From positions 62,001 to 126,000 of the forward strand of contig JAGXHG010000007.1 in the NCBI GenBank assembly GCA_024636345.1: a stretch of DNA of 64,000 bases, in the 5' to 3' direction. A program made the position numbers and the translations under genes. This document shows positions 1-64,000 of this stretch, one piece after another. The notes under the pieces are model-generated. The model did no database searches and had not been told where the DNA came from. It saw nothing but the letters and a program-made list of their open reading frames with translations. Each line of letters opens with the position of its first letter. Positions within the stretch are counted from its first letter, which is position 1. The DNA comes from Desulfobulbaceae bacterium (GTDB taxonomy: Bacteria > Desulfobacterota > Desulfobulbia > Desulfobulbales > Desulfocapsaceae).

Positions 1-207
1 TATCCCGTCTTGAGCGGTATAGGGCAGGCAAATGGTCTGGCTTTTGATGGTGATGCCACGTTCACGTTCGATGTCCATATTGTCAAGCATCTGGTCTTTG
101 AACTCACGAACGGAGACCTGATTGCATAGCTGGATCATTCGGTCGGCAAGGGTGGATTTACCATGATCAATATGGGCGATAATGGAGAAATTTCGTATGT
201 GTTTCAT
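1..207 (-). CDS. lepA: Elongation factor 4 (LepA), N-terminal fragment
   Basis: The reverse strand reads [20 protein letters not shown] from an ATG at 207 and stays open to the window edge, so only the first 69 codons are present. The [10 protein letters not shown]-loop (G1) and the IERERGITI switch segment (G2/G3 area) are those of the translational GTPase LepA/EF4, which back-translocates or remodels stalled ribosomes. EF-G and EF-Tu have different N-termini, and the [22 protein letters not shown] signature is specific to LepA. The gene diverges from rpoH. Confidence 0.93.
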
Positions 208-549
208 TGCTTTCAGGGAAATTTTATGAAATGCTGAAGAAGAGAATGGCTCAATATGCTTGAAGAATTAGCTTTTAAAGAAACCTTAAGAAATCGTTTT
301 TTTGTTCAGGAGGTGGTCAATTCGTTGACCTGGATAAAAAACCTGATTTTTCAAGACTCTCTTGTAGCATAAAAGGATCAAGAAGAAAATAGAATTCTCC
401 TTTATTTCCTAGGGATAAGTGGCCTGGAAGGTGAATAGTCTATTCTGTATGACATTTTCATCAGAGATAAAATGATTGCACTTTGATGGAACTGGGGTAA
501 TAATAATAAGTTTATATAACTGATATTGTCTTGGCAAACAGAGTCCTAT
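208..549. other. Divergent intergenic region lepA / rpoH
   Basis: There is no credible gene in this AT-rich stretch between two divergent genes, so it should carry both promoters; none could be assigned with confidence. It contains one copy (about 336-355) of a short motif, AACCTGATTTTTCAAG, that recurs at about 27.70 kb and 37.76 kb. A degenerate inverted counterpart (GCTTGAAGAATTAG, near 260-275) may mark the other end of an old MITE-like element. Confidence 0.5.
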
Positions 550-1569
550 ATGACCTCAAAAAAAAATACAATTGATACTTCAGATTCTTCTGATCTGCCG
601 GATGTGCCTAATTCTGAGCGGGAGGAAGCCGATCAGTATGAGCATCCCCTTGTCTCCCTTTCCAATGAGGAACATCTGCCTGCTCTTAGTAATCCTGCTT
701 TACATCGTTATCTGCAGGAGATCAGTCAGTATGAGCTCTTGACGCGGGAAGAAGCGGATGAGCTGGCTGTTAGATTCAGGGAAAATGGCGATCAGGATGC
801 CGCTTACAGGCTTGTCTCTTCTAACTTGCGTCTGGTTGTCAAGGTGGCCATGGATTTCCAGAAATATTGGATGCAGAACTTTATGGATCTCATTCAAGAG
901 GGAAATGTGGGGCTGGTACAGGCCACCAAGAAATTTGATCCCTATCGGGGTGTGAAGTTTTCTTATTATGCCGCTTACTGGATTCGGGCGTATATTCTGA
1001 AGTTTATCATGGATAATTGGCGCCTGGTTAAGATAGGTACCACTCAGGCTCAGCGGAAGCTTTTTTTTAGCCTGAACAAGGAAAGAAAACTTCTAGAGTC
1101 CCAAGGGTTTCAAGCCGAAACAAAATTGCTGGCCCAACGTCTGAATGTTAAAGAAAGTGAAGTTATCGAGATGAGTCAGCGCATGGGAGGCGGGGATGTC
1201 TCTCTTGAAAGCCCGGTTCGTGCGGATTCGGAAGATGAACAGAAAAGCTTTTTACCCAGTGAGGGACCAGGGGTTGAGGAAATGGTGGCCAGCAGTCAGA
1301 TGAAGGCCAAGCTTGCTGATATGATTCTGACCTTAAAAGAAAATCTTAATGCCAAAGAGACTATGATTCTGGAAGAGCGACTGCTCACCGATGAACCCCT
1401 TACTCTCCAGAATATCGCTGATAAGTTTGATATTTCCCGGGAAAGGGTCAGGCAGATTGAGGTGAATCTGCTGAAAAAAATGAAGAAGTTTTTTGAGATA
1501 GAAATGCCGGATATCAAGGATTTCTTTGATGGAGAAACCATTGTGATTAAGGGAAGTTCTGACAAGTAA
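550..1569 (+). CDS. rpoH: RNA polymerase sigma factor, sigma32 (RpoH) type
   Basis: A 339-residue sigma70-family factor. Region 2 is classical, with NLRLVVKVAM, then FMDLIQEGNVGLVQATKKFDPYRGVKFS, an aromatic YAAYWIRAYI stretch (-10 recognition and melting) and the RpoH-type NWRLVKIGTTQAQRKLFF segment. Region 4 holds a helix-turn-helix (LTLQNIADKFDISRERVRQIE, roughly residues 280-300) for -35 binding. It is predicted to direct heat-shock or envelope-stress transcription. An upstream in-frame TTG at 526 exists, but the ATG at 550 is the better start. An acidic low-complexity N-terminus of about 50 residues precedes region 1.2. Assignment to RpoH rather than RpoD rests on the missing non-conserved region and the QRKLFF motif. 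Confidence 0.88.
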   Translation: MTSKKNTIDTSDSSDLPDVPNSEREEADQYEHPLVSLSNEEHLPALSNPALHRYLQEISQYELLTREEADELAVRFRENGDQDAAYRLVSSNLRLVVKVAMDFQKYWMQNFMDLIQEGNVGLVQATKKFDPYRGVKFSYYAAYWIRAYILKFIMDNWRLVKIGTTQAQRKLFFSLNKERKLLESQGFQAETKLLAQRLNVKESEVIEMSQRMGGGDVSLESPVRADSEDEQKSFLPSEGPGVEEMVASSQMKAKLADMILTLKENLNAKETMILEERLLTDEPLTLQNIADKFDISRERVRQIEVNLLKKMKKFFEIEMPDIKDFFDGETIVIKGSSDK

Positions 1570-1639
1570 TTGCTTCTGTTTGATAGATGCTCTTCCTTAT
1601 TTTAAAATATAAAGTTCGATTAGGATCAAGATCTGAATA

Positions 1640-2848
1640 ATGAAAGTACCTTTGCTCGACCTTAAACAACAATTGAAGTATCTTCGGGAAGACATTCTTG
1701 AGGCGGTCACCAGGGTTATCGATTCAACAACCTATATTCAGGGCCCGGAAGTTTCTCTGCTGGAGCAGGAAATTGCCGTTTATTGTGGTGTGGAAAACGG
1801 GGTGGGGGTCTCAAGTGGCACCGATGCTCTGTTAGTTTCTTTGATGGCCTTGGGGATAGGACCTGGCGATCAGGTTCTGACTACACCTTATTCTTTTTTT
1901 GCCACCATGGGAGTTGTCCTTCGGTTGGGGGCCACTCCTGTTTTTGTAGACATTGATCCTGTCTCCTTTAATATTGATCCCGCTGCCATGGAAGAGGTTC
2001 TTTCTCGTGACCATGAAAGAAAAATTAAGGTCCTTCTGCCAGTCCATCTCTACGGACAATCTGCTGATATGGAAGCGATCATGAAGTTGGCACATCAATA
2101 TAACTTGCCGGTTATTGAAGATGCGGCCCAGGCCATTGGTGCCGAATGTCCGATGAATGGAGATATGGGTGGCGAAATGAATGTTCAATGGAAGAAAGCT
2201 GGATCCATTGGGCTTGCTGGATGTTTTTCTTTTTTCCCCAGTAAAAATCTTGGAGGCATCGGCGATGGCGGGATGGTTGTGACCCATGATGATGCTTTTG
2301 CCGACAAAATTCGAATCTTACTTAATCATGGGGCTTCACCGAAATATTATCATGGCCAGGTGGGGGGCAATTTTCGTCTTGATCCCCTACAGGCAGCAGT
2401 GTTGCGAATCAAGATGACCTATCTGGATCAGTGGCATCGGGCCAGGCGAGAAAATGCCGATCGCTATAACAGAATGTTTGCTGAAACCGATCTCGTTCAG
2501 AACAATTTTCTGGTTTTGCCACAGGCTGTTTATTTTAGGAAACAGCAGCCAGAAGGTAACATGAAAGGAGCTGGAGAAAATTTTCATATTTATAATCAGT
2601 ATGTCCTGCGGGTCAGCAGGCGTGACGCCTTGATTGAATGGCTACGCTCCCAGGAGATCGGCTGTGAAGTCTATTATCCGGTGGCCCTGCATCAACAGAA
2701 ATGTTTAGATGCAAGTTTTCGGGGGCAATCTTTTCCCCAGGCTGAGAAGGCTGCCTCTGAAACCATTGCGCTGCCGATTTATCCGGAATTAACTGCGGAT
2801 ATGCAGGAGTATGTAGTTGATAAAATAGCAGAATTTTACCGGCAGTAA
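1640..2848 (+). CDS. DegT/DnrJ/EryC1/StrS family PLP aminotransferase
   Basis: A 402-residue fold-type I aminotransferase of the sugar aminotransferase family. The N-terminal VPLLDLKQQ, the SSGTDALLVSLMALGIGPGD segment (about 58-77), the EDAAQAIGA motif (D161 contacts the PLP pyridine nitrogen) and FFPSKNLGGIGDGG (K202 predicted to form the Schiff base) are all intact. Such enzymes aminate keto-sugar nucleotides for surface polysaccharide or lipopolysaccharide. The next gene encodes a TPR-barrel protein of the type used in polysaccharide export, so a shared surface-glycan role is possible but inferred. The substrate cannot be read from sequence. A 76-nt gap separates it from the downstream start. 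Confidence 0.88.
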   Translation: MKVPLLDLKQQLKYLREDILEAVTRVIDSTTYIQGPEVSLLEQEIAVYCGVENGVGVSSGTDALLVSLMALGIGPGDQVLTTPYSFFATMGVVLRLGATPVFVDIDPVSFNIDPAAMEEVLSRDHERKIKVLLPVHLYGQSADMEAIMKLAHQYNLPVIEDAAQAIGAECPMNGDMGGEMNVQWKKAGSIGLAGCFSFFPSKNLGGIGDGGMVVTHDDAFADKIRILLNHGASPKYYHGQVGGNFRLDPLQAAVLRIKMTYLDQWHRARRENADRYNRMFAETDLVQNNFLVLPQAVYFRKQQPEGNMKGAGENFHIYNQYVLRVSRRDALIEWLRSQEIGCEVYYPVALHQQKCLDASFRGQSFPQAEKAASETIALPIYPELTADMQEYVVDKIAEFYRQ

Positions 2849-2924
2849 ATGTGTTGTCTTCGTGAACTTCCCCTTTTCTAATGTGCTCTGGAATAAGAAA
2901 TGTCTTTGCCATGGAGGTTCTTTG

Positions 2925-5900
2925 ATGGTGAAGGGTTCTTGGCAGAATTTTCTGATGGTTTTTGTGTCTCAACAAGTGGCTGGTCAGCTAGTGGATATCT
3001 TTTCCTGGAAGATTATCGTCACTTTTTCCTTTCTTTTATTTTTCCCTTCTTTCGTTTCTGCTACCCCTGCAGCCATTACCCCAGAACGTGATATTGTCAT
3101 CAGTGATACCAGCAATGAGCCTGGGTGGAAACTTCTTTGGGATGAGGCTCGAGAACTGACGCGACAGGAGAAATATGTTGAGGCAGCCCGGACTTATTCT
3201 CAGCTTCTTTCCCTGAAAAAGAATATCGAGGAGGCCTCATGGGAATATTGCCTGGTACTGCTCGCCCTCTCTGATTGGGATCGCGCTTCTGTCGTTGTGG
3301 CAGATCTTCTGGAAGGAGATCCGCAGCGTACAGAATATCTGCTGAGCGCTGGTTTGGTCGCCTTAAAGAAGAAAGAATATGTCAGGGCCTCCACCTATTA
3401 TAACCTTGTGTACAAGAAAAAAGCCACCTTGGATGAGACCCAGGTAATAGATGCCCTCACTGGTCTTGTCACTGTTTTGCGTTTACAGGGGAAGAATGAG
3501 ACGGCCTATCCGTTTATGGAACAACTCCTTCAGTATCGGCCTGAAGATAGCCAACTGCTTCATCAACTAGCGGTCCATGCTGCCCAATCAGGTCGGCGGG
3601 AAAAGGCTTTGGTTTATTATGCAAACCTTGTCTCTCAGGATACGGTGGAGGATCAGGTTCTGCTTGAGGCGGCTGAAGTCTTTGAAGGATCTGTTGAGAA
3701 GGCCGGGGCGGTTCATCGGTCTTCCGACGGGTCGGCGATTCCTGTCTCGAGCAACACTATGCCGTCCCTAGCCTACGTCTGCTGGGATAAATATGTACAG
3801 CGCTATCCAAATTATCGACCGTTTCAGGAAAAAATTGCTGATTATTTTCTTGCCCGAGGGGAGAAGGAGGCGGCATTGCCCCATCTTCTGATCTTATTAG
3901 CTCAGGATGATAAACGTGACGAACGTCTCTTACAGATTGGTGCCATTTATCACTTTGATCTGGGACAACCTGACAAAGCGCTCTCTTTTTATGAGGAGTA
4001 TTTACAACATCATCCTGGGAACCAGACGATTGCTCAGGAAATAGCAAAGATCCAGGCCCTTCTGGCCCGTGATTTTTTGTCTAGGGTAGAACATGATGGC
4101 GCCTTGCCGTTGTGGAAGGAACTTACACAGATAACTTCCAACCCTCTGGCTGTTTATTCATCCATGGCCAAGCTTCTTGAAAAACGTGGTAACAGCAAAG
4201 AACTGCGTGAGGTGCTTGCCATTATTCACCAGTATGAACCGGGGAACAGGGAAGTGATTCTTCGTCTAGCTGAACTGTTTCTTGAGCAGAAGGATATGGG
4301 CCAGGTGGACTATTTCCTGACGCTATTGCCTCAGGAAGTGATGAGCTCGGATGGTGGCTCAATGCAGCTGGAACCAGGAATGGTGGGAGCCGTGCATGAG
4401 GAATCAAGATACTTGCTGACCAGTGCGCGACTTGCTGATTTGCGTGGACTCTCCGGGCAGGCATTGGCCTGGTATAACCGGTATCTAGAGGCGAGGACAG
4501 ATGATCAGGATATCCGGCTACGTTGTATGGATTTGGCGGCACAGCTCGGTTTGATCAGTCAGTATCAGGAAAACTATTACGTGTTGCGCCGGGAGGCAAA
4601 GTCTGATTCGGAGCGGTTAAACATAGATATACAGTACGCCAGGGTCTTGCTGGAAAATGGGCTTGCAACTGAGGCCAAAAAAGTCTATCAAAAATTGATT
4701 GAGGAAGGGCAGGGGGAACCTGGAAGCATTGCCGAGACACGTCTTGCTCTGGCTGATGCTCTGTACATGGAAGGAAATATTTTTGAGGCCGAACAGGTCT
4801 TGCGGCAGATGCTCGTAGATGGTGTGGCAATTGGGTCTGTCCTTCACAAATTAGTTGAATTCGCTCTGGAGAGCAATGAAGCTGATCTGGCATCAGCTTG
4901 GCTTATGTTATTGTCTGAGCAACCAGGATATTCTATCCTTCCTACAACTTGCTGGGTAAATGAACATGATTTTGTCTTGCTCCGGGCAAGGGTGCTGGCC
5001 GCTACAGGAAAATTGAGTAAGGCTATCGCGAGTATCTTGGAATATCGAGGATATCTTGTCCAGTATTGCCCACAAGATGCCGGGATGAAGTATCAGGCGG
5101 ATCTTTTACTCTCTTATCTTTTTTTGCAGGATAAACAATATGCCAAGGGTCTTGAACTGGTAGCGAATCTTCTCAAGGAACATCCGCTGGATCTGGAGCC
5201 TTTGATTATAGCACAGCAACTTGACGCTGGCTTGTCAGGTAAGGCACAGGCGGATAGGGTTGATGGTGTCCTCAGTAAAAATTATGGTAACAGATTTCAG
5301 AACTTGATGCAGGCCGCACAATTAGAAAAATCATATGGAGATATTGAAGCGGCCCGTAAACATGTGTTGATGGCCTTGAAGGAGGTGCCTGACTCAATAG
5401 CGGCCAGGGTCGTCCAAGCTGATATTCTTGAGAAACAGGGAGGTTTGGATGCATCTTTTTCTGTCTTACAGAGCCTTGTTGTTGACTATCCTTCAGAGCT
5501 TAGTTTCGCTCGGAAATTACTGGAGATTGAGTTTAAGCAGGCATCTTTCCGTAAAATTATAAAAAAGCTGGCTCCTTCTCAACAGGTAGGTCTTGTGAAA
5601 GGAATTATGGCCTTTCCTGATAGCAGTCATTTGTTAGCGTGGCAGAAGTTAATCCTTGCCCGGTCCCTGTGGGCTGATCGGCAATGGGTGGCAGCAGTGG
5701 CGGTGTATGATGCTGTGTTGCAGCCCTCTGTGGAGAGGATTTTTGCGGATAGGATAGAAAAACAACAAATTCAACTTGTCTTACCCCCTTCGAAGCAAAG
5801 CTTCTTGAATGTAATTACCTTTACTCATCCTGCAGAACCGGATCGCCTGACTGTAGTGATGGATCCCACATTTGTCATGACTCAGTGTGGGCAGCCTGGT

Positions 5901-7121
5901 GGTAGAATCGGTGCTGATCTCTATGCCGATTTTCGCTGGCAGCAATTAGTAACCAAGGAGCTCTCCGCCAGGAGGGCGTTAGCGCAGGGTGAATATTATC
6001 AGGCCATGAAAGAGTATCAGGAGGTGGTTCAAAAAAACCCTTCTCCTGAATCTCTTTTTGATCTTGCCGGGATTTACAGCCGTCTTGGGTTCTTAGGGAA
6101 AGAGGCCCTGCTTTATGAAGAGATTGCACGAGAAAATCCTGATTATCCTGAGCTGGCCGAGTCTGTGCAGCGTAACAGTCTGAAGAGAAAACCCCGGGGG
6201 ATGATTGATTCAGGCTATTCTTCTCTCAGCGGTCGCGATGGATATTTTGATATACAACAGACACGGGGTGGGGCCAGTGTCTGGATGCTGCCGACTCTTC
6301 GTCAGGAGATGGATGTCAGCTGGAGCACCATCCACGCCATTTCCGAGGATACGGATCAGGCCCTGTGGCGGAACAGATTACTGGCGGCATATTCTTTTTA
6401 TCCTCATTATAATGTTGATTTTATCACCCGATTTGGTGTGGATAAACCTGTTAATGAGTATAATCAACCCCATTTTGATACTACTCCACTCTTTCATCTG
6501 GAGATGCGTGGCCGCATAGGGGATGATCTGCATGCTTTTGTCAGTTTGGATCAGGATGTTGTGGATGATACTATCCAAGCCCTTGAACAGGGCATCAGCA
6601 GGCGGGATGTGGAAGGTGGTGTCAGGATGGATATTCTGCCGCGCCTCTTTTGTGGTGGGGAATATCTGTTCAGAGAGTATAGTGATGCAAACCATCAGAA
6701 TCGTTATCATGTCTGGGCGACTTATATCATTCATAGTGAACCGACCCTGCTGCAGGTTACCTATGGTCAGGAATTTCAGCATAATGCCGAGGTGAATATG
6801 GGGCGGGACTTTTCCTATGAAAATGGGTTTATGCCTGGTGATCATCCCTACTGGAGTCCTAAAGAATATTGGCAGAATTTAGTCTCTGTCCATTTTGAAC
6901 ATCAACTGGCTGCAGATGTGCTGGGCCGGAGTGCTCCCAGTTACTATACCCTTGATTATTCCTTTGGCTATGAAGATGGCGGGTATGACAGTCATACCTT
7001 TGGCGGTGATATTTTCCTTGAAATGAGCCGTCATTTCTTATTAAATAGTAGTTTCGAAATCATCCAAGGAGGTCCGGTGATCCGCAAGGATTTAGCTTTG
7101 TCGCTTGTCTATCGCTGGTAA
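2925..7121 (+). CDS. Large TPR protein with C-terminal outer-membrane beta-barrel
   Basis: A 1,398-residue protein when started at the ATG at 2925, which follows a GGAGG ribosome site; a GTG at 2862 would add 21 residues. A hydrophobic segment (WKIIVTFSFLLFFPSFVSA) looks like a signal peptide. About 1,050 residues of helical repeats follow, with many TPR-like units. The last 300 residues alternate polar and aromatic residues (from MIDSGYSSLSGRDGYFDIQQ to a terminal YRW), the pattern of an outer-membrane barrel ending in an aromatic residue for BamA recognition. The architecture resembles BcsC, PgaA and PelB polysaccharide-export proteins, where a periplasmic TPR scaffold feeds a porin. No synthase gene is adjacent, so the substrate is unknown. 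Confidence 0.75.
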   Translation: MVKGSWQNFLMVFVSQQVAGQLVDIFSWKIIVTFSFLLFFPSFVSATPAAITPERDIVISDTSNEPGWKLLWDEARELTRQEKYVEAARTYSQLLSLKKNIEEASWEYCLVLLALSDWDRASVVVADLLEGDPQRTEYLLSAGLVALKKKEYVRASTYYNLVYKKKATLDETQVIDALTGLVTVLRLQGKNETAYPFMEQLLQYRPEDSQLLHQLAVHAAQSGRREKALVYYANLVSQDTVEDQVLLEAAEVFEGSVEKAGAVHRSSDGSAIPVSSNTMPSLAYVCWDKYVQRYPNYRPFQEKIADYFLARGEKEAALPHLLILLAQDDKRDERLLQIGAIYHFDLGQPDKALSFYEEYLQHHPGNQTIAQEIAKIQALLARDFLSRVEHDGALPLWKELTQITSNPLAVYSSMAKLLEKRGNSKELREVLAIIHQYEPGNREVILRLAELFLEQKDMGQVDYFLTLLPQEVMSSDGGSMQLEPGMVGAVHEESRYLLTSARLADLRGLSGQALAWYNRYLEARTDDQDIRLRCMDLAAQLGLISQYQENYYVLRREAKSDSERLNIDIQYARVLLENGLATEAKKVYQKLIEEGQGEPGSIAETRLALADALYMEGNIFEAEQVLRQMLVDGVAIGSVLHKLVEFALESNEADLASAWLMLLSEQPGYSILPTTCWVNEHDFVLLRARVLAATGKLSKAIASILEYRGYLVQYCPQDAGMKYQADLLLSYLFLQDKQYAKGLELVANLLKEHPLDLEPLIIAQQLDAGLSGKAQADRVDGVLSKNYGNRFQNLMQAAQLEKSYGDIEAARKHVLMALKEVPDSIAARVVQADILEKQGGLDASFSVLQSLVVDYPSELSFARKLLEIEFKQASFRKIIKKLAPSQQVGLVKGIMAFPDSSHLLAWQKLILARSLWADRQWVAAVAVYDAVLQPSVERIFADRIEKQQIQLVLPPSKQSFLNVITFTHPAEPDRLTVVMDPTFVMTQCGQPGGRIGADLYADFRWQQLVTKELSARRALAQGEYYQAMKEYQEVVQKNPSPESLFDLAGIYSRLGFLGKEALLYEEIARENPDYPELAESVQRNSLKRKPRGMIDSGYSSLSGRDGYFDIQQTRGGASVWMLPTLRQEMDVSWSTIHAISEDTDQALWRNRLLAAYSFYPHYNVDFITRFGVDKPVNEYNQPHFDTTPLFHLEMRGRIGDDLHAFVSLDQDVVDDTIQALEQGISRRDVEGGVRMDILPRLFCGGEYLFREYSDANHQNRYHVWATYIIHSEPTLLQVTYGQEFQHNAEVNMGRDFSYENGFMPGDHPYWSPKEYWQNLVSVHFEHQLAADVLGRSAPSYYTLDYSFGYEDGGYDSHTFGGDIFLEMSRHFLLNSSFEIIQGGPVIRKDLALSLVYRW

Positions 7122-7196
7122 TTTTATTCATATCCCTGCAGATTGTGTGGTGCTTGCCCATAATTTGCAGGTTTTTTTATTTAACAGGAGGAAATA

Positions 7197-7682
7197 ATGG
7201 TTGAACGAGTACCGATGTCGACTCAGGGCTATCAGAGGCTTCGTAATGAGCTCCAGCGTCTTGAAAAAATTGAGCGTTTTGATGTGGTCAAGGCGATTGA
7301 AGTTGCCCGTGCTCATGGTGATCTGAAGGAGAATGCTGAATATCATGCTGCCAAGGAGCGACAGGGGCATATAGAAGGGCGAATTATGGAACTTAAGGAT
7401 AAACTGGGTCGTGCCGAGGTGATTAATTGTATGGATGTGCCTACCCAACGGGCGGTTTTTGGAACGGTGGTGACCTTACTGGATCTTGAAACGGATGCTC
7501 AGGTCAGCTATCAGCTTCTGGGTACGGAAGAGGCTGATGTGAAGAAGGGTTCTATTTCTGTGTTTTCGCCCTTGGGTAGATGTATTCTTGGAAAAGAGGT
7601 AGGAGATGAGGTGACTGCGAAGACTCCTGGCGGAACGCGTGAGTTTGAGGTAGTTGAAATTGCATCTTCTTCATTTGCCTGA
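7197..7682 (+). CDS. greA: Transcription elongation factor GreA
   Basis: A 161-residue protein with the two GreA parts. An N-terminal coiled-coil carries the ARAHGDLKENAEYHAAKE tip (acidic D and E residues that promote RNA cleavage in backtracked RNA polymerase). The C-terminal FKBP-like domain contains the SPLGRCILGKEVGDEV motif. A strong AGGAGG lies a few bases before the ATG. The length matches the family (about 158 residues). It stands alone after the TPR-barrel gene, and a short CCTGAT/ATCAGG hairpin at 7680-7701 may end the transcript. Confidence 0.95.
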   Translation: MVERVPMSTQGYQRLRNELQRLEKIERFDVVKAIEVARAHGDLKENAEYHAAKERQGHIEGRIMELKDKLGRAEVINCMDVPTQRAVFGTVVTLLDLETDAQVSYQLLGTEEADVKKGSISVFSPLGRCILGKEVGDEVTAKTPGGTREFEVVEIASSSFA

Positions 7683-8122
7683 TTTTTTGGCTGATCAGGT
7701 TGGACCCGGATAAATTTTTGTGATTTTTATTGAGTTATTTGTCCTGATTGAACCGGTTGGAAGAATTATGCTCAGTCCATAAGTTTCTACAATACGGTTT
7801 TCTTTGTTGTCATCTTTCCATTCTTACGCAGTATCTTGCGTTTCCTGTCGCTCCATTTGTAGAATCTCCCTCTTTTTCCTGGATGGCATGCTGCTGTGGA
7901 CTATTTCTAATTGCCAGATAGTGGCTGATGTAAGAATATCTGTTTGGCTAATTTTTGTATTTACGAGTGTTGGGTCGTGAGACGGTAAGCGGATCAAATT
8001 CCTGTTCAAAATGTCAGAGTGACCAAAGAACGGGAGCTTTGATTGTCGAGGCATAGACGGAAGAAAAGAGAGCCGAAGCAGGCCCTCTTTGTACGGCTTG
8101 AAATCGTTTTGATTTTTAAACG
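7683..8122. other. Intergenic region between convergent greA and fadR-like genes
   Basis: No supported gene lies here. A reverse-strand open frame at 7824-8054 has no recognisable protein features and no ribosome site. The stretch holds hairpins at both ends that probably terminate the converging transcripts. Confidence 0.45.
8064..8090 (-). terminator. Possible terminator of the fadR-like gene
   Basis: An imperfect inverted repeat (AAAGAGAGCC / GGCCCTCTTT) lies just beyond the stop codon of the reverse-strand TetR gene and is followed on that strand by a pyrimidine tract (CTTTTCTT). The arms are not perfectly matched, so this is tentative. Confidence 0.4.
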
Positions 8123-8734
8123 TTACACGGGTAATTTTTCCCTCTGTGTGGTGGTGACGAGCATTCCTGAGAGAAATATCGTCATGATCTGACTGATGGT
8201 ATCGTCAACACTATATTCTGTTTCCAGAGAGATACTCCATACTCGTGAGATCTCATCAAGCGCTCCGAAAAAGGCACGTTTGGCAATTCCTGGTTTGATA
8301 TCTGCGCGGTAAAGATGCTGTTCCTGTCCCTGTTTAATGATGGTGGAAATAATGTCAATGTATTCGCTGAATTTGTTGTTTCTGTAATCTTTTATCAGTT
8401 TGGCGCTCTGGCGTAGTTCTATTTGGATCACTTCTGCCAGGTTTTTGTTTTTTTTCATCATCGTCAAATGTTTTGTGGCAAAAATTTCCAGTTTTTTTCT
8501 GGGATCCGGTTCCATGGCCAGAGATTTGGTAACCTGTTCTACCAGGTTACCAATTTCTTCTTCAAAGACAGAAATCAGGATGTCGAATTTATTGTTGAAG
8601 TAAAGGTAAATAGTCCCGTCTGCGACCTTGGCTTCTTTGGCAATATCGGATATTCTTGCATTGAAGAAGCCTTTTTTTGCAAAGACTTTTGTGGCTGCAT
8701 GAATTATTTTAGAATGTTTATCTGCTGCTTTCAT
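8123..8734 (-). CDS. TetR family regulator resembling fatty-acid regulator FadR
   Basis: A 203-residue one-domain regulator. The N-terminal helix-turn-helix (ISDIAKEAKVADGTIYLYF, about residues 28-46) and the following NKFDILISVFEEEIG, with IQIELRQS in the ligand domain, are close to Bacillus FadR (TetR type), a repressor of beta-oxidation genes released by long-chain acyl-CoA. A sequence matching most of the Bacillus FadR operator lies 56 nt upstream of the start, which supports both the family call and autoregulation. No fatty-acid gene is adjacent, so its targets lie elsewhere. Family membership is seen; the acyl-CoA ligand is inferred. Confidence 0.8.
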   Translation of the reverse strand: MKAADKHSKIIHAATKVFAKKGFFNARISDIAKEAKVADGTIYLYFNNKFDILISVFEEEIGNLVEQVTKSLAMEPDPRKKLEIFATKHLTMMKKNKNLAEVIQIELRQSAKLIKDYRNNKFSEYIDIISTIIKQGQEQHLYRADIKPGIAKRAFFGALDEISRVWSISLETEYSVDDTISQIMTIFLSGMLVTTTQREKLPV

Positions 8735-8789
8735 TAATAAGTATAAAAAGTATGTATGGTTGTGGAATAAAATCAGGAATAAATAGTAT

Positions 8790-8807
8790 TGAATGGTTAT
8801 TCATTCA
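8790..8807. promoter_or_regulatory. FadR-like operator upstream of the TetR gene
   Basis: The 18-base palindrome-like site TGAATGGTTATTCATTCA matches the Bacillus FadR consensus (TGAATGAMTANTCATTCA, from memory) at all but two positions. It lies between the reverse-strand regulator gene and the divergent purD-purE gene, where the regulator could repress its own transcription. Confidence 0.6.
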
Positions 8808-8976
8808 TTCTAGCCATTAAGAAATAATTGTCAATGGTAAGAGGTCCTTTCCTGATTATTTCTGGAAAAAAGATTGTCTGCAATTCGTTTTATTGTTTTG
8901 TGAAAAAAAAAAGAGTTAACTGAGGACCAAATTAAATTTTGTCCGGCAGAAAATTAAATATTACAGGAGTGATTGA

Positions 8977-10752
8977 ATGAAAGTCTTGGTTGTAGGCTCT
9001 GGTGGACGTGAACATGCATTGGTGTGGAAGATATCTCAAAGCACCAGAGTCAAAAAGATCTATTGTGCGCCTGGGAATGCCGGGATAAAGCGTATGGCTG
9101 AGTGTGTGGATATTGCGGCCACTGATATTGATGCCCTGCTCCAATTTGCCCATCATGAAAAGATTGATCTGACCATTGTTGGTCCTGAATCGTCACTGGC
9201 TGCCGGAATCGTTGATCGTTTTGAGGAAGAAGGGCTACGTATCTTTGGACCGCGTAAGAATGCTGCTTTCCTTGAGGGGAGTAAGGTCTTTGCCAAAGAA
9301 TTCATGGAAAAATATGCCATTCCCACCGCCTCTTTCAAGGTCTTTGATAGCCTCAAAAAAGCTGGGAAATATATCGATCAGATTGGTGCTCCCCTTGTTG
9401 TCAAAGCAGATGGACTTGCGGCTGGTAAAGGTGTAATTGTCGCCACTACTATCAAGGAGGCCAAGGATGCAGTTGAACTCATTATGCAGGACAAGGCCTT
9501 TGGAGATGCCGGAAATAAGGTAGTTGTTGAAGCCTGTTTGCAGGGAGAAGAGGCGTCATTTATCGCCTTCACCGATGGCAAAACCGTACTCCCCCTTCCC
9601 ACATCCCAGGATCATAAAGCCATCTATGATGGGGACAAGGGACCGAATACCGGTGGGATGGGCGCCTATTCTCCTGCCCCTGTGGTAACCGAGGCCATCG
9701 CGGATTACGTCATGAACAAGGTGATGCTACCCACCATTCAAGGCATGGCCGCAGAAGGGCGGCCTTTCAAGGGGATGCTCTATGCCGGTTTGATGATTGA
9801 AGATAGCAAGGTTAAGGTCCTGGAATTTAACTGCCGTTTTGGTGATCCCGAAGCTCAGCCCTTGCTGATGCGTCTGAAGAGTGACGTGGTCGACATCTTT
9901 GAGGCCGTGATTGATGGATCTCTGGATACCATTGAGATGAAAATTGACCCCAGGCCAACTGTCTGTGTGGTGATGTCCTCCGGCGGATATCCGGGATCGT
10001 ATGATACGGGCAAGATCATAAAGGGGCTTGCCAAGGCGTCCAGGGAGGCCGGAGTCCAAGTCTTTCATGCGGGAACAGCAACGAAGAATGAACGGACGGT
10101 CACTGCTGGTGGCCGGGTTCTGGGGGTGACAGCAGTGGGTAAGACCCTTGAAAAGGCCATTGAACAAGCCTACAAGGCTGTGGACTGTATCCAGTGGACG
10201 GGTTGTTATTGTCGGCGTGACATAGGAGCGAAGGCCTTGCGGCGCCCTGAAAAACTGACAACACAGGCTCTGGTTGGTATTGTCATGGGTAGTGATTCGG
10301 ATCTGCCGGTTATGCAGGCGGCGGCGGATTTTTTGAAGAAGATGCAGATACCTTATGAGATGACGGTGGCATCAGCACATAGAACTCCTGAGAGGGCTGC
10401 CCGTTGGGCCAGTACGGCCCAGGGGCGTGGATTGAAAATTATTATAGCTGGAGCCGGGATGGCGGCCCATCTAGCCGGAGTCCTGGCCGCCCATACCGAA
10501 CTGCCGGTTATCGGCGTGCCCCTTGATGCCTCGCCACTCCATGGGATGGATGCTCTGCTGGCCACGGTGCAGATGCCACCGGGAATACCGGTTGCCACTA
10601 TGGCGATAGGAAAGCCAGGGGCCAAAAATGGTGCGGTCTTTGCCGCTCGAATTCTCGCCCTGGAAGATAAGGGAGTTGCGAGCCGATTGCAGGAGTTCAA
10701 ATTGGAAATGGTCAGAGAGGTTGAAGAAAAGGCTAGGAATATTGAAGGTTGA
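8977..10752 (+). CDS. purD-purE: PurD-PurE fusion (GAR synthetase plus AIR carboxymutase)
   Basis: A 591-residue two-enzyme protein. Residues 1 to about 425 are phosphoribosylamine-glycine ligase: MKVLVVGSGGREHAL, the ATP-grasp KADGLAAGKGV motif, PNTGGMGAYSP and EFNCRFGDPEAQ. From about residue 429 to the end is class I N5-carboxyaminoimidazole ribonucleotide mutase: GIVMGSDSDLPVM, the SAHRTPERAARWA catalytic segment, IAGAGMAAHLAGVLAA and a C-terminal helix. The two enzymes catalyse steps 2 and 6b of purine synthesis and are normally separate. The junction (RRDIGAKALRRPEKLTTQ) is continuous in frame, with no stop or internal ribosome site seen. It overlaps the next gene by 11 nt. Confidence 0.93.
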   Translation: MKVLVVGSGGREHALVWKISQSTRVKKIYCAPGNAGIKRMAECVDIAATDIDALLQFAHHEKIDLTIVGPESSLAAGIVDRFEEEGLRIFGPRKNAAFLEGSKVFAKEFMEKYAIPTASFKVFDSLKKAGKYIDQIGAPLVVKADGLAAGKGVIVATTIKEAKDAVELIMQDKAFGDAGNKVVVEACLQGEEASFIAFTDGKTVLPLPTSQDHKAIYDGDKGPNTGGMGAYSPAPVVTEAIADYVMNKVMLPTIQGMAAEGRPFKGMLYAGLMIEDSKVKVLEFNCRFGDPEAQPLLMRLKSDVVDIFEAVIDGSLDTIEMKIDPRPTVCVVMSSGGYPGSYDTGKIIKGLAKASREAGVQVFHAGTATKNERTVTAGGRVLGVTAVGKTLEKAIEQAYKAVDCIQWTGCYCRRDIGAKALRRPEKLTTQALVGIVMGSDSDLPVMQAAADFLKKMQIPYEMTVASAHRTPERAARWASTAQGRGLKIIIAGAGMAAHLAGVLAAHTELPVIGVPLDASPLHGMDALLATVQMPPGIPVATMAIGKPGAKNGAVFAARILALEDKGVASRLQEFKLEMVREVEEKARNIEG

Positions 10753-11389
10753 GTATCCCGGTGATGATCTGATCCATGGCCCGGCGGATGAGGAATTCCG
10801 ACGGGCTGTTTCGGTCCTTGAGCAAGGTGGGATTGTTGCCTTTCCCACAGAGACCTTTTATGGTCTGGCCGTTGATCCTTTTAATGAAAAGGCCTTGGAA
10901 AAGCTGTTCAGCCTGAAAGGACGTCCCTTGTATAAGCCCTTTCTGGTTCTTATCCAGGATGAAACACAGCTGTCTGAGTTGGTACGTTCGATCCCACAGA
11001 CATTCCGGCCGCTCATGGAGGCCTTTTGGCCAGGACCCCTGACCTTGGTGTTTCCAGCCGGACCAGGTCTCTCGTCATTGCTGACTGGAGAGAGTGCGAC
11101 TATTGGTGTGCGGATTTCGCCGCATCCGGTTGCCAGAATCTTCGGCCAGATATGGGGCAGGCCGATGACTGCGACCAGTGCCAATCTGTCAGGGATGCCT
11201 GCTTCCAGCACTGCAGAAGAGGTCCGGCACTTTTTTGGAGCCGGGGTTGACTGTATCCTTGATGGGGGACAGACACCAGGAGGTATGTGCTCAACCGTGG
11301 TTGGACTGTATAAGGGGAAGCTACAGCTGATCAGGTCTGGGATGATTGATTTCTCTTCCCTGATTCAGATAAGTAAGGACGAAGCTTGA
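10742..11389 (+). CDS. Sua5/YciO/YrdC threonylcarbamoyl-AMP synthase family protein
   Basis: 215 residues from a TTG at 10742 preceded by AGGA and overlapping the purD-purE end; the frame is open further upstream, but that part only shadows the purine gene. The GGIVAFPTETFYGLAVD start motif, KGRPLYKPFLVLI, FWPGPLTLVF, GVRISPHPVA and TATSANLSGMP are the YrdC signature for L-threonylcarbamoyl-AMP formation from Thr, bicarbonate and ATP, used for tRNA t6A37. It lacks the extra Sua5 domain and so is TsaC-sized. Whether it or another paralog is the essential enzyme cannot be told. Confidence 0.88.
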   Translation: MKVEYPGDDLIHGPADEEFRRAVSVLEQGGIVAFPTETFYGLAVDPFNEKALEKLFSLKGRPLYKPFLVLIQDETQLSELVRSIPQTFRPLMEAFWPGPLTLVFPAGPGLSSLLTGESATIGVRISPHPVARIFGQIWGRPMTATSANLSGMPASSTAEEVRHFFGAGVDCILDGGQTPGGMCSTVVGLYKGKLQLIRSGMIDFSSLIQISKDEA

Positions 11390-11451
11390 AGGGATTTACC
11401 TTCAGTTCATTCACCCTTTAACGTATTGATTTATCGCAGGAGAAACAGGGT

Positions 11452-11775
11452 ATGAATGATTTGTGCTGGAATAAAGAATTTGCCATGGTGCAGGTGGATA
11501 ATGATGAAGAATTACTCCAGGAATTGATAATGATCTTCAAGGACTCTTCGGCGTCAGATATGGCCATTCTGGTTCAGGCAATCGAAAAAGAGGATACGGC
11601 GGAGGGTAGAGGCGCGTCTCATTCCATAAAAGGAGCGGCTGCAAGTCTTGGTCTAGAGGCGATCAGGGACGTGGCAATGGCCATCGAGAAAGATTGTAGG
11701 GAAGGGTCATTAGTTGTTGCCCGGGAAAAGATGCCGCAACTGCAAAGATTATTGGTGCAGATGCGGGAGCTTTAA
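11452..11775 (+). CDS. Histidine phosphotransfer (Hpt) domain protein
   Basis: 107 residues, essentially one Hpt four-helix module. HSIKGAAASLGLEAIRDVAMAIE (around residues 59-80) carries the phospho-accepting His and the conserved K-G-A/S. It would relay phosphate between a hybrid kinase receiver and a response regulator. No such partner is adjacent, and the nearest kinase (15.5 kb) has no receiver. ATG preceded by GGAG. The two flanking genes are unrelated. Confidence 0.82.
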   Translation: MNDLCWNKEFAMVQVDNDEELLQELIMIFKDSSASDMAILVQAIEKEDTAEGRGASHSIKGAAASLGLEAIRDVAMAIEKDCREGSLVVAREKMPQLQRLLVQMREL

Positions 11776-11816
11776 GGGTTGAACTTTTCTCTATAATGCA
11801 GTTTGTTTAGTCTGTA

Positions 11817-11852
11817 GGTGGACAGCATAGTTTTAACTATAAGCTATCCACC
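11817..11852. terminator. Hairpin between convergent Hpt and ettA genes
   Basis: Inverted repeat GGTGGA..GC..ATAG / CTAT..GC..TCCACC with a short TTTTAA loop lies between two converging stop codons. The arms have small bulges and the T-tract on either side is weak, so it is a plausible bidirectional terminator only. Confidence 0.45.
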
Positions 11853-11870
11853 CGAGACCTTTTATTTCAT

Positions 11871-13556
11871 TTACTGCCTGATCAGTTGCCGGTATTTAAT
11901 GCGGTGTGGCTGGTCGGCTGCCGCCCCCAGTCGCGCCTTACGATCCTTTTCATAATCCGAGTAATTCCCTTCAAACCAGACAACCTGCGAATCGCCCTCA
12001 AAGGCCAGAATGTGGGTGGCGATCCGGTCAAGGAACCAGCGGTCATGGCTTATGACAACGGCACAGCCGCCGAAATTGACCAGAGCCTCTTCGAGTGCCC
12101 GCATGGTGTTGATATCCAGATCGTTAGTGGGCTCATCGAGGAGCAGGACGTTTCCTCCCTCTTTGAGCATTCGTGCCAGATGGACCCGGTTGCGCTGACC
12201 GCCTGAGAGCAGGCCAACCTTTTTCTGCTGGGCAGAACCTGAAAAATTGAATTTGGCCACGTAGGCCCTGGAATTAATCTCTTTGGTCCCGACCCAGACC
12301 GTTTCCTGGCCCTCAGAGACTGCCTCCCAAATCGTATGTTCAGGGTCAAGAATGTCGCGGCTTTGGTCAACGTAGGCAAGTTTGACCGTTTCACCCAGGC
12401 GGATAGTACCTGCATCGGGGGTATCCTGTCCGGTGATCATCTTGAAGAGTGTGGATTTTCCCGCGCCGTTAGGTCCAATGATTCCGACGATACCACCGGC
12501 AGGGAGCTTAAAATTCAGATCTTCAACGAGCAATTTGTCGCCCAGGCTTTTTCGCACATGGTCAGCCTCAATAACCACCTTGCCAAGACGTGGCCCGGGT
12601 GGGATAAAGATCTGCAGGTCCTGGGCAAGTTTTTCGGTCTCCTGGCTCAGCAGTTGCTCATAGGAGCTGATCCTGGCCTTCGATTTTGCATGTCTGCCCT
12701 TGGCAGACATCCGGATCCATTCGAGCTCCCGTTGCAGGGTGCGGCGCCGATCACTCTCTGATTTCTCTTCTGTAGCCAGCCGTTTTTCTTTCTGTTCCAG
12801 CCATGAGGAATAATTGCCCTTCCAGGGAATGCCGATACCCCGGTCAAGTTCCAGAATCCAACCGGCCACATTGTCGAGAAAATAACGATCATGGGTTACA
12901 GCAATAATGGTTCCCGCATATTGCTGCAGGTGCTGTTCCAGCCAGGAAACAGACTCGGCATCCAAGTGATTGGTGGGCTCATCGAGCAGGAGGACGTCCG
13001 GCTGTTTCAAGAGGATGCGGCAGAGTGCGACGCGTCGCTTTTCACCACCGGAGAGGATTGCGCACAGGGTTTCCGGAGCCGGGCAACGCAGGGCGTCCAT
13101 GGCCATTTCCAGTTTGCTGTCCAGGTCCCAGGCGTTCAAGGTGTCAAGCTTGTCCTGAACCTCGCCCTGTCTATCAATGAGTGCCTGCATTTCGTCATCA
13201 CTCATCGGCTCGGAAAACTTTTCATTGATGACGTTAAATTCATGGAGCAGGTCAACGGTACTCTGGACTCCTTCTTCAACGATCTGTCTGACTGTTTTTT
13301 CGGGGTCAAGTTGGGGTTCCTGATCCAGATAGTCGATGATAAGCCCGGGAGAGAGAATGATTTCTCCGTTAAATTCGGTATCAATGCCAGCCAGAATACG
13401 CAACAGTGTACTCTTACCGGAACCGTTCAGCCCCAGTACCCCGATCTTGGCCCCATAAAAATAGGAAAGAGAGATGTCTTTGAGGATGGGTTTGCTATCG
13501 TAAAACTTGCTTACCTTGATCATCGAATAGATAATCTTTTTGTCATCTGTACTCAT
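11871..13556 (-). CDS. ettA: Energy-dependent translational throttle protein EttA (ABC-F ATPase)
   Basis: 561 residues from the ATG at 13556, five codons inside the longest open frame. Two ABC cassettes: GLNGSGKST Walker A, LSGGEKRR signature and LLLDEPTNHLDAES Walker B, then IGPNGAGKST, LSGGQRNR and LLLDEPTNDLDINT. The inter-cassette linker (RRTLQRELEWIRMSAKGRHAKSKARI) is the P-site tRNA interaction motif of ABC-F proteins, and there is no membrane domain. EttA binds the ribosomal E site and gates initiation-to-elongation according to ADP/ATP. Length matches the family (about 555). Confidence 0.93.
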   Translation of the reverse strand: MSTDDKKIIYSMIKVSKFYDSKPILKDISLSYFYGAKIGVLGLNGSGKSTLLRILAGIDTEFNGEIILSPGLIIDYLDQEPQLDPEKTVRQIVEEGVQSTVDLLHEFNVINEKFSEPMSDDEMQALIDRQGEVQDKLDTLNAWDLDSKLEMAMDALRCPAPETLCAILSGGEKRRVALCRILLKQPDVLLLDEPTNHLDAESVSWLEQHLQQYAGTIIAVTHDRYFLDNVAGWILELDRGIGIPWKGNYSSWLEQKEKRLATEEKSESDRRRTLQRELEWIRMSAKGRHAKSKARISSYEQLLSQETEKLAQDLQIFIPPGPRLGKVVIEADHVRKSLGDKLLVEDLNFKLPAGGIVGIIGPNGAGKSTLFKMITGQDTPDAGTIRLGETVKLAYVDQSRDILDPEHTIWEAVSEGQETVWVGTKEINSRAYVAKFNFSGSAQQKKVGLLSGGQRNRVHLARMLKEGGNVLLLDEPTNDLDINTMRALEEALVNFGGCAVVISHDRWFLDRIATHILAFEGDSQVVWFEGNYSDYEKDRKARLGAAADQPHRIKYRQLIRQ

Positions 13557-13631
13557 GATAATACCTGTCAAAAAAATGGAAGAAAAAGGAGAAAATGGAA
13601 GATCTTCAAAAATACTAGAGAATACTCTGGA

Positions 13632-13676
13632 ATAAAAAAAAAAGGAAGAGACATACGTAGAGTACGCCTCTTCCTT
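13632..13676 (-). terminator. Rho-independent terminator of the rhodanese gene
   Basis: On the reverse strand AAGGAAGAGGCGTAC and GTATGTCTCTTCCTT form a 15-bp stem (with G-U pairs) around a 5-nt loop, followed by a run of ten T residues. It lies 25 nt past the rhodanese stop codon. Confidence 0.85.
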
Positions 13677-13700
13677 GTGCTGAATAAGGGTGAATCTTTT

Positions 13701-15032
13701 TTAGTCTGTTATGGTACAGTCATTGCCCTTACATGTAACAGCTCCAACCAGAAAAAAGGCCTTATAACCATTATTGTTCAACTCTTTGGCTGCCATATCA
13801 GCCCGTGCTCCGGTGGTGCAGTGAATATAGATCTTTTTGTCTTTGGGCAATTCTCCCATACGGCTTCCCACTTGGTCAAGAGGGATGGAAAAAGCATTTT
13901 TGTACTTTCCTGATGCGCTTTCATCCTTGGTGCGTACATCGAGAATAACGGCATCCGTGGCTTTACCATTGGCGACATTGAGGAAATCAGTCATGGAGAC
14001 CTCACCTTTTTCCAATTTCCGTTTCCAGTCGATGGTGGTGACCACAGGACCGCTTGTCGTCTCACCGCCGGACTTGATCCAGCCGTCAATATTTCCTGGA
14101 ACCAGAGAGACCTTTTTCAATCCTGCCTCATTCATATCCTTCATCGCACTCATAGCCTCTTCGGTGCTATCACTGTAGAGGATAAAAGGTGCTTTTTTAG
14201 GCAGGCTTTCTATCTTATCTTTGAGTGTGGCATAAGGGATGGTCACTGATCGTGGAATGCGACCAGCTGCTGATTTTTCTGCGGAACGCAGATCAATAAG
14301 TACTATGTTTCCTTTGCTGATAAACTCATTAGAGCCATAGGTAGGATGACCTGCCTTGCTCCATCCAGGTTCACCGTCCAGATAGACGCGAACATTCTTG
14401 TAGCCCAATTTTTTCGCCTGACCGGCGGAAGAAGTGGACATGCCTCACGTGGGGCCTCCGCAGTAAAAGATGAGGAGCTCATCTTTGTTTTCAGGGAGCT
14501 TGTTGGCCTGTTTTTCAAATTCATCGGATGGAATGTTGATGGCACCAGGCAGGTTCGATGCTGCAAAACGCTTTGCCGGGCGTGAGTCAATAAGGGTGAA
14601 TTTCCCTCCCTTATCCATTATTGTTTTCAGCTCGGGGGTCTTTACCTCGGTGACACCTTTCGGTAGTTTTGCCAGTTTTGGTTTGATGACGGTAGCCCAA
14701 GGTTCGCCCTTACGCATCTCATAATTGATAATGGATGCATGGCCGGCGACTGCATTTTCAATACCCTTGGTTTTATCATCAAATTTTACGAGGATGGTCT
14801 TGGTGGCTGCGCCTTTCCCAACTTCAATGGCAATGACTTTTGCTTTTCTTGACACATCCGCAACATTTCCCATATAGACCGGAACTTCAGCAAGAAGTAT
14901 ACTTCTTGATCCGCTGCCGGTTCCATGCTGGGCAATCAATTTTGGGGGAGTGGTTCCTGTCTGGGTACATCCTGTTGTTAAAAAGGATGCCATGATCAGG
15001 AAAGGAATAAATTTGATCAACTTTTTTTTCAT
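13701..15032 (-). CDS. Triple-rhodanese lipoprotein, probable selenoprotein (in-frame UGA read as Sec196)
   Basis: Two adjoining reverse-strand frames (to 14445 and from 14441) lie in the same register, separated only by a TGA. Read through, they give 443 residues. A lipoprotein signal ends at C22 (FLTTGC). An unassigned domain follows, then rhodanese domain 1 (about 132-235) with the loop FYCGGPT-Sec-GMSTSSAGQA. Related proteins carry Cys at that place in a C-x4-C pair, so C191 and Sec196 would form C-x4-U. Domain 2 (about 234-325) has lost its Cys (LYSDSTEEA). Domain 3 (345-443) keeps C405 in HCTTGAR. A GGAGGG ribosome site precedes the ATG. Domain homology runs unbroken across the TGA, so a nonsense mutation is unlikely. 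Predicted role: sulfane-sulfur transfer or redox at the cell envelope. Confidence 0.82.
14412..14447 (-). promoter_or_regulatory. Candidate bacterial SECIS hairpin after the UGA
   Basis: 21 nt after the TGA (14445-14447) the reverse strand has CGCC-GGTCA-GGCG, a 4-bp GC stem closing a loop that begins GGU; two U-A pairs can extend it below a bulged C. The E. coli fdhF SECIS has a GGUC apical loop 18 nt after its UGA, so loop sequence and spacing both fit recruitment of SelB-Sec-tRNA. Short stems occur by chance, so this supports the Sec reading without proving it. Confidence 0.6.
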
Positions 15033-15493
15033 TCAGCCCTCCAAGGCGCTTATGAGATGAGTTAAGTTCGCTGCAGTTAAATCATTTCAAGGTGATTGAA
15101 TCTGGGCGCGAACCGTTAATATTAAAATGACTAAATGCATTTTTTATACCAAATTATGAGAATACTTCAACATGCTGAATATTTGGAGTTAATATGATAA
15201 TTTCTATATTCGAAGTTGATATAACTGGTGCAAAAAAATCTAAGTTAGGCTAAGAAAAGAGAGTACTTCTGCACTCAGAAAGTGAGATGCTGTTGCTTCT
15301 TGTTTGTGTTTATATATTGTAATATCATGATGATATGTGATCGTCTCGTGCTTATTGTAGTTGAAGCTATCGTGCTTTCTAGGCAAGAGCAAATTTCTTT
15401 GCAACAAAGTTGAAGATGTAAAGGTTCCTTATTCTTCATTCAAACCCTACCCTTACACAGTTCACTGAGTAGCCTGATTAATTATAAATAATT
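15033..15493. other. Divergent intergenic region rhodanese / histidine kinase
   Basis: 461 AT-rich bases with no supported gene. It must contain the promoters of the rhodanese gene and of the kinase-regulator pair. I looked for a -24/-12 (TGGCAC-N5-TTGC) sigma54 site and saw none. Confidence 0.45.
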
Positions 15494-17824
15494 ATGAAAA
15501 TCCGTAGTTTTATTTTTTTGACCGTGATCGTCTTGGGACTCTTCCCTCTTTTCGTCCTGGTGGCGATGAATTTGCCAAAGACCATTGACCGCCTGGAGTA
15601 TGCGGCTGAACTTGAAACCCAGGCCAGATCTCAGGTGGATTTTGCCAAATTAAATGCCCGGATCCGTTGTCTGAAAAAAAGTCTTCTTCATTCGACAACG
15701 CTGCCATCTACTCTGGAAGTTGTCAATCATACAGGAGACAAGAAGGCACTGGCAGCCCTTTTTGTTAATTGGTTTGCTCTTAATGATCCAATCAGTGGTT
15801 TTTCCCTCTTTGACGCAGCCGGTCGTGAAACTCTTGGCTTTTTCAGGTCCCAGGGAGGACTTGCGGTACGTGAACCCAGGAAAGAAAGATTGGCCGGTTC
15901 TTTTTTGCGTGATTCCTTGGGATTAAAAGAAAACGAGATCTTTGTAGGTCTGGTGGATGAAAAAAATGACCCTTTACGCCTGACAGGTCGCGATGAATAT
16001 ACCCTGATTCTCCTTTCTGCAGTCAGAGAGGCTGAAATGCCGGCAGCTGGGGTACTCATGATGCGTATTGACATGTCAACCTTCCTTGAAAATTTCAAAA
16101 ATTCTTTATGGGTAACAGAAAATGGAACCTATCTGAAAGGATGTCAACTCGATGTGCAAGGGAGGAGAATCTACGAGGGTATCGGCAAAATAGGCGATTG
16201 CAATGCCTTTGAAGAATTTCCCGGACTGAAGAGTGAGGGCTGGAAAGGCGATCCGTTGATCCTTAAGGATAAGCGTCGTAATAAAATTGCCTGGATGCCG
16301 CTTATCTTTCATGCCGAAAAGCAGGCGGTTATGTGGGTGGGTACCGTAGTTGATGAGAGTGCCATTGAGTCATGGAAGTTCAGCTTGATGCTCAATGTGG
16401 TAGCGGTGATCTGTATGATGTCGCTTCTGGTCTTTTTTACGGCCAACTGGATTACGGTCAGGATCGATGCGATCCAGAAAGATCTGTTGGTCGGCCTTGA
16501 TGATATTATTAATAATGAAAAAAAGGTTGTTTTTGACTGGAAAGGTCCAGCGGAGCTGAAAGGCCTTGGTGATGATCTTACTTCATTTGCCACTCGTTAT
16601 ACTGATACTTGTAAGGCCAGGATGGTGGCCGAAGCAGCACTCAGGGAAAGTGAGGATAAATTTCGTAATCTTACGGCATCGGCCCTTGACGGTATTATCC
16701 TTATGGATCACGAAGGGAATATTGCTTATTGGAATGAAGCGGCGACAACAATTTTTGGTTTTCCCAGTGCTGAGGCACTGGGAAGTCCTATTCATCAATT
16801 AATTGATGCTCGCCGTGAAGGCGAAAGCCAAATTGTCCAAGGATTGGAAGGGAAAAATCTTGTTGGTGATTTTGCCCATACCGTTGAGCTGGTGGCCAGA
16901 AACAGGAATGGCAGTGAGGTGCTGGTTGAACTGTCCCTTTCTTCCACCCGAATCAGAAACAAATGGCATGCCATCTGGATCGTCAGGGATGTGTCAGAAC
17001 GAAAAAGGAGTGAGGAACAGGCCAGGAAGCAGCTGCAGCAGCTGCAGCATGCTGATAAGATGATTTCCCTTGGTCTGCTTGTGTCCGGTGTTGCCCATGA
17101 GATTAATAATCCTAATTCCATAGCCCTGCTAAATCTACCTGTCCTGGCACGTGCATGGGAATCAGTCAAGCCGATCCTTGATGAATTTTATCATGAAACT
17201 GGCGATTTTACAGTGGCTGGCGTTGACTATACAGTAATGCGTCAGCAGTTGCCGAGAGTCTGTGCGGAGCTGGAAGAAAGTGCGGCCAGGATCCGGCAGA
17301 TTGTGGTTGATTTGAAAGATTATGCCAGGGCTGAAACTAGCGGCCAGATGATCCAGGTGGACATTAATGATGTGGTTCAGTCAGCAGTACGCTTGACCAT
17401 GAATAGTATCCATCAAGCCACAAAACGCTTTACTGCCACTTACGCTGAAAATCTGCCCAAGGCCTTGGGAAACAGGCAGCGTCTGGTGCAAGTTGTTATC
17501 AACCTCATCCAGAACAGCTGTGAGGCCTTGGGAGAGAGCGGCCGTGCTATTGCTGTTGTTACCAGATATAACAGGGAAAGTGATGGGGTTGAGATTGTCA
17601 TTCGTGATGAGGGAAGTGGTATTGACCCGGATGTGGTGAATAAGGTGACCGATCCCTTCTTCACGACCAAACGGAATATGGGTGGTACTGGACTAGGGCT
17701 TTCAGTTTCAGCCGGTATTGTGAAAGAACATAATGGCATGATCCATTTTGATTCGATTTTGAACCTGGGGACAGAGGTTATTGTGAGTCTTCCTGCCCTC
17801 GGTGCATCAGCGGTGGAGAAATAA
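15494..17824 (+). CDS. Membrane-bound PAS sensor histidine kinase
   Basis: 776 residues. TM1 at about 6-26 and TM2 at about 305-330 bracket a periplasmic sensor region of some 275 residues that I do not recognise. A PAS domain follows (about 385-500: FRNLTASALDGIILMDHEGNI), a short coiled stretch, then HisKA with H535 in SGVAHEINNPNS. HATPase_c has the N box (NLIQNSCEAL), G1 (RDEGSGIDP), F box (FFTTKRNMGG) and G2 (GTGLGLSVSAGIVKEH). It is the likely partner of the sigma54 regulator 63 nt downstream. The ligand is unknown; sulfur compounds are a guess from the neighbourhood. Confidence 0.88.
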   Translation: MKIRSFIFLTVIVLGLFPLFVLVAMNLPKTIDRLEYAAELETQARSQVDFAKLNARIRCLKKSLLHSTTLPSTLEVVNHTGDKKALAALFVNWFALNDPISGFSLFDAAGRETLGFFRSQGGLAVREPRKERLAGSFLRDSLGLKENEIFVGLVDEKNDPLRLTGRDEYTLILLSAVREAEMPAAGVLMMRIDMSTFLENFKNSLWVTENGTYLKGCQLDVQGRRIYEGIGKIGDCNAFEEFPGLKSEGWKGDPLILKDKRRNKIAWMPLIFHAEKQAVMWVGTVVDESAIESWKFSLMLNVVAVICMMSLLVFFTANWITVRIDAIQKDLLVGLDDIINNEKKVVFDWKGPAELKGLGDDLTSFATRYTDTCKARMVAEAALRESEDKFRNLTASALDGIILMDHEGNIAYWNEAATTIFGFPSAEALGSPIHQLIDARREGESQIVQGLEGKNLVGDFAHTVELVARNRNGSEVLVELSLSSTRIRNKWHAIWIVRDVSERKRSEEQARKQLQQLQHADKMISLGLLVSGVAHEINNPNSIALLNLPVLARAWESVKPILDEFYHETGDFTVAGVDYTVMRQQLPRVCAELEESAARIRQIVVDLKDYARAETSGQMIQVDINDVVQSAVRLTMNSIHQATKRFTATYAENLPKALGNRQRLVQVVINLIQNSCEALGESGRAIAVVTRYNRESDGVEIVIRDEGSGIDPDVVNKVTDPFFTTKRNMGGTGLGLSVSAGIVKEHNGMIHFDSILNLGTEVIVSLPALGASAVEK

Positions 17825-17887
17825 TTGTGAATGAAAAGAAAAACCGTTCATCCCTGAATGATCAGGCCATAAAAATGATATGAAATC

Positions 17888-19297
17888 ATGACAAAAAATC
17901 TCTATCCATTATTACCTGTGTTGTTGGTCGATGATGAAGATGCCTGGTTACACAGTTTCGGGCTCACCCTTCATTCTGTTGGGATAGCAAATGTAATTAC
18001 CTGTAATGACTCACGAAAAGTAATTGGTATCCTGCGGGAGCAGGAGGTCAGCGTCCTCGTTCTCGATTTGACTATGCCTCATCTGGCAGGTGATGAATTA
18101 TTGACCCTGGTGGTCAAAGATTATCCTGATATCCCTGTTATTATTATCACTGGGCTGGATCAGGTGGAAACAGCAGTTTCCTGCATGAAGCTTGGGGCCT
18201 ATGATTTTTTCACCAAGGTGGCAGAACAAAACCGATTAACTACAGGAGTGCGTCGGGCCATAGAACTGGGAATGCTTCGTCGTGAAAATAGTTCTCTAAA
18301 AGAACATTTTTTTGCAGATACGCTGAAAAATCCTGAGGCCTTTTCGGCCATCGTGACTCATAATAAGAGTATGCACTCCATCTTTCAATATGTCGAGGCC
18401 ATTGCTACGACATGTGAACCTGTCCTGATCACTGGTGAAACAGGAGTGGGAAAAGAGTTAGTTGCCCAAGCCGTGCATAGGCTCGCTCAAAAGAGCGGCG
18501 AGTTTGTTGCCATTAATATTGCCGGTCTTGATGACACTATGCTCAGTGACACCTTGTTTGGTCATCGAAAGGGCGCTTACTCCGGGGCGGAATTGAATAG
18601 AAAGGGGCTTATTGCCACTGCCGCTGACGGCAGCCTTTTTCTTGATGAGATCGGAGACCTGAGCCAAGGCGCACAGATAAAATTATTGCGATTGCTGCAG
18701 GAACGTGAATATTACCCCTTGGGTTCAGATGTCGCCCGCAGCACCAATGTCAGGATGATTTTTGCCACTCATCAGGATCTTGGTTCTCTGCAGGAGTCCG
18801 GCAGGTTTAGACAAGATCTCTTTTTTCGACTGCGCACTCATCATGTGCATATCCCACCCTTGCGTGAGCGTCTGGATGATCTGCCTCTGCTTCTTGATTA
18901 TTTTCTTGAAGATGCGGCAAAAAAACTTGGCAAGAAAAAGCCCGCATATCCCAGAGAATTGTTAATTCTGCTGGGAACCTATCACTATCCGGGAAACGTG
19001 CGGGAATTTCAGTCCATGGTGTTTGATGCGGTCTCCAAGCATCAAAGCCATACCTTGAGTATGGATGTGTTCAAGGCCTATATCAACAAGTGTTCTGTTG
19101 GCTATGAGTTTCTTCCCGCATCGCAACCGGTTGAAACTGTTTTTGCCGTCGTTGATCGGCTGCCGACCTTGAAAGAATCAGGGCGCTTGCTGGTCCAGGA
19201 GGCATTAAATCGGGCCCAGGGAAATCAGGCGATTGCGGCACAGATGCTTGGTGTCACCCGTCAGGCCTTGAATTGGCGGCTGAAACAGGAAGGATAG
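17888..19297 (+). CDS. Sigma54-dependent response regulator (NtrC/AtoC type)
   Basis: 469 residues: receiver with D60 in VLVLDLTMPH, AAA+ domain with Walker A GETGVGKE (183-190), GAYSGA at 229-234 (variant of the GAFTGA loop that contacts sigma54), Walker B LFLDEIGDL, R-finger region, and a Fis-type helix-turn-helix at the end (NQAIAAQMLGVTRQALNWRL). The receiver ends in FFTKVAEQ instead of the usual KPF motif, a small departure. Phosphorylation by the adjacent kinase should drive oligomerisation and open sigma54 promoters. Targets are unknown; the Psr-like operon nearby is one candidate. Confidence 0.9.
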   Translation: MTKNLYPLLPVLLVDDEDAWLHSFGLTLHSVGIANVITCNDSRKVIGILREQEVSVLVLDLTMPHLAGDELLTLVVKDYPDIPVIIITGLDQVETAVSCMKLGAYDFFTKVAEQNRLTTGVRRAIELGMLRRENSSLKEHFFADTLKNPEAFSAIVTHNKSMHSIFQYVEAIATTCEPVLITGETGVGKELVAQAVHRLAQKSGEFVAINIAGLDDTMLSDTLFGHRKGAYSGAELNRKGLIATAADGSLFLDEIGDLSQGAQIKLLRLLQEREYYPLGSDVARSTNVRMIFATHQDLGSLQESGRFRQDLFFRLRTHHVHIPPLRERLDDLPLLLDYFLEDAAKKLGKKKPAYPRELLILLGTYHYPGNVREFQSMVFDAVSKHQSHTLSMDVFKAYINKCSVGYEFLPASQPVETVFAVVDRLPTLKESGRLLVQEALNRAQGNQAIAAQMLGVTRQALNWRLKQEG

Positions 19298-19386
19298 AAT
19301 TGTCGGAGAGAAGCTTTTCGTTTTTTTACAATTTGAGCGGTGAACTGTAGCGGCTGAAAGGCTCATTACTTTAGATTGGAGGGACA

Positions 19387-19647
19387 ATGGAAAAGATTGA
19401 GTGTCGGTTTGCAGGCTGTGTGATGGATTTTGAACAGGCGAAAGCGGTTGCCAGGATTGTGGCGGAACAGGGAAATGAGTTTGCCACACTGATGTCTTGG
19501 TGCGATCGTGATAAAGGGGTTCATTCTCCCCACTGTCTGCAATGCGAGATCAAGGGTGAACCGGGATGGGAGGTATATGGCCGGAACCATGATGGCCGGT
19601 TACGGATCAGTATCGACGATGATAGATTTGTTTTTATTTTTTCTTGA
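19387..19647 (+). CDS. Small conserved Cys-containing protein (possibly AF1514 family)
   Basis: 86 residues from an ATG with a good GGAGG site. The sequence begins MEKIECRFAGCVMDFEQAKA and has a second Cys group (SPHCLQCE, about residues 47-54), an acidic, well-folded composition and no signal peptide. It reminds me of a small archaeal/deltaproteobacterial family typified by AF1514, but I cannot confirm this. No function is known to me. It follows the response regulator on the same strand and precedes the convergent Psr-like operon. Confidence 0.65.
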   Translation: MEKIECRFAGCVMDFEQAKAVARIVAEQGNEFATLMSWCDRDKGVHSPHCLQCEIKGEPGWEVYGRNHDGRLRISIDDDRFVFIFS

Positions 19648-19714
19648 TTGAAAGAAGTGAGGCGGGGGAGAAGTTGTAAATAAGAAAAGTTTTGTTTGTT
19701 TTCTTGCTCTGCTT

Positions 19715-19762
19715 AAAAAAAAAGGGGAGTGTTAACCAATGAATTGGTTAACACTCCCCTTT
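19715..19762 (-). terminator. Terminator of the torD-psrA-psrB-like operon
   Basis: A perfect 19-bp inverted repeat (AAAGGGGAGTGTTAACCAA and its complement) with a 4-nt loop. On the reverse strand it is followed by a T-tract, 40 nt past the psrB-like stop codon. It could also stop forward transcription. Confidence 0.9.
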
Positions 19763-19802
19763 GTGGTTCAGGATACTGAATACTACAGATCAGACAAAGA
19801 AC

Positions 19803-20615
19803 TTATTCGTCATTTTTCTTTTCAGACAGTCCTTTAACAAGCATGGCGCCAGCCAGACCAAGCAGACCAAGATCTCTGGCCTTACGCATTGCTGGTTTAA
19901 ACATGGATGCCATCATCACACGGCGTTTGACACTGCTCATATCGGCCAACTCAGGGGTTTCATCCTGGAAGAGAAGAGTGATATCCTTCTTCTTACCATA
20001 GTAGCGCGAATTCGGCCCAATGCTGGCACCCTTAGGCTCCAGACCTTTGGCCCCTTTTGCCACATATTGAGCAACCTCTGATTTTGGATCATCAAGGTCA
20101 CCAAAGATACGGGCATTGGTAAGGCAGGTTTGAACACAGGCAGGAATTAGTCCGGCCTCAACACGGGGCATACAGTAAGTGCATTTGTCAGCCTTGCCGT
20201 CGGATGAGACATCATCGGTCAGGTAAGGGTTGACATACCGGGCACCATAAGGACAAGCATCTGCGCAGGCCCCACAGCCAAGACAACGGCTCTTGTCAAT
20301 CTGGACAGTTCCGTTAAAGGGATCTTTCCAGGTTGCAGCAACTGATAGGGTAGTGGTCTTACCCGTTTTTGCATCTTTAAAGGTTACATCTACCGGATCG
20401 GCAGGGCATGCATCCACGCAGGGTGGTTTTGCACAATGGTTACACAGACCAGGATAGTAGGTAGAGGCAAGCTCATCCCCCACCTTGCTGGGTCCGAGAC
20501 GGTGGACCCAGTTCCGGCCAAACTCAACCGGAACCTCCCACTCCGCCTTACAGGCTATGGCGCAGGCGTGGCAGCCTACACAGCGTTCTAGATCAATGAT
20601 CATTCCGTATTGCAT
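19803..20615 (-). CDS. Four-cluster ferredoxin-like electron-transfer subunit (PsrB/PhsB type)
   Basis: 270 residues with four [4Fe-4S] Cys groups: CVGCHACAIAC near the N-terminus, CNHCAKPPCVDAC, CLGCGACADACPYGARY and a last group around CTYC...CVQTC. This is the DmsB/PsrB/TtrB fold that wires a molybdopterin catalytic subunit to a quinol or cytochrome donor. The C-terminus is extended by about 55 residues ending in a short hydrophobic segment (LGLLGLAGAMLV), which might anchor it. AGGAGG precedes the ATG. No NrfD/PsrC membrane subunit is adjacent, so its electron donor is not evident. Confidence 0.88.
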   Translation of the reverse strand: MQYGMIIDLERCVGCHACAIACKAEWEVPVEFGRNWVHRLGPSKVGDELASTYYPGLCNHCAKPPCVDACPADPVDVTFKDAKTGKTTTLSVAATWKDPFNGTVQIDKSRCLGCGACADACPYGARYVNPYLTDDVSSDGKADKCTYCMPRVEAGLIPACVQTCLTNARIFGDLDDPKSEVAQYVAKGAKGLEPKGASIGPNSRYYGKKKDITLLFQDETPELADMSSVKRRVMMASMFKPAMRKARDLGLLGLAGAMLVKGLSEKKNDE

Positions 20616-20651
20616 CGAAAATATCCTCCTGAAAAAGGCTCAAGGTTTTGG

Positions 20652-22895
20652 TTAAGCTGGAATATCCAGGGCTTTACCATCCTTGGTCAGTTTAACAAAG
20701 TTGTTACGCATACCATGACATCCGGTCTCCGGGTCAATGGCGATCTTGGTGATCAGACTCTGGTCATCAACACCCTTGCCGACACCTGCGGTCATCAGTG
20801 GGTTGGCAGATCCATAGCCATGGTACATATAAACAGCATCTTTTCTGATGCCTGGTGTCACCTTGACCGTGGTGGTGGTGCGGGATTTGACCCCTTCACT
20901 GTTGATAAAACCAACGGTGTCACCATCTTTCAAACCAAGTTTGGCGGCAACTTCATCATTGAGCCATACAGGATTGCCTGGCATCTCATGATTCAACCAG
21001 ACGTTATTCTGGCTGCGGTTGAAGGTGTGTACCGGGGCACGGCCGTAAAGCAGTCGGGCATAACCAGCTGGCACATCTTCCACTGCCTTATAGGTCGGTG
21101 CGCCGGGGAAACCGGCAGCGGCAACGTCTTCGTTAAACAACTGAACCATGAAGTCTTCAGGCACACCATAAGGAGAGAATCCTGGCTGGAGATGAATGCC
21201 GCCCTCGGCCTTAACTGATGCCAAGGTGATATTGGCTGAAGCCAGGGTCTTGTCCACAAGCTCTTCCAGGGTCTGAACCGGAATCTCTTTCTCGTGGCCC
21301 ATACGCTTGGCGATTTCGTTAGTAATATAGACCTGATCCTTGCGTTCGAACATGGCCGCTACCAAGGGCATACGGGGGGCGATGAACTGGGTTGGCTCCT
21401 TGTCAGTTGCCTTCACCTTGCCAACTCCGGTTTTGATCTCGTCGTGACGCTCAAGATAGGAGGACTCAGGCAAAAGAATATCGGCCCACATGGTGACATC
21501 GGTAGGCATAACATCGACGCACATGACAAAATCCATGGCGTTGAAAACCTGCTTCATCTTCTCCTGTTTGGGGATGGTCTGCATGGGGTTTTGACCCCAG
21601 ACCACACAACCCTTGATTGCATAAGGCTTACCGCTGATCGCGCAGTCACGGATCAATTCGGTTGGGGTTCCAGGAGGTTTGAAAGGATAAACCTTTTTAT
21701 CGTTGATGACGTTGAGGTTAAACTCATCGCCATGCTCTTGGGGGGCCCAGCTGGTCTTACCCAGTTTGGCAGGGTTCTTGGGTGGAACCCAGCCGCCTTT
21801 TACATAGTAGGCACCAAGGAGTGCAGTCAAACAGGCAAGGGACCGTTCACGCTGGAAGTCATTGCCGTACCAGGAAACGTGACGGCCTGGATGGATGGCC
21901 ACATTCGGGGCATTGGCAGCAAGCAGCTCAGCCACTTCCTTGATCTGGGCAGCAGGGATATCACACTCTTTGGCTGCCTTGTCCAGGGTCCATTCGGAAA
22001 TGGCCGTGGAAAATTTGTCAAAGCCGGAAGTATGCTTGGTCACAAACTCTTTGTTATACTTATTGTTTTGAACCAGGTAGTTCATGATTGCCAGCAGATA
22101 CGCAGTATCGGTGCCTGGCTTGATCTGTACCCAGATGTCAGACTTGGCAGCAGAGGCGGAGTAGCGTGGATCGGCTACAACCAGTTTCGCGCCGCCCTGC
22201 AGACCTTTCATATAGGACTTGATGTGGGAGACATGGATGTTTTCACCCAGATGGCTACCAACGAGGAAGATGACCTTGGTATTGGACATATCAACCATCT
22301 CACCAGGGGCCTTGCCGATGGTTGCCACATAAGCGGCGTCGCGGATACCGCGGCACTGGAAGAAGGATGCCTCGCTCACATTGTGGGTGCCCACCGTGCG
22401 CTCAAAGTAGTGCATTGGATATTTGGCTGATGCGCCATGAGGAAACACGCAGATTCCCTGCGGTCCATGCTGATCAACAACTGCCTTGAGTTTGGAGCCG
22501 CACTCATCGAGTGCCTCCTTCCAGGAAATACGTTTCCATTTAGGCTCGCCGCGTTTCCCAACGTTTTTCAAGGGGTATTTCAAGCGGTCCACATCGTAGA
22601 GCAGTTTGACACCGGCGTTACCGCGGGCGCAGATGGCTGTACCATTGTCAATGGACTTGGGGTTACCCTCAAGTTTCATCAACTGTCCATCGCGAACCTT
22701 GCCCACCAGCTGACAGCGCCAGAAACACATTTCGCACAGTCCGCCGACCACAGTTGTGTCGCCCATGGTGCCCTTTGGTTCAAGGGACGCCTTGGCAACA
22801 CCTGTTTCTGCGGAGACGACCTTGGACAGCGGTATCGTGGCTGCTGCCAGGGATGCCGTCTGAAGGAACTTACGCCTCGTTAAGTTGAAAGCCAT
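20652..22895 (-). CDS. Molybdopterin oxidoreductase catalytic subunit, polysulfide/thiosulfate reductase type
   Basis: 747 residues from an ATG at 22895 with AGGAGG upstream. A Tat signal (TRRKFLQTASLAAA) sends it folded across the membrane. The N-terminal CEMCFWRCQ...C binds a [4Fe-4S] cluster. EASFFQCRGIRDAA contains the Cys expected to ligate Mo/W, as in PsrA, PhsA and TtrA. ILLPESSYLERHDE and the C-terminal dinucleotide-binding domain are typical of the family. Substrate could be polysulfide, thiosulfate, tetrathionate or arsenate-like oxyanions; sequence alone does not decide. It overlaps its chaperone gene by 26 nt and is 36 nt from the Fe-S subunit. Confidence 0.85.
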   Translation of the reverse strand: MAFNLTRRKFLQTASLAAATIPLSKVVSAETGVAKASLEPKGTMGDTTVVGGLCEMCFWRCQLVGKVRDGQLMKLEGNPKSIDNGTAICARGNAGVKLLYDVDRLKYPLKNVGKRGEPKWKRISWKEALDECGSKLKAVVDQHGPQGICVFPHGASAKYPMHYFERTVGTHNVSEASFFQCRGIRDAAYVATIGKAPGEMVDMSNTKVIFLVGSHLGENIHVSHIKSYMKGLQGGAKLVVADPRYSASAAKSDIWVQIKPGTDTAYLLAIMNYLVQNNKYNKEFVTKHTSGFDKFSTAISEWTLDKAAKECDIPAAQIKEVAELLAANAPNVAIHPGRHVSWYGNDFQRERSLACLTALLGAYYVKGGWVPPKNPAKLGKTSWAPQEHGDEFNLNVINDKKVYPFKPPGTPTELIRDCAISGKPYAIKGCVVWGQNPMQTIPKQEKMKQVFNAMDFVMCVDVMPTDVTMWADILLPESSYLERHDEIKTGVGKVKATDKEPTQFIAPRMPLVAAMFERKDQVYITNEIAKRMGHEKEIPVQTLEELVDKTLASANITLASVKAEGGIHLQPGFSPYGVPEDFMVQLFNEDVAAAGFPGAPTYKAVEDVPAGYARLLYGRAPVHTFNRSQNNVWLNHEMPGNPVWLNDEVAAKLGLKDGDTVGFINSEGVKSRTTTTVKVTPGIRKDAVYMYHGYGSANPLMTAGVGKGVDDQSLITKIAIDPETGCHGMRNNFVKLTKDGKALDIPA

Positions 22896-23460
22896 CTTCC
22901 TCTTCCTCCTTTGTAAAAGAATCAATTAGGGTTACAACCATCCTGTAATAAGGATGGCGGGTTTCTTCTGCGACTCGGGGGCAAAATTGTTTGTACCAGG
23001 GTCGAAACAGCTTGCTGAGAAATTCTTCCTCTCCGGCAAAATCTTCTTCTTTAGCCAGGAGTGACAAGAATTCAAGTTCGTGAACCAGGTGATCAGGGAG
23101 GTCTGCATTGTCCTCCATTGTAAACCCTTTTTCGCGGTAAAAGTTCAGGGTTCTAAGGGCAAAGGATCCCTGAATGGATTTGTCCATGTAAACAGAGGCA
23201 AAGGGCGGAGCGACCACGTGGGGAACGCCATTTATGAACAACCGAGTGTATTCTATCTGCAGGTCTTCAATAAAGTCTGAAGATTTTTCCACAGCGTCTC
23301 GTATCTCTTTTCCTTCTGTTATAGCGCCAAAAGTACCCAGAAGATTGTAGAAGACATTAAAAAAATCTTCGTTCATCCATTCGGGGTCAGGGTATTGCAT
23401 GCATTGGGCCATGAAGCGATAAAGAGAGGCAATGTCCTGAGATGTGGTTGATTCTGTCAT
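22870..23460 (-). CDS. TorD/DmsD-family molybdoenzyme chaperone
   Basis: 196 residues, starting at MTESTTSQDIASLYRFMAQC; a longer frame to 23526 adds 22 unlikely residues. All-helical, with the TorD-type YPDPEW segment, EYTRLFINGVPHVVAPPFASVYMD (the conserved E-x2-RLF...P-x2-S/E-S-Y motif) and a C-terminal FLSKLFRPWYKQF. It should bind the Tat signal of the downstream catalytic subunit and delay export until the cofactor is inserted. Being first in the operon with an overlapping stop/start suggests translational coupling. Confidence 0.85.
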   Translation of the reverse strand: MTESTTSQDIASLYRFMAQCMQYPDPEWMNEDFFNVFYNLLGTFGAITEGKEIRDAVEKSSDFIEDLQIEYTRLFINGVPHVVAPPFASVYMDKSIQGSFALRTLNFYREKGFTMEDNADLPDHLVHELEFLSLLAKEEDFAGEEEFLSKLFRPWYKQFCPRVAEETRHPYYRMVVTLIDSFTKEEEEDGFQLNEA

Positions 23461-23511
23461 ATAAAGAAAAAAGTAAGAAAGTTTATAGAAATATTTAAGG
23501 AGAATACTTGA

Positions 23512-23533
23512 ATGGCTTAAGTGCATAAGCCAT
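23512..23533. promoter_or_regulatory. Palindrome upstream of the torD-psrA-psrB operon
   Basis: ATGGCTTA-AGTGCA-TAAGCCAT is a perfect 8-bp inverted repeat about 50 nt before the torD start. Size and place suit a dimeric regulator. It does not match the FNR (TTGAT-N4-ATCAA) consensus. Binding factor unknown. Confidence 0.4.
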
Positions 23534-23905
23534 TATTAATTGCATCTTGTCGCAACGTAAGCATTTTATGATGAAAGTGTTGTTGCTGAAAATCAGTTAA
23601 TGACCGTAGCGAATATTAACCTAACTGTCAAGGAACAACAATTTACTTGTTCATATAAAAGCATGTTTTTTTTGCCTATAAAGGCAGTTTGTGTATTATG
23701 CACATAACTATAAATGGCTGTTTGTTTTTTGGGTCTTAGTGGAGGGGCCCGATTGGCCGATTGACCATCAGCTTTTCCGGCCAGGTCAACCTTGATTAAG
23801 GTCTGCATTAAGTGAAATGTGAACCGCTTATTTCTGGGAATCAAAATCGTGATGATTTCATTGAAAAGGCAACATGGAAATAATGTCTTCGGCGAGTGGC
23901 AATAA
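23534..23905. other. Intergenic region upstream of the Psr-like operon
   Basis: AT-rich sequence between the Psr-like operon promoter and the tRNA-His terminator. A reverse-strand open frame (23593-23844) lacks recognisable protein features. Nothing further can be supported. Confidence 0.4.
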
Positions 23906-23943
23906 AAAAAGGAGTTTCAGGCAGACGCCTGAAACTCCTTTTT
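23906..23943 (-). terminator. Terminator downstream of tRNA-His
   Basis: A 15-17-bp perfect inverted repeat (AAGGAGTTTCAGGC / GCCTGAAACTCCTT, 4-nt loop) lies immediately past the tRNA 3' end on the reverse strand, flanked by A and T runs on both sides so that it can act in either direction. Confidence 0.88.
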
Positions 23944-23951
23944 CCATGGGG

Positions 23952-24029
23952 TGGGGTGAATGATGGGACTCGAACCCACGACCGCCTGGACCACAACCAA
24001 GTGCTGCCACCAACTGAGCTACATTCACC
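23952..24029 (-). tRNA. tRNA-His (GTG anticodon)
   Basis: The reverse strand folds as a cloverleaf. The acceptor GTGAATG pairs with CATTCAC, with an extra G(-1) opposite C73, the histidine identity pair. The D arm holds AGCTCAGTTGG, the anticodon loop reads TT-GTG-GT on a CTTGG/CCAGG stem, and the T arm holds GGTTCGAGTCC. The 3' CCA is encoded. A strong terminator follows. Confidence 0.96.
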
Positions 24030-24100
24030 ACGTAATTATTTTATTACTATAATGTCGCCTTATATACCCGCTGACTAAGGTTTTTGCAAGGGTAAAATGT

Positions 24101-24140
24101 AGGCACAGTCAAGGAATGAAGAAGCTTCTTGACTGTGCCT
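24101..24140. terminator. Hairpin downstream of the zinc-ribbon protein gene
   Basis: AGGCACAGTCAAG and CTTGACTGTGCCT form a 13-bp stem whose interior (GAAGCTTC) is itself palindromic. It lies about 50 nt past the stop of the reverse-strand gene. The T-tract is poor, so it may be an attenuator or mRNA-stabilising hairpin instead. Confidence 0.55.
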
Positions 24141-24188
24141 TGGTGTCAGTTAGGTTCTGTGGGAAAAAGATTGTAAGGGGACAGTTAC

Positions 24189-24839
24189 TTACAGGTCTGC
24201 CTGGCAGTGCATGCATTTTTGAGCTTGGGCTTTAATGAGTTCGGCACAGTGCGGGCACTCTTTTTTAAAGTGGGCTTTAAGGATGTCGCTGATAATCATA
24301 CCGCACTCCTGGGTCAGGGACGTGTCTCTGAAGGTGTGGTTTCTGATGGGATCAATGCAGGAAAGGTCGTTAAGTTGCCTCAGACAGGCGACAGCTTTTT
24401 GTCTGTTGGCAAGGCTTGCGGATTCATCAAGAATCAGGGTCAGAACCGGGGCGAGATTATGCCCTGCCACGCACGTTTCAAGTGCGGCTTTTGCTTCCTG
24501 TTCCTTGAGATATCGTTCGTTTTGCATCTTCACTACTTCGGTGTCAATTATACTGCCGGTGAAGGCATATTCACTGGCAACCATCATTACGTTTTGTTCT
24601 TTGCTTCCTGGTAACTGCATGCGGCGATACGATCCCTTGTGGCCGTATTGGAGTTCGACGTGCTGCCAGCCATTTTTAAAAACGGGGCATTCATTGTTCA
24701 GGCAGATAAACAGGACTTCCGATCCCCAGCCAAGACCATCACCGACATGGACAGGTGGGGCTTCACAGCATGACATTTCGGCCTGGCAGCTGGGACAGAT
24801 ATGAACTTCGTCAAGATAACTGAAATCACGGGTAAACAT
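24189..24839 (-). CDS. Double zinc-ribbon protein of unknown function
   Basis: 216 residues. A Cys group near the N-terminus (HICPSCQAEMSCC and later CLNNECPVF) and a C-terminal ribbon (CPHCAELIKAQAQKCMHC) flank a helical middle that resembles short HEAT-like repeats (LTLILDESASLANRQKAVACLRQLND). Cytoplasmic, no signal peptide. Similar proteins occur in sulfate reducers, but I know no function. ATG with a plausible AGGAG site. It stands between tRNA-His and the aromatic-biosynthesis gene and seems independently expressed. Confidence 0.75.
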   Translation of the reverse strand: MFTRDFSYLDEVHICPSCQAEMSCCEAPPVHVGDGLGWGSEVLFICLNNECPVFKNGWQHVELQYGHKGSYRRMQLPGSKEQNVMMVASEYAFTGSIIDTEVVKMQNERYLKEQEAKAALETCVAGHNLAPVLTLILDESASLANRQKAVACLRQLNDLSCIDPIRNHTFRDTSLTQECGMIISDILKAHFKKECPHCAELIKAQAQKCMHCQADL

Positions 24840-24999
24840 ATGTATTTCTCCTGAAAGGGGATAAAGCTATTTATGAAAAAATTAGGGGTTGTCTTTACTC
24901 TCTTGAGATCTTTTAAACTTATTGAGCTTCTTGATTGTTTTGCCGGAAAGATTCAGGGGCGGCGCATTGTGTTCCTTCTGACCGAAGGATTGACGGGCC

Positions 25000-25146
25000 T
25001 CAACCAGGGCCTTTTACCCATCCATAGAAATAGAGAAGGAGGAGCCAGCAAGCCAGGATGACAATAAAGAGGACATTGCTTGAGTATCTGTTTTTTGCAG
25101 GGGGATTCTGCTCCATGTCATCATTGCTGTTCTGACTTTCTGTCAC
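25000..25146 (-). CDS. 48-residue single-span membrane protein
   Basis: A short reverse-strand frame from a GTG at 25146, one base after the stop of the upstream fusion gene, with a GAGG site inside that gene's last codons. It encodes a polar N-terminus (TESQNSNDDMEQNPPAKN) and one clear membrane helix (VLFIVILACWLLLLYFYGW) ending VKGPG. The tight spacing suggests translational coupling to the aromatic amino-acid gene. Composition and placement support a real micro-protein. No family is recognised. Confidence 0.6.
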   Translation of the reverse strand: MTESQNSNDDMEQNPPAKNRYSSNVLFIVILACWLLLLYFYGWVKGPG

Positions 25147-25147
25147 C

Positions 25148-26845
25148 TTATACCTCGCCCTTCATCCCTGCTCTTGTTAAGACCTCATCAACAGCGCGGG
25201 CCTGCTTCATCCTGGCATCGAGGAAGGCGGGAGTCAGATAGGTGCGGTTTTGATCCATCAAATCACAAAGCTTCGTGATGTTTCCTCCTTCCGCCAGATC
25301 AATGATCTCCAATAGATTTTCGGCAAAACTGCGCACGATTTTTCTGCCGTCACCACCAGTGGCCATGATCTCAGCATAGGTGCGAGGATTCTGATTATGC
25401 ACCCGGGCCATGGCCAGAATGCCGTAACGGGAGGTGAGGGTGGAGTGGCTGCCTATATCCTTGCAGTTGATCTCGTGTTGTCTCAAGGCACTAGCCATGG
25501 CCACGGAGATAATAGTCGGTAACTTCTGGCCGACTCCCATGAGCAGGTCATGTTTATCCGGGGTGTCCTGAAAAATGTCCGCACCGTGTTTGTAGAGAAA
25601 AGCCTCAAATTCTCCACAGAAACCGCCGCTGCGAGAAGTTCGAACCACGGAGGCATTTTTGTCTTTCATGGTCACGGCCTGGGGGCCCCAGAGATTATGA
25701 ACCAGCATGATTTCCACGCCCTGTCTGGTTACCTCCATGGCAGCTTTCAAGGTGTTTTCAGATTCACCCGCCAGCAGGATCATGGCTTGGCCGTCATGCA
25801 GCAGCCCGCCGTATTGGCGGATGGAGTCAACCGTGACTGAGATGGGGACGCAGATGATGACGACATCAACCTGAGGGATCATCTCTTCAGGCCGTAGAGT
25901 GGTAGATCGGCCGGTCATCAGGGTACGGTAGCCTTCATTCTCGAGGCGATCGGCAAACCAGCTGCTCATGTCGCCGGTACCGATGAAGCCGAAGGTCTTG
26001 ATCTTCTTGACCCGCATATCAACACGGGGGAAGGAACCAAGAAGTTTCAGGCAATCTTCTTCCTGGATGATATTCTTTTCGATACTTTCCAGGGCACGGC
26101 TGAGAATCTCATCGCCGATGTGGCCTTCTACTTCGATGTAAATCTGCAGTTTCTGAGTCCTGATGTCATTTTCCGAACGAAGATCAAGGATGTTGATGCC
26201 ACGACGGGTGAATTCTCCGAGAATATCAACAAGCATGCCAACCCGGTCTTTTAATGGACGGGTAATAATAGCAGTGGCGTCATAGCCTGTCTGGCTGGCC
26301 AGATTTGAACCAAGGACGGCAAAACGGGTGCGGTTATGAGGGACAACTTCCCTTGTTATGATCTCCAGGCCATGTCGGTGCAGTAGCTCTTCCGATTCAA
26401 TGACTGCTTGATCCAGAAGATTGCGGCTCTTGATATCGGCAAGGGCCATGTCGATATCCTGGACGGTCATCAGGGTGGCCGCCGGGTAAGTATCGGCGAT
26501 ATACTCTTCACACTGTCGGAAGACCGAACCGCGACCGACGATGGTTTTTATCTGCCTCGTTCCGTCTTGTTGTTGCAGGGTGCCCAGGGACAGATGGATG
26601 GGGAGGACAATATTGTCAATCCAGTACCCTTCTTCGAGTTGTTCCATGAGGCGGAAATACTCTTTAATTTCACCTTCCCGAGTATTGTAGATAGGGATGA
26701 TGGCCAGATCTGTCTCTTCGCTGATGAAGGCATTAATAATGTCAGGAATCCGGTTGTAGAAGCGAAGAGTGGCGTCAGGAGCGTATTTGCGTGCGGCCTG
26801 ACAGCCGGCTGAGCCATCGGGCCCGAGAGTGGCAATGCTGATCAT
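25148..26845 (-). CDS. Prephenate dehydratase - ACT - prephenate dehydrogenase fusion
   Basis: 565 residues joining both branches of Phe/Tyr synthesis. Residues 1 to about 182 resemble prephenate dehydratase: SIATLGPDGSAGCQAA, the IPIYNTREG loop and the catalytic TRF at 173-175. About 190-268 is an ACT domain (GMLVDILGEFTRRGINILDLRSE) for allosteric control. From 284 an NAD-binding domain (FGFIGTGDMSSWFADRL) and HNLWGP with H383 mark a TyrA-type dehydrogenase. There is no chorismate mutase domain. PDT and PDH are usually separate or fused to mutase. The dehydratase part is diverged (N-terminal motifs loose), so its activity is less certain. Confidence 0.82.
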   Translation of the reverse strand: MISIATLGPDGSAGCQAARKYAPDATLRFYNRIPDIINAFISEETDLAIIPIYNTREGEIKEYFRLMEQLEEGYWIDNIVLPIHLSLGTLQQQDGTRQIKTIVGRGSVFRQCEEYIADTYPAATLMTVQDIDMALADIKSRNLLDQAVIESEELLHRHGLEIITREVVPHNRTRFAVLGSNLASQTGYDATAIITRPLKDRVGMLVDILGEFTRRGINILDLRSENDIRTQKLQIYIEVEGHIGDEILSRALESIEKNIIQEEDCLKLLGSFPRVDMRVKKIKTFGFIGTGDMSSWFADRLENEGYRTLMTGRSTTLRPEEMIPQVDVVIICVPISVTVDSIRQYGGLLHDGQAMILLAGESENTLKAAMEVTRQGVEIMLVHNLWGPQAVTMKDKNASVVRTSRSGGFCGEFEAFLYKHGADIFQDTPDKHDLLMGVGQKLPTIISVAMASALRQHEINCKDIGSHSTLTSRYGILAMARVHNQNPRTYAEIMATGGDGRKIVRSFAENLLEIIDLAEGGNITKLCDLMDQNRTYLTPAFLDARMKQARAVDEVLTRAGMKGEV

Positions 26846-27085
26846 GACTGATTCTGCTGGATAGTGATGTTAAAAATGTTAAGCCGTTGGAGCAGAAAAA
26901 TATTATTTTCCGGCAAGGACGGCATAAGGCATCGTGACGAAATGGCTAGGAAAACTCTTTCGTTACGGCCATTGAGCAATACACTAACTATTCCGGCAGA
27001 ATAAACATTATCAGCGGCTAAGGCAAGTTTTTAAGGAGTGAATAAATGATTTGTGGCTCAGGTGGAACGATACGAGCAGGACAGG
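26846..27085. other. Intergenic region upstream of the PDT-PDH fusion
   Basis: This stretch probably holds the promoter of the reverse-strand fusion gene. No open frame, RNA or repeat was seen before the hairpin that starts at 27086. Confidence 0.4.
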
Positions 27086-27125
27086 AATCGGGTGAAAAGA
27101 AGATGATTGCTCCCTTCACCCGATT
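27086..27125 (-). terminator. Hairpin past the SH3 protein gene
   Basis: AATCGGGTGAA and TTCACCCGATT form a perfect 11-bp stem with an 18-nt loop, 23 nt after the SH3 gene stop on the reverse strand. No long T-tract follows. Confidence 0.5.
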
Positions 27126-27147
27126 ATTGCCGGGCTGAATATTGGAA

Positions 27148-27615
27148 TCAGGGCCAGAGGAGTGTTTTGTGGATCCAGCCTTCTGTACCTTTGGCGTGTT
27201 GAACCTTGACCCAGTCGCCTTTCGATGAGGTTTTTGTTAGCACAACGCCGCGTTCGATATTGGCGACAATCGCGCTACTGGTTGATGGTTCAGAGCGCAT
27301 ATTAATTGTTTTTTGGGCGTTAACAATAACTGTGTTGCCGGGACCCACAAGTGTTTTGTGAATCCAACCGCTGTCATTTTCAAAGTCAGAGATTTTTAAC
27401 CAATCTCCTTTCTTCTCCACGACTTTCAGAGGGTATCCCTGAAAGAGTTCCATGGCTATCTGATCATCAGTGCTGGGGCCAGTGCGTACATTGATGCCAT
27501 CTGATTTGACACTGACTGTTTCCGCGTAAACAATGGACGAGCTCAACAGAACAAGTGCGCTGCAGGTAATAAGACATCGGGAGAAAATGTGTGACAGACG
27601 GATTTGCGTGCTCAT
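27148..27615 (-). CDS. Secreted protein with two bacterial SH3 domains
   Basis: 155 residues. A signal peptide (LITCSALVLLSSSIVYA) is followed by two SH3b repeats, each with the typical IN(V/M)R(T/S)xPST motif (residues ~41-47 and ~104-110), a KKGDWLKI / SKGDWVKV strand and the closing GWIHKTL. SH3b domains commonly bind peptidoglycan stem peptides, so a periplasmic cell-wall role is likely. It lies alone between the PDT-PDH gene and the cobalamin operon. Confidence 0.85.
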   Translation of the reverse strand: MSTQIRLSHIFSRCLITCSALVLLSSSIVYAETVSVKSDGINVRTGPSTDDQIAMELFQGYPLKVVEKKGDWLKISDFENDSGWIHKTLVGPGNTVIVNAQKTINMRSEPSTSSAIVANIERGVVLTKTSSKGDWVKVQHAKGTEGWIHKTLLWP

Positions 27616-28037
27616 GATTTTTATGTATCCTGATTAAGTCAAACTTGAGAGAGGTGCCTTGAGATCGTCGAACGGTCAATCCGTCCCACTCAACGAAAAA
27701 CCTGATTTTTCAAGGCATCCTTTGAAAAAAAACCAGTTTAAAAAAAACAGTTTCTAAATTGTCAAACCAGATTGTCTATATATCATTAATGCTTTTTTAA
27801 GTCAAACTTCAAGTCCTTTTTTTTAAAAAAAAGTTTATTATCTCATTGTTGTTATTGTGTTATTTTTTGAGTGTGAAGGATGCTGCTTCGCTGGGCAAGG
27901 CTATTTGTTATTTCTTTATCTGTTTAGTGTTGATTTATGTCGGTTTACCGTCTTAAATGCTTGCCTTGAAATGCTGCCCTTTTGTTATGATCTTGATCCG
28001 GTATTGATATGAACCAGAAAGTAAACAGGGAACAGGT
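27616..28037. other. Intergenic region before the cobalamin operon, with a small inverted-repeat element
   Basis: About 27653-27722 carries GGTGCCTTGA ... TCAAGGCATCC inverted ends around about 50 bases. The right end contains AAACCTGATTTTTCAAG, shared with sites at 0.34 and 37.76 kb. The rest is very AT-rich. I looked for a cobalamin riboswitch (B12 box, GCCACTG core) ahead of cbiG and saw none. Confidence 0.5.
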
Positions 28038-29060
28038 GTGAAGACAGCGGTTATTGCCCTGACACGAGGGGGCAGAGAAATGGCTGGCCGGATCGTCTCC
28101 GGTCTTGAGAATTGTGAACTCTGCGAGGTCACAGATGGAGTCATATCTACCATACGGAAACTCTGGTCTCACTATGACGGCCTGATCTGTGTCATGGCAA
28201 CCGGTATTGTGGTGCGGGCCATTGCCCTGCTGTGCCGGGATAAAAAAACGGACCCCTGTGTGCTGGTCCTCGATGAAAAGGGGCAGTTTGTGATCAGTCT
28301 GCTGTCCGGCCATCTGGGTGGCGGCAATGAACTGGCCCGCATGGTGGCGGTGATCACTGGCGGAGTGGCGGTGATCACCACTGCCTCGGATGTGACCGGT
28401 CATACAGCCCTTGATTTGTGGGCTGCGGTGAATAACCTGCAGGTGCAGAATTCGGAGCGTTTGGTTGGAGTTTCCGCGAAACTGGTCAATGAGGGTGAGG
28501 TGAGTTTTTTTTCAACTCTGGAGTGCGGTAACCTGCCTGTTGATTTCAAGGTGGTGACGGAAGCGGCCCTGGCTGATATTGTTCTTTCCCATGGGACCTT
28601 CGATCCCCTTGAACACCCTGAAGCCCTTGTGCTCTGCCCCTGTAATCTCTATCTGGGACTGGGCTGCAATCGAGGGGCCAGTTCTGCGGATTTTGAGCGG
28701 GGCATAACCGAATTGTGTAGGCAATACCGCCTGGAGCCTTCTGCCATTGCCGGGATTGCCAGCATTGATCTGAAAGCGGATGAGGCCGGGCTGCTCCAGT
28801 TTGCCAGAGAAAATAATCTGCCCATCCGTTTTTATACCAAGGATGAACTCAACCGGGTTGAAGGGGTATCCACATCGTCTGCGGTGATGGCCGCAACCGG
28901 AGCCAAGGGGGTTGCGGAGCCTGCGGCCATGCTGGCGGCAGGCGATGGCATGACCCCGGGACAACTAATAGTAAGGAAGATAAAATGGAAGGATGTAACT
29001 GCGGCTGTGGCCGAAAAGAAGTTAGTGGACATGGCGAAAACCACAGTCAGCAAGGCATGA
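28038..29060 (+). CDS. cbiG: Cobalt-precorrin-5A hydrolase CbiG
   Basis: 340 residues from a GTG. The N-terminal domain (TAVIALTRGGREMA; LICVMATGIVVRAIA; LLSGHLGGGNELA) and the C-terminal CbiG domain (LGLGCNRGASSADFERGI; IASIDLKADEAGL) are both intact. CbiG opens the delta-lactone of cobalt-precorrin-5A with loss of acetaldehyde during anaerobic corrin ring contraction, which shows the cobalt-early pathway. It is the first gene of the operon, and its last 76 nt overlap the longest cbiH frame. Confidence 0.93.
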   Translation: MKTAVIALTRGGREMAGRIVSGLENCELCEVTDGVISTIRKLWSHYDGLICVMATGIVVRAIALLCRDKKTDPCVLVLDEKGQFVISLLSGHLGGGNELARMVAVITGGVAVITTASDVTGHTALDLWAAVNNLQVQNSERLVGVSAKLVNEGEVSFFSTLECGNLPVDFKVVTEAALADIVLSHGTFDPLEHPEALVLCPCNLYLGLGCNRGASSADFERGITELCRQYRLEPSAIAGIASIDLKADEAGLLQFARENNLPIRFYTKDELNRVEGVSTSSAVMAATGAKGVAEPAAMLAAGDGMTPGQLIVRKIKWKDVTAAVAEKKLVDMAKTTVSKA

Positions 29061-29821
29061 TCAGCGTGGTTGGTACAGGCCCTGGGGGGCTTGATCACCT
29101 GACTCCTGCGGCCAGCAAGGCGATTGCATCGGCCGATGTGGTCGTCGGCTATCGCACCTATCTTGATCTGATCCCTGAACTGCTTGGGGGCAAGGAGGTT
29201 ATCTCCTCGACCATGATGCAGGAGGTGGATCGTTGCGCCAAGGTCCTGGATCTTGCTGAGTGCGGCAAGCGGGTGGCCCTGGTCTCCGGCGGTGATCCGG
29301 GTATCTATGCCATGGCCGGTCTGGTTTTTGAGATGGCGGCGCAACGGGAGAGTAAACTTGCCATCGAAGTAATCCCCGGCATTGCCGCGGTCAACGGCTG
29401 CGCCGCCAGGCTCGGAGCGCCACTGATGCACGATTTCGCGGCCATCAGCCTCTCTGATCTGCTGACTCCGTGGGAGCTGATTGAAAAGCGTCTGGATGCC
29501 GCCGGTATGGCTGATTTTGTCATTGCCCTCTATAATCCTAAATCGAAGAAGCGAACGGAGAATATCGTGCGGGCCAGGGAAATTCTCCTTACCCATCGTC
29601 CGGGCACTACACCGGTGGGCATTGTCACAGCCGCCACCCGCGATGATGAGGTCATTACTCTCACCACCCTGGGTGCCATGCTCGATGCCGATATCGGGAT
29701 GCAATCCACGGTCATCATTGGCAATGCCAGCACCTTTATCTGGAATGGTCATATGATCACCCCCCGGGGCTATGCCGGTAAGTATCAACTGGACAAGGAG
29801 AAGGGGTGCGCATGCGCCTGA
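28985..29821 (+). CDS. cbiH: Cobalt-precorrin-3B C17-methyltransferase CbiH
   Basis: An SAM-dependent tetrapyrrole methylase (ISVVGTGPGGLDHLTPAA start loop, VALVSGGDPGIYAMAG, IPGIAAVNGCAARLGAPL, IALYNPKSKKR) that methylates C17 and drives ring contraction. The longest frame is 278 residues and begins MEGCNCGCGRKEVSGHGENH, a Cys/His-rich leader read over the end of cbiG. An alternative ATG at 29057 overlaps the cbiG stop as ATGA and gives a normal 254-residue enzyme. The C-terminus ends KGCACA. I keep the long form because it has a GGA-type ribosome site, but the start is unsettled. Confidence 0.88.
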   Translation: MEGCNCGCGRKEVSGHGENHSQQGMISVVGTGPGGLDHLTPAASKAIASADVVVGYRTYLDLIPELLGGKEVISSTMMQEVDRCAKVLDLAECGKRVALVSGGDPGIYAMAGLVFEMAAQRESKLAIEVIPGIAAVNGCAARLGAPLMHDFAAISLSDLLTPWELIEKRLDAAGMADFVIALYNPKSKKRTENIVRAREILLTHRPGTTPVGIVTAATRDDEVITLTTLGAMLDADIGMQSTVIIGNASTFIWNGHMITPRGYAGKYQLDKEKGCACA

Positions 29822-30396
29822 TCCTGCTCCGTCATGGCCGGACCGGGCTTTCTGGCCGTTATGTCGGCTCAAGCGATGTCCCCCTCTCCGAGGAGGGCAG
29901 GGAGCAGATCCTTGATCTGCGACCAAGCCTTGGCGCATTGAAGATCGATGGCCTACTGGCAAGTCCCATGCTGCGCTGCACCGAGTCCGCCAGCCTGCTG
30001 GAGCTGGGTCTGCCGATGCAGCTAGATCCTGATCTGCGGGAAATCGATTTCGGACGCTGGGAAGGGAAAACCTTTGCCGAGATTGAGGAGCAGGACCCGG
30101 AGCTGGTGCAGCACTGGGCGAAGGGAAAAGATGATTTTTGTTTCCCCGATGGTGAGGCGACAGCCGGATTTGTCAGCCGGGTGAATGCTGTCAAAAATCG
30201 GCTGCTTGCCTCGGAGGCTAAAACTATGCTCCTTGTCACCCATGGCGGGGTGATCCGCTCCCTGATTTGTGGCTTGCTCGGCCTGTCCCAGAAGGATTAT
30301 CTCCTTTTTCAGGTGGCCAAGGGCCATTACAGCACCATTGACCTCTATGATGGCGGTGGGGTGCTGACCGGTTTTAACTTAGGGAGTCGATGCTAA
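29806..30396 (+). CDS. cobC: Alpha-ribazole phosphatase, histidine phosphatase family
   Basis: 196 residues. ILLRHGRT carries the phospho-accepting His, and REIDFGRWEGKTFAEIEEQ and VTHGGVIRSLI complete the phosphoglycerate-mutase-like active site. In the cobalamin operon it should dephosphorylate alpha-ribazole-5'-phosphate or adenosylcobalamin-5'-phosphate. The start may be GTG 29806 (AGGAG at good spacing) or ATG 29812; either overlaps the cbiH end. The stop overlaps the cobU start. Confidence 0.88.
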   Translation: MRMRLILLRHGRTGLSGRYVGSSDVPLSEEGREQILDLRPSLGALKIDGLLASPMLRCTESASLLELGLPMQLDPDLREIDFGRWEGKTFAEIEEQDPELVQHWAKGKDDFCFPDGEATAGFVSRVNAVKNRLLASEAKTMLLVTHGGVIRSLICGLLGLSQKDYLLFQVAKGHYSTIDLYDGGGVLTGFNLGSRC

Positions 30397-30932
30397 TGGG
30401 TAGACTGATCTTGGTTACTGGCGGGGCCAGAAGCGGCAAAAGTGATTACGCCCTGCAATTGGCGCAGTCGCTTCCCGGTCCGCGTTGTTTTATCGCCACC
30501 TGTCCGGTGGTTGACTCCGAGATCGATGAGCGTATTGCCCGCCATCGCGAGGAAAGGGAAGGAGCAGAGTGGCAGACCGTTGAGGAACAGACGGATATCG
30601 CCGCCGTCCTTCGGTCGCACCACGACTATCCCGTCTGTCTGATTGATTGCCTCACCCTCTGGGTGAACAATCTCATGTATCGTGTCGAACAGTCGAGTGA
30701 AGTGTTTACAGATGCTGAGATGCGCCAGCAGTGTGATATCCTCACTGAAGCCGCATCCATCCATCAGGGAACAGTGATCTGTGTCACCAACGAAGTGGGG
30801 ATGGGAATTGTCCCGGATAATGCCGCAGCCAGAGTTTACCGCGATCTTGTTGGCCGCTGCAACCGGATGATGGCTGCAGCCGCAAGTGAGGTGGTTCTCG
30901 TCAGTTGCGGAATCCCTCTGCACCTGAAATAA
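30396..30932 (+). CDS. cobU: Adenosylcobinamide kinase / guanylyltransferase CobU
   Basis: 178 residues from ATG 30396 (TAATG overlap with cobC, GGGAG upstream); an in-frame ATG lies two codons earlier. VTGGARSGKSDYAL is the P-loop, RIARHREER includes the guanylylated His region, and DCLTLWVNNLM and VTNEVGMGIVPD are CobU signatures. It phosphorylates adenosylcobinamide and transfers GMP to give AdoCbi-GDP, the substrate of CobS encoded two genes later. Confidence 0.93.
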   Translation: MGRLILVTGGARSGKSDYALQLAQSLPGPRCFIATCPVVDSEIDERIARHREEREGAEWQTVEEQTDIAAVLRSHHDYPVCLIDCLTLWVNNLMYRVEQSSEVFTDAEMRQQCDILTEAASIHQGTVICVTNEVGMGIVPDNAAARVYRDLVGRCNRMMAAAASEVVLVSCGIPLHLK

Positions 30933-31022
30933 TATAAGTTTCGTACAATATAACTTGGAGTCGGTTCCCGTGCGCCGCAAGGAAACCAGATAATTCTTAA
31001 TTTCTAATTCGTAATTCATATC

Positions 31023-32087
31023 ATGAGCCTTTTAGAGAAAACCCTGCAAAAGATATTTCCGCAAGACAGTATTTCCCGTGAGCGCGCCAAGGAGCGCCTT
31101 GATCAACTGGCTCTACCCCATTGGGCTCTTGGTGATCTCATGGATCTGGCCGTTGATCTGGCGGGGATGACCCGTTCCATGACGCCTGCGGTCAAGAGAA
31201 AGGCCGTGGTGGTGATGGCAGGGGATCACGGAGTGGTGGCGGAAGGGGTGAGCAAGTTTCCTTCCGAGGTGACGCCGCAGATGGTCTATAATTTTGTCAA
31301 CGGCGGGGCGGGGATCAATGCCCTGGCCAGACAGGCCGGGGCCGAGGTGATCGTGGTTGACATGGGGGTGGCTGCCGATCTGCGAGAGTTGGCCGCAGTG
31401 GGCAAAATCATCAATAAAAAAGTCGGCATGGGCACCGATAATATCGCCGTCGGTCCCGCCATGAGTCGGACCATGGCCCAGATGGCGGTGGAGGCGGGGA
31501 TTGATATCGCTAATGAGCTGGCCGGACGCATTGATGTCTTCGGCACCGGCGACATGGGCATCGGCAATACCACGCCGTCCACGGCCATTGCCGCGGTGTT
31601 CACCGGCAAGACGGTTGAGGAACTTACAGGCCGGGGCACCGGTCTTGATGACGCCCAGTTGAGCCACAAAGCCAAGGTGATCATCAAGGCGCTGGCCGTG
31701 AATATGCCCGATGCTAAAAATGGGCTGGATGTGCTGGCCAAGGTGGGCGGGTTTGAAATCGGTGGCATTGCCGGTCTGATTCTGGGTGCGGCTGCCAACC
31801 AGAAGCCGATTCTGGTCGCCGGCTTTATCTCTACGGCGGGTGCCCTTGTTGCCTATGCCATCGAGCCCTTTGTCCGTGATTATATCATCTGCGCCCATCG
31901 CTCCATGGAACCGGGGCACGCCGCCATGCATGAAAAACTGGGACGCAAACCCCTGCTCGACCTGAACATGCGTCTGGGCGAGGGAACCGGCGCGGCCCTG
32001 GCCATGAATCTGGTGGAGGCTGCTGTGGCGGTGCTCACCGAGGTGGCGACTTTTGCCGAGGCTGCGGTTGCCGGGGCTGATAAGTAA
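31023..32087 (+). CDS. cobT: Nicotinate-nucleotide-dimethylbenzimidazole phosphoribosyltransferase CobT
   Basis: 354 residues. MAGDHGVVAEGVSKFPSEVT, NFVNGGAGINALARQ, VFGTGDMGIGNTTPSTAI, GRGTGLDD and the catalytic-base region MRLGEGTGAALAM are all CobT hallmarks. It activates the lower-ligand base to alpha-ribazole phosphate. A 90-nt gap after cobU is the widest spacing in this operon and could hold a secondary promoter. Only 3 nt separate it from cobS. Confidence 0.94.
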   Translation: MSLLEKTLQKIFPQDSISRERAKERLDQLALPHWALGDLMDLAVDLAGMTRSMTPAVKRKAVVVMAGDHGVVAEGVSKFPSEVTPQMVYNFVNGGAGINALARQAGAEVIVVDMGVAADLRELAAVGKIINKKVGMGTDNIAVGPAMSRTMAQMAVEAGIDIANELAGRIDVFGTGDMGIGNTTPSTAIAAVFTGKTVEELTGRGTGLDDAQLSHKAKVIIKALAVNMPDAKNGLDVLAKVGGFEIGGIAGLILGAAANQKPILVAGFISTAGALVAYAIEPFVRDYIICAHRSMEPGHAAMHEKLGRKPLLDLNMRLGEGTGAALAMNLVEAAVAVLTEVATFAEAAVAGADK

Positions 32088-32090
32088 GAA

Positions 32091-32894
32091 GTGACCGGAC
32101 AAGAGAAAGAAGGGCAGTCGTGGCTGCCGGAAGCGTTCATGCATCCGCTGGCGAGCTTTCTGGCGGCCCTCCGTTTTCTGACCATTGTGCCGCTGACCTG
32201 GCACTGTGAGCAGGATGGGAGGTTTTTCGTTGCCAGCCTTCCCTGGTTCCCGGTGATCGGGCTGTTGATTGGCCTGGCCGCTGCCCTGCTCATCTCCTGC
32301 CTCATGCCGTTCTTCCCGCCGCCGGTTTTGGCCATGGCCGCCATTGTCCTGATAGCAGGGGTCTCAGGCTGCCTGCATCTGGATGGTCTGGCCGACAGCG
32401 GTGACGGCCTGCTCAGCTCCCGTCCCCGGGAACGCATCCTGGAGATCATGCGCGACAGCCACACCGGGGCCATGGGCGTGATCGCCATTGTCGTGGTGCT
32501 CCTGGGAAAATATGCGGCTCTTTCTTCTCTTGGCGCTTCGACCTTGATTGCCACCCTTATCGTTATGCCCGTGGCCGGTCGCTGCGCCATCGTCCTGACC
32601 ATGGCCTGCCTGCCTTATGCCAGAGAGGGCGTGGGGCTGGGGCGCCTTTTTTATTCGCCTTCCAGCCGCTGGGCCGCGCTCTGGGCCTTCGCCTTGTTGG
32701 CAGGAGTCCTCTCCTGTAGCGGATGGCGGATGTTTTGTGTCGTTCTCGTCGCCGTCCTTACCACCGTGCTTTTGTTTTCCCTGTGGTGCCGCGCCCGAAT
32801 CGGCGGGGCTACTGGAGATACCCTGGGCGCGGTTTGTGAACTCACCGAGATGATGGTTGCCATTGCCATGACCTTCGGAGTCAATACCTTATGA
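32091..32894 (+). CDS. cobS: Adenosylcobinamide-GDP ribazoletransferase CobS
   Basis: 267 residues from a GTG. A polytopic membrane protein with the CobS motifs [35 protein letters not shown] (Mg-binding acidic residues) and [15 protein letters not shown]. It joins AdoCbi-GDP to alpha-ribazole to complete the nucleotide loop. Six or so hydrophobic segments are visible. The TGA stop overlaps the ATG of the following fusion gene (ATGA). Confidence 0.93.
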
Positions 32895-35485
32895 AGAACA
32901 AAGTCTCTCCTTCACAATCTGGCGTCACCGGCCATGGCGGCAATGTCCATGGACTGGCCAGGGAGATGGGCATAGATGTGACCACTCTGCTGGATTTCAG
33001 CGCCAATATTAATCCTCTGGGGCCGCCGGAGTGGCTGCGTCCGCTCATCAGTTCCGAGGTGGCCTCACTGGTTCATTATCCTGATCCTTATGCCGGCAAG
33101 CTGGTGCAAGCCATTGCCGAGCGCTATAAGGTGCCCGAGGAGTCGGTGGTGGTGGCCAACGGCACCACCGAGCTCCTCTATCAGCTGCCGAAACTCCTTG
33201 GCTGCGCCCAGGCCTTGATCCCCTCTCCCTCTTATATCGATTATACCAAGGTGATGGAGCTTGCCGGGATGACCGTTCGTCCCTTCCTGCTCTCAGCCGA
33301 GCGCGAATTCACGCTCCAGCCCCACGAGCTTGCGTCCCTGCTCACGGGCGGCGAACTGGTGGTGATCGGCTCCCCCAATAACCCCACCGGGGCGCTGGTT
33401 GATCCGGAGCAGATCATCCAGCTGGCTAAAGAACATCCGGCCACCCTGTTCCTCATTGATGAGGCCTTTCTTGAATTTGTCGTGGGTGGCAGAAGTGTTG
33501 CCTTGGCCGCCGATAACATCTTGACCCTCCATTCCCTGACCAAGTTCTACGCCATCCCCGGTCTGCGTCTGGGTTTCGGCATCTTTCCTCTGCCCATTGC
33601 CCGTTTGCTGCGCGAGCATCTGCCGCCATGGACCGTCAATACCCTGGCCCAGGCCGTGGGTGTCAGGGCCCTGGCTGATCATGAATATGCAGAGCAGACG
33701 CGGGCCTATTGCCGGGAACTGCGCACAAATCTTGTGCAGGATCTGCAACGTTTTCCCGCCTTGCAGCTCTTTGACTCCGCCGCCAATTATCTACTTCTGC
33801 GACTGGTGGATGGCAGCAATGCCCGGATCCTTGCCGGGCAGCTGCTGGAACGGAAAATCATGATCCGCACCTGCTCCAATTATACCGGGCTTGATGCCAG
33901 CTATTTCCGGATTGCGGTGCGCACGGAGAAGGAAAACAAGCTGCTGCTTTCTGCTTTGTGTGAGATCTTTCTTCCGCAGCCGCCGAAGGTAGTAAAATCA
34001 ATTCCCAAGATGGCGCGCCCCCTGATGTTTCAAGGCACCTCCTCCAATGCCGGCAAGTCGGTGCTCACTGCCGCCCTCTGCCGGATCCTGCTCCAGGACG
34101 GGGTGCGGGTGGCCCCGTTCAAAGCCCAGAACATGTCGCTCAACTCCTTTGTAACCCATGACGGGCTGGAGATGGGAAGGGCACAGGTGGTACAGGCCCA
34201 GGCGGCCCGTCTCGACCCGGACGTGCGCATGAATCCGGTGCTGCTCAAACCCAACTCCGATACCGGCAGTCAGGTTATTGTCCACGGCCGGCCGGTGGGC
34301 AACATGGATGTCATGACCTATCTCCGTTACAAGGAAACGGCCATGCAGGCGGCCCACGCCTCCTATGACAGTCTGGCCGCCGACTACGATGTGATCCTGC
34401 TGGAAGGGGCGGGCTCGCCGGGTGAGGTCAATCTTAAACGGCACGATATCGTCAATATGGGGATGGCCCGCTACGCCCAGGCCCCGGTGCTGCTGGTCGG
34501 CGATATAGACCGGGGCGGGGTCTATGCCTCCTTTGTCGGCACCATGGAGGTGCTGAACGAGTGGGAGAGGGCGCTGGTGGCCGGTTTTGTGGTCAACCGC
34601 TTTCGGGGCCAGGCCTCACTGCTGCAATCGGCCCACGACTATGTGACCGCCCATACCGGCCGCGAGGTGCTGGGGGTGGTTCCCTACCTGAAGAATTTAG
34701 GTATCCCAGAGGAGGATTCGGTCTCCTTCAAGGCGGGTCTCTTTCAGGGCGACAGGCCGGAGGGTGACCTTGTGGAGATTGCCCTGATCAGTTTGCCCCA
34801 TATCTCCAATTTCACCGATATCGAACCCCTGGCCGCCGAACCTGATGTCTTTCTGCGGGTGGTGGAACGGGCGGAGGATCTTGGAAACCCACAGGCTATC
34901 ATCCTGCCCGGCTCCAAGAACGTGATCCATGATCTGGCCGCGCTCAGATCATGCGGCCTGGCTGACGCCATTCAAAGGCTGGCTGCCGAAGGCTGCGAGA
35001 TCATCGGGGTCTGCGGCGGCTATCAGATGCTGGGGACAAGCATCGAAGATCCGCTGGCCATCGAGTCAGACCAGGGTACGATTTCAGGCCTTGGCCTGCT
35101 TCCCATGACCACGGTGCTGGCCGCCGACAAGAGGCTGGTCAGGCAGTCTGGCGTTCATACGGAGTCCGGCCAGCCGGTGCATGGCTACGAGATCCATCAT
35201 GGCCGCTCGCAGACCTACCTGCCGCCAACCCTTGCCTTCACTGATGGAACGGGATGCGGCGCCGTAGATGCCTCGGGCCGGATCTGGGGTAGCTATCTGC
35301 ACGGGATCTTTGATTCCGACCCCTTCCGCCGCTGGTTCATCAACCGCCTGCGCCAGCGTAAGGGACTCTTTCCTCTTCCCGGCATCCCCGTCCCCTATGA
35401 TCTGGAGCCTGCTTTCGACCGCCTGGCCGCAACTGTCCGCGAGAGTGTGGACATGAAGCGAATCTACCAGCTTCTTGGTCTGTGA
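32891..35485 (+). CDS. cobD-cobQ: CobD-CobQ fusion: threonine-phosphate decarboxylase plus cobyric acid synthase
   Basis: 864 residues, two enzymes. Residues 1 to about 365 are a PLP enzyme of the CobD/HisC type: [30 protein letters not shown] and the Schiff-base K218 in [17 protein letters not shown]. It makes (R)-1-amino-2-propanol phosphate. From about 375 is CobQ/CbiP: P-loop GTSSNAGKS (382-390), [21 protein letters not shown], the amidotransferase Cys C708 in [11 protein letters not shown] and EIHHGRS. It amidates corrin carboxylates b, d, e and g. The linker around [15 protein letters not shown] is short. The enzymes act in succession around cobyric acid, so a fusion could channel intermediates. 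Confidence 0.93.
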
Positions 35486-35500
35486 TCATGGCCTTTGATT

Positions 35501-35537
35501 TACCCTATATTGCATATAGAATATGCAATATAGGGTA
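35501..35537. terminator. Perfect 17-bp AT-rich inverted repeat after cobD-cobQ
   Basis: TACCCTATATTGCATAT and its exact complement flank a 3-nt AGA loop, 16 nt past the stop codon. It could end the cobalamin operon, but it is AT-rich and has no clean T-tract, so it may instead be a small insertion or a regulatory hairpin. Confidence 0.55.
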
Positions 35538-35679
35538 ATAAATTAGAGAAAACGGATGGTTTGCCATTGAAACTGAGTGCAAATTTCAATTTTGGTATGA
35601 GTAAGTGTCTACCAAAGCCTGCGAGTCTCATGGCTCATCCGGCGTCGATAGGCTTAACAGATAAGATATGGAGTAGAAA

Positions 35680-36255
35680 TTGATAGAAGAACTGAATATA
35701 CACCTATTCCTATCCATCAATAAATTAGCAAATCAAATTACTTGGGCAGATAGATTTGCAGTTGTAATGGCTGAATATTTGCCATTTTTGTTTATCGCTG
35801 TACTAATATATTTATGGTTTTATCAAAAGGTTGGGGGTAAAAGAATTAGTTTATACGCGGGTTATTCAGCTGTACTCGGTGTTGTATTTAACCTTTTGAT
35901 AACCGTCTTCTATTTTCACCCCAGACCATTTATGGATAAGATTGGCACAACATTAATCAATCATGTGCCGGAAACATCATTTCCTTCGGACCATACAACG
36001 TTTATGCTGTCTGTTGCAACGACCCTATTGATAATTAAAGAAACAAGAAAAATAGGTATTATTCTTTGTTTTTTTGGAATTATAGGAGGGTTGTCGAGAG
36101 TTTTTTGCGGAATTCACTATCCCCTTGATATTTTGGGATCTTTGGCTGTTGCACTTGTCTCCAGTAGTCTTGTCTTAACCTTCAGTACCAAGCTTGAAAT
36201 AATCAATAAATTCATCATCAATGCGTACTCTCAGATAGTCAAAAAAAGATCTTAA
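35680..36255 (+). CDS. PAP2-family membrane phosphatase (undecaprenyl-diphosphatase-like)
   Basis: 191 residues from a TTG with GGAG upstream. Five or so membrane helices. The phosphatase motifs are in order: HPRPF (C1, partial K-x6-RP), PSDHTTF (C2) and SRVFCGIHYPLDILGS (C3, with the catalytic His). It resembles BcrC-type undecaprenyl pyrophosphate phosphatases that recycle the cell-wall lipid carrier. Base composition and codon use are much more AT-rich than in the cobalamin genes just upstream, which hints at separate acquisition. Confidence 0.85.
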   Translation: MIEELNIHLFLSINKLANQITWADRFAVVMAEYLPFLFIAVLIYLWFYQKVGGKRISLYAGYSAVLGVVFNLLITVFYFHPRPFMDKIGTTLINHVPETSFPSDHTTFMLSVATTLLIIKETRKIGIILCFFGIIGGLSRVFCGIHYPLDILGSLAVALVSSSLVLTFSTKLEIINKFIINAYSQIVKKRS

Positions 36256-36291
36256 CTTATTCCTTATTATCCTCACCACTCAAGGCGCCAT

Positions 36292-37134
36292 ATGACTGCT
36301 CCTCGTAAAAACTCTCAGCTCTGCCCGAACTGTCGCGGCCTTATCAGCCGGGACGAAGCCATCTGTCCTTATTGTGGCATCAGGTCTCCAGGTTCCTGGT
36401 GGAAAAACAGTGTGGTCCTCCGCCTGTTTCATGATCCTGATCTTTTTCTCAAGGGCTTGTTCGGCCTCAATATCGCCTTTTTTGTCCTCTCGCTGCTCAT
36501 CAACCCCGGTGGCATGGGCATGGGCATGAGCCCTTTTGGCTTTCTGTCGCCGGACAACCGGAGCCTCCTGCTGCTGGGAGCAACCGGCACCATGCCCATC
36601 GATACTCTGCACCGCTGGTGGACGCTGGTTTCAGCCAGCTATCTGCACGGCAGCATTCTTCATATCATTTTCAACCTCATCGCTCTGCGGCAGGTCGGCC
36701 CGCTGGTTATCCAGGAATACGGTCTTGCCCGGATGTTCATCATCTACACCTTGGGTGGCATCGGCGGTTTTCTGGTCTCTTATCTGGCCGGGGTTCCTTT
36801 TACTATCGGCGCATCGGCCGCGGTTTGCGCCCTGATCGGCGCGGCTCTCTATTACGGGAAAAGCCGGGGCGGCAGCTATGGCCGGCAGGTGTTCCAGCAG
36901 ATCGGCGGCTGGGCTCTGAGTATCTTTGTCTTTGGTCTGCTGGTGCCGGGAATCAACAACTGGGCCCATGGCGGTGGTATGGCAGCGGGCGCCCTCTGCG
37001 GACTGCTTTTCGGTTATCAGGAAAACCGCCGCGAATTACTCAGTCACCGCCTGCTCAGCGTCGCCTGTGCGCTCGGGACAATCCTGATCCTGCTCTGGGC
37101 GGTGGTAACTTCAGTGATCTATCGCTTTTTCTGA
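36292..37134 (+). CDS. Rhomboid intramembrane serine protease with N-terminal zinc ribbon
   Basis: 280 residues. A short N-terminal ribbon (CPNC...CPYC, residues 11-28) precedes the membrane domain. Rhomboid features are clear: H124-x3-N128 (SILHIIFNLIALRQVG), the nucleophile S175 in TIGASAAVCALIG, and the catalytic H226 in NNWAHGGGMAAGA, with about six hydrophobic helices. It should cleave single-span membrane proteins. The GC-rich codon use differs sharply from the AT-rich PAP2 gene 37 nt upstream. Confidence 0.9.
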   Translation: MTAPRKNSQLCPNCRGLISRDEAICPYCGIRSPGSWWKNSVVLRLFHDPDLFLKGLFGLNIAFFVLSLLINPGGMGMGMSPFGFLSPDNRSLLLLGATGTMPIDTLHRWWTLVSASYLHGSILHIIFNLIALRQVGPLVIQEYGLARMFIIYTLGGIGGFLVSYLAGVPFTIGASAAVCALIGAALYYGKSRGGSYGRQVFQQIGGWALSIFVFGLLVPGINNWAHGGGMAAGALCGLLFGYQENRRELLSHRLLSVACALGTILILLWAVVTSVIYRFF

Positions 37135-37632
37135 ATCGTCCAGTAGGTAGGGGACTGTTCACGCTGTTAACATCACGAAAAAAGACGTGGTCTATTGTTC
37201 ATTATTCTCCCCATATGCGACTCCCAAGGTTCCCATCAGTCGGGAGAGGTTCGCTGCTCTCATGGAGCGGTGAGAAACTCCCTCTCCAATGTGAAATGGA
37301 AGTTTCTTGATCCATTTTATCTTGAGTGATCAATGACATATATCCTTCTGCAATAATCAATGATCCGTACATGATTTTTAAATTATATCTCTTTGACTTT
37401 CTGTATTATTTAGCATATTCTTGAAGTAGTAAGATTAAAAATACAGGCAAATATTAAAATAGGCAGACTGCAAAAAGATTCAAATTCCATCCCTATTAAT
37501 TTCGCATATCAATGAACGCAAAAGCTGTTTATGAGAAGATGACCACTTTTCATCTCTTACATTGACAGGACCAAGCGCAAGAGTAAGTGAGTAGCAGGAG
37601 CTGACGCCCTTTCAAGTACCGTAACAAGTGTA

Positions 37633-37780
37633 AGGTTAGGGTACCTTGAAAATTGGTTTTTTTCCCCAAGACCTGCGTTGTTCTGAAAATTTTATCCTCG
37701 GAATATCGACTAGATGCCTGTGGTAAAATTTTCTTCACGCCTTGATCTTAAACAAAAATCCTGATTTTTCAAAGTACCTT
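37633..37780. mobile_element. MITE-like palindromic insertion in copy A
   Basis: 148 bp flanked by a GTA direct repeat (37630-37632 and 37781-37783). The ends are imperfect inverted repeats (GGTACCTTGAAAATTGG / complement of CCTGATTTTTCAAAGTACC), and an inner inverted repeat (GAAAATTTTATCC / GGTAAAATTTTC) makes the whole foldable. The paralogous position in copy B (near 46892) reads straight through as GTGTATTC, an apparent empty site. There is no coding capacity, so any transposition would depend on an enzyme elsewhere. Confidence 0.6.
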
Positions 37781-37849
37781 GTATTCTGATCTGCTGCTTT
37801 AGTAACCAAAAGGTTGAACGTACGTAATAATAATATAATACCCTCAATC

Positions 37850-37955
37850 GGTGCGAGGCCTTCGTGCCGCTTATCGTAGGTGTCAGGCCTGGCCACTGAA
37901 CGGGTTGCAATGACCATGGGTGTAGTATTCAAACAACCCATCATAGGAGTAAATC
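37850..37955 (+). ncRNA. Conserved structured leader, copy A
   Basis: About 106 nt directly before the gene is almost identical to 46960-47065. It starts with a hairpin (GGTGCGAG / TTCGTGCC, 8 bp with G-U pairs, 37850-37868). A later one (ATGGGT / ACCCAT) keeps pairing in the other copy through a G-U change. Strong non-coding conservation and preserved pairing suggest a cis-acting RNA. It matches no riboswitch I know. Confidence 0.5.
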
Positions 37956-38354
37956 ATGAAACGAAAAACGTTAGTGCTTTCTGCTTTGGTAAGTGTCATG
38001 TCAATATCCTCCGCTGGGTTCACGCTTGCAGCTGATCAGGATCGCACGCAGGATCAGATCAAACTTCAAACGCAGGACAAAATTCATACGCCAGACCAGG
38101 ACCAGGATCAAAACCGGATAAGGGACAAAATTCAGGATCCAGATCAGGATAAGGATCAAGATCGGACACGGGACAGGATTCATGATCCAGATCAGGACCA
38201 GGATCAAGACCGGACACGGGACAAGACTCATGATGGTGCTGGAATGGGTTCCAGTAGTGGTGGAACGGGATCCAGTGGTGGTGGAACGGGATCCGGTGGT
38301 AGCGGCATGGGATCTGGTGGTGGGGGCATGGGATCCGGTGGTGGAAATCGCTGA
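37956..38354 (+). CDS. Secreted Asp/Gln-repeat and Gly-rich protein, copy A
   Basis: 132 residues with an AGGAG site. A signal peptide (KTLVLSALVSVMSISSAGFTLAA) is followed by three 16-residue repeats (45-60, 61-76, 77-92) of the type DPDQDQDQDRTRDKTH, then a Gly/Ser/Met tail from about residue 94 (GMGSSSGGTGSSGGGTG and so on). It is highly charged, low-complexity and probably disordered, a plausible periplasmic or extracellular metal-binding or matrix protein; that is inference. Its paralog is 47066-47536, which shares the signal peptide and tail but has a different middle. Confidence 0.75.
   Translation: MKRKTLVLSALVSVMSISSAGFTLAADQDRTQDQIKLQTQDKIHTPDQDQDQNRIRDKIQDPDQDKDQDRTRDRIHDPDQDQDQDRTRDKTHDGAGMGSSSGGTGSSGGGTGSGGSGMGSGGGGMGSGGGNR
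38088..38231 (+). repeat. Three tandem 48-nt repeats in the Asp/Gln protein gene
   Basis: Three in-frame units of 48 nt encode TPDQDQDQNRIRDKIQ, DPDQDKDQDRTRDRIH and DPDQDQDQDRTRDKTH. Nucleotide identity is highest between units 2 and 3, pointing to recent unequal exchange or slippage. Confidence 0.8.
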
Positions 38355-38665
38355 TCCCTACTGAAGAAGAGCTGTTCAGGGTTGGGATTGACACCCATGT
38401 TCTCTTTCCATGGTAAGAGTAACTCATTGTTTCATCGTTAGTTCCTGGGCATAACTCCTCCCAGATAGATATGGGTGGCTTTCCTCTCGCCACATTCAGG
38501 TTCGCTCGCAGATGATGACGGTTGTTAAGACTATGAGCTTTCCTTAGAGCCTCAACAGGGCTTGGTTTTACCAGCCGTCACTGTCTGGGATGAGAATAAT
38601 AGGGGATGGGATGTACTTGGTGTTTTTAGTTTTCTATAAGGGAAAATCAGAAGTTGGGTGTTCCG
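38355..38665 (+). other. Trailer region of copy A
   Basis: Non-coding, and matching the region after the second paralog (from 47537) in several blocks. It ends with the hairpin-bounded element at 38516-38580. No open frame is supported before the convergent acyltransferase gene. Confidence 0.5.
38516..38580 (+). ncRNA. Conserved hairpin-bounded trailer element, copy A
   Basis: TGACGGTTG pairs with CAGCCGTCA across 47 nt (one G-U). Within it GGCTTGG and CCAGCC form a bulged hairpin. The same structure occurs after the second paralog at 47678-47742 with several base changes outside the stems. It could be a terminator-like or regulatory RNA element. Confidence 0.45.
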
Positions 38666-41344
38666 TTACAAGAGCTTGCTTACCAGTTTAATGCCACTGT
38701 CTTCCGGGCTGTTTTCGATGGCGAACCCGAGGCGGCTTACTAACTTAAGCATTCTGTCGTTGTTGTTGAGGATTTCTCCAGTCATGACTTTAAGCCCCTT
38801 TGACCGGGCAGCATCCATCAGGGCTGCCATCAATTTCTGACCAAGCCCCTTGCCACTCATATTATCAGCTACTACCAGGGCAAATTCACAACTTTCTCCA
38901 TCGGGGTTGATCGCAAAGCGAGTCACTCCGATCTCGATATCCACTCCCTGTTCCGTTGTTACCGCAATCAGCGCTATTTCCCGGCTGTAATCGATCTGAG
39001 TAAATCGGACCAGCATCTCGGTGGAGAGATCCTGCAGGGTGTGCATGAAACGGAAATATCTCGATTCCGCAGAAAGATTATGGACGAAGGCCTGTTCGAT
39101 TTCAGCATCTTCAGGCCTGATCGGCCGGATGGTGATATCTTTGCCGTCAGCCAGTTGATGGTGACTCATCAGGTGGGACGGATAGGGATAGATCGCCATA
39201 TGGGCGTAGCGGTCGGTGTTGGGTGGTCGGTACGCCAGGACCACCCGCGCATCAGCAGCAAGAGCACCGTTTTCATCGACGATTAAGGGGTTGATATCCA
39301 TTTCCTTGAGCAGAGGAAGTTCGCAGACCATCTCTGAGACACGCAGCAGAATACTTTCCAGGGCCTCAATATTGACTGGCGGCATGTGGCGGAATTGGCC
39401 GAGCATTTTGGCGACATCGGTTCGCTGGATCAGGTCCTTGGCCAAAAACGAGTTGAGCGGAGGGAGTGCCACAGAGTGATCTCCCATGACCTCAACCATG
39501 GTCCCCCCGGCCCCAAAGGTGATCACCGGACCAAATACCTGGTCATTGCTCACTCCCACCATCAATTCACGACCGTTCGGCTTGACGATCATCGGTTCGA
39601 TGGCAATACCGTCCAGAGCCGCGTTTGGCTGGTGGAGGCGAACCTCGTCAATGATTTCCTGATACGCTGCTCGCACGGCCTGGGCGTTGCCAATATTGAG
39701 CCTGACACCACCGGTATCGGTTTTATGCGAAATGTCCTGGGAGTTGATCTTCATTGCCACCGGGTAACCTGACTGCTCGGCAATCAGTAAGGCCTCGTTG
39801 GGGCTTCGGGCGACCATGGTGCTTGCCACCGGTATATGGAAGGCCGAAAGCAGCGCTTTGGATTCCATTTCGCTCAGTACCATGCGGCGCTCAAGCAGCG
39901 CGGCGTCGATGATCATGCGTGCACCCTCCACATCGGGTTCCAGATGATGGGACAAGGGGCCGGGCATCTGTTTAAGGAGCTTTTGGTTCTGGGTGTAGGC
40001 AGAGAGGTATGAGAAAACTTCTACTGCTGGTTCCGGAGTGCGAAAATGTGGTTTCCTGGCCTGAGCAAAAGCGGCGCGGGCTTCGACAACCTGGCTTTCT
40101 CCCATCCAGCAGACGAGAAGGGGCTTGCTGCTCTTGCTTGACAGCTCGATAACCACCATGGCCGATTCCAGCGGTTTGGTCATGGCCTGCGGCGTCAGGA
40201 TGACCAGGACGCCATCGACATTGGGGTCATCAAGACAGGCCTTCACCGCCAGCTGATAGCGGTCTGCCTGGGCATCACCGATGATGTCCACCGGATTTCC
40301 GTGCGACCAGCTTGGCGGCAGCGACTGGTTGAGGTGGTCGATGGTTGCCTCAGACAGCGTTGCAATGACGACTCCCAGGTCGGACGCCCGGTCAGTGGCC
40401 ATGACACCGGGACCGCCGCCATTAGTGACTATGGCCAAGCGGTTTCCTACCGGACGGAAACCGGCCGACATGGCCTTGGCAGCGACAAACATCTGGGTGA
40501 TGGTCTGCACCCGCACCACGCCGGCCCGACGGATGGCCGCATCGAAGACATCGTCCGCACCCACAAGCGACGCAGTATGGGTGTGTGCGGCCTTGGAGCC
40601 TGAGGTATGGCGTCCTACCTTGACCAGGATTACCGGTTTGATGCGGGCAGCGGCACGGATGGCGCTCATGAAGCTTCGGGGTTTGCGGATGCCTTCAATA
40701 TAGAGCAGGATACTTTTGGTGGTGCTATCGGTCAGCAGGTAGTCAAGGATTTCGCCAAAGTCCACATCGGCGGAGGAGCCGAGGGAGACAAGGGTCGAAA
40801 ATCCGACGTCGTTACTCTGCGCCCAGTCGAGAATCGCAGTGCAGAGGGTGCCCGATTGGGAAACGAAGGCCAGATTACCGCCATTGATTCCGCCTTTGTT
40901 GAAGGTGGCATTGAGGCCAAGCGATGGCCGCATCAGGCCCAGACAGTTGGGGCCGATCATGCGGATTCCGTACTGCTGGGCCTTCTTGATTATTTCCTCT
41001 TCCAGGGCCAGCCCTGCGGCGCCTGACTCTCCAAACCCGGCGGTGAGGATCACGGCAGCCTTGACCCCATGTTGGCCGCATTCATCAATGAGCGTCGGGA
41101 CCGACTGGGGTGGGGTGGCGATAACCGCTAGATCAACAGGCTGACCAACGGAGGAAATCGAAGGGTATGCCTTTTGGCCCTGAACGGTCTGGTGGCTGGG
41201 GTTGATTGCATAAATATTGCCTTGAAAGGCGCTGTTGAGCAGGTTGGCGAAAACGACCTGCCCGACCGTATCTATTCGGTCGCTGGCACCAAACACGGCA
41301 ACGGATTGGGGCTCGAAAAGCGAGCTGAGATAATGTTTGCCCAT
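38666..41344 (-). CDS. PatZ/Pka-type protein acyltransferase (acyl-CoA synthetase-like plus GNAT)
   Basis: 892 residues. The order is CoA-binding domain (PQSVAVFGASDRIDTVG), succinyl-CoA ligase-like domains (FVSQSGTLCTAIL; NGGGPGVMATD), an ATP-grasp domain (HKTDTGGVRLNI; VFGPVITFGAGGTMVE) and a C-terminal GNAT (from about residue 725: ITIRPIRPEDAE; DNMSGKGLGQKLM acetyl-CoA loop). This is the layout of bacterial lysine acetyltransferases such as PatZ/YfiQ, which acetylate and inactivate acyl-CoA synthetases. Whether the ligase part keeps ADP-forming activity is not clear from sequence. It faces the Asp/Gln protein gene. Confidence 0.88.
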   Translation of the reverse strand: MGKHYLSSLFEPQSVAVFGASDRIDTVGQVVFANLLNSAFQGNIYAINPSHQTVQGQKAYPSISSVGQPVDLAVIATPPQSVPTLIDECGQHGVKAAVILTAGFGESGAAGLALEEEIIKKAQQYGIRMIGPNCLGLMRPSLGLNATFNKGGINGGNLAFVSQSGTLCTAILDWAQSNDVGFSTLVSLGSSADVDFGEILDYLLTDSTTKSILLYIEGIRKPRSFMSAIRAAARIKPVILVKVGRHTSGSKAAHTHTASLVGADDVFDAAIRRAGVVRVQTITQMFVAAKAMSAGFRPVGNRLAIVTNGGGPGVMATDRASDLGVVIATLSEATIDHLNQSLPPSWSHGNPVDIIGDAQADRYQLAVKACLDDPNVDGVLVILTPQAMTKPLESAMVVIELSSKSSKPLLVCWMGESQVVEARAAFAQARKPHFRTPEPAVEVFSYLSAYTQNQKLLKQMPGPLSHHLEPDVEGARMIIDAALLERRMVLSEMESKALLSAFHIPVASTMVARSPNEALLIAEQSGYPVAMKINSQDISHKTDTGGVRLNIGNAQAVRAAYQEIIDEVRLHQPNAALDGIAIEPMIVKPNGRELMVGVSNDQVFGPVITFGAGGTMVEVMGDHSVALPPLNSFLAKDLIQRTDVAKMLGQFRHMPPVNIEALESILLRVSEMVCELPLLKEMDINPLIVDENGALAADARVVLAYRPPNTDRYAHMAIYPYPSHLMSHHQLADGKDITIRPIRPEDAEIEQAFVHNLSAESRYFRFMHTLQDLSTEMLVRFTQIDYSREIALIAVTTEQGVDIEIGVTRFAINPDGESCEFALVVADNMSGKGLGQKLMAALMDAARSKGLKVMTGEILNNNDRMLKLVSRLGFAIENSPEDSGIKLVSKLL

Positions 41345-41880
41345 TGTTTACTCGCAGGAAAAAATTAATTCATAATGCTAAACATAAAAATACCATATGT
41401 ATATCAGTATCAAAATTTCGGAGGATATTGAAGGAGTATTCTCATGGCCCAACAGTGAGCGATGGTGAATATTTGCCTGGGGCAGGAAGGGACGAAGGAG
41501 ATTATTGACGTGCCATAGACCTTTCTTCTAAGAACATGAACGTGTCTTTTTCCCAGCCGACCGTCGTTAAAATAAGAAAAATTCTCTTTAAATATCCAAT
41601 TATTATGGGATGTGGAACCGAGTGAATGAAAAAATAGTTGTGGGATGCTTCTGGTTATCTTCCCGAAATTACATAAGATTATTCAAAGTCGACAACAGAG
41701 CACGCACTCCAGTCTCTAATATTAAGTCAGCTATCATATATTTCACCTTCAGTTTTTCTAATCTACACGATAGAGTATTATAAAGGTCTGTTGTATCAAT
41801 TTGCCTGCAACAAACCAAGTAACGTTCAAAAGGTTGTGTATTCAGTAAAAGTTCCCCAAACCTTAACCAAGGAGAATATC
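41345..41880. other. Long intergenic region between acyltransferase and dodecin genes
   Basis: 536 bases without a supportable gene. A GGAG-preceded ATG at 41443 runs only to a TGA after four codons and then a TAG. The divergent promoters of the two flanking genes must lie here. No repeat or RNA was recognised. Confidence 0.4.
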
Positions 41881-42096
41881 ATGTCTAAGAGTGTTTACAA
41901 AATAATCGAAATGGTCGGATCAAGCCCGGATTCATGGGAAGATGCTACCAAGAATGCCGTCAATGCCGCCGGACTGAGCCTGCGTGACCTGCGCATTGCA
42001 GAAGTTGTTACCCTCGATATGAAAATTGGTGAGGATGGCAAAGGAACCATCTTTCGGGCACGAGTGAAACTCTCTTTCAAACTCCTTTCCGATTAA
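41881..42096 (+). CDS. Dodecin, flavin-binding protein
   Basis: 71 residues from an ATG with AAGGAG; the frame extends upstream but without homology. SVYKIIEMVGSSPDSWEDATKNAV and the central RIAEVVTLDMKI match the dodecin beta-alpha-beta-beta fold that assembles into a hollow dodecamer binding flavins (or CoA) in pairs. The usual aromatic flavin-stacking Trp is present (W18). It likely buffers free FMN or riboflavin. Monocistronic. Confidence 0.93.
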   Translation: MSKSVYKIIEMVGSSPDSWEDATKNAVNAAGLSLRDLRIAEVVTLDMKIGEDGKGTIFRARVKLSFKLLSD

Positions 42097-42402
42097 CTCG
42101 TATTTTTCACAAAGATCTTTCCGAGAAGTTGGGAAATTCAAAGGGGCATCAATGGAGTCGGAATTGACTTATGGGTGTTTGCGATAAGCATTACGACTCC
42201 AGCCCTTACCACACCTCCTTGCCCAATGTGCCCCCGGATGTTCTTGGAACTCTGTTTTATATCAGCTTGTTAACGTAGGTTCAACAGTTCGTTGCGGTAT
42301 TGATAAGTCTTGCCGGATAATTTTTCCGTAGAAAAAGTGTTGATAAATGGGTGTAGGATTGACCTGTTTTGAATTCAACTTCAACCTGGCCGAGAAACGT
42401 GT
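42097..42402. other. Intergenic region between convergent dodecin and CHASE4 sensor genes
   Basis: 306 bases between two converging genes with no open frame, RNA or clear terminator hairpin that I could support. Confidence 0.35.
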
Positions 42403-43863
42403 TTATTTCAGTTTGTCCAGATCAAGAAAATCGCCATACAGGTTTTTAGCGCAGTCTGGACAGATACTATGACTGAACTGGACATCGGAACGCGTACTTA
42501 GATATGCTTCAATCTGGTTCCAATAACCCTTGTCGTCGCGGATCTTTTTGCAGGCCGCACAGATCGGCAGAAATCCACTTAATGTCTTCACCTGGGCCAG
42601 GGCTTCCTGGAGTTCCGCAATAAGGTCTTCCCTTTCTTTTTCCAGCGTTTTACGTTCGGTAATTTCTTCCTGCAGCTGGGTATTGGTAGTTCCTATTTCC
42701 TTGTTTTGCTTGGCAAGAGTGCAGTTCGACTTATCCAGTTCCGTTGCACATTGTGCGAGGGTGGCAAGCATGGCGTTGATGGAAGCTCCCAGATGCCTGG
42801 TCTCAAGAGGTCCGCCTTCGATGACCCTGACATTGGGATCAGATTGAGAGCCGATGAGCGACACTGATTGAATCAGATGCATGACGGGTGCCACCACCTG
42901 CAGCTCAAGGATAAGAGCTACAACCAGGCAAATCACAATGCTGATCAACAATAGGAGCCAATGTAAGGTACTTTCCGTCTGCAGACCCAGCTGATAAATA
43001 CTCCGCTCCAGTTTGGCTTCCAGAAGCAGGAGAGGCTGGCCGGAGATATCATTGATCTGCATGAAGGCAGCAATAGAAGCTCTACCATTGCTCTGGACGG
43101 CCAGTTTCTCGCCGGTTTGCTGCATGGTCTGCAGTATCTCTCTTTGTTGTGAAGTCGACTGCGCCAGTGGCAGTGGGAGAATGGTCAAAATGATCTGCTG
43201 GCTTTCAGCAATATGTCTCACTTCCTCGTCATCAAGATACCGTCCGAAGATAAGCGCCCCGCGTACCGGACCCTGCTGCTCGCTGGTCAGGATCGGCCGA
43301 GAGGTGAAGAGCATTGCCCCTTGGGGAAACTGAACAAGACCCTTGTGAAGGCTTTTTGCGTCTTTGTGGATGAACAACTCTTGATGACTCTCCAGGTAGG
43401 CAATGAATTCTTTTGGCGGCGCTATTTTTTTACCAAGATTCTTGTCAAAAACATTCAGGGATACAGGTTTGCCCTCGCGGTCAAAAAAACCCAAGAAATC
43501 GAGTTTCATACTGGTAAACGTTTCATCAGTCAGGTTTGAGGCAATGAACTCCGGGGACCCGGTTTCGATAAAAGAATAAACATCGTCCCACCAGGCCCAG
43601 TCCCGGTTAATGGTATCAAGCAGCTCAAGTCTGGACTGAATTGCGTTGTTAACTTCTCTCAGGCTGTGCTTGGCGCTATGAACTTCCAGTTCCTGAAAAC
43701 TCTCCATCAGGACGAACTTGGAAACCGTGTGCAAGAGGAAAAAGGATGCAAGAAAGGTGCAGAACAGGATAAAAAGGGTTTTGTAGCGGATTGAATCGAA
43801 GATGAACGATAATCTCGTAAGCCAGTTTTTCTGGCCATCAGGTGAGAGGAAAGAGTTTTTCAT
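42403..43863 (-). CDS. CHASE4 membrane sensor with C-terminal Cys module and no kinase output
   Basis: 486 residues. TM1 (about 30-50), then a periplasmic CHASE4 domain with its DWAWWDDVYSFIE motif, TM2 (about 305-325), a HAMP-like stretch, a long coiled coil (TTNTQLQEEITERKTLEKEREDL) and a final module FLPICAACKKIRDDKGYWNQI ... HSICPDCAKNLYG. That Cys4 module usually trails kinases or receivers in Desulfo-type bacteria. Here the histidine-kinase, GGDEF or methyl-accepting part is missing, so the output is unknown; it may signal through a partner. Confidence 0.82.
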   Translation of the reverse strand: MKNSFLSPDGQKNWLTRLSFIFDSIRYKTLFILFCTFLASFFLLHTVSKFVLMESFQELEVHSAKHSLREVNNAIQSRLELLDTINRDWAWWDDVYSFIETGSPEFIASNLTDETFTSMKLDFLGFFDREGKPVSLNVFDKNLGKKIAPPKEFIAYLESHQELFIHKDAKSLHKGLVQFPQGAMLFTSRPILTSEQQGPVRGALIFGRYLDDEEVRHIAESQQIILTILPLPLAQSTSQQREILQTMQQTGEKLAVQSNGRASIAAFMQINDISGQPLLLLEAKLERSIYQLGLQTESTLHWLLLLISIVICLVVALILELQVVAPVMHLIQSVSLIGSQSDPNVRVIEGGPLETRHLGASINAMLATLAQCATELDKSNCTLAKQNKEIGTTNTQLQEEITERKTLEKEREDLIAELQEALAQVKTLSGFLPICAACKKIRDDKGYWNQIEAYLSTRSDVQFSHSICPDCAKNLYGDFLDLDKLK

Positions 43864-44233
43864 GGCAGTTATCCCCCGAGATAAACGGCTGATTCAATCT
43901 ATCTATAAGATTGCATTCGGAAACTCTTTGGGCTGGCACTCAATCGAAAGAGCAGTGGCTTGATTAACTCCTGTAAGCCAAGCGTTCATATTAAAGTAAT
44001 AAATAAAGTCTCTCTTTAATACGTTATCATATCCATCATTTGCAATTCAAGGTGAACCGTTGAAATTAAGGGGACATTCGTGATAAGATTTTTCAACGAT
44101 TAAATAGATATTTTCCCTCGGCCTGCCAGTGTCGTTGTGAAAATATGAAATCATTAACTTGTGTGAATAGTTGTTAAGTTGCACAGTTTATTTCTTGATT
44201 GGCCCAAAGAAAAGGTGAGAATGGAAGAGACAG
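43864..44233. other. Divergent intergenic region CHASE4 sensor / pirin
   Basis: 370 AT-rich bases holding the promoters of two divergent genes. No gene, RNA or repeat recognised. Confidence 0.35.
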
Positions 44234-44980
44234 ATGATAGAAATAATCAAGGCTGACAGGCGTCATTTCTCTGATTTCGGGTGGCTGAAGACATTCTGGC
44301 TCTTCTCCTTTTCCAGCTATTTTGATCCGCACAACATTCAGTTTGGATCCCTGCGCGTGTTCAATGACGATATCGTTGCGCCGGGGATGGGTTTCCCGAC
44401 TCACCCGCACGAGGAAATGGAGATTGTGACCATCGTCCTTGACGGCGAGATGACCCATGGAGACAGCATGGGGAATAAGGCCGTGATCAGGGCTGGTGAT
44501 GTGCAGCGCATGTCGGCGGGCACCGGGCTGACCCATTCTGAATTCAATATGGCCGAGAGGCCTGTCCATTTCTACCAGATCTGGATTTTCCCGGACCAAA
44601 AAGGTCTGGCTCCTACATATGACCAGAAGACCTATGCAGCCTCGGACTGGCAGAATTGCCTTTTTCCCGTGGCGTCCGGCCAGAACATCTCCGGGGCAGT
44701 TACATTTCATACGGATGCCACCATCTATCGCTGTAGTCTAGAGATGGGAAAAAAAGTTACCCACCAGGCCATTGCCGGGCGTCGGATTTTTATGTACCTG
44801 ATCGACGGTAATCTCTCGGTTAATGGTCATGTACTGGTTGCCAAGGACCAGGCGCGGATTGACATTCATGAGCCACTGGTTATAAAGGCTCAAGAGCGCT
44901 CTGACTTTATTTTGATTGATGTCCCCTCAGGTACAGGATTTGGATACAGCCAGGATATATTGAAAGGACGGAGTAGATAG
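44234..44980 (+). CDS. Pirin-family bicupin (YhhW-like quercetinase)
   Basis: 248 residues. The N-terminal cupin shows H57 and H59 in THPHEEMEI, and H101 and E103 in GLTHSEFN, the metal ligands at the same numbers as in E. coli YhhW. The second cupin lacks them. YhhW-type pirins have quercetin dioxygenase activity in vitro; the physiological substrate is unknown. In an anaerobe an oxygenase role is doubtful and a redox or regulatory role is possible. Confidence 0.9.
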   Translation: MIEIIKADRRHFSDFGWLKTFWLFSFSSYFDPHNIQFGSLRVFNDDIVAPGMGFPTHPHEEMEIVTIVLDGEMTHGDSMGNKAVIRAGDVQRMSAGTGLTHSEFNMAERPVHFYQIWIFPDQKGLAPTYDQKTYAASDWQNCLFPVASGQNISGAVTFHTDATIYRCSLEMGKKVTHQAIAGRRIFMYLIDGNLSVNGHVLVAKDQARIDIHEPLVIKAQERSDFILIDVPSGTGFGYSQDILKGRSR

Positions 44981-45030
44981 CAGCCAACAACAGGGCTGGC
45001 CGGTTATCTCAGTTATAAGGATGAAGATCG

Positions 45031-45261
45031 ATGAAAAGCATATTATCTGTAGTTGATCAATTAAATTGGGGGGTGGTTATAGTAATGTGTGCAACCCTCG
45101 GGCTTGCTCCCTTTTCACCTCCCCATATTGTCGAAAAGTTATCAATGCTGATACGGGGAAACTTAATCAAGCCTTTGGATTGGTTTGACTTGCTCTTGCA
45201 TGGTGTCCCGTGGATTCTTTTAATCTTAAAAATAATGGTATCTGTTATCAAAGGGAAATAA
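45031..45261 (+). CDS. Small two-helix membrane protein
   Basis: 76 residues with two hydrophobic helices (WGVVIVMCATLGLAPF and LLHGVPWILLILKIMVSVI) joined by PHIVEKLSMLIRGNLIKPLDWFDLL. Similar short proteins are often labelled 'RND transporter' in databases, but they are far too small to be one. I know no function. AAGGA precedes the ATG. It lies 21 nt before the DNA-repair-like gene and may be co-transcribed. Confidence 0.72.
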   Translation: MKSILSVVDQLNWGVVIVMCATLGLAPFSPPHIVEKLSMLIRGNLIKPLDWFDLLLHGVPWILLILKIMVSVIKGK

Positions 45262-45281
45262 ACACTTGGGAAGAGGACTCA

Positions 45282-45986
45282 ATGCGCATTTGGGATATAA
45301 ATCCTGGATATTTGAATCGCCAAAGCCTGCTTGGAGAACATCGTGAGCTTCATGGAATCGTATCGATCATTGTTAATGGCAAGAAGGGATATGCTAACCA
45401 CCCTGAGACCATTCGCTGGGTCGGTTATGGTTGGTCACTGAGGAAGCGCCACCAGTTGCTTGCAGCCGAAATGTCCCTGCGAGGCTTTCATGAAAAATCC
45501 CCTGTGCTGACCCGTACCAATAAAGGCGTGTGGCCGGAAGTCTATATTGATGAACCTGCCCATCAATTTCAACTCCTGGAAACGAAATATAAAAATAAAG
45601 AGCAGGGTCGCATTCCTCTGCCTGAAAACGCGCAGCAACTATGGAGTCATCACAAATATTCCGTATTGGCCCGTGATGTTACGAGGTACAAGATAATTGG
45701 CAGGAATGTCTCAACCATGAAACCCGGTGACGAATTTTCTGAATTGGCCAGGATACTCGCGGAACTGCTCAGAGAGCAGCCTACTGCCGGTGGAATCAGG
45801 AACGCCTTGCAACATATGTGGGGATACGTATCTGATCATTCTAACAAGTTAAGACGTGACCTTGAGTCGTGGTCATTAAAGAAATTATTTGGTGAAACGC
45901 AACGACTCTCTTTGACAGCCAAAGAATCATATCTGATTTCGTCAACTGCCTTGAGCGAACTCAAGGTGTGGATACCAGATACATAA
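45282..45986 (+). CDS. Pyrimidine-dimer glycosylase-like domain fused to DUF1722 (YbgA-like)
   Basis: 234 residues from the ATG at 45282 with GAGG upstream. Residues 1-80 (MRIWDINPGYLNRQSLLGEH, KKGYANHPETIRWVGYG, LRKRHQLLAAEMSLRGFHE) resemble the T4 endonuclease V-like Pyr_excise family, with the conserved RExxx-type helix and HPET segment. From about 120 the KYSVLARDVTRYKIIGR start and LREQPTAGGIRNALQHMWGY end match DUF1722, found in E. coli YbgA beside photolyase. Both halves point to UV-lesion handling, but the pairing and any activity are inference. Confidence 0.78.
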   Translation: MRIWDINPGYLNRQSLLGEHRELHGIVSIIVNGKKGYANHPETIRWVGYGWSLRKRHQLLAAEMSLRGFHEKSPVLTRTNKGVWPEVYIDEPAHQFQLLETKYKNKEQGRIPLPENAQQLWSHHKYSVLARDVTRYKIIGRNVSTMKPGDEFSELARILAELLREQPTAGGIRNALQHMWGYVSDHSNKLRRDLESWSLKKLFGETQRLSLTAKESYLISSTALSELKVWIPDT

Positions 45987-46067
45987 GAAATAGTTCAAGC
46001 GTGTCTCAAGGTTAAAACGCGGACGGTCGCGCAACTCTCATTTTATTCTCTAAAAAAAAGCGGTCAT

Positions 46068-46565
46068 ATGAAAATTGTTTTTGTCATCATGTCCCTCTTT
46101 ATCGTCGCCGGTGTTTTCTTGCTCTTCATTCTTGGGGGCATTTCCAGGTCAGGAAAAGCTCCGGGTCTGATTGCAGGAAGGCTGGCGAAATGCCCTGATA
46201 CACCTAATTGCCTCTGCAGTGAGCAAAAAGATGATGCCAATCATTTCATTAGTCCGATTATTCTTCCTCAAAACATCACGTTTGATCCTTTACCTATTCT
46301 GAAAAATGCGGTGAGAGATATGGGCGGGACTATTGGGACTGAAAGTGTCCATTACTTCGCGGCTACCTTTTCGTCGGCCATTTTTGGATTTATGGATGAT
46401 TTAGAAGTGAGGATTGATTCGACACAAAAAATGATCCATATTCGCTCAGCTTCGAGAGTCGGTTATGGCGATGCGGGTGTCAATAAGAAGAGAATTGAAT
46501 TACTCAAAAAACTCTATGCCCAGAAAGTCTCAGAGGCTGACCACTCACTCAAGGCGATACCATAA
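46068..46565 (+). CDS. DUF1499 family membrane-anchored protein
   Basis: 165 residues. An N-terminal hydrophobic anchor (IVFVIMSLFIVAGVFLLFIL) is followed by the DUF1499 hallmarks: RLAKCPDTPNCLCSEQ, ATFSSAIFGFMDDLEVRI and IHIRSASRVGYGDAGVNKKRIE. Function unknown. It is the last gene before copy B of the duplicated unit. Confidence 0.88.
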   Translation: MKIVFVIMSLFIVAGVFLLFILGGISRSGKAPGLIAGRLAKCPDTPNCLCSEQKDDANHFISPIILPQNITFDPLPILKNAVRDMGGTIGTESVHYFAATFSSAIFGFMDDLEVRIDSTQKMIHIRSASRVGYGDAGVNKKRIELLKKLYAQKVSEADHSLKAIP

Positions 46566-47065
46566 TGCTTGCGTATTCTGTTGTGTGCTCATCCACCTAC
46601 CCACTCCCCAGTTCATCATCCAAGAGTTGTTCGATGCTCTTATGGAGCTGTGAAGAATTCCATCTCTAGTAAAATTAGACCTTTCAGAAACCAATTTACA
46701 TGGAGTGATCAATGGCATCTCATTGCTTCTGCAATGAGATATGAAATGGGTATGATCTGCATAGAAAGTTTCGATGAGATCTCTTTGACTTTCTGTATTA
46801 TTTAACATAAACTCGAAATAAGTAGATTGATAATAAAGGAAAGCGAGTAGCAGTAGTTGCAGCACCTTTATGTACGGTAAAAAGTGTATTCAGCTCTGCT
46901 TCATAAGAGACACCAGTACCAAATTTAAAGGTTAAACGTGCGTAACATGTCACTCAACCGGTGCGAGTCCTTCGTGCCGGTTATCGTAGGTGTCAGACCT
47001 GGCCACTGAACGGGTTGCAATGACCATGGGTGTAGTATCCAAACAATCCATCATAGGAGTAAATC
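46566..47065. other. Non-coding stretch upstream of the second Asp/Gln-rich protein gene
   Basis: From about 46.59 kb the sequence aligns with 37.21-37.95 kb, without the 148-bp insert present there. No gene supported. It ends in the structured leader annotated separately. Confidence 0.5.
46960..47065 (+). ncRNA. Conserved structured leader, copy B
   Basis: Almost identical to 37850-37955, with the same GGTGCGAG / TTCGTGCC hairpin (46960-46978) and the same distance to the AGGAG-ATG start. The second hairpin keeps pairing through a C-to-T change (G-C to G-U). Confidence 0.5.
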
Positions 47066-47536
47066 ATGAAACGAAAAACGTTAGTGCTTTCTGCTTTGGT
47101 AGGTGTCATGTCATTATCATCTGCCGGGTTCATACTGGCAGCTGACCAGGATCAAATCAAGGACCAGATCAAGCTTCAAACCCAAGACAAACTTCAAACG
47201 CCGGATCAGGATCGTGCACAGGACAGACTGCAGACGCAAGACCGTGATCAGATATACGGCAGTCAGCTCATGACCCAACAAGAACGAGCAGAATTTCGTG
47301 CCAAAATGCGTTCTGCGAATAACGATATGGAACGAGAACAGGTTCGCAATGAACATCACCTGCGCATGCAAGAGCGAGCTAAGGAACAGGGTGTGATCCT
47401 CCCCCAAGAGCCACCTGTCAGAGGGGGGATGATGGGAACCGGTAGTGGAATGGGAACCGGTAGTGGAATGGGAACCGGTGGTGGAATGGGATCGGGTGGA
47501 GGTGGAATGGGGTCCGGTGGTGGCGGTGGGCGCTGA
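47066..47536 (+). CDS. Secreted Asp/Gln- and Gly-rich protein, copy B
   Basis: 156 residues; the signal peptide is nearly identical to copy A. A short DQ-rich stretch (residues 27-62) is followed by a helical module YGSQLMTQQERAEFRAKM ... EREQVRNEHHLRMQERAKEQ (about 64-115) that I have seen in many small periplasmic proteins of Proteobacteria, then LPQEPP and a Gly/Met-rich tail (GMGTGSGMGTGGGMGSGG). Copy A has lost this helical module. The role is unknown; the acidic and His/Met content would suit a periplasmic metal-handling or chaperone-like protein. Confidence 0.78.
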   Translation: MKRKTLVLSALVGVMSLSSAGFILAADQDQIKDQIKLQTQDKLQTPDQDRAQDRLQTQDRDQIYGSQLMTQQERAEFRAKMRSANNDMEREQVRNEHHLRMQERAKEQGVILPQEPPVRGGMMGTGSGMGTGSGMGTGGGMGSGGGGMGSGGGGGR

Positions 47537-47677
47537 TCCGTACTGAAAAAGAGTGATTCAGGGTCGGGCTTGATACCCATGTTTTATCTGCAGGGCCAAG
47601 GTAACGTATCAATTCATCGTTAGTTTCTGAGCCTGAGTCCTGCGAGAGGTAAGGGTGACTTCCCACTCGCAGATGAC
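47537..47677 (+). other. Trailer region of copy B
   Basis: Non-coding, matching the start of the copy A trailer (TGATCC-TACTGAA, GATACCCATGTT and others) at intervals. Confidence 0.45.
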
Positions 47678-47742
47678 GACGGTTGTTAAGGCTGTGAGCT
47701 TTCTTTAGTAGGTATCCACAAGGCTTGGCTTTACCAGCCGTC
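47678..47742 (+). ncRNA. Conserved hairpin-bounded trailer element, copy B
   Basis: GACGGTTG pairs with CAGCCGTC over 49 nt, and an inner GGC-T-TGG / CCA-GCC bulged hairpin closes a 5-nt loop. Same arrangement as at 38516-38580. Confidence 0.45.
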
Positions 47743-47755
47743 ACTGTCAGCAGTA

Positions 47756-48132
47756 CTTGTTTCATTCAGTGGTGTTATATTAATATTTTCGAAGCTCCTT
47801 TTCGTTTCTTCACTGAGTCCGGCACATTTTCCAACTGCTCAAGCAGATCACGGGACCACTTCGTATTATCACAGTCATTTTTTTCTTTTTTGTAGAGGGA
47901 AGTATCTTCAGCTCCCCTGCATGGGGATTTTGAGAAAGTTGTATATTGTTCCGTAAAAATATTTTCCCCCCCTCGTCCCAACCGACAGAAGTAGACTCAC
48001 CAGAAATCCACACCGAGACATCTTATGACTGGCTGCCAGCTCACCCTGTATGATGAGCTGGCCCTTTGATTGTGTTAATGTGGTAGACGATAGATTTCTT
48101 GTGAATGTGGGATATATACCATCGATATAAAC
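47756..48132. other. Intergenic stretch with a doubtful short frame
   Basis: A reverse-strand frame (47775-47981) contains KWSRDLLEQLENVPDSVKKR, which faintly recalls the C-terminal helical motif of protochlorophyllide-reductase-like proteins, but it has no good start or ribosome site. It may be a gene remnant. Otherwise nothing is seen. Confidence 0.3.
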
Positions 48133-48405
48133 TTAAAGCCTGGGATCACTATTTCCAGGCCCGCCGCAGGATGGGTCGTAGCAGGTTACATTCTTAAAAT
48201 CGCAGATCTCTCCACATCCCGGACATTTTTCAGGAGGATTTGCAGCCTGTAAGGTCCTGCCACAATTTCCACATTTCCAGTATGGGTCGGAAGCTGCAGT
48301 TGTAAACGAACCATGGGGTGAATAGCCGCAATGGCCACAGATGGTCAGGATATCCTTATAATCCTTGCCGCACTCTTCACACTTGCCCTGTTTTATCTCA
48401 CTCAT
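48133..48405 (-). CDS. Small multi-Cys zinc-ribbon / rubredoxin-like protein
   Basis: 90 residues with five Cys pairs: CEECGKD, CGHCGY, CGNCGR, CPGCGE and later CYDPSCGG. The spacing suits two zinc ribbons or rubredoxin-like knuckles plus a distinctive C-terminal CDFKNVTCYDPSCGG. There is no signal peptide. Likely a cytoplasmic metal-binding or electron-transfer protein; function unknown. ATG with AGGAG (reverse strand). Confidence 0.75.
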   Translation of the reverse strand: MSEIKQGKCEECGKDYKDILTICGHCGYSPHGSFTTAASDPYWKCGNCGRTLQAANPPEKCPGCGEICDFKNVTCYDPSCGGPGNSDPRL

Positions 48406-48706
48406 AAAAAGACTCCTTTGCGTCAGGTGTTAATTAAAGTATGACGGAATGTCACAAGAAGGCAGTAGGGGAGAGGTATATTCAAATCATCATGAGATGA
48501 TACAAGTCTCTCTTATATTATGGTAAGCACCCACCTTCATTTCATATTGAATCATAGTGAAATTAAAATAGCAATGTGCAACGGGGGATGATAATCAGTG
48601 AAGAATTTTGATAATCCTCGAAAAGAGGTTTCACGATACCGATTGGTCAAGTGATTCTGTGGGGAGAAATAAAACATCCCTATAGGCTCATGACAAAAAT
48701 GAGAAT
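48406..48706. other. Divergent intergenic region zinc-ribbon gene / FAD protein gene
   Basis: 301 AT-rich bases, presumably with both promoters. No gene, RNA or repeat recognised. Confidence 0.35.
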
Positions 48707-50296
48707 TTGGAGCGATTTTTGGACCTGATACTGAACAATTTACATATTCCCATTGAACAAGACGGGATGGATGCCTATCTCCATGCCGCTTCCCAAAAGA
48801 TGGAAACAGGCGCAAGAGATATATTCATCACGAAGATTTTGAGTAAATCCATTGAGTTGGGAAATAGGGAACAGATTTTTTACAAGATTTCCCTTGTTGT
48901 CACTATTGATGACATCTTTGTCAACAAACAGAAGTTCCCGGTTTACATCGCAGAACGACAGGCTGAGAGGAAAAAAACAGACAGCAAGGAGAGGCCTCTC
49001 ATCGTGGGGTTCGGCCCGTCCGGCATGTTTGCGGCCCTTGAACTTATTGATTGGGGGATCAAACCCCTCATCTTTGAACGAGGTAAAAAAATAGAGGAAC
49101 GCTCCCTTGATGTACAACGGTTTATACAAGAGAGGGTGTTGAATCCTGAATCCAATATCCAGTTTGGGGAAGGGGGGGCCGGTTCATACTCGGACGGCAA
49201 GCTCTTTTCCCGGCGAAATAATAATACCAGCTATGTCAATCGAGTCCTGCAGACCTTTATCAAATTCGGGGCGCCAGCTGAAATTGGCTATATCAGCAAG
49301 CCCCATCTGGGCACGGATGTCTTGTGCCGGATCGTTCGCAATATTAGGTTCTATATCCTCGAGCGGGGCGGGGAGATCTTGTATGGCTCCAAGATGACCG
49401 ATCTCCTGATCTCGGAGGACAGGGCCATCGGTATTATCATCAATGGGGAAAAGGAATATCTTGCATCCAGTATCTATATTGCCCTGGGACATTCGGCCCG
49501 CGATACTTTGGCGATGCTCCATGAAAAGGGGGTTGCCCTTGAGCAGCGGCCGATTTCCGTGGGGGTGAGGATTGAGCATCCTGTGGAAACCATTAATCTG
49601 ATGCGTTATGGGCATAAATACCAGGATTTTCCAGGCCTGGGTGCTGCTACCTATTCTTTGAATTACACCAATCGGCAGATTCGGCGGGGGGTCTATACCT
49701 TCTGCATGTGCCCGGGTGGTGAGGTCGTGAATGCCTCATCAGAACCTGGCATGCTGGTGCTTAACGGGATGAGCTATTCACACCGGTCGTCACCATTTTC
49801 TAATGCCGCCCTGGTGGTGAGCTGTCACACGGAAGATTATCCATCAGCCAATCCCCTGGCGGGAGTTGAGTTTCAGAAGGATATTGAGCGCAAGGCCTTT
49901 GCCGCCGGCGGTGGCAGTTGGGCAGTTCCGGCCCAGAATCTGCTGAATTTTTTAGGCGAGGGCGGGGCTGCCAGCCTGCATCAAACCTCCTATAAGATGG
50001 GGGTCGTTCCTGCTGATATGAAGGAGATCTTTCCCGGATTCGTGGTGGAAGAGCTGACGTCCGCCTTTTATAAATGGAGAGATGAGGTCCCCCTTTTTGT
50101 TTCCAGTCAGGCGATCTTGTTGGGGGCGGAAACCAGGACGTCTTCTCCAGTGCGGATCCAACGTAATGAAAAATATGAATCAGTAACTGTCAAAAATCTC
50201 TATCCCATCGGTGAAGGTTCGGGCTATACCGGCGGGATAACCAGTTCTGCCGCCGATGCCATCAGGGCTGTGGAAATACACGTATCGGAAGGATAG
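48707..50296 (+). CDS. Uncharacterised FAD-dependent dehydrogenase (COG2509 type)
   Basis: 529 residues from a TTG, the only start in frame before an upstream stop. A small N-terminal alpha/beta domain (about 1-90) precedes the dinucleotide fold PLIVGFGPSGMFAALELIDWG with FERGKKIEERS. The family-specific NIQFGEGGAGSYSDGKLFSR, IALGHSARDTLAML, CMCPGGEVVNASSEPG and the final GEGSGYTGGITSSAADAIRA are clear. Such proteins are widespread but their substrate is unknown. An ATG at 48690 in another frame (MTKMRIW...) hints that the true N-terminus could be reached by a one-base difference. Confidence 0.85.
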   Translation: MERFLDLILNNLHIPIEQDGMDAYLHAASQKMETGARDIFITKILSKSIELGNREQIFYKISLVVTIDDIFVNKQKFPVYIAERQAERKKTDSKERPLIVGFGPSGMFAALELIDWGIKPLIFERGKKIEERSLDVQRFIQERVLNPESNIQFGEGGAGSYSDGKLFSRRNNNTSYVNRVLQTFIKFGAPAEIGYISKPHLGTDVLCRIVRNIRFYILERGGEILYGSKMTDLLISEDRAIGIIINGEKEYLASSIYIALGHSARDTLAMLHEKGVALEQRPISVGVRIEHPVETINLMRYGHKYQDFPGLGAATYSLNYTNRQIRRGVYTFCMCPGGEVVNASSEPGMLVLNGMSYSHRSSPFSNAALVVSCHTEDYPSANPLAGVEFQKDIERKAFAAGGGSWAVPAQNLLNFLGEGGAASLHQTSYKMGVVPADMKEIFPGFVVEELTSAFYKWRDEVPLFVSSQAILLGAETRTSSPVRIQRNEKYESVTVKNLYPIGEGSGYTGGITSSAADAIRAVEIHVSEG

Positions 50297-50400
50297 CCTT
50301 CTGGACCACGTCGCTTTTTCTGGCTCCTTATTCCCCTTTTTTCACTCTCTAAGCCGCTGTTCAAAAATAACTACTACGATTCATTGTCATTATCGGCATA

Positions 50401-50452
50401 AGGGGCCGTAAAGAAATGGATGAAAAGTATGTGTTATTTCTTAACGGCCCCT
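50401..50452. repeat. Long inverted repeat (17-bp arms, 18-nt loop)
   Basis: AGGGGCCGTAAAGAAAT and ATTTCTTAACGGCCCCT match with one mismatch. It lies between the FAD gene and the DUF2293 gene. The first in-frame ATG of the latter (50420) falls in the loop, so the hairpin may be a terminator, a translational switch, or a tiny mobile element. Confidence 0.65.
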
Positions 50453-50458
50453 AAAATT

Positions 50459-51130
50459 ATGGCGCATATTCATCGTGTAGTTCAGCCCGGTCGGGCACCA
50501 GGAACTGTTCTCTCTGAAGCAGGCGAACGGCTTGACCCGCCCGAGGATTGGGCATTTCTTCCGGCCGGAGACGCCGCAATTACCAGAAGTGTCAAGGACA
50601 AGGGCGAGACCTGGGTCGTCCAGGTGCGCAAAGGAAAAAGGCTGATTTCAAAGGGACTCTGGGCCAAAGAAACGCATATTCTGGGAGCGCAACAGGAGGT
50701 CGAGGCCAAGAGATCAAGCCCTGAATATGAGAGGAGGCGGGAGAGAGATCTTGCCAGACGTGAAGCCAAACAAGAGACCTATGTCGGTGAGTTTTACGCC
50801 GAGGTCGTTACTTTCCTGGCTTTTCATTCGCGCTATCAGGCCGAGGCTGCACTTCTCGCGGAAAAAATCAGCGCTCACGCAACCCCGGTGGGCAGCGGCA
50901 CAGTGGCTCGGACCGAACGTATTCCCATTGCCAGACGTGCTGAAGCCACTGTAATCGCCTGGATGCGTCATCAGACCACGGCCTACGATTCAATGACTAT
51001 CGCCCGGGTCAAGGGCAGAAGAAGAGAGGTGCGCAGGCTGCTGGCCGCCAGATCTGTCGAACTCCTGCAGGCTTATCGTCAGGGGCAGGATCTTGCCGAA
51101 AACTGTCCCCTGAAAAAGGCTTTGGCCTGA
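50459..51130 (+). CDS. DUF2293 domain protein
   Basis: 223 residues from ATG 50459; an ATG at 50420 would add 13 residues but sits in a hairpin loop. The opening (PEDWAFLPAGDAAITRSVKDKGETWVVQ, GKRLISKGLWA) and C-terminal DUF2293 domain (ARRAEATVIAWMRHQTTAYDSM, GRRREVRRLLAARS) are recognisable. The middle is Arg/Glu-rich and helical. Function unknown; the basic C-terminus suggests nucleic-acid contact, which is inference. No strong ribosome site is seen for either start. Confidence 0.82.
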   Translation: MAHIHRVVQPGRAPGTVLSEAGERLDPPEDWAFLPAGDAAITRSVKDKGETWVVQVRKGKRLISKGLWAKETHILGAQQEVEAKRSSPEYERRRERDLARREAKQETYVGEFYAEVVTFLAFHSRYQAEAALLAEKISAHATPVGSGTVARTERIPIARRAEATVIAWMRHQTTAYDSMTIARVKGRRREVRRLLAARSVELLQAYRQGQDLAENCPLKKALA

Positions 51131-51211
51131 GAGCTTTCTACTGTTCTTTCTGTTACACTGACCTTTTGGCGGGATGGGCAATTGGGCTCTGGCGAACCGG
51201 GAAGGAGTTAC

Positions 51212-53341
51212 ATGGTAAAAAAACGGCTGGGCTGGATTCTGGGTGCAGGGGCATTGGCGCTGCTGGCCCTTTGGGCTGTGCTGGCTGTCAGTCTCCCTTC
51301 CCTTGTGGAAAAAAGCATAGAGTATCTGGTGACCAGATCCCTGCCGGATCAGCCCTTTTCCTGTACGGTGCGTCGGGTCGGAATTTTCGGGGCCGATCTT
51401 GAGGCGATTGTTCTGGGTGACCCGGATCAGCCGGCACTGCGCATTGATTCCCTGCACCTCAACTATTCCCTGCCCGGCCTTTTGTCCCGACATGTAGAGC
51501 GTCTGGTCCTTGATGGGTTGCAGATTCAAGGAGAATGGCTGGATGGCCGCTTTGTTCTGGATGGGTTTTCCAAAAATGAAGGGGCAGTGAAGCCATCAGG
51601 AAAGTCGGATTTTTCCTTGCCGGGTACCATCGGCCAGCTCAGCATCAGCAACGGCCTGCTCCGTTACGGGGTGTCCGGCCGCATGGAACAATGGCCTTTC
51701 AGCCTGCAGCTTGGCCAGGAAAACAGTGAGGACATGGGAGACGGTAGTGCGACGTTGACTGGTTTGCTCACGCTCCATCCGGAAGGCCAGGAGCTTGTCA
51801 TCGCCCTCAAGGCAGCCGTGGCGGACGGCATACTCAGCTTCAAGGTGGGAACCAGCGATTTTCCTTTGTCATTCATAGCTGCTTTTCTTGGGCAGGATCT
51901 CAGCGGTCGGCTGCAGTTTGACGCCGAGGGCAGGATGGGGCTGAAGCCGTTTGCTATCAGCTTTCTTGATCTGCATTGCGAGATTGAACAATTCGCATTG
52001 AGAGGTGAAAACGACAGCTGGCGCCTCAGTGGCGCCGGGCTTGAAGATACGCCGCCATTTCTTCTCTCTCTCTCCGTGGCCGATGGTAAATTCCACTTTG
52101 AAAGCAATGGCCTTGCGCTGCACTCCCCGGTTGAGCTGACGGTTTCCGAACTTAGTGGCGAAGGTGTCCTTGCCGACAACGGAGGCAGTGGCTTCGGTTC
52201 TCTGCAACTTGCCCGGATCATGCTGAACGGCCAGGACCTGGGTGGGCTTTTGCTTACGGCAGAGCAGCAGGCAGAGGGTATTCTTTTTGCTGGCAGCCAT
52301 GACAGCAAGGCCTTGGAGGGGATTCGCGTCAAGATCAAGGGAGATGTGGGGAGCTCGCCTGTAAGCGGTCTGCACGGATCTCTGCAGCTTTCTGTACCCA
52401 GGCAGAAGTTCACCGCCTTTAATCTCGGGAGGTTTGTCAAGGCAAGGCAGGAGATAACCCTTGCCGGTGAGTTCGGACTGCAGGCAGCCTGTGCCTTCGC
52501 CGAGGGTGGCAGGAGCGGGGAGCTGCAGCTGCAGCTTGACAACACGCGCCTGGAGCTGCCCAAACGTGAGATTGTGGTGTCCGGCCTCAACCTTTCTCTG
52601 GCGCTCCCTGATCTTTTTCAGACAAGGAGCCTGCCGGCCCAGCCCCTGAGCTTTGCCACAGCCAAGGTCGGTACCCTTGCCTTTAGCGACGGGGAATTTG
52701 CCTTTCAGGTAGAATCTCCCACCTCCCTGCTTCTGGAGAGCGGCGTCTTTGCCTGGTGCGACGGCCATGTCTCTTCCGAGTCCCTGCGATTGAGTACTGG
52801 CCGCAGGGATTATGAGATGACTTTAGTGTGTGACCGCCTGAGTCTTGCCAGCCTCTTTGCCCAGTTTGGTGTGCAGCGGGCGGAGGGGGAGGGCATCCTG
52901 AACGGCAGGATTCCCATAGCTGTTGTCGACGGCAGGCTGCGATTTGTTGATGGTCTGCTCTCCTCTCCCCCCGGTGAGGGCGGCAATATCCGTATTGGGA
53001 ATCTGGGGCTGTTGACTGCCGGGATTCCCAGGGAGAGTCCGCAGTTTTCCCAACTTGATTTTGCCGGTGAGGCCCTGAAAGATTTCCATTACAACTCGGC
53101 CAAGCTGCTGCTCAGCAGTGAAGGCGAAGAGCTTCTGCTGCAGATAAAGCTTGACGGCCAGCCGGTTCATCCTATACCTTTCAGCTACAATAGTCAGCTC
53201 GGCAGCTTCACCCGTTTGCAGGTTGGAGAAACCGGGGGAATCATTCATCCCATTCGTCTTGATATGAACCTGCGGTTGCCGTTTGAGAAGATCATGGAGT
53301 ACGGTGGCGGCATGCAGAAATTATATAAAATGACCCAGTGA
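51212..53341 (+). CDS. ydbH: YdbH-like AsmA-superfamily intermembrane protein
   Basis: 709 residues from an ATG with AAGGAG. One N-terminal membrane helix (ILGAGALALLALWAVLAVSL) is followed by a long repetitive beta-rich periplasmic region and a C-terminal part (GGNIRIGNLGLLTAG; DFHYNSAKLLLSSEGEELLLQIKLDG; IRLDMNLRLPFEKIM) like E. coli YdbH (879 residues, so this is shorter). YdbH with TamB and YhdP carries phospholipids to the outer membrane through a bridge. The next two genes are ynbE- and ydbL-like, reproducing the E. coli operon and supporting the call. Confidence 0.85.
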   Translation: MVKKRLGWILGAGALALLALWAVLAVSLPSLVEKSIEYLVTRSLPDQPFSCTVRRVGIFGADLEAIVLGDPDQPALRIDSLHLNYSLPGLLSRHVERLVLDGLQIQGEWLDGRFVLDGFSKNEGAVKPSGKSDFSLPGTIGQLSISNGLLRYGVSGRMEQWPFSLQLGQENSEDMGDGSATLTGLLTLHPEGQELVIALKAAVADGILSFKVGTSDFPLSFIAAFLGQDLSGRLQFDAEGRMGLKPFAISFLDLHCEIEQFALRGENDSWRLSGAGLEDTPPFLLSLSVADGKFHFESNGLALHSPVELTVSELSGEGVLADNGGSGFGSLQLARIMLNGQDLGGLLLTAEQQAEGILFAGSHDSKALEGIRVKIKGDVGSSPVSGLHGSLQLSVPRQKFTAFNLGRFVKARQEITLAGEFGLQAACAFAEGGRSGELQLQLDNTRLELPKREIVVSGLNLSLALPDLFQTRSLPAQPLSFATAKVGTLAFSDGEFAFQVESPTSLLLESGVFAWCDGHVSSESLRLSTGRRDYEMTLVCDRLSLASLFAQFGVQRAEGEGILNGRIPIAVVDGRLRFVDGLLSSPPGEGGNIRIGNLGLLTAGIPRESPQFSQLDFAGEALKDFHYNSAKLLLSSEGEELLLQIKLDGQPVHPIPFSYNSQLGSFTRLQVGETGGIIHPIRLDMNLRLPFEKIMEYGGGMQKLYKMTQ

Positions 53342-53354
53342 GGGAAAAGGAGTA

Positions 53355-53555
53355 TTGATGAAGAAAAAAAGAAGTTTGCTGCTGCTGGTGGCCTTGGCGT
53401 TGCTGCTGCCGGGATGCACCCGCCATGAGATACAGGTGGCACCCGTTGAGATAAAACCCATCCATATCACCATCGATGTAAACATCAAGGTGGATCGGGC
53501 TCTGGATGATTTCTTCGGCGATCTCGACAAGGCTGCTACCGAGAAGCTGAAATAA
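53355..53555 (+). CDS. ynbE: YnbE-like outer-membrane lipoprotein
   Basis: 66 residues. A lipoprotein signal ends in LLPGC, then RHEIQVAPVEIKPIHITIDVNIKVDRALDDFF. In E. coli YnbE forms short beta-strands that stack on the open end of YdbH to complete the bridge to the outer membrane. It sits 13 nt after ydbH and 14 nt before ydbL. Confidence 0.85.
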   Translation: MMKKKRSLLLLVALALLLPGCTRHEIQVAPVEIKPIHITIDVNIKVDRALDDFFGDLDKAATEKLK

Positions 53556-53569
53556 AAAAATACACACAA

Positions 53570-53956
53570 TTGGTGATGAAAATGCAAAGACAACGGTTGT
53601 TTTTTCTGCTCTTCGGTTTGATTTCTGTCCTGTTTTTTTCCTCTGTCGCAGGTGCTGCCGCCGATGGTATCAAGGAGCGCATGGCCGCACGGCTGCCGGA
53701 GATCGTGGCCCTGAAGGACAAGGGCGTAATCGGCGAAGACAATCTGGGCTATCTGCAGTTTGTTGGGGCGGCCAAGGAAAAGGCGGCGCTGGTGGGGGCG
53801 GAAAACAATGACCGCCTCCAGGTTTACCAGGCCATTGCCAAGCAGCAGGGCACGAGCGATGATCTGGTAGGGCGGCGGCGAGCCCAGCAGATCATGGATA
53901 TTGCCCAGTCCGGCCACTGGCTGCAGGATGCAAATGGGCGCTGGTATAAGAAATAG
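53570..53956 (+). CDS. ydbL: YdbL-like periplasmic protein (DUF1318)
   Basis: 128 residues. A signal peptide (FFLLFGLISVLFFSSVAGAAA) is followed by IKERMAARLPEIVALKDKGVIGEDNLGYLQF and the closing IAQSGHWLQDANGRWYKK, as in E. coli YdbL. YdbL is reported to keep YnbE from over-multimerising. The start is the ATG at 53570 or the one at 53576/53582. A strong terminator follows. Confidence 0.87.
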   Translation: MVMKMQRQRLFFLLFGLISVLFFSSVAGAAADGIKERMAARLPEIVALKDKGVIGEDNLGYLQFVGAAKEKAALVGAENNDRLQVYQAIAKQQGTSDDLVGRRRAQQIMDIAQSGHWLQDANGRWYKK

Positions 53957-53974
53957 CAGCAACTAGTTATACAA

Positions 53975-54019
53975 TACCATAAGCTCCAGTCCGGCCATGC
54001 CGGACTGGAGCTTATGGTA
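53975..54019. terminator. Bidirectional terminator after ydbL
   Basis: A perfect 21-bp inverted repeat (TACCATAAGCTCCAGTCCGG...) with a CAT loop lies between the converging ydbL and Yip1 genes. Confidence 0.85.
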
Positions 54020-54042
54020 AACATATTCCATCAACAAAGGCA

Positions 54043-54573
54043 TCAGATGGATGGCGGGCCACCCAAAAGAGAAAACAACAGCGCCATAATCAGGAACTGA
54101 ATGATCCAGCCGATGGCGCAAACCCCCGCTGCCCGTAAGGTACTCGTGTAATCAAGGGCCTGCCTGACCGCGATCACCATTGCCACCAGCATCCAGATTG
54201 AAGCTACTGCAAAAACCACCGTGCCTACCCCCGGGATGATCCCCAAAATTCGAATCAAGCCGGGAGAACTCGAAAACCCGGTGGTGCGCAGTAATTGGCC
54301 AAGATCGGCCTCGGTCTGCGGTTCCGGCAGGAGCTTGGTGCCAATGAGGTAGGTGAGATAGGCCCATATATACCAGCCGCCAAGGGAGGCGAGCGTGCCG
54401 AACAATATCCCGCCAATCCCTATGGTGCCGACACTGCCCACCCCGGCGGCTATGCTGGAAAGAACAACAATTCCCATGGCCTGAGGCATTGCACCCTTGT
54501 CAGCCTCAACCTCTTCATAAAGATGGACATCCAGTTTTGCCGCATGAATCATCCGATTCATAAAAGTTGTCAT
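54043..54573 (-). CDS. Yip1-domain membrane protein
   Basis: 176 residues with about five hydrophobic helices after an N-terminal amphipathic region. TTFMNRMIHAAKLDVHLYEEVEADK, WYIWAYLTYLIGTKLLPEPQT, LLRTTGFSSSPGLIRILGIIPGVG and the Ala/Gly-rich last helices fit the bacterial Yip1 family. No enzymatic function is known. Monocistronic, convergent with ydbL. Confidence 0.82.
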   Translation of the reverse strand: MTTFMNRMIHAAKLDVHLYEEVEADKGAMPQAMGIVVLSSIAAGVGSVGTIGIGGILFGTLASLGGWYIWAYLTYLIGTKLLPEPQTEADLGQLLRTTGFSSSPGLIRILGIIPGVGTVVFAVASIWMLVAMVIAVRQALDYTSTLRAAGVCAIGWIIQFLIMALLFSLLGGPPSI

Positions 54574-55002
54574 CGTCTATCTCCTTTTATTTATGGAACA
54601 TTGAGGCAAGATCAATGATCTCAGGCCTGTGAAAATGGTTGTCTCCATCGCTTCCAATCCAGGGCAGGGCGGAGAGCCAAGGAGAAAGTGCCTTACGGCT
54701 TGCTGTCACCTTTCCTTGTGTGATGATGACTTATTGGCGCAAGTACTATCCTTAATTTCTCATAATTCCGTCACACTCGTCAAGGAAATTAGGCGTGGAG
54801 TTCGCTGTCTTGTGGTCGCCTGCCGGTACTGTCGTCTTCGTGAAGGGGCTGGTTATCAGCTGCCCATATGGATGGACAGAATATTCAATGATTGATATAT
54901 TCATTCCAGGATGCATTTACAGAAATTCGAATGCAGACATAAAAAATTATTTTACCCAATCCTTATGGGTGCGCGCGGCGTACCTCTACAGTAGAGCATT
55001 CA
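54574..55002. other. Intergenic region before the second cobalamin cluster
   Basis: 429 bases. A forward frame at 54629-54895 has no recognisable protein features. I looked for a cobalamin riboswitch before cbiB and did not find the B12 box. Confidence 0.4.
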
Positions 55003-56010
55003 ATGTTTTTTCAGATTTTCGAGCTGCAGCTCCTCTGCGCCCTGGCCCTTGATCTGCTTCTGGGCGATCCCCGCTGGTTCCCCCATCCTGTACGGATTAT
55101 CGGTTGGTTTTGTGTCAACTTAGAGACGCTTTTCCGCAGACTTTTCGTAAGCAAGCGGCTGGCCGGGCTGACGACTGTTCTTGCTGTCCTGGGAGTGACC
55201 CTTGGCCTTGTTGCCATGCTGTTGTGGGCTGCCGCGCTGTTTTCGCCCCTGCTGGCTGATGGCCTGGCCGTTTTTCTGCTCTATACCTCCATTGCCGCCC
55301 GGGATCTGATCCGTCATAGCAGGGAGGTTTATGCGGCCCTGCAGCAGGAGGGTGAATCGGGTCTTCTGGTCGGACGTCAGGCCGTGGCGATGATTGTGGG
55401 CCGGGATACGGCGGCCCTTGACCGGGCCGGGGTGATTCGGGCCACTGTGGAAACGGTGGCCGAGAATATGGTGGATGGGGTGGCAGCCCCTCTTTTTTAT
55501 GCGGTTCTAGGGGCAATTATTGCCCCGTTACTGGGGATAAGCCCGGTTGTGCTGGCGGCCCTCTGCGCCATGGGGTATAAGGCGGTGAATACCATGGATT
55601 CCATGTTCGGCTATAAAAATGAGCGATATATTGCCTTTGGCTGGACTGCAGCCCAGCTGGATGATGTGGTCAATTTTATCCCCGCCCGTCTCAGTGGTCT
55701 GCTCCTGGTGGTGGCCTCTTTTCTTCTAGGGCTTGATGGGAAGAGTGCCCTGCGGATTTTCTTCCGTGACCGCTTGTGCCACGCCAGTCCCAATTCCGGT
55801 CATTCGGAGGCGGCGGTGGCCGGGGCTTTAGGGGTGCAACTGGGCGGGGAATCCATCTATTTTGGCCAGGCTGTTGTTAAGCCAACCATGGGAGAGAGGA
55901 CGCGGGAGCTTGCGGATAGCGATATTCTGATTACCAACCGGCTGATGCTTGTTGGCTCCGCTCTGTTTCTGATGGTTATGCTGCTGCTCAGGCGGGTAGC
56001 AGAGGGATGA
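55003..56010 (+). CDS. cbiB: Adenosylcobinamide-phosphate synthase CbiB
   Basis: 335 residues. LLLGDPRWFPHPVRIIGW, SIAARDLIRHSREVYAAL, VGRDTAALDRAGVIRATVETVAENMVDGV, AVNTMDSMFGYKNERY and PNSGHSEAAVAGALGVQLGG are all CbiB motifs. It is a polytopic membrane enzyme that attaches aminopropanol (phosphate) to adenosylcobyric acid, the step after CobD and CobQ. First of a three-gene cluster and 4 nt before cbiA. Confidence 0.94.
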   Translation: MFFQIFELQLLCALALDLLLGDPRWFPHPVRIIGWFCVNLETLFRRLFVSKRLAGLTTVLAVLGVTLGLVAMLLWAAALFSPLLADGLAVFLLYTSIAARDLIRHSREVYAALQQEGESGLLVGRQAVAMIVGRDTAALDRAGVIRATVETVAENMVDGVAAPLFYAVLGAIIAPLLGISPVVLAALCAMGYKAVNTMDSMFGYKNERYIAFGWTAAQLDDVVNFIPARLSGLLLVVASFLLGLDGKSALRIFFRDRLCHASPNSGHSEAAVAGALGVQLGGESIYFGQAVVKPTMGERTRELADSDILITNRLMLVGSALFLMVMLLLRRVAEG

Positions 56011-56014
56011 TGAG

Positions 56015-57412
56015 ATGATGCCACAAAAAGATACAGCCCAGAGCTCTTTTGATACCCGTGTGCCATCATTTCTGATTGGCGGTACCACCAGCGGTTCCGG
56101 AAAGACCACAATTACCCTCGGGATTTTGGCAGCGCTTTCTGCCCGAGGGCTGGCGGTGCAGCCCTTCAAGTGCGGGCCCGATTTTATCGATCCCAGCCTG
56201 CACCGGATGGTGACGGGCCGCATCTCTTCCAATCTTGATCTGCGGATGTGCGGTCCGGAATTCTGCCGGAATACCTTTAACCGGCGGCTCTTTGGTCAGG
56301 GTGGTGGAGTGGTGGGAGTGGTGGAAGGGGTGATGGGTCTTTTTGATGGGGGCCTCTCCAGTTCAGCGGCCCTTGCTACGGCCCTGGACATGCCCGTGGT
56401 CCTGGTCATTGACGCCCGTTCCGCGGCTGAGAGTGTGGCTGCGGTGCTCAAGGGTTTTGAGGTGTACGACCCGCAGGTGCAGATCAGAGGGGTGATCTTC
56501 AACCGGGTCGGCTCTGAGCGTCATGTTGAGCTGATCCGCGGCGCCGTGGAGCGCTCCTGTCAGGCCAGGATATTGGGATTCTTCCCCCGTGACACTCGTT
56601 TTGAGATCCCTGACCGCCACCTTGGCCTGCACATGGGAGAAGAATCGCCGCTGGATGGGATTCAGCTGGCAGGGCTGGTTGCCGCCGTTGAGAAGCATAT
56701 TGATTTGGACGGTCTGTTGTCTCTTGGTACCAGCAGGGTCAGCAATCAGGTTTACTCTCACTCTCCCTTGAAGCTCAGGGGGACATCGCTGAAACTGGCC
56801 GTGGCCCGCGATATGCCCTTCTGCTTTTATTATGAAGACAATCTGACCATCCTCGAGAAGGCAGGCTTTGAGCTGCTCATGTTCAGCCCTCTTCACGATC
56901 AAAGACTTCCCGAAGGCATGGATGCCCTTTATCTTGGCGGCGGCTATCCCGAGCTTCATGCCTCCGCCCTGAGCCGGAATGTGGCCATGCGCACGGCCAT
57001 TGCTGACTGGGCCAAGGGTGGGGGTGTGGTTCATGCGGAGTGCGGAGGTTTCATGTACCTGTGTGAGGAGCTGATCGATCTCGATGGCAAGGCGCATGCC
57101 ATGGCCGGGGTCTTTCCGGCAACGGTCAAGATGCAGAGTCGTCTTTCCCGCCTGGGCTATCGTCAGCCACGCCTGCGCAAGGACTGTCTGTGGGGGAAAA
57201 AGGGTGAGGTGCTGTACGGTCATGAGTTTCATTATTCGGTGATTGAGAGGATGGACCCGAGTGTTGAGACCATCTACCAGCTCGAGGACGGGCGGTCGGA
57301 AGGATTCAAGGTGGGCAATGCGGTGGGCGGCTATATTCATTTCCATTTTGGCCAGACAGAAAAGAACGTGGATGCTTTTTACAATTATATCATGCAGATG
57401 CAAAAGGGATAA
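56015..57412 (+). CDS. cbiA: Cobyrinic acid a,c-diamide synthase CbiA
   Basis: 465 residues. P-loop GGTTSGSGKTTITLGIL, KCGPDFIDPSLH, GVVEGVMGLFDGG and the C-terminal class I amidotransferase domain with VVHAECGGFMYLCEEL (catalytic Cys) and a YGHEFHYS motif. It amidates carboxylates a and c of (Co-)corrin using Gln and ATP. Close spacing (4 nt before, 2 nt after) shows it is in one operon with cbiB and cbiC. Confidence 0.94.
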   Translation: MMPQKDTAQSSFDTRVPSFLIGGTTSGSGKTTITLGILAALSARGLAVQPFKCGPDFIDPSLHRMVTGRISSNLDLRMCGPEFCRNTFNRRLFGQGGGVVGVVEGVMGLFDGGLSSSAALATALDMPVVLVIDARSAAESVAAVLKGFEVYDPQVQIRGVIFNRVGSERHVELIRGAVERSCQARILGFFPRDTRFEIPDRHLGLHMGEESPLDGIQLAGLVAAVEKHIDLDGLLSLGTSRVSNQVYSHSPLKLRGTSLKLAVARDMPFCFYYEDNLTILEKAGFELLMFSPLHDQRLPEGMDALYLGGGYPELHASALSRNVAMRTAIADWAKGGGVVHAECGGFMYLCEELIDLDGKAHAMAGVFPATVKMQSRLSRLGYRQPRLRKDCLWGKKGEVLYGHEFHYSVIERMDPSVETIYQLEDGRSEGFKVGNAVGGYIHFHFGQTEKNVDAFYNYIMQMQKG

Positions 57413-57414
57413 AG

Positions 57415-58053
57415 ATGGTCATATTGCAGCAGATAAAACCCCTCGAGATCGAGGCGGAGAGTTTCCGGATCATTGAACGTGAGTTTGCAGATGAGACCGG
57501 CAACCGGATTGAAGACTATTCAAGGGAGGAGTTTGCCGTCATGCGCCGGGTCATCCATGCCACCGGTGACTTTGGTTTTGCAACCAACCTGCGTTTTCAC
57601 AAACAGGCCATTACTGCCGGGCTTGCTGCGATCCGGGCTGGAAAGAATGTGCTGACCGATGTGAACATGGCAGCCGCCGGGATCAGTCGCTCATATCTGG
57701 GTAAATTCGGCGGCCAGGTGATCTGCCGGGTGGGAGAGGTGGAGGTCGCCGAGCGGGCCAGTCGCCAAGGACTTACCCGCTCAGAGACGGCCTTGGCCAT
57801 GGCGGCTGAGGACAATGTGGGGATTGTTGCCATCGGCAATGCCCCCACCGCCCTGCTGGCCCTGATGGAGCTCATTGAGGCCGGCAAGTTCATGCCGGAT
57901 CTGGTAGTGGGGGTGCCGGTGGGCTTTGTCAATGCGGCCGAATCCAAAGAGCTTCTTTCTCAGAAGAAATATCCCTTTATTACCGCTCTTGGCCGCAAGG
58001 GCGGTAGTCCGGTCGCTGTGGCTATTGTCAATGCCCTGCTGCGGATGGCGTAA
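57415..58053 (+). CDS. cbiC: Cobalt-precorrin-8 methylmutase CbiC
   Basis: 212 residues. The core IHATGDFGFATNLRFH carries the catalytic His, and VLTDVNMAAAGI, IVAIGNAPTALLAL, VGVPVGFVNAAESKELL and RKGGSPVAVAIVNALL are diagnostic. It moves the C11 methyl to C12, forming cobyrinic acid, which CbiA then amidates. Last gene of this cluster. Confidence 0.94.
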   Translation: MVILQQIKPLEIEAESFRIIEREFADETGNRIEDYSREEFAVMRRVIHATGDFGFATNLRFHKQAITAGLAAIRAGKNVLTDVNMAAAGISRSYLGKFGGQVICRVGEVEVAERASRQGLTRSETALAMAAEDNVGIVAIGNAPTALLALMELIEAGKFMPDLVVGVPVGFVNAAESKELLSQKKYPFITALGRKGGSPVAVAIVNALLRMA

Positions 58054-58074
58054 AAAAGATAGGAGGTGTGGAGC

Positions 58075-58524
58075 TTAACTGATCAAAGTTCTGATGATAT
58101 CTTTTTTACCGATGACTCCCACTAATGTATCATTGTTAACAACCGGCAGGGTGTGAAAATTCTTTTCTGACATGATGGTGGCTATTTCGTCGAGTTGGGT
58201 ATCCTCGGTCACGGTGACAGGGGAGCTGGTCAGGATGTCTTTCACTTTGCTGCCGGCCATCTTTTTCATCTCATCGCCCATCTTATCCGGATTCTCAAGG
58301 TAAAAGACGGAGTCAAGGATGGTGATAACGGTGGGGATGTGGACTTTTTTGGTCTGAAAAATCAGATCACTCTCGGTCACTACACCGACAAGCTTGCCGT
58401 TGTCATTGATGACAGGCACGCCGCTTATCTGGTTGCTGGTCAGAATCCTGGCCAGCTCTTTGATTGTTGATTCCTCTGTTACGGTAATAATGTCACGGCT
58501 CATGATATCACGGGCTGTCAGCAT
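58075..58524 (-). CDS. Two-CBS-domain protein
   Basis: 149 residues made of two CBS motifs: ARDIMSRDIITVTEESTIKEL...GVPVINDNGKLVGVVTESDLI and KDILTSSPVTVTEDTQLDEIA...LPVVNNDTLVGVIGKKDII. Such stand-alone pairs bind adenosyl nucleotides and act as energy sensors for a partner. AAGGAG precedes the ATG. It lies 19 nt after the Nnr gene on the same strand and may be co-transcribed. Confidence 0.9.
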   Translation of the reverse strand: MLTARDIMSRDIITVTEESTIKELARILTSNQISGVPVINDNGKLVGVVTESDLIFQTKKVHIPTVITILDSVFYLENPDKMGDEMKKMAGSKVKDILTSSPVTVTEDTQLDEIATIMSEKNFHTLPVVNNDTLVGVIGKKDIIRTLIS

Positions 58525-58543
58525 GAAAAACTCCTTGTTGATT

Positions 58544-60148
58544 TTAATTACTCAGATCTTTGATGATCTGGGGCAATGTGTCGGCAACCTCTGTTGCCGT
58601 GTAACCTGTACCAATCGTCTTCTCTAACATATCTGCTGCCCGGCCATGCAGATAAACAGCAGTGCGTGCGGCCTCGTGCGGGTAAAGTCCCTGACAGATC
58701 AGGGCGCCGATGATCCCGCTCAGCACATCTCCCATCCCTCCCGTTGCCATTCCTGGATTCCCGCTGGTGTTGACTCCGGCCTCACCTCCTGTTGAGACGA
58801 TAACCGTGCCCGCACCCTTGAGGATGACGGTGCACATTCCGGCACCATGATCAAAGAAGAGGCGGGCTGATCTGGCTGCCTGGATCCTGTCTTCCTGGAT
58901 TTTGGCGGCGGAGACCCCGAGAATCCTGGCCATATCGCCGGGATGGGGGGTGAAAATCCTGGGTCCAGGCGGGGCCTTGAGCTGATCACTATGTTGCGCC
59001 AGTATGTTAAGACCATCGGCATCAATGACCATGGGCGCCTGCACCGTACGATATAGGTGCAGTACAAGTCGGGCCGTCACTTCCGCCAGGCCCAGGCCCG
59101 GACTGATGACAATGGCCTTTTTCCCCTGTAGCTGCTCTTCAATGCTGGGGAGATCCTCCATGCTTATCGCCGACCGTGATGCAGGGAGGGGAATGGTCAT
59201 GGCCTCAACAAGCTGGCTTTCAAATATGGGATTGAGGTCCTGAGGGCAGCAGAGGCTGACCAGTCCGCATCCACTGCGCAGGGCGCCTTTGACACTGAGA
59301 ATGGCCGCTCCGGTCTTGCCAATGGAGCCCGCCAGGACCAGGAGGTGGCCGTGACTACCCTTGTGGGATGTCGTTCTACGCTTTATCTTGGCAAGCGAGA
59401 GCGACACATCCTGCTCAGTGACGGCTTCCTGCTGAATCTGCAGGGAGGAGACGGCCGCCGGTGGAATGCCGATATCAATGAGATGCAGCCTGCCGCAGAG
59501 TTCCGGGCCGTGCTGGAGCAGTTGCCCTGGTTTGACACAGCCGTAAGTGGCGGTATGATCAGCTTGGATGCAGGTGCCCTGAATTCTGCCATTATCTGCG
59601 TGCAGGCCGGAAGGGATATCAACGGCGATGCGGGGAATGGAGGTGGCGAATGTCTCTTGATTGATGAATTGGATCAGCTCGGCCATGTGGCCACTGATCT
59701 CTCTGGTCAATCCGGTGCCAAGCAGGGAATCGATGATAGCGTAGCAGGACTTGCCCCTGGAAATCATTTGCTGATAGAGGGTGGGAAAGATCTGCACTCG
59801 TGTTGTCGAGTCCAGCACATGCAGAGGAAGCGCCAGCTTCTGGACAATGTGCAGATTGGTGGCCGCATCCCCCTCTAGTTTATCAGGGGGCACCAGGAAG
59901 ATAAAGACCGGCTCGCAGCCGCGCTGGAGCAGGTGACGTCCGATTACCAGACCGTCACCGCCATTATTGCCGGGACCAATCAGGATCAGGGCAAAATGGT
60001 TGGCAGCCGGGCCCAACTCCCTCTCCAGCATCAAAACAGTACCCAATCCCGCATTTTCCATGAGGACCATGCCGGGGATGCCATATTCTTCAATGGCACA
60101 GCGGTCCAGTTCCCGCATTTCACTGGCGTATGGAAGTTTCATGGACAT
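58544..60148 (-). CDS. nnr: Bifunctional NAD(P)H-hydrate epimerase / dehydratase (Nnr)
   Basis: 534 residues. The N-terminal epimerase (YjeF_N: MVLMENAG, IGPGNNGGDGLVIGRHL, IIDSLLGTGL, VDIPSGLHADNG) and C-terminal ADP/ATP-dependent dehydratase (KGSHGHLLVLAGS, GPRIFTPHPGDMARILG, VILKGAGTVI, TGGMGDVLSGIIGA) repair hydrated NADH and NADPH. This fusion is common in bacteria. Preceded by two roadblock-like genes on the same strand. Confidence 0.94.
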   Translation of the reverse strand: MSMKLPYASEMRELDRCAIEEYGIPGMVLMENAGLGTVLMLERELGPAANHFALILIGPGNNGGDGLVIGRHLLQRGCEPVFIFLVPPDKLEGDAATNLHIVQKLALPLHVLDSTTRVQIFPTLYQQMISRGKSCYAIIDSLLGTGLTREISGHMAELIQFINQETFATSIPRIAVDIPSGLHADNGRIQGTCIQADHTATYGCVKPGQLLQHGPELCGRLHLIDIGIPPAAVSSLQIQQEAVTEQDVSLSLAKIKRRTTSHKGSHGHLLVLAGSIGKTGAAILSVKGALRSGCGLVSLCCPQDLNPIFESQLVEAMTIPLPASRSAISMEDLPSIEEQLQGKKAIVISPGLGLAEVTARLVLHLYRTVQAPMVIDADGLNILAQHSDQLKAPPGPRIFTPHPGDMARILGVSAAKIQEDRIQAARSARLFFDHGAGMCTVILKGAGTVIVSTGGEAGVNTSGNPGMATGGMGDVLSGIIGALICQGLYPHEAARTAVYLHGRAADMLEKTIGTGYTATEVADTLPQIIKDLSN

Positions 60149-60178
60149 TGCCCGAACCTTGTAATCCTCAAGGCATTA

Positions 60179-60511
60179 TTATGAGAGATTCTGAAGAAAA
60201 TAGATCACATTGTCTATAATATCCTGGCGTTCGCTCTCCGGGTGTTTAAATATACCCAGATAGTAGCGGCCCAGTGAGAAAATCAGAAGATCGTTGCCGG
60301 ATTCCCGTTCAATACAGAGATGGATATAACGATTCCCGCCCATATCCGTGGTAAGGGAATCACACTGGGTCCCGCCGGTGGAGATGATTGGAGCAAAGGA
60401 TGCAGCATCTTCAATATTTTGGCTGATGATCTGTCCATCGCCGCGCACCAGGATGTAGTTGGCAACACCATTGATCTGTTCTAGGCGGGCAAAATCTTTG
60501 GCAGAGGCCAT
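60179..60511 (-). CDS. Roadblock/LC7-like domain protein
   Basis: 110 residues. The alpha-beta pattern ARLEQINGVANYILVRGDGQIISQ ... YIHLCIERESGNDLLIFSLGRYYLGIF fits the roadblock/LC7 fold of MglB-like proteins, which dimerise and often regulate small GTPases. It is 4 nt after the second roadblock-like gene. No GTPase gene is nearby. Call is by pattern only. Confidence 0.7.
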   Translation of the reverse strand: MASAKDFARLEQINGVANYILVRGDGQIISQNIEDAASFAPIISTGGTQCDSLTTDMGGNRYIHLCIERESGNDLLIFSLGRYYLGIFKHPESERQDIIDNVIYFLQNLS

Positions 60512-60515
60512 AATG

Positions 60516-61199
60516 CTACTCCTGGGGAAAGAGGTCTTTGATATTATTATTGAAAATTTTCACATCCTCACTGTCGTCGATTTCTTTGTTCAGGAGAGGA
60601 ATCAGGTGCTTCAGGGTGTCCAACCCGGGGGTGTTTTCTTGACACCATGCGGTCAGGACATCATGAAAAACCGGCATTGCCGCCGGACCGATACAATTGG
60701 CAAGTTCATCCTGCAGGGCGTTTAATTGCTTGGCCAATGGTGCTCCCGGTGACATCAGGACATCGATATCGACGGGGATTATTTCCTTTGAGACGGGTGG
60801 CACGGCAGCAGCTATTTTTTTGGCCTGGGGTTCAGGATGGGTGGCCGGACTATCGCTTTCATGGGCACTGTTATTCAAGGCCAGTTGCAGCGTCATTCGA
60901 ATCATGCCGCTGGACAACTCAGGTGTATGCAGAAGAAAAAGCCATTTCTGTTCAGGGAGCAGACGGCCAGAGAGGATTATGTTGTCAAAATTCACCTGGA
61001 GATGAGTAATATCATTAAAGTGATCAGAGGCCTTTCCTGCAATGACGGTCAATTTTTTCCCTATTGCCAGTGAATCGAAATTTTGTATTGAATCATCAAT
61101 ATGTTGGGAAAGTATTCCTGTCTGAGGGGTAAAGATAAATGCGCCATTTATCTCAGGCAGGCTGGTGACAAGGTCTAAAAGAAAGGATTCGTGGTTCAT
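60516..61199 (-). CDS. Roadblock-like N-domain protein with helical C-domain
   Basis: 227 residues. Residues 1-115 (DLVTSLPEINGAFIFTPQTGILSQ ... LPEQKWLFLLHTPELSSGMIRM) again look roadblock-like. A proline-rich linker leads to a helical C-terminal region (LAKQLNALQDELANCIGPAAM ... LKHLIPLLNKEIDD) of a kind seen attached to such domains. It may heterodimerise with the product of the next gene. Function unknown. Confidence 0.65.
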   Translation of the reverse strand: MNHESFLLDLVTSLPEINGAFIFTPQTGILSQHIDDSIQNFDSLAIGKKLTVIAGKASDHFNDITHLQVNFDNIILSGRLLPEQKWLFLLHTPELSSGMIRMTLQLALNNSAHESDSPATHPEPQAKKIAAAVPPVSKEIIPVDIDVLMSPGAPLAKQLNALQDELANCIGPAAMPVFHDVLTAWCQENTPGLDTLKHLIPLLNKEIDDSEDVKIFNNNIKDLFPQE

Positions 61200-61363
61200 G
61201 ACGTGAGTGCCTTTGAGGGTGTCAATCCGATATGGTGTTTGATCGTCAACACTTATTTTCGATGTTGACAGCGTTCTGCCAAGTCTCTCAACTTCTTTTT
61301 TTATAGCTTATATGGACTGAATCCCAGTGTCAAGTATGAACCCGATGGGCTGGAGGGAGGCGA

Positions 61364-62875
61364 TTATTGAGGCGCCTTATTTTGTGTCAATGTTCTCTGT
61401 TTTTCCAGGATGGCTTTACAGCTATTACAGGGGGTAAAACCTGCCTGCAGAGCTATCTCCATATTTTTGAATTCAATGGTGCATTGACGACAGGAGTAGG
61501 ATTCACATCCAGGGATATGACAGGCCATACTTTTCACGTTTCCATGGACGGTACCGGAAGTCAGGTGGCCAGGGCCAAGGAGCTCTTCAGAAGTCTTGTT
61601 ATATTGCCGTAGATTTAATGTAGATTTTGTTATTAATTTTTTTACAGGCAGGTGGATCCAAGCGCACAATTTTTCCATGAGAGGGGGGAGTAGTCTGGTA
61701 ATCAAGGCAGCCCATGCATTACTCATCACCTTGGGTATCAGTGGTCTCTCATTGGCGGTCTGGCGCAAAAGCAGCACGGTAAAAACAAAGAAGATGAGAT
61801 TGGGAAACCACATTGCCACCCAGACGGAGTGTGAGCTCTCCTCTGCGATATTTTTTCCTATGGTGAACAGCACATAATAGAGGATAAATCCTCCCAATCC
61901 AAGAGGGATGCCGATGGCGCTTCTGCCGGCTCGAGCCTGGAGTCCCAGGGGAAGACCCAGCAGACTCAGAATAAAGCATCCCACCGGCAGGACCAGCCGT
62001 TTGTGAAAATGCACCAGTGCCTCCCGGCCTTGTTTGCTCTCTCTGCCCAGTTGGGTGGCGGCCAGTTGCAACTGGCCCATGGTCATGGAGCTGATGGATT
62101 GCTGGGTGACATCGGTGCCGTCAATAATACTGGGAATACGCAGAGGAATGTTGATCTGGTAACGGTCAAAGGTGACTATCTGAGTATAAGTACCGTCAGG
62201 GCGGTTGAGGCTGCCGTTTTCCAGGATGATCGTCACCTGCATTTTCCTGCTGTCGCCCACCATGGAACCTGACTTTGCCATGGTGATGGAAGGGACTTTC
62301 TGATCCCGCATGTCGGAAACCCAGACATTCTGCCATTGACCAGTGGTTTTGTCGATGGATTGCACATAGACCACGACATCGCCCAAAGCCTCGGTGAAGG
62401 CGTTCTCCTTGATCCCCTTATCTATTTTTTCTTTGGCCAGTTGAAACAAGAGCTGCTTCATGGCAATCTCGCCGGTGGGGATGAGCTTTACCGAGAAATA
62501 TCCGGTGATACCGGCAATGGCCATGGAAACCATGATAACAGGAGGCAGGATGGTGTAAATACTGATGCCGTTGGCCTTGAAGGCCAGAATCTCGGTATCG
62601 CTGGAGAGTCTGCTGAAGGCAATAATCATACCCATCATGGCGGCCATGGGCATGGAATAGAGGAACATGTTAGGGAAAAGGTAGGAAAAAAGACGGAGAA
62701 AATCAGTAAAGCCGATATTGAGCTCAAGTACCACATTGAGGAAGGGGATCAGCTTGACCAGAAAGAAAACCGAGTTCATGATCAGAAAACTGGCAAAAAA
62801 AGGAGCCAGAATCTCAGTGGCCAGGTAGCTGTAAAGCAGCAGAGGCAATGGGGGGAGATGGGGAAAACGATTCAT
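61364..62875 (-). CDS. LptF/LptG-family permease with C-terminal Ada-like zinc domain
   Basis: 503 residues. Three N-terminal and three C-terminal membrane helices bracket a periplasmic beta-jellyroll, the LptF/LptG plan of the LPS-exporting ABC complex (FPNMFLYSMPMAAMMGMIIAFSRLSSDTEILAFKANGIS is the coupling region). After the last helix comes an extra part. From about residue 445 MACHIPGCESYSC ... FKNMEIALQAGFTPCNSCKAI has the Cys/His spacing of the metal-binding domain of the Ada DNA-repair protein. Typical LptF/G ends about 130 residues earlier. Only one permease gene is visible here. Confidence 0.85.
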   Translation of the reverse strand: MNRFPHLPPLPLLLYSYLATEILAPFFASFLIMNSVFFLVKLIPFLNVVLELNIGFTDFLRLFSYLFPNMFLYSMPMAAMMGMIIAFSRLSSDTEILAFKANGISIYTILPPVIMVSMAIAGITGYFSVKLIPTGEIAMKQLLFQLAKEKIDKGIKENAFTEALGDVVVYVQSIDKTTGQWQNVWVSDMRDQKVPSITMAKSGSMVGDSRKMQVTIILENGSLNRPDGTYTQIVTFDRYQINIPLRIPSIIDGTDVTQQSISSMTMGQLQLAATQLGRESKQGREALVHFHKRLVLPVGCFILSLLGLPLGLQARAGRSAIGIPLGLGGFILYYVLFTIGKNIAEESSHSVWVAMWFPNLIFFVFTVLLLRQTANERPLIPKVMSNAWAALITRLLPPLMEKLCAWIHLPVKKLITKSTLNLRQYNKTSEELLGPGHLTSGTVHGNVKSMACHIPGCESYSCRQCTIEFKNMEIALQAGFTPCNSCKAILEKQRTLTQNKAPQ

Positions 62876-63013
62876 TGCTTGAGAAATAAAGGTTTAATGT
62901 TTAAAGTTTGAATTATTTACAGACCATAAGATGTTTTCTCAGAGAGCTTGATTGGTATCTTAACACTTAAAATTGAAATCTTAAAACTTAAAACTTACAA
63001 GTATTGCCTGAAT

Positions 63014-64000
63014 ATGGATATCCCCTTTCAACTCGTTACCCCTTTTTCTCCCTCCGGGGATCAGCCGCAGGCCATTGAAACCTTGGTGCGCGGTCTTAAG
63101 AGTGGGGCGCGCAGCCAGATGCTGCTGGGGGTGACCGGATCGGGCAAGACCTTTACCATGGCCAGTGTGGTGGCCGAAGTGCAGCGGCCGACTCTGGTCA
63201 TTGCCCCCAATAAGACCCTTGCCGCCCAGCTATTTGCCGAATTCAAGGAGCTTTTTCCCCATAACGCGGTGGAATATTTTGTCTCCTATTACGACTATTA
63301 TCAGCCGGAGGCCTATATCCCCACCTCCGATACCTTTATCGAGAAAGACTCAGCCATCAATGACGCCATTGACATGATGCGTCACTCCGCCACCCGTTCA
63401 CTGCTTACCCGCCGTGATGTGCTGATAGTGGCCTCGGTCTCCTGTATTTACGGCCTGGGCTCGCCCGATGAGTACAAGAATATGCATCTCTTCCTGCGCC
63501 GCGATGAAGAGTATGCCATGGAGAAGGTGCAGCGCCGTCTGGTTTTCATGCTCTATGAACGCAATGATATTTCCTTTCATCGCGGCACCTTCCGGGTGCG
63601 GGGCGATGTCATTGATATCTTCCCGGTACATGAGGAAGAGGTTTCGATCCGAATCGAGTTTTTTGGTGACACGGTGGAGGCGATCTCGGTGATTGATCCT
63701 CTGCGGGGAGTGGTCCTGCAAAAACTTGATGAGTACACGGTCTTTCCGGCCAGCCATTTTGTCACCTCGCGCGACCGGCTGCAGGTGGCCATGGCGGCCA
63801 TCAAGGAGGAGCTGATAGAGCGGCTGGCCTGGTATCAGCAGGAAAATCGCCTGGTTGAGCTGCAGCGACTGGAGCAGCGCACCATGTTTGATCTGGAGAT
63901 GATCCAGGAGCTCGGCTATTGCAGCGGCATCGAGAACTACAGCCGCCATCTTACCGGCAAGGAGCCGGGCGCAGCCCCGCCCAACTTGATTGATTATTTC
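63014..64000 (+). CDS. uvrB: Excinuclease ABC subunit B, N-terminal part
   Basis: Open to the window edge: 329 codons seen. [15 protein letters not shown] is Walker [20 protein letters not shown] follows, [12 protein letters not shown] is the beta-hairpin that clamps damaged DNA, and SVSCIYGLG is a UvrB motif. UvrB verifies lesions and recruits UvrC in nucleotide excision repair. The start is ATG 63014. The gene diverges from the LptF-like gene across 138 AT-rich bases. Confidence 0.96.

Follow-up and report, generated by a model that had tools for sequence, protein, structure and literature searches.

An in-frame TGA codon in a three-domain rhodanese gene of a sediment-dwelling Desulfobulbaceae bacterium most probably encodes selenocysteine (Sec), placed at the end of a C-x4-U active-site loop, and we put the probability of this reading, drawn from comparison of sequences, at roughly 0.93. 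The gene lies on the reverse strand of the window, by which is meant the whole stretch of 64,000 nucleotides that was analysed. Homologues with Cys or Sec at the codon, the selenocysteine machinery of the genome, and a hairpin just past the codon all agree with the main claim of an earlier note on this DNA, that the TGA stands for selenocysteine. That the product is a selenoprotein, taken as one part of the best explanation developed below, would be close to certain, and the chemistry proposed for it is much more tentative.

Read through the TGA, the gene gives a product of 443 residues with the loop FYCGGPTUGMS, in which C191-G-G-P-T-U196 forms the C-x4-U pair (Table 1). The position of the codon within a rhodanese domain, the length of the joined protein, and the C-x4-U pair are exactly as the earlier note had described them. 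Under translation table 11, the same DNA yields two open reading frames of 195 and 246 amino acids, the first of which breaks off partway through a rhodanese domain. Both flanks of the TGA have a low dN/dS ratio; in the comparison with the relative L005, for example, dN is 0.046 and dS 0.515 upstream, and dN is 0.060 and dS 0.421 downstream, and all four comparisons put dN far below dS both before and after the codon, which bears out the statement that conservation continues past the codon. The signals for expression and export had also been called intact, and this holds for the ribosome-binding site GGAGGG and for a terminator-like stem followed by a T-run but not fully for the lipobox (LTTGC), which is imperfect. 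The terminator scan is weak when taken alone because shuffled sequences average 1.8 terminator-like sites vs. the 2 found.

Table 1. Features of the predicted selenocysteine rhodanese gene, in window positions.
Feature	Position	Strand	Remarks
Complete gene, 443 codons + TAA	13701..15032	-	TGA taken as selenocysteine; full-length relatives have the same TGA
Start codon ATG; stop codon TAA	ATG 15032; TAA 13701-13703	-	
TGA codon 196, read as selenocysteine, rhodanese active-site loop position 6	14445..14447	-	TGA in 107/128 distinct relatives, TGC/TGT in 21
Cys191 codon, residue 1 of loop C-G-G-P-T-U	14460..14462	-	Cys in 128/128 aligned proteins
SECIS hairpin core CGCC-GGUCA-GGCG	14415..14427	-	20-32 nt past the first base of UGA
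Longer stem predicted to enclose the SECIS core	14403..14439	-	Minimum-energy fold -13.1 kcal/mol, 50 nt
Apparent signal peptide to Cys22 (LTTGC)	14967..15032	-	By eye; predicted
Rhodanese domain 1 (Sec domain), residues 134-226	14355..14633	-	Best Pfam PF00581 stretch
Rhodanese domain 2, degenerate, residues ~235-320	14073..14330	-	Pfam stretch, limits estimated; YSDS replaces the Cys loop
Rhodanese domain 3, loop C405-T-T-G-A-R410, residues ~339-430	13743..14018	-	Profile matches 3nta/4ocg
Ribosome-binding site GGAGGG	15037..15042	-	4 nt ahead of ATG; read from sequence
Intrinsic terminator	13642..13676	-	Stem of 15 pairs, then T8

The TGA is shared by most relatives of the gene. A homologue scan of genome contigs returned eight loci, with TGA at the same codon in seven (L004-L008, L010, and L011) and TGC in the eighth (L009), and one of the TGA copies (L010) belongs to a named strain, Desulfogranum japonicum DSM 18378. 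Family matches at E 1e-60 or better were present in 94 of the 144 genomes searched, the window genome included; by hand count, 80 of these 94 genomes (again with the window genome) hold at least one TGA copy and 11 hold at least two. Across 297 genomes searched in the phylum, matches at 1e-30 were present in 26, and the set already included some of them. With seven duplicates of the same genome removed prior to counting and L108 left out (a TGA was seen there, but no match passed the filter), 130 distinct loci were collected, of which 107 carry TGA, 22 carry TGC or TGT, and one carries GAG, and neither TAA nor TAG occurs at the codon among the 130. The GAG row (L122), a contig fragment without the loop, and L159, a divergent copy in which the first loop Cys is lost, were dropped to give a set of 128 (107 Sec and 21 Cys). 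Cys does align with the TGA in this set, but the expectation of the earlier note that homologues usually have Cys at the position is reversed, with 107 Sec vs. 21 Cys. In contrast to the set of 128, Cys was found in 20 of 26 newly fetched three-domain loci of a further set (family f39 of the same phylum) among the matches listed, with TGA in the other six. The f39 loci were taken from the best matches listed, which gave 10 further stretches in addition, including L219 (no loop row) and L220 (no loop). Some variation was also seen within the loop: residue 194 is Pro ahead of T-U in 74 of the 107 Sec proteins and Val in 11 of 22 Cys proteins (L159 included), a possible linked change, and in L159 itself (genome G421), the loop of domain 1 is shortened and Cys191 is lost, with a TGA copy in the same genome.

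Bacterial SECIS elements follow a rule of a hairpin just downstream of the UGA with a G in the apical loop. At the place of the core listed in Table 1, all four pairs are formed in 107/107 Sec genes and in 2/21 Cys genes, the loop G at +25 is present in 107/107 and 6/21, respectively, and stem and loop G occur together in 107/107 Sec genes vs. 1/21 Cys genes. When the partner strand was slid by one to three bases in either direction, not a single Sec gene retained four pairs. Synonymous randomisation that kept the amino acids and the codon usage (300 runs) produced a mean of 12.3 stems per 107 genes, with a maximum of 21, and a mean of 102.6/107 for the loop G; the stem and not the loop G therefore carries the evidence, because the amino acids mostly explain the loop G. 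Compensating changes were seen at the outer pair (CG, TA, GC, TG, and AT) and the inner pair (CG and AT), and the third-position entropy of codons 6-10 past the TGA was 0.23-0.80 bits in Sec genes vs. 1.53-1.92 bits in Cys genes, the Cys set for this measure being 22 genes with L159 still included. Similarly, among the f39 three-domain loci in the matches listed, the stem was found in 6/6 TGA genes and 2/20 Cys genes. The pairing averaged 2% over 264 other offsets, with the caution that an offset of -41 also pairs in 71% of the Sec genes. A single fold of 61 nt was no better than its shuffles (z -0.52), and the hairpin evidence is therefore the conservation of the core and not the longer stem; likewise, the Rfam matches in the region all fell below threshold, so the SECIS was judged by conservation. 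As far as sequence conservation can do so, this settles that the hairpin would direct read-through of the UGA as selenocysteine. In three Cys genes (L030, L033, and L088), the hairpin is still largely present, and Sec appears to have been lost recently. A second Sec paralogue was noted in eight of the 11 genomes with at least two TGA copies (L112, L113, L115, L116, L121, L124, L126, and L131), in which a SECIS loop CGGCG replaces GGUCN.

The TGA could instead be a true stop in a split gene, with a 195-aa product followed by a 246-aa product reinitiated at the ATG at 14441, and exactly these two open reading frames are given by table 11, with the ATG only 3 nt past the TGA. In addition, the available text of the Desulfocapsa sulfexigens genome paper lists UWK_03368 and UWK_03369 as neighbouring rhodaneses, which is how pipelines would annotate such a gene. 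Against this, the first product would be cut short within a rhodanese domain, 21/128 relatives have Cys at the codon, the ATG is replaced by Leu in 22 and by Phe in one of the 107 Sec genes, and selection for a stop would permit TAA or TAG, neither of which was seen at the codon. The retention of the hairpin with its loop G in 107/107 TGA genes vs. 1/21 Cys genes also argues against a stop, and a split gene is consequently considered very improbable. A pseudogene or a one-base sequencing or assembly error has a negligible probability: the assembly behind the window is indeed a draft (41 contigs, 83.1% complete), but an error at the TGA, which the earlier note had named as a ground for refutation, is excluded because 107 distinct genes share the codon, with L010 from a named strain, and the low dN relative to dS on both sides in 4/4 comparisons speaks against a pseudogene.

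Decoding as selenocysteine is further consistent with the gene content of the window genome, in which selA (634 bits), selB (394 bits), tRNA-Sec (the selC product, 69.1 bits), and selD were all found, as the earlier note had proposed to check. The selD gene (L181, G000:C9:23604-24545) has one in-frame TGA of its own and is probably a second selenoprotein gene; a crude look around this TGA did not pick the codon out. By hand count at the thresholds used, selB or tRNA-Sec was detected in 77 of the 80 genomes with a TGA copy, and neither was detected at these thresholds in the other three (G018, G057, and G079), which are in about 130 contigs or more each. Across all 144 genomes, selB and tRNA-Sec were each found in 126, and the co-occurrence of machinery and TGA copies hardly discriminates because nearly all relatives have the machinery with or without a TGA copy.

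Exchange between Sec and Cys has occurred repeatedly in this family. A maximum-likelihood tree, built quickly from the 128 proteins with the Sec column left out, without bootstrap, and with some long rows, gave 13 Sec/Cys changes counted without direction, 10 of which are forced by well-supported branches; shuffled Sec/Cys labels on the same tree gave a mean of 19.7 changes. The change can be found between close relatives, for example, in the pair L031 (Sec) and L030 (Cys), with end branches of 0.035 and 0.044. Cys stands in for Sec many times over, so Sec is not an absolute requirement, and exchanges in such close relatives offer a natural system for what selenium buys a rhodanese and for the decay of the SECIS after the loss of Sec.

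The joined protein matches Pfam PF00581 in three stretches, at 127.9 bits against a cut-off of 22.2. Column 287 of domain 2 is Ser, Gly, Ala, Asp, Thr, or Asn in 127/128 proteins, and two Cys residues with one to six residues between them lie within the last 25 residues in 94/128. AlphaFold prediction from eight sequences (mean pLDDT 62.2) gave a secondary structure consistent with three rhodanese domains, in which residue 196 opens the helix after the strand 186-190, as in a rhodanese loop. The pLDDT of loop residues 192-195 is below 50, and the N-terminal region was not interpreted because confidence is low for residues 1-121. The best Foldseek matches include 1yt8, 6mxv, EanB, and YnjE, and a profile of eight members matched 6mxv best over domain 1 (3.2e-21) and, over domain 3, the rhodanese domain of NADH-dependent persulfide reductases (3nta/4ocg, 1e-17). 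The earlier note had considered a triple rhodanese with a degenerate middle domain unusual; the three stretches and the absence of the Cys from domain 2 stand, but the architecture is less unusual than claimed because YnjE and EanB are solved multi-domain rhodaneses of similar length. The lipoprotein assignment is no more than plausible. A signal peptide is apparent by eye, and the protein is apparently exported, whereas lipidation is uncertain because LTTGC has Thr at -3, where the lipobox consensus is [LVI][ASTVI][GAS]C. Cys occupies the Cys22 column in 62/128 proteins, and a crude lipobox pattern, which may miss start codons, was counted in 45/128, the window protein not among them; the protein is possibly lipid-anchored.

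The function proposed here was not based on an operon, as no neighbour recurs widely across genera in the 22 neighbourhoods compared (L166 and L176 yielded no gene), in which neighbours differ between genera. In the window, the gene is flanked by an ABC ATPase (11871-13571), which we take to be of the ABC-F type, and by a divergent PAS histidine kinase (15494-17824). A molybdopterin oxidoreductase and a 4Fe-4S protein are encoded about 5 kb away (19803-22925, reverse strand), and a TAT molybdopterin oxidoreductase of the same cluster as that of the window comes directly after the Cys homologue L178. Elsewhere in the window (8977-10752, forward strand), a single 591-aa open reading frame fuses PurD (GARS N, A, and C) and PurE (AIRC).

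The residues of the active-site loops are informative for function. In the available part of a survey of solved structures, the loop-end residue of 13 rhodaneses is Arg in eight, Thr in three, and Ser in two, and Arg or Thr at this place promotes the splitting of thiosulfate (PMC8533005). Domain 1 was considered as a thiosulfate sulfurtransferase, a role that needs Arg, Thr, or Ser at loop position 6, and was rejected; this position is Sec or Cys in 128/128 proteins, which suggests a redox site rather than a thiosulfate enzyme. Domain 3, unlike domain 1, has Arg at loop position 6 in 122/128 proteins, and its Cys405 is present in 126/128, with gaps in the other two. In the proposed mechanism, UGA codon 196 would be decoded by SelB and tRNA-Sec, directed by the hairpin just downstream in the coding sequence. 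Cys191 would then accept sulfane sulfur from polysulfide, from thiosulfate, or from domain 3, where Cys405 would carry it as a persulfide. Attack on Cys191-S-SH by the U196 selenolate would free sulfide and leave a Cys-Se bridge to be reduced by a periplasmic thiol or by the C-terminal Cys pair. Domain 1 might thus act as a selenol-dependent persulfide reductase or sulfur relay, with domain 3 as its loader, an ordinary sulfurtransferase domain. We infer both the persulfide chemistry and the partner that would reduce the bridge, and the role as a whole, periplasmic persulfide or polysulfide handling by a C191/U196 selenenylsulfide redox pair, is a tentative proposal to which we give somewhat less than an even chance.

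A real selenoprotein may also have a plainer domain 1, one that works as a simple sulfurtransferase or binds a metal or selenite instead of reducing persulfides, and this is a serious alternative, although one that falls a little short of even odds. All three domains are rhodanese by Pfam, domain 3 retains C-x4-R, and the 13 Sec/Cys interchanges on the tree indicate that Sec is not strictly needed; for a binding site, an analogy can be drawn with the Geobacter rhodanese ExtH, which belongs to a selenite/tellurite reduction cluster in the available text of the study (PMC5877670). However, the replacement of the thiosulfate-splitting Arg or Thr by Cys or Sec in 128/128 points to redox chemistry, when set beside the available account of the loop-end residue (PMC8533005). 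Alternatively, the Sec or Cys at loop position 6 could mark a protein that serves a periplasmic molybdoenzyme, such as a polysulfide or thiosulfate reductase, as its disulfide or electron-transfer partner and is not a free-standing enzyme. The oxidoreductase and Fe-S protein of the window and the gene directly after L178 would fit this arrangement, as would a highly expressed Desulfurivibrio operon that combines genes for rhodanese, molybdoenzyme, and polysulfide reductase, so far as the available text describes it (PMC5516251), but of the 22 neighbourhoods, only those of the window gene, of its near relative L160, and of L178 have a molybdoenzyme of that cluster close by, and such a partnership appears improbable.

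Taken in its widest form, the selenol-dependent reductase would represent a widespread and unnamed family of periplasmic selenoenzymes in those Desulfobulbales that reduce sulfate or disproportionate sulfur and in other members of the phylum, in which domain 3 would be charged, the Cys-x4-Sec site of domain 1 would reduce, and annotation would cut the gene in two; this full combination is rather unlikely as it stands. If true, it would supply a missing step of persulfide or polysulfide reduction in the elemental sulfur pathway, with the approximately 13 natural exchanges of Sec and Cys serving as controls. The family is common in the order (94/144 genomes), and because the standard code splits the gene at the TGA, such a periplasmic sulfur protein is easily overlooked. 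The link of the family to sulfur disproportionation stays a suggestion, since SseA-type rhodaneses do not track that metabolism in the available part of a 2026 survey (PMC12998232).

Selenocysteine rhodaneses are already known, and what is new is the three-domain architecture: no published description of a three-domain Sec form was found in a search covering openly licensed papers. Five forms of rhodanese selenoprotein are distinguished in the available text of a 2026 review, the first of which is a rhodanese-like domain-containing selenoprotein (PF00581, UxxS, WP_010941598.1) (PMC13188914). The window protein has everything that marks form 1, namely PF00581, one Sec, and a U-x-x-S motif (UGMS), and differs from it in having three rhodanese domains and an N-terminal region over 443 aa; by this motif alone, the sequence would be linked to WP_010941598.1. 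The short single-domain rhodaneses L211-L217, found in the f39 set among the matches listed, are 133-155 aa long with C-x4-U followed as UGQS or URGS, have a signal-like start by eye, and, judged by sequence, probably represent form 1, and L218 of the same set has UGKS and a second rhodanese-like domain. The Sec of these single-domain look-alikes aligns with that of the window protein, and the hairpin geometry is full in six of L211-L218, with three of the four pairs in L211 and L216. The Desulfocapsa sulfexigens genome paper, in the part available, lists nine rhodaneses, including the neighbours UWK_03368 and UWK_03369, and our guess is that these two are the halves of one such gene; a family member was also seen in genome G037 at 3.74 Mb.

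Two other named forms share single traits with the window protein. In TsoB (NF045694, form 5, UxxxxU), the printed motif probably also places a Sec at loop position 6, but the motif and the name of TsoB indicate two Sec residues, one at each end of the loop, and a DsbD-like part, whereas the loop of the window protein opens with Cys; membership was rejected, as the model aligns only residues 130-235 and scores 42 bits against a cut-off of 805. Similarly, rhodanese_LYCAU (NF041203, form 3) has, like the window protein, a rhodanese domain and is titled a '(seleno)protein' family, but its motif is CxU, with Sec two residues past the Cys instead of five, and the window protein, with its C-x4-U, was excluded from it at 81 bits against a cut-off of 115. 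Among solved structures, YnjE (3ipo/2wlr) and EanB (6ktv) are rhodanese chains of about 410-430 aa that we take to have three rhodanese domains each, and to our knowledge, neither holds Sec. Their Foldseek alignments run for 411-436 columns along the model of the window protein, whereas the global superposition is poor (TM ~0.2), and the match is therefore one of domain folds only. A likeness in the loop itself is seen in BH2092 (3nhv and 3o3w), a rhodanese whose chain is 126-144 aa long and aligns over one domain, in which the Cys-x4-Cys of a CWGPAC loop aligns with the C-x4-U of the window protein and Cys stands where the window protein has Sec.
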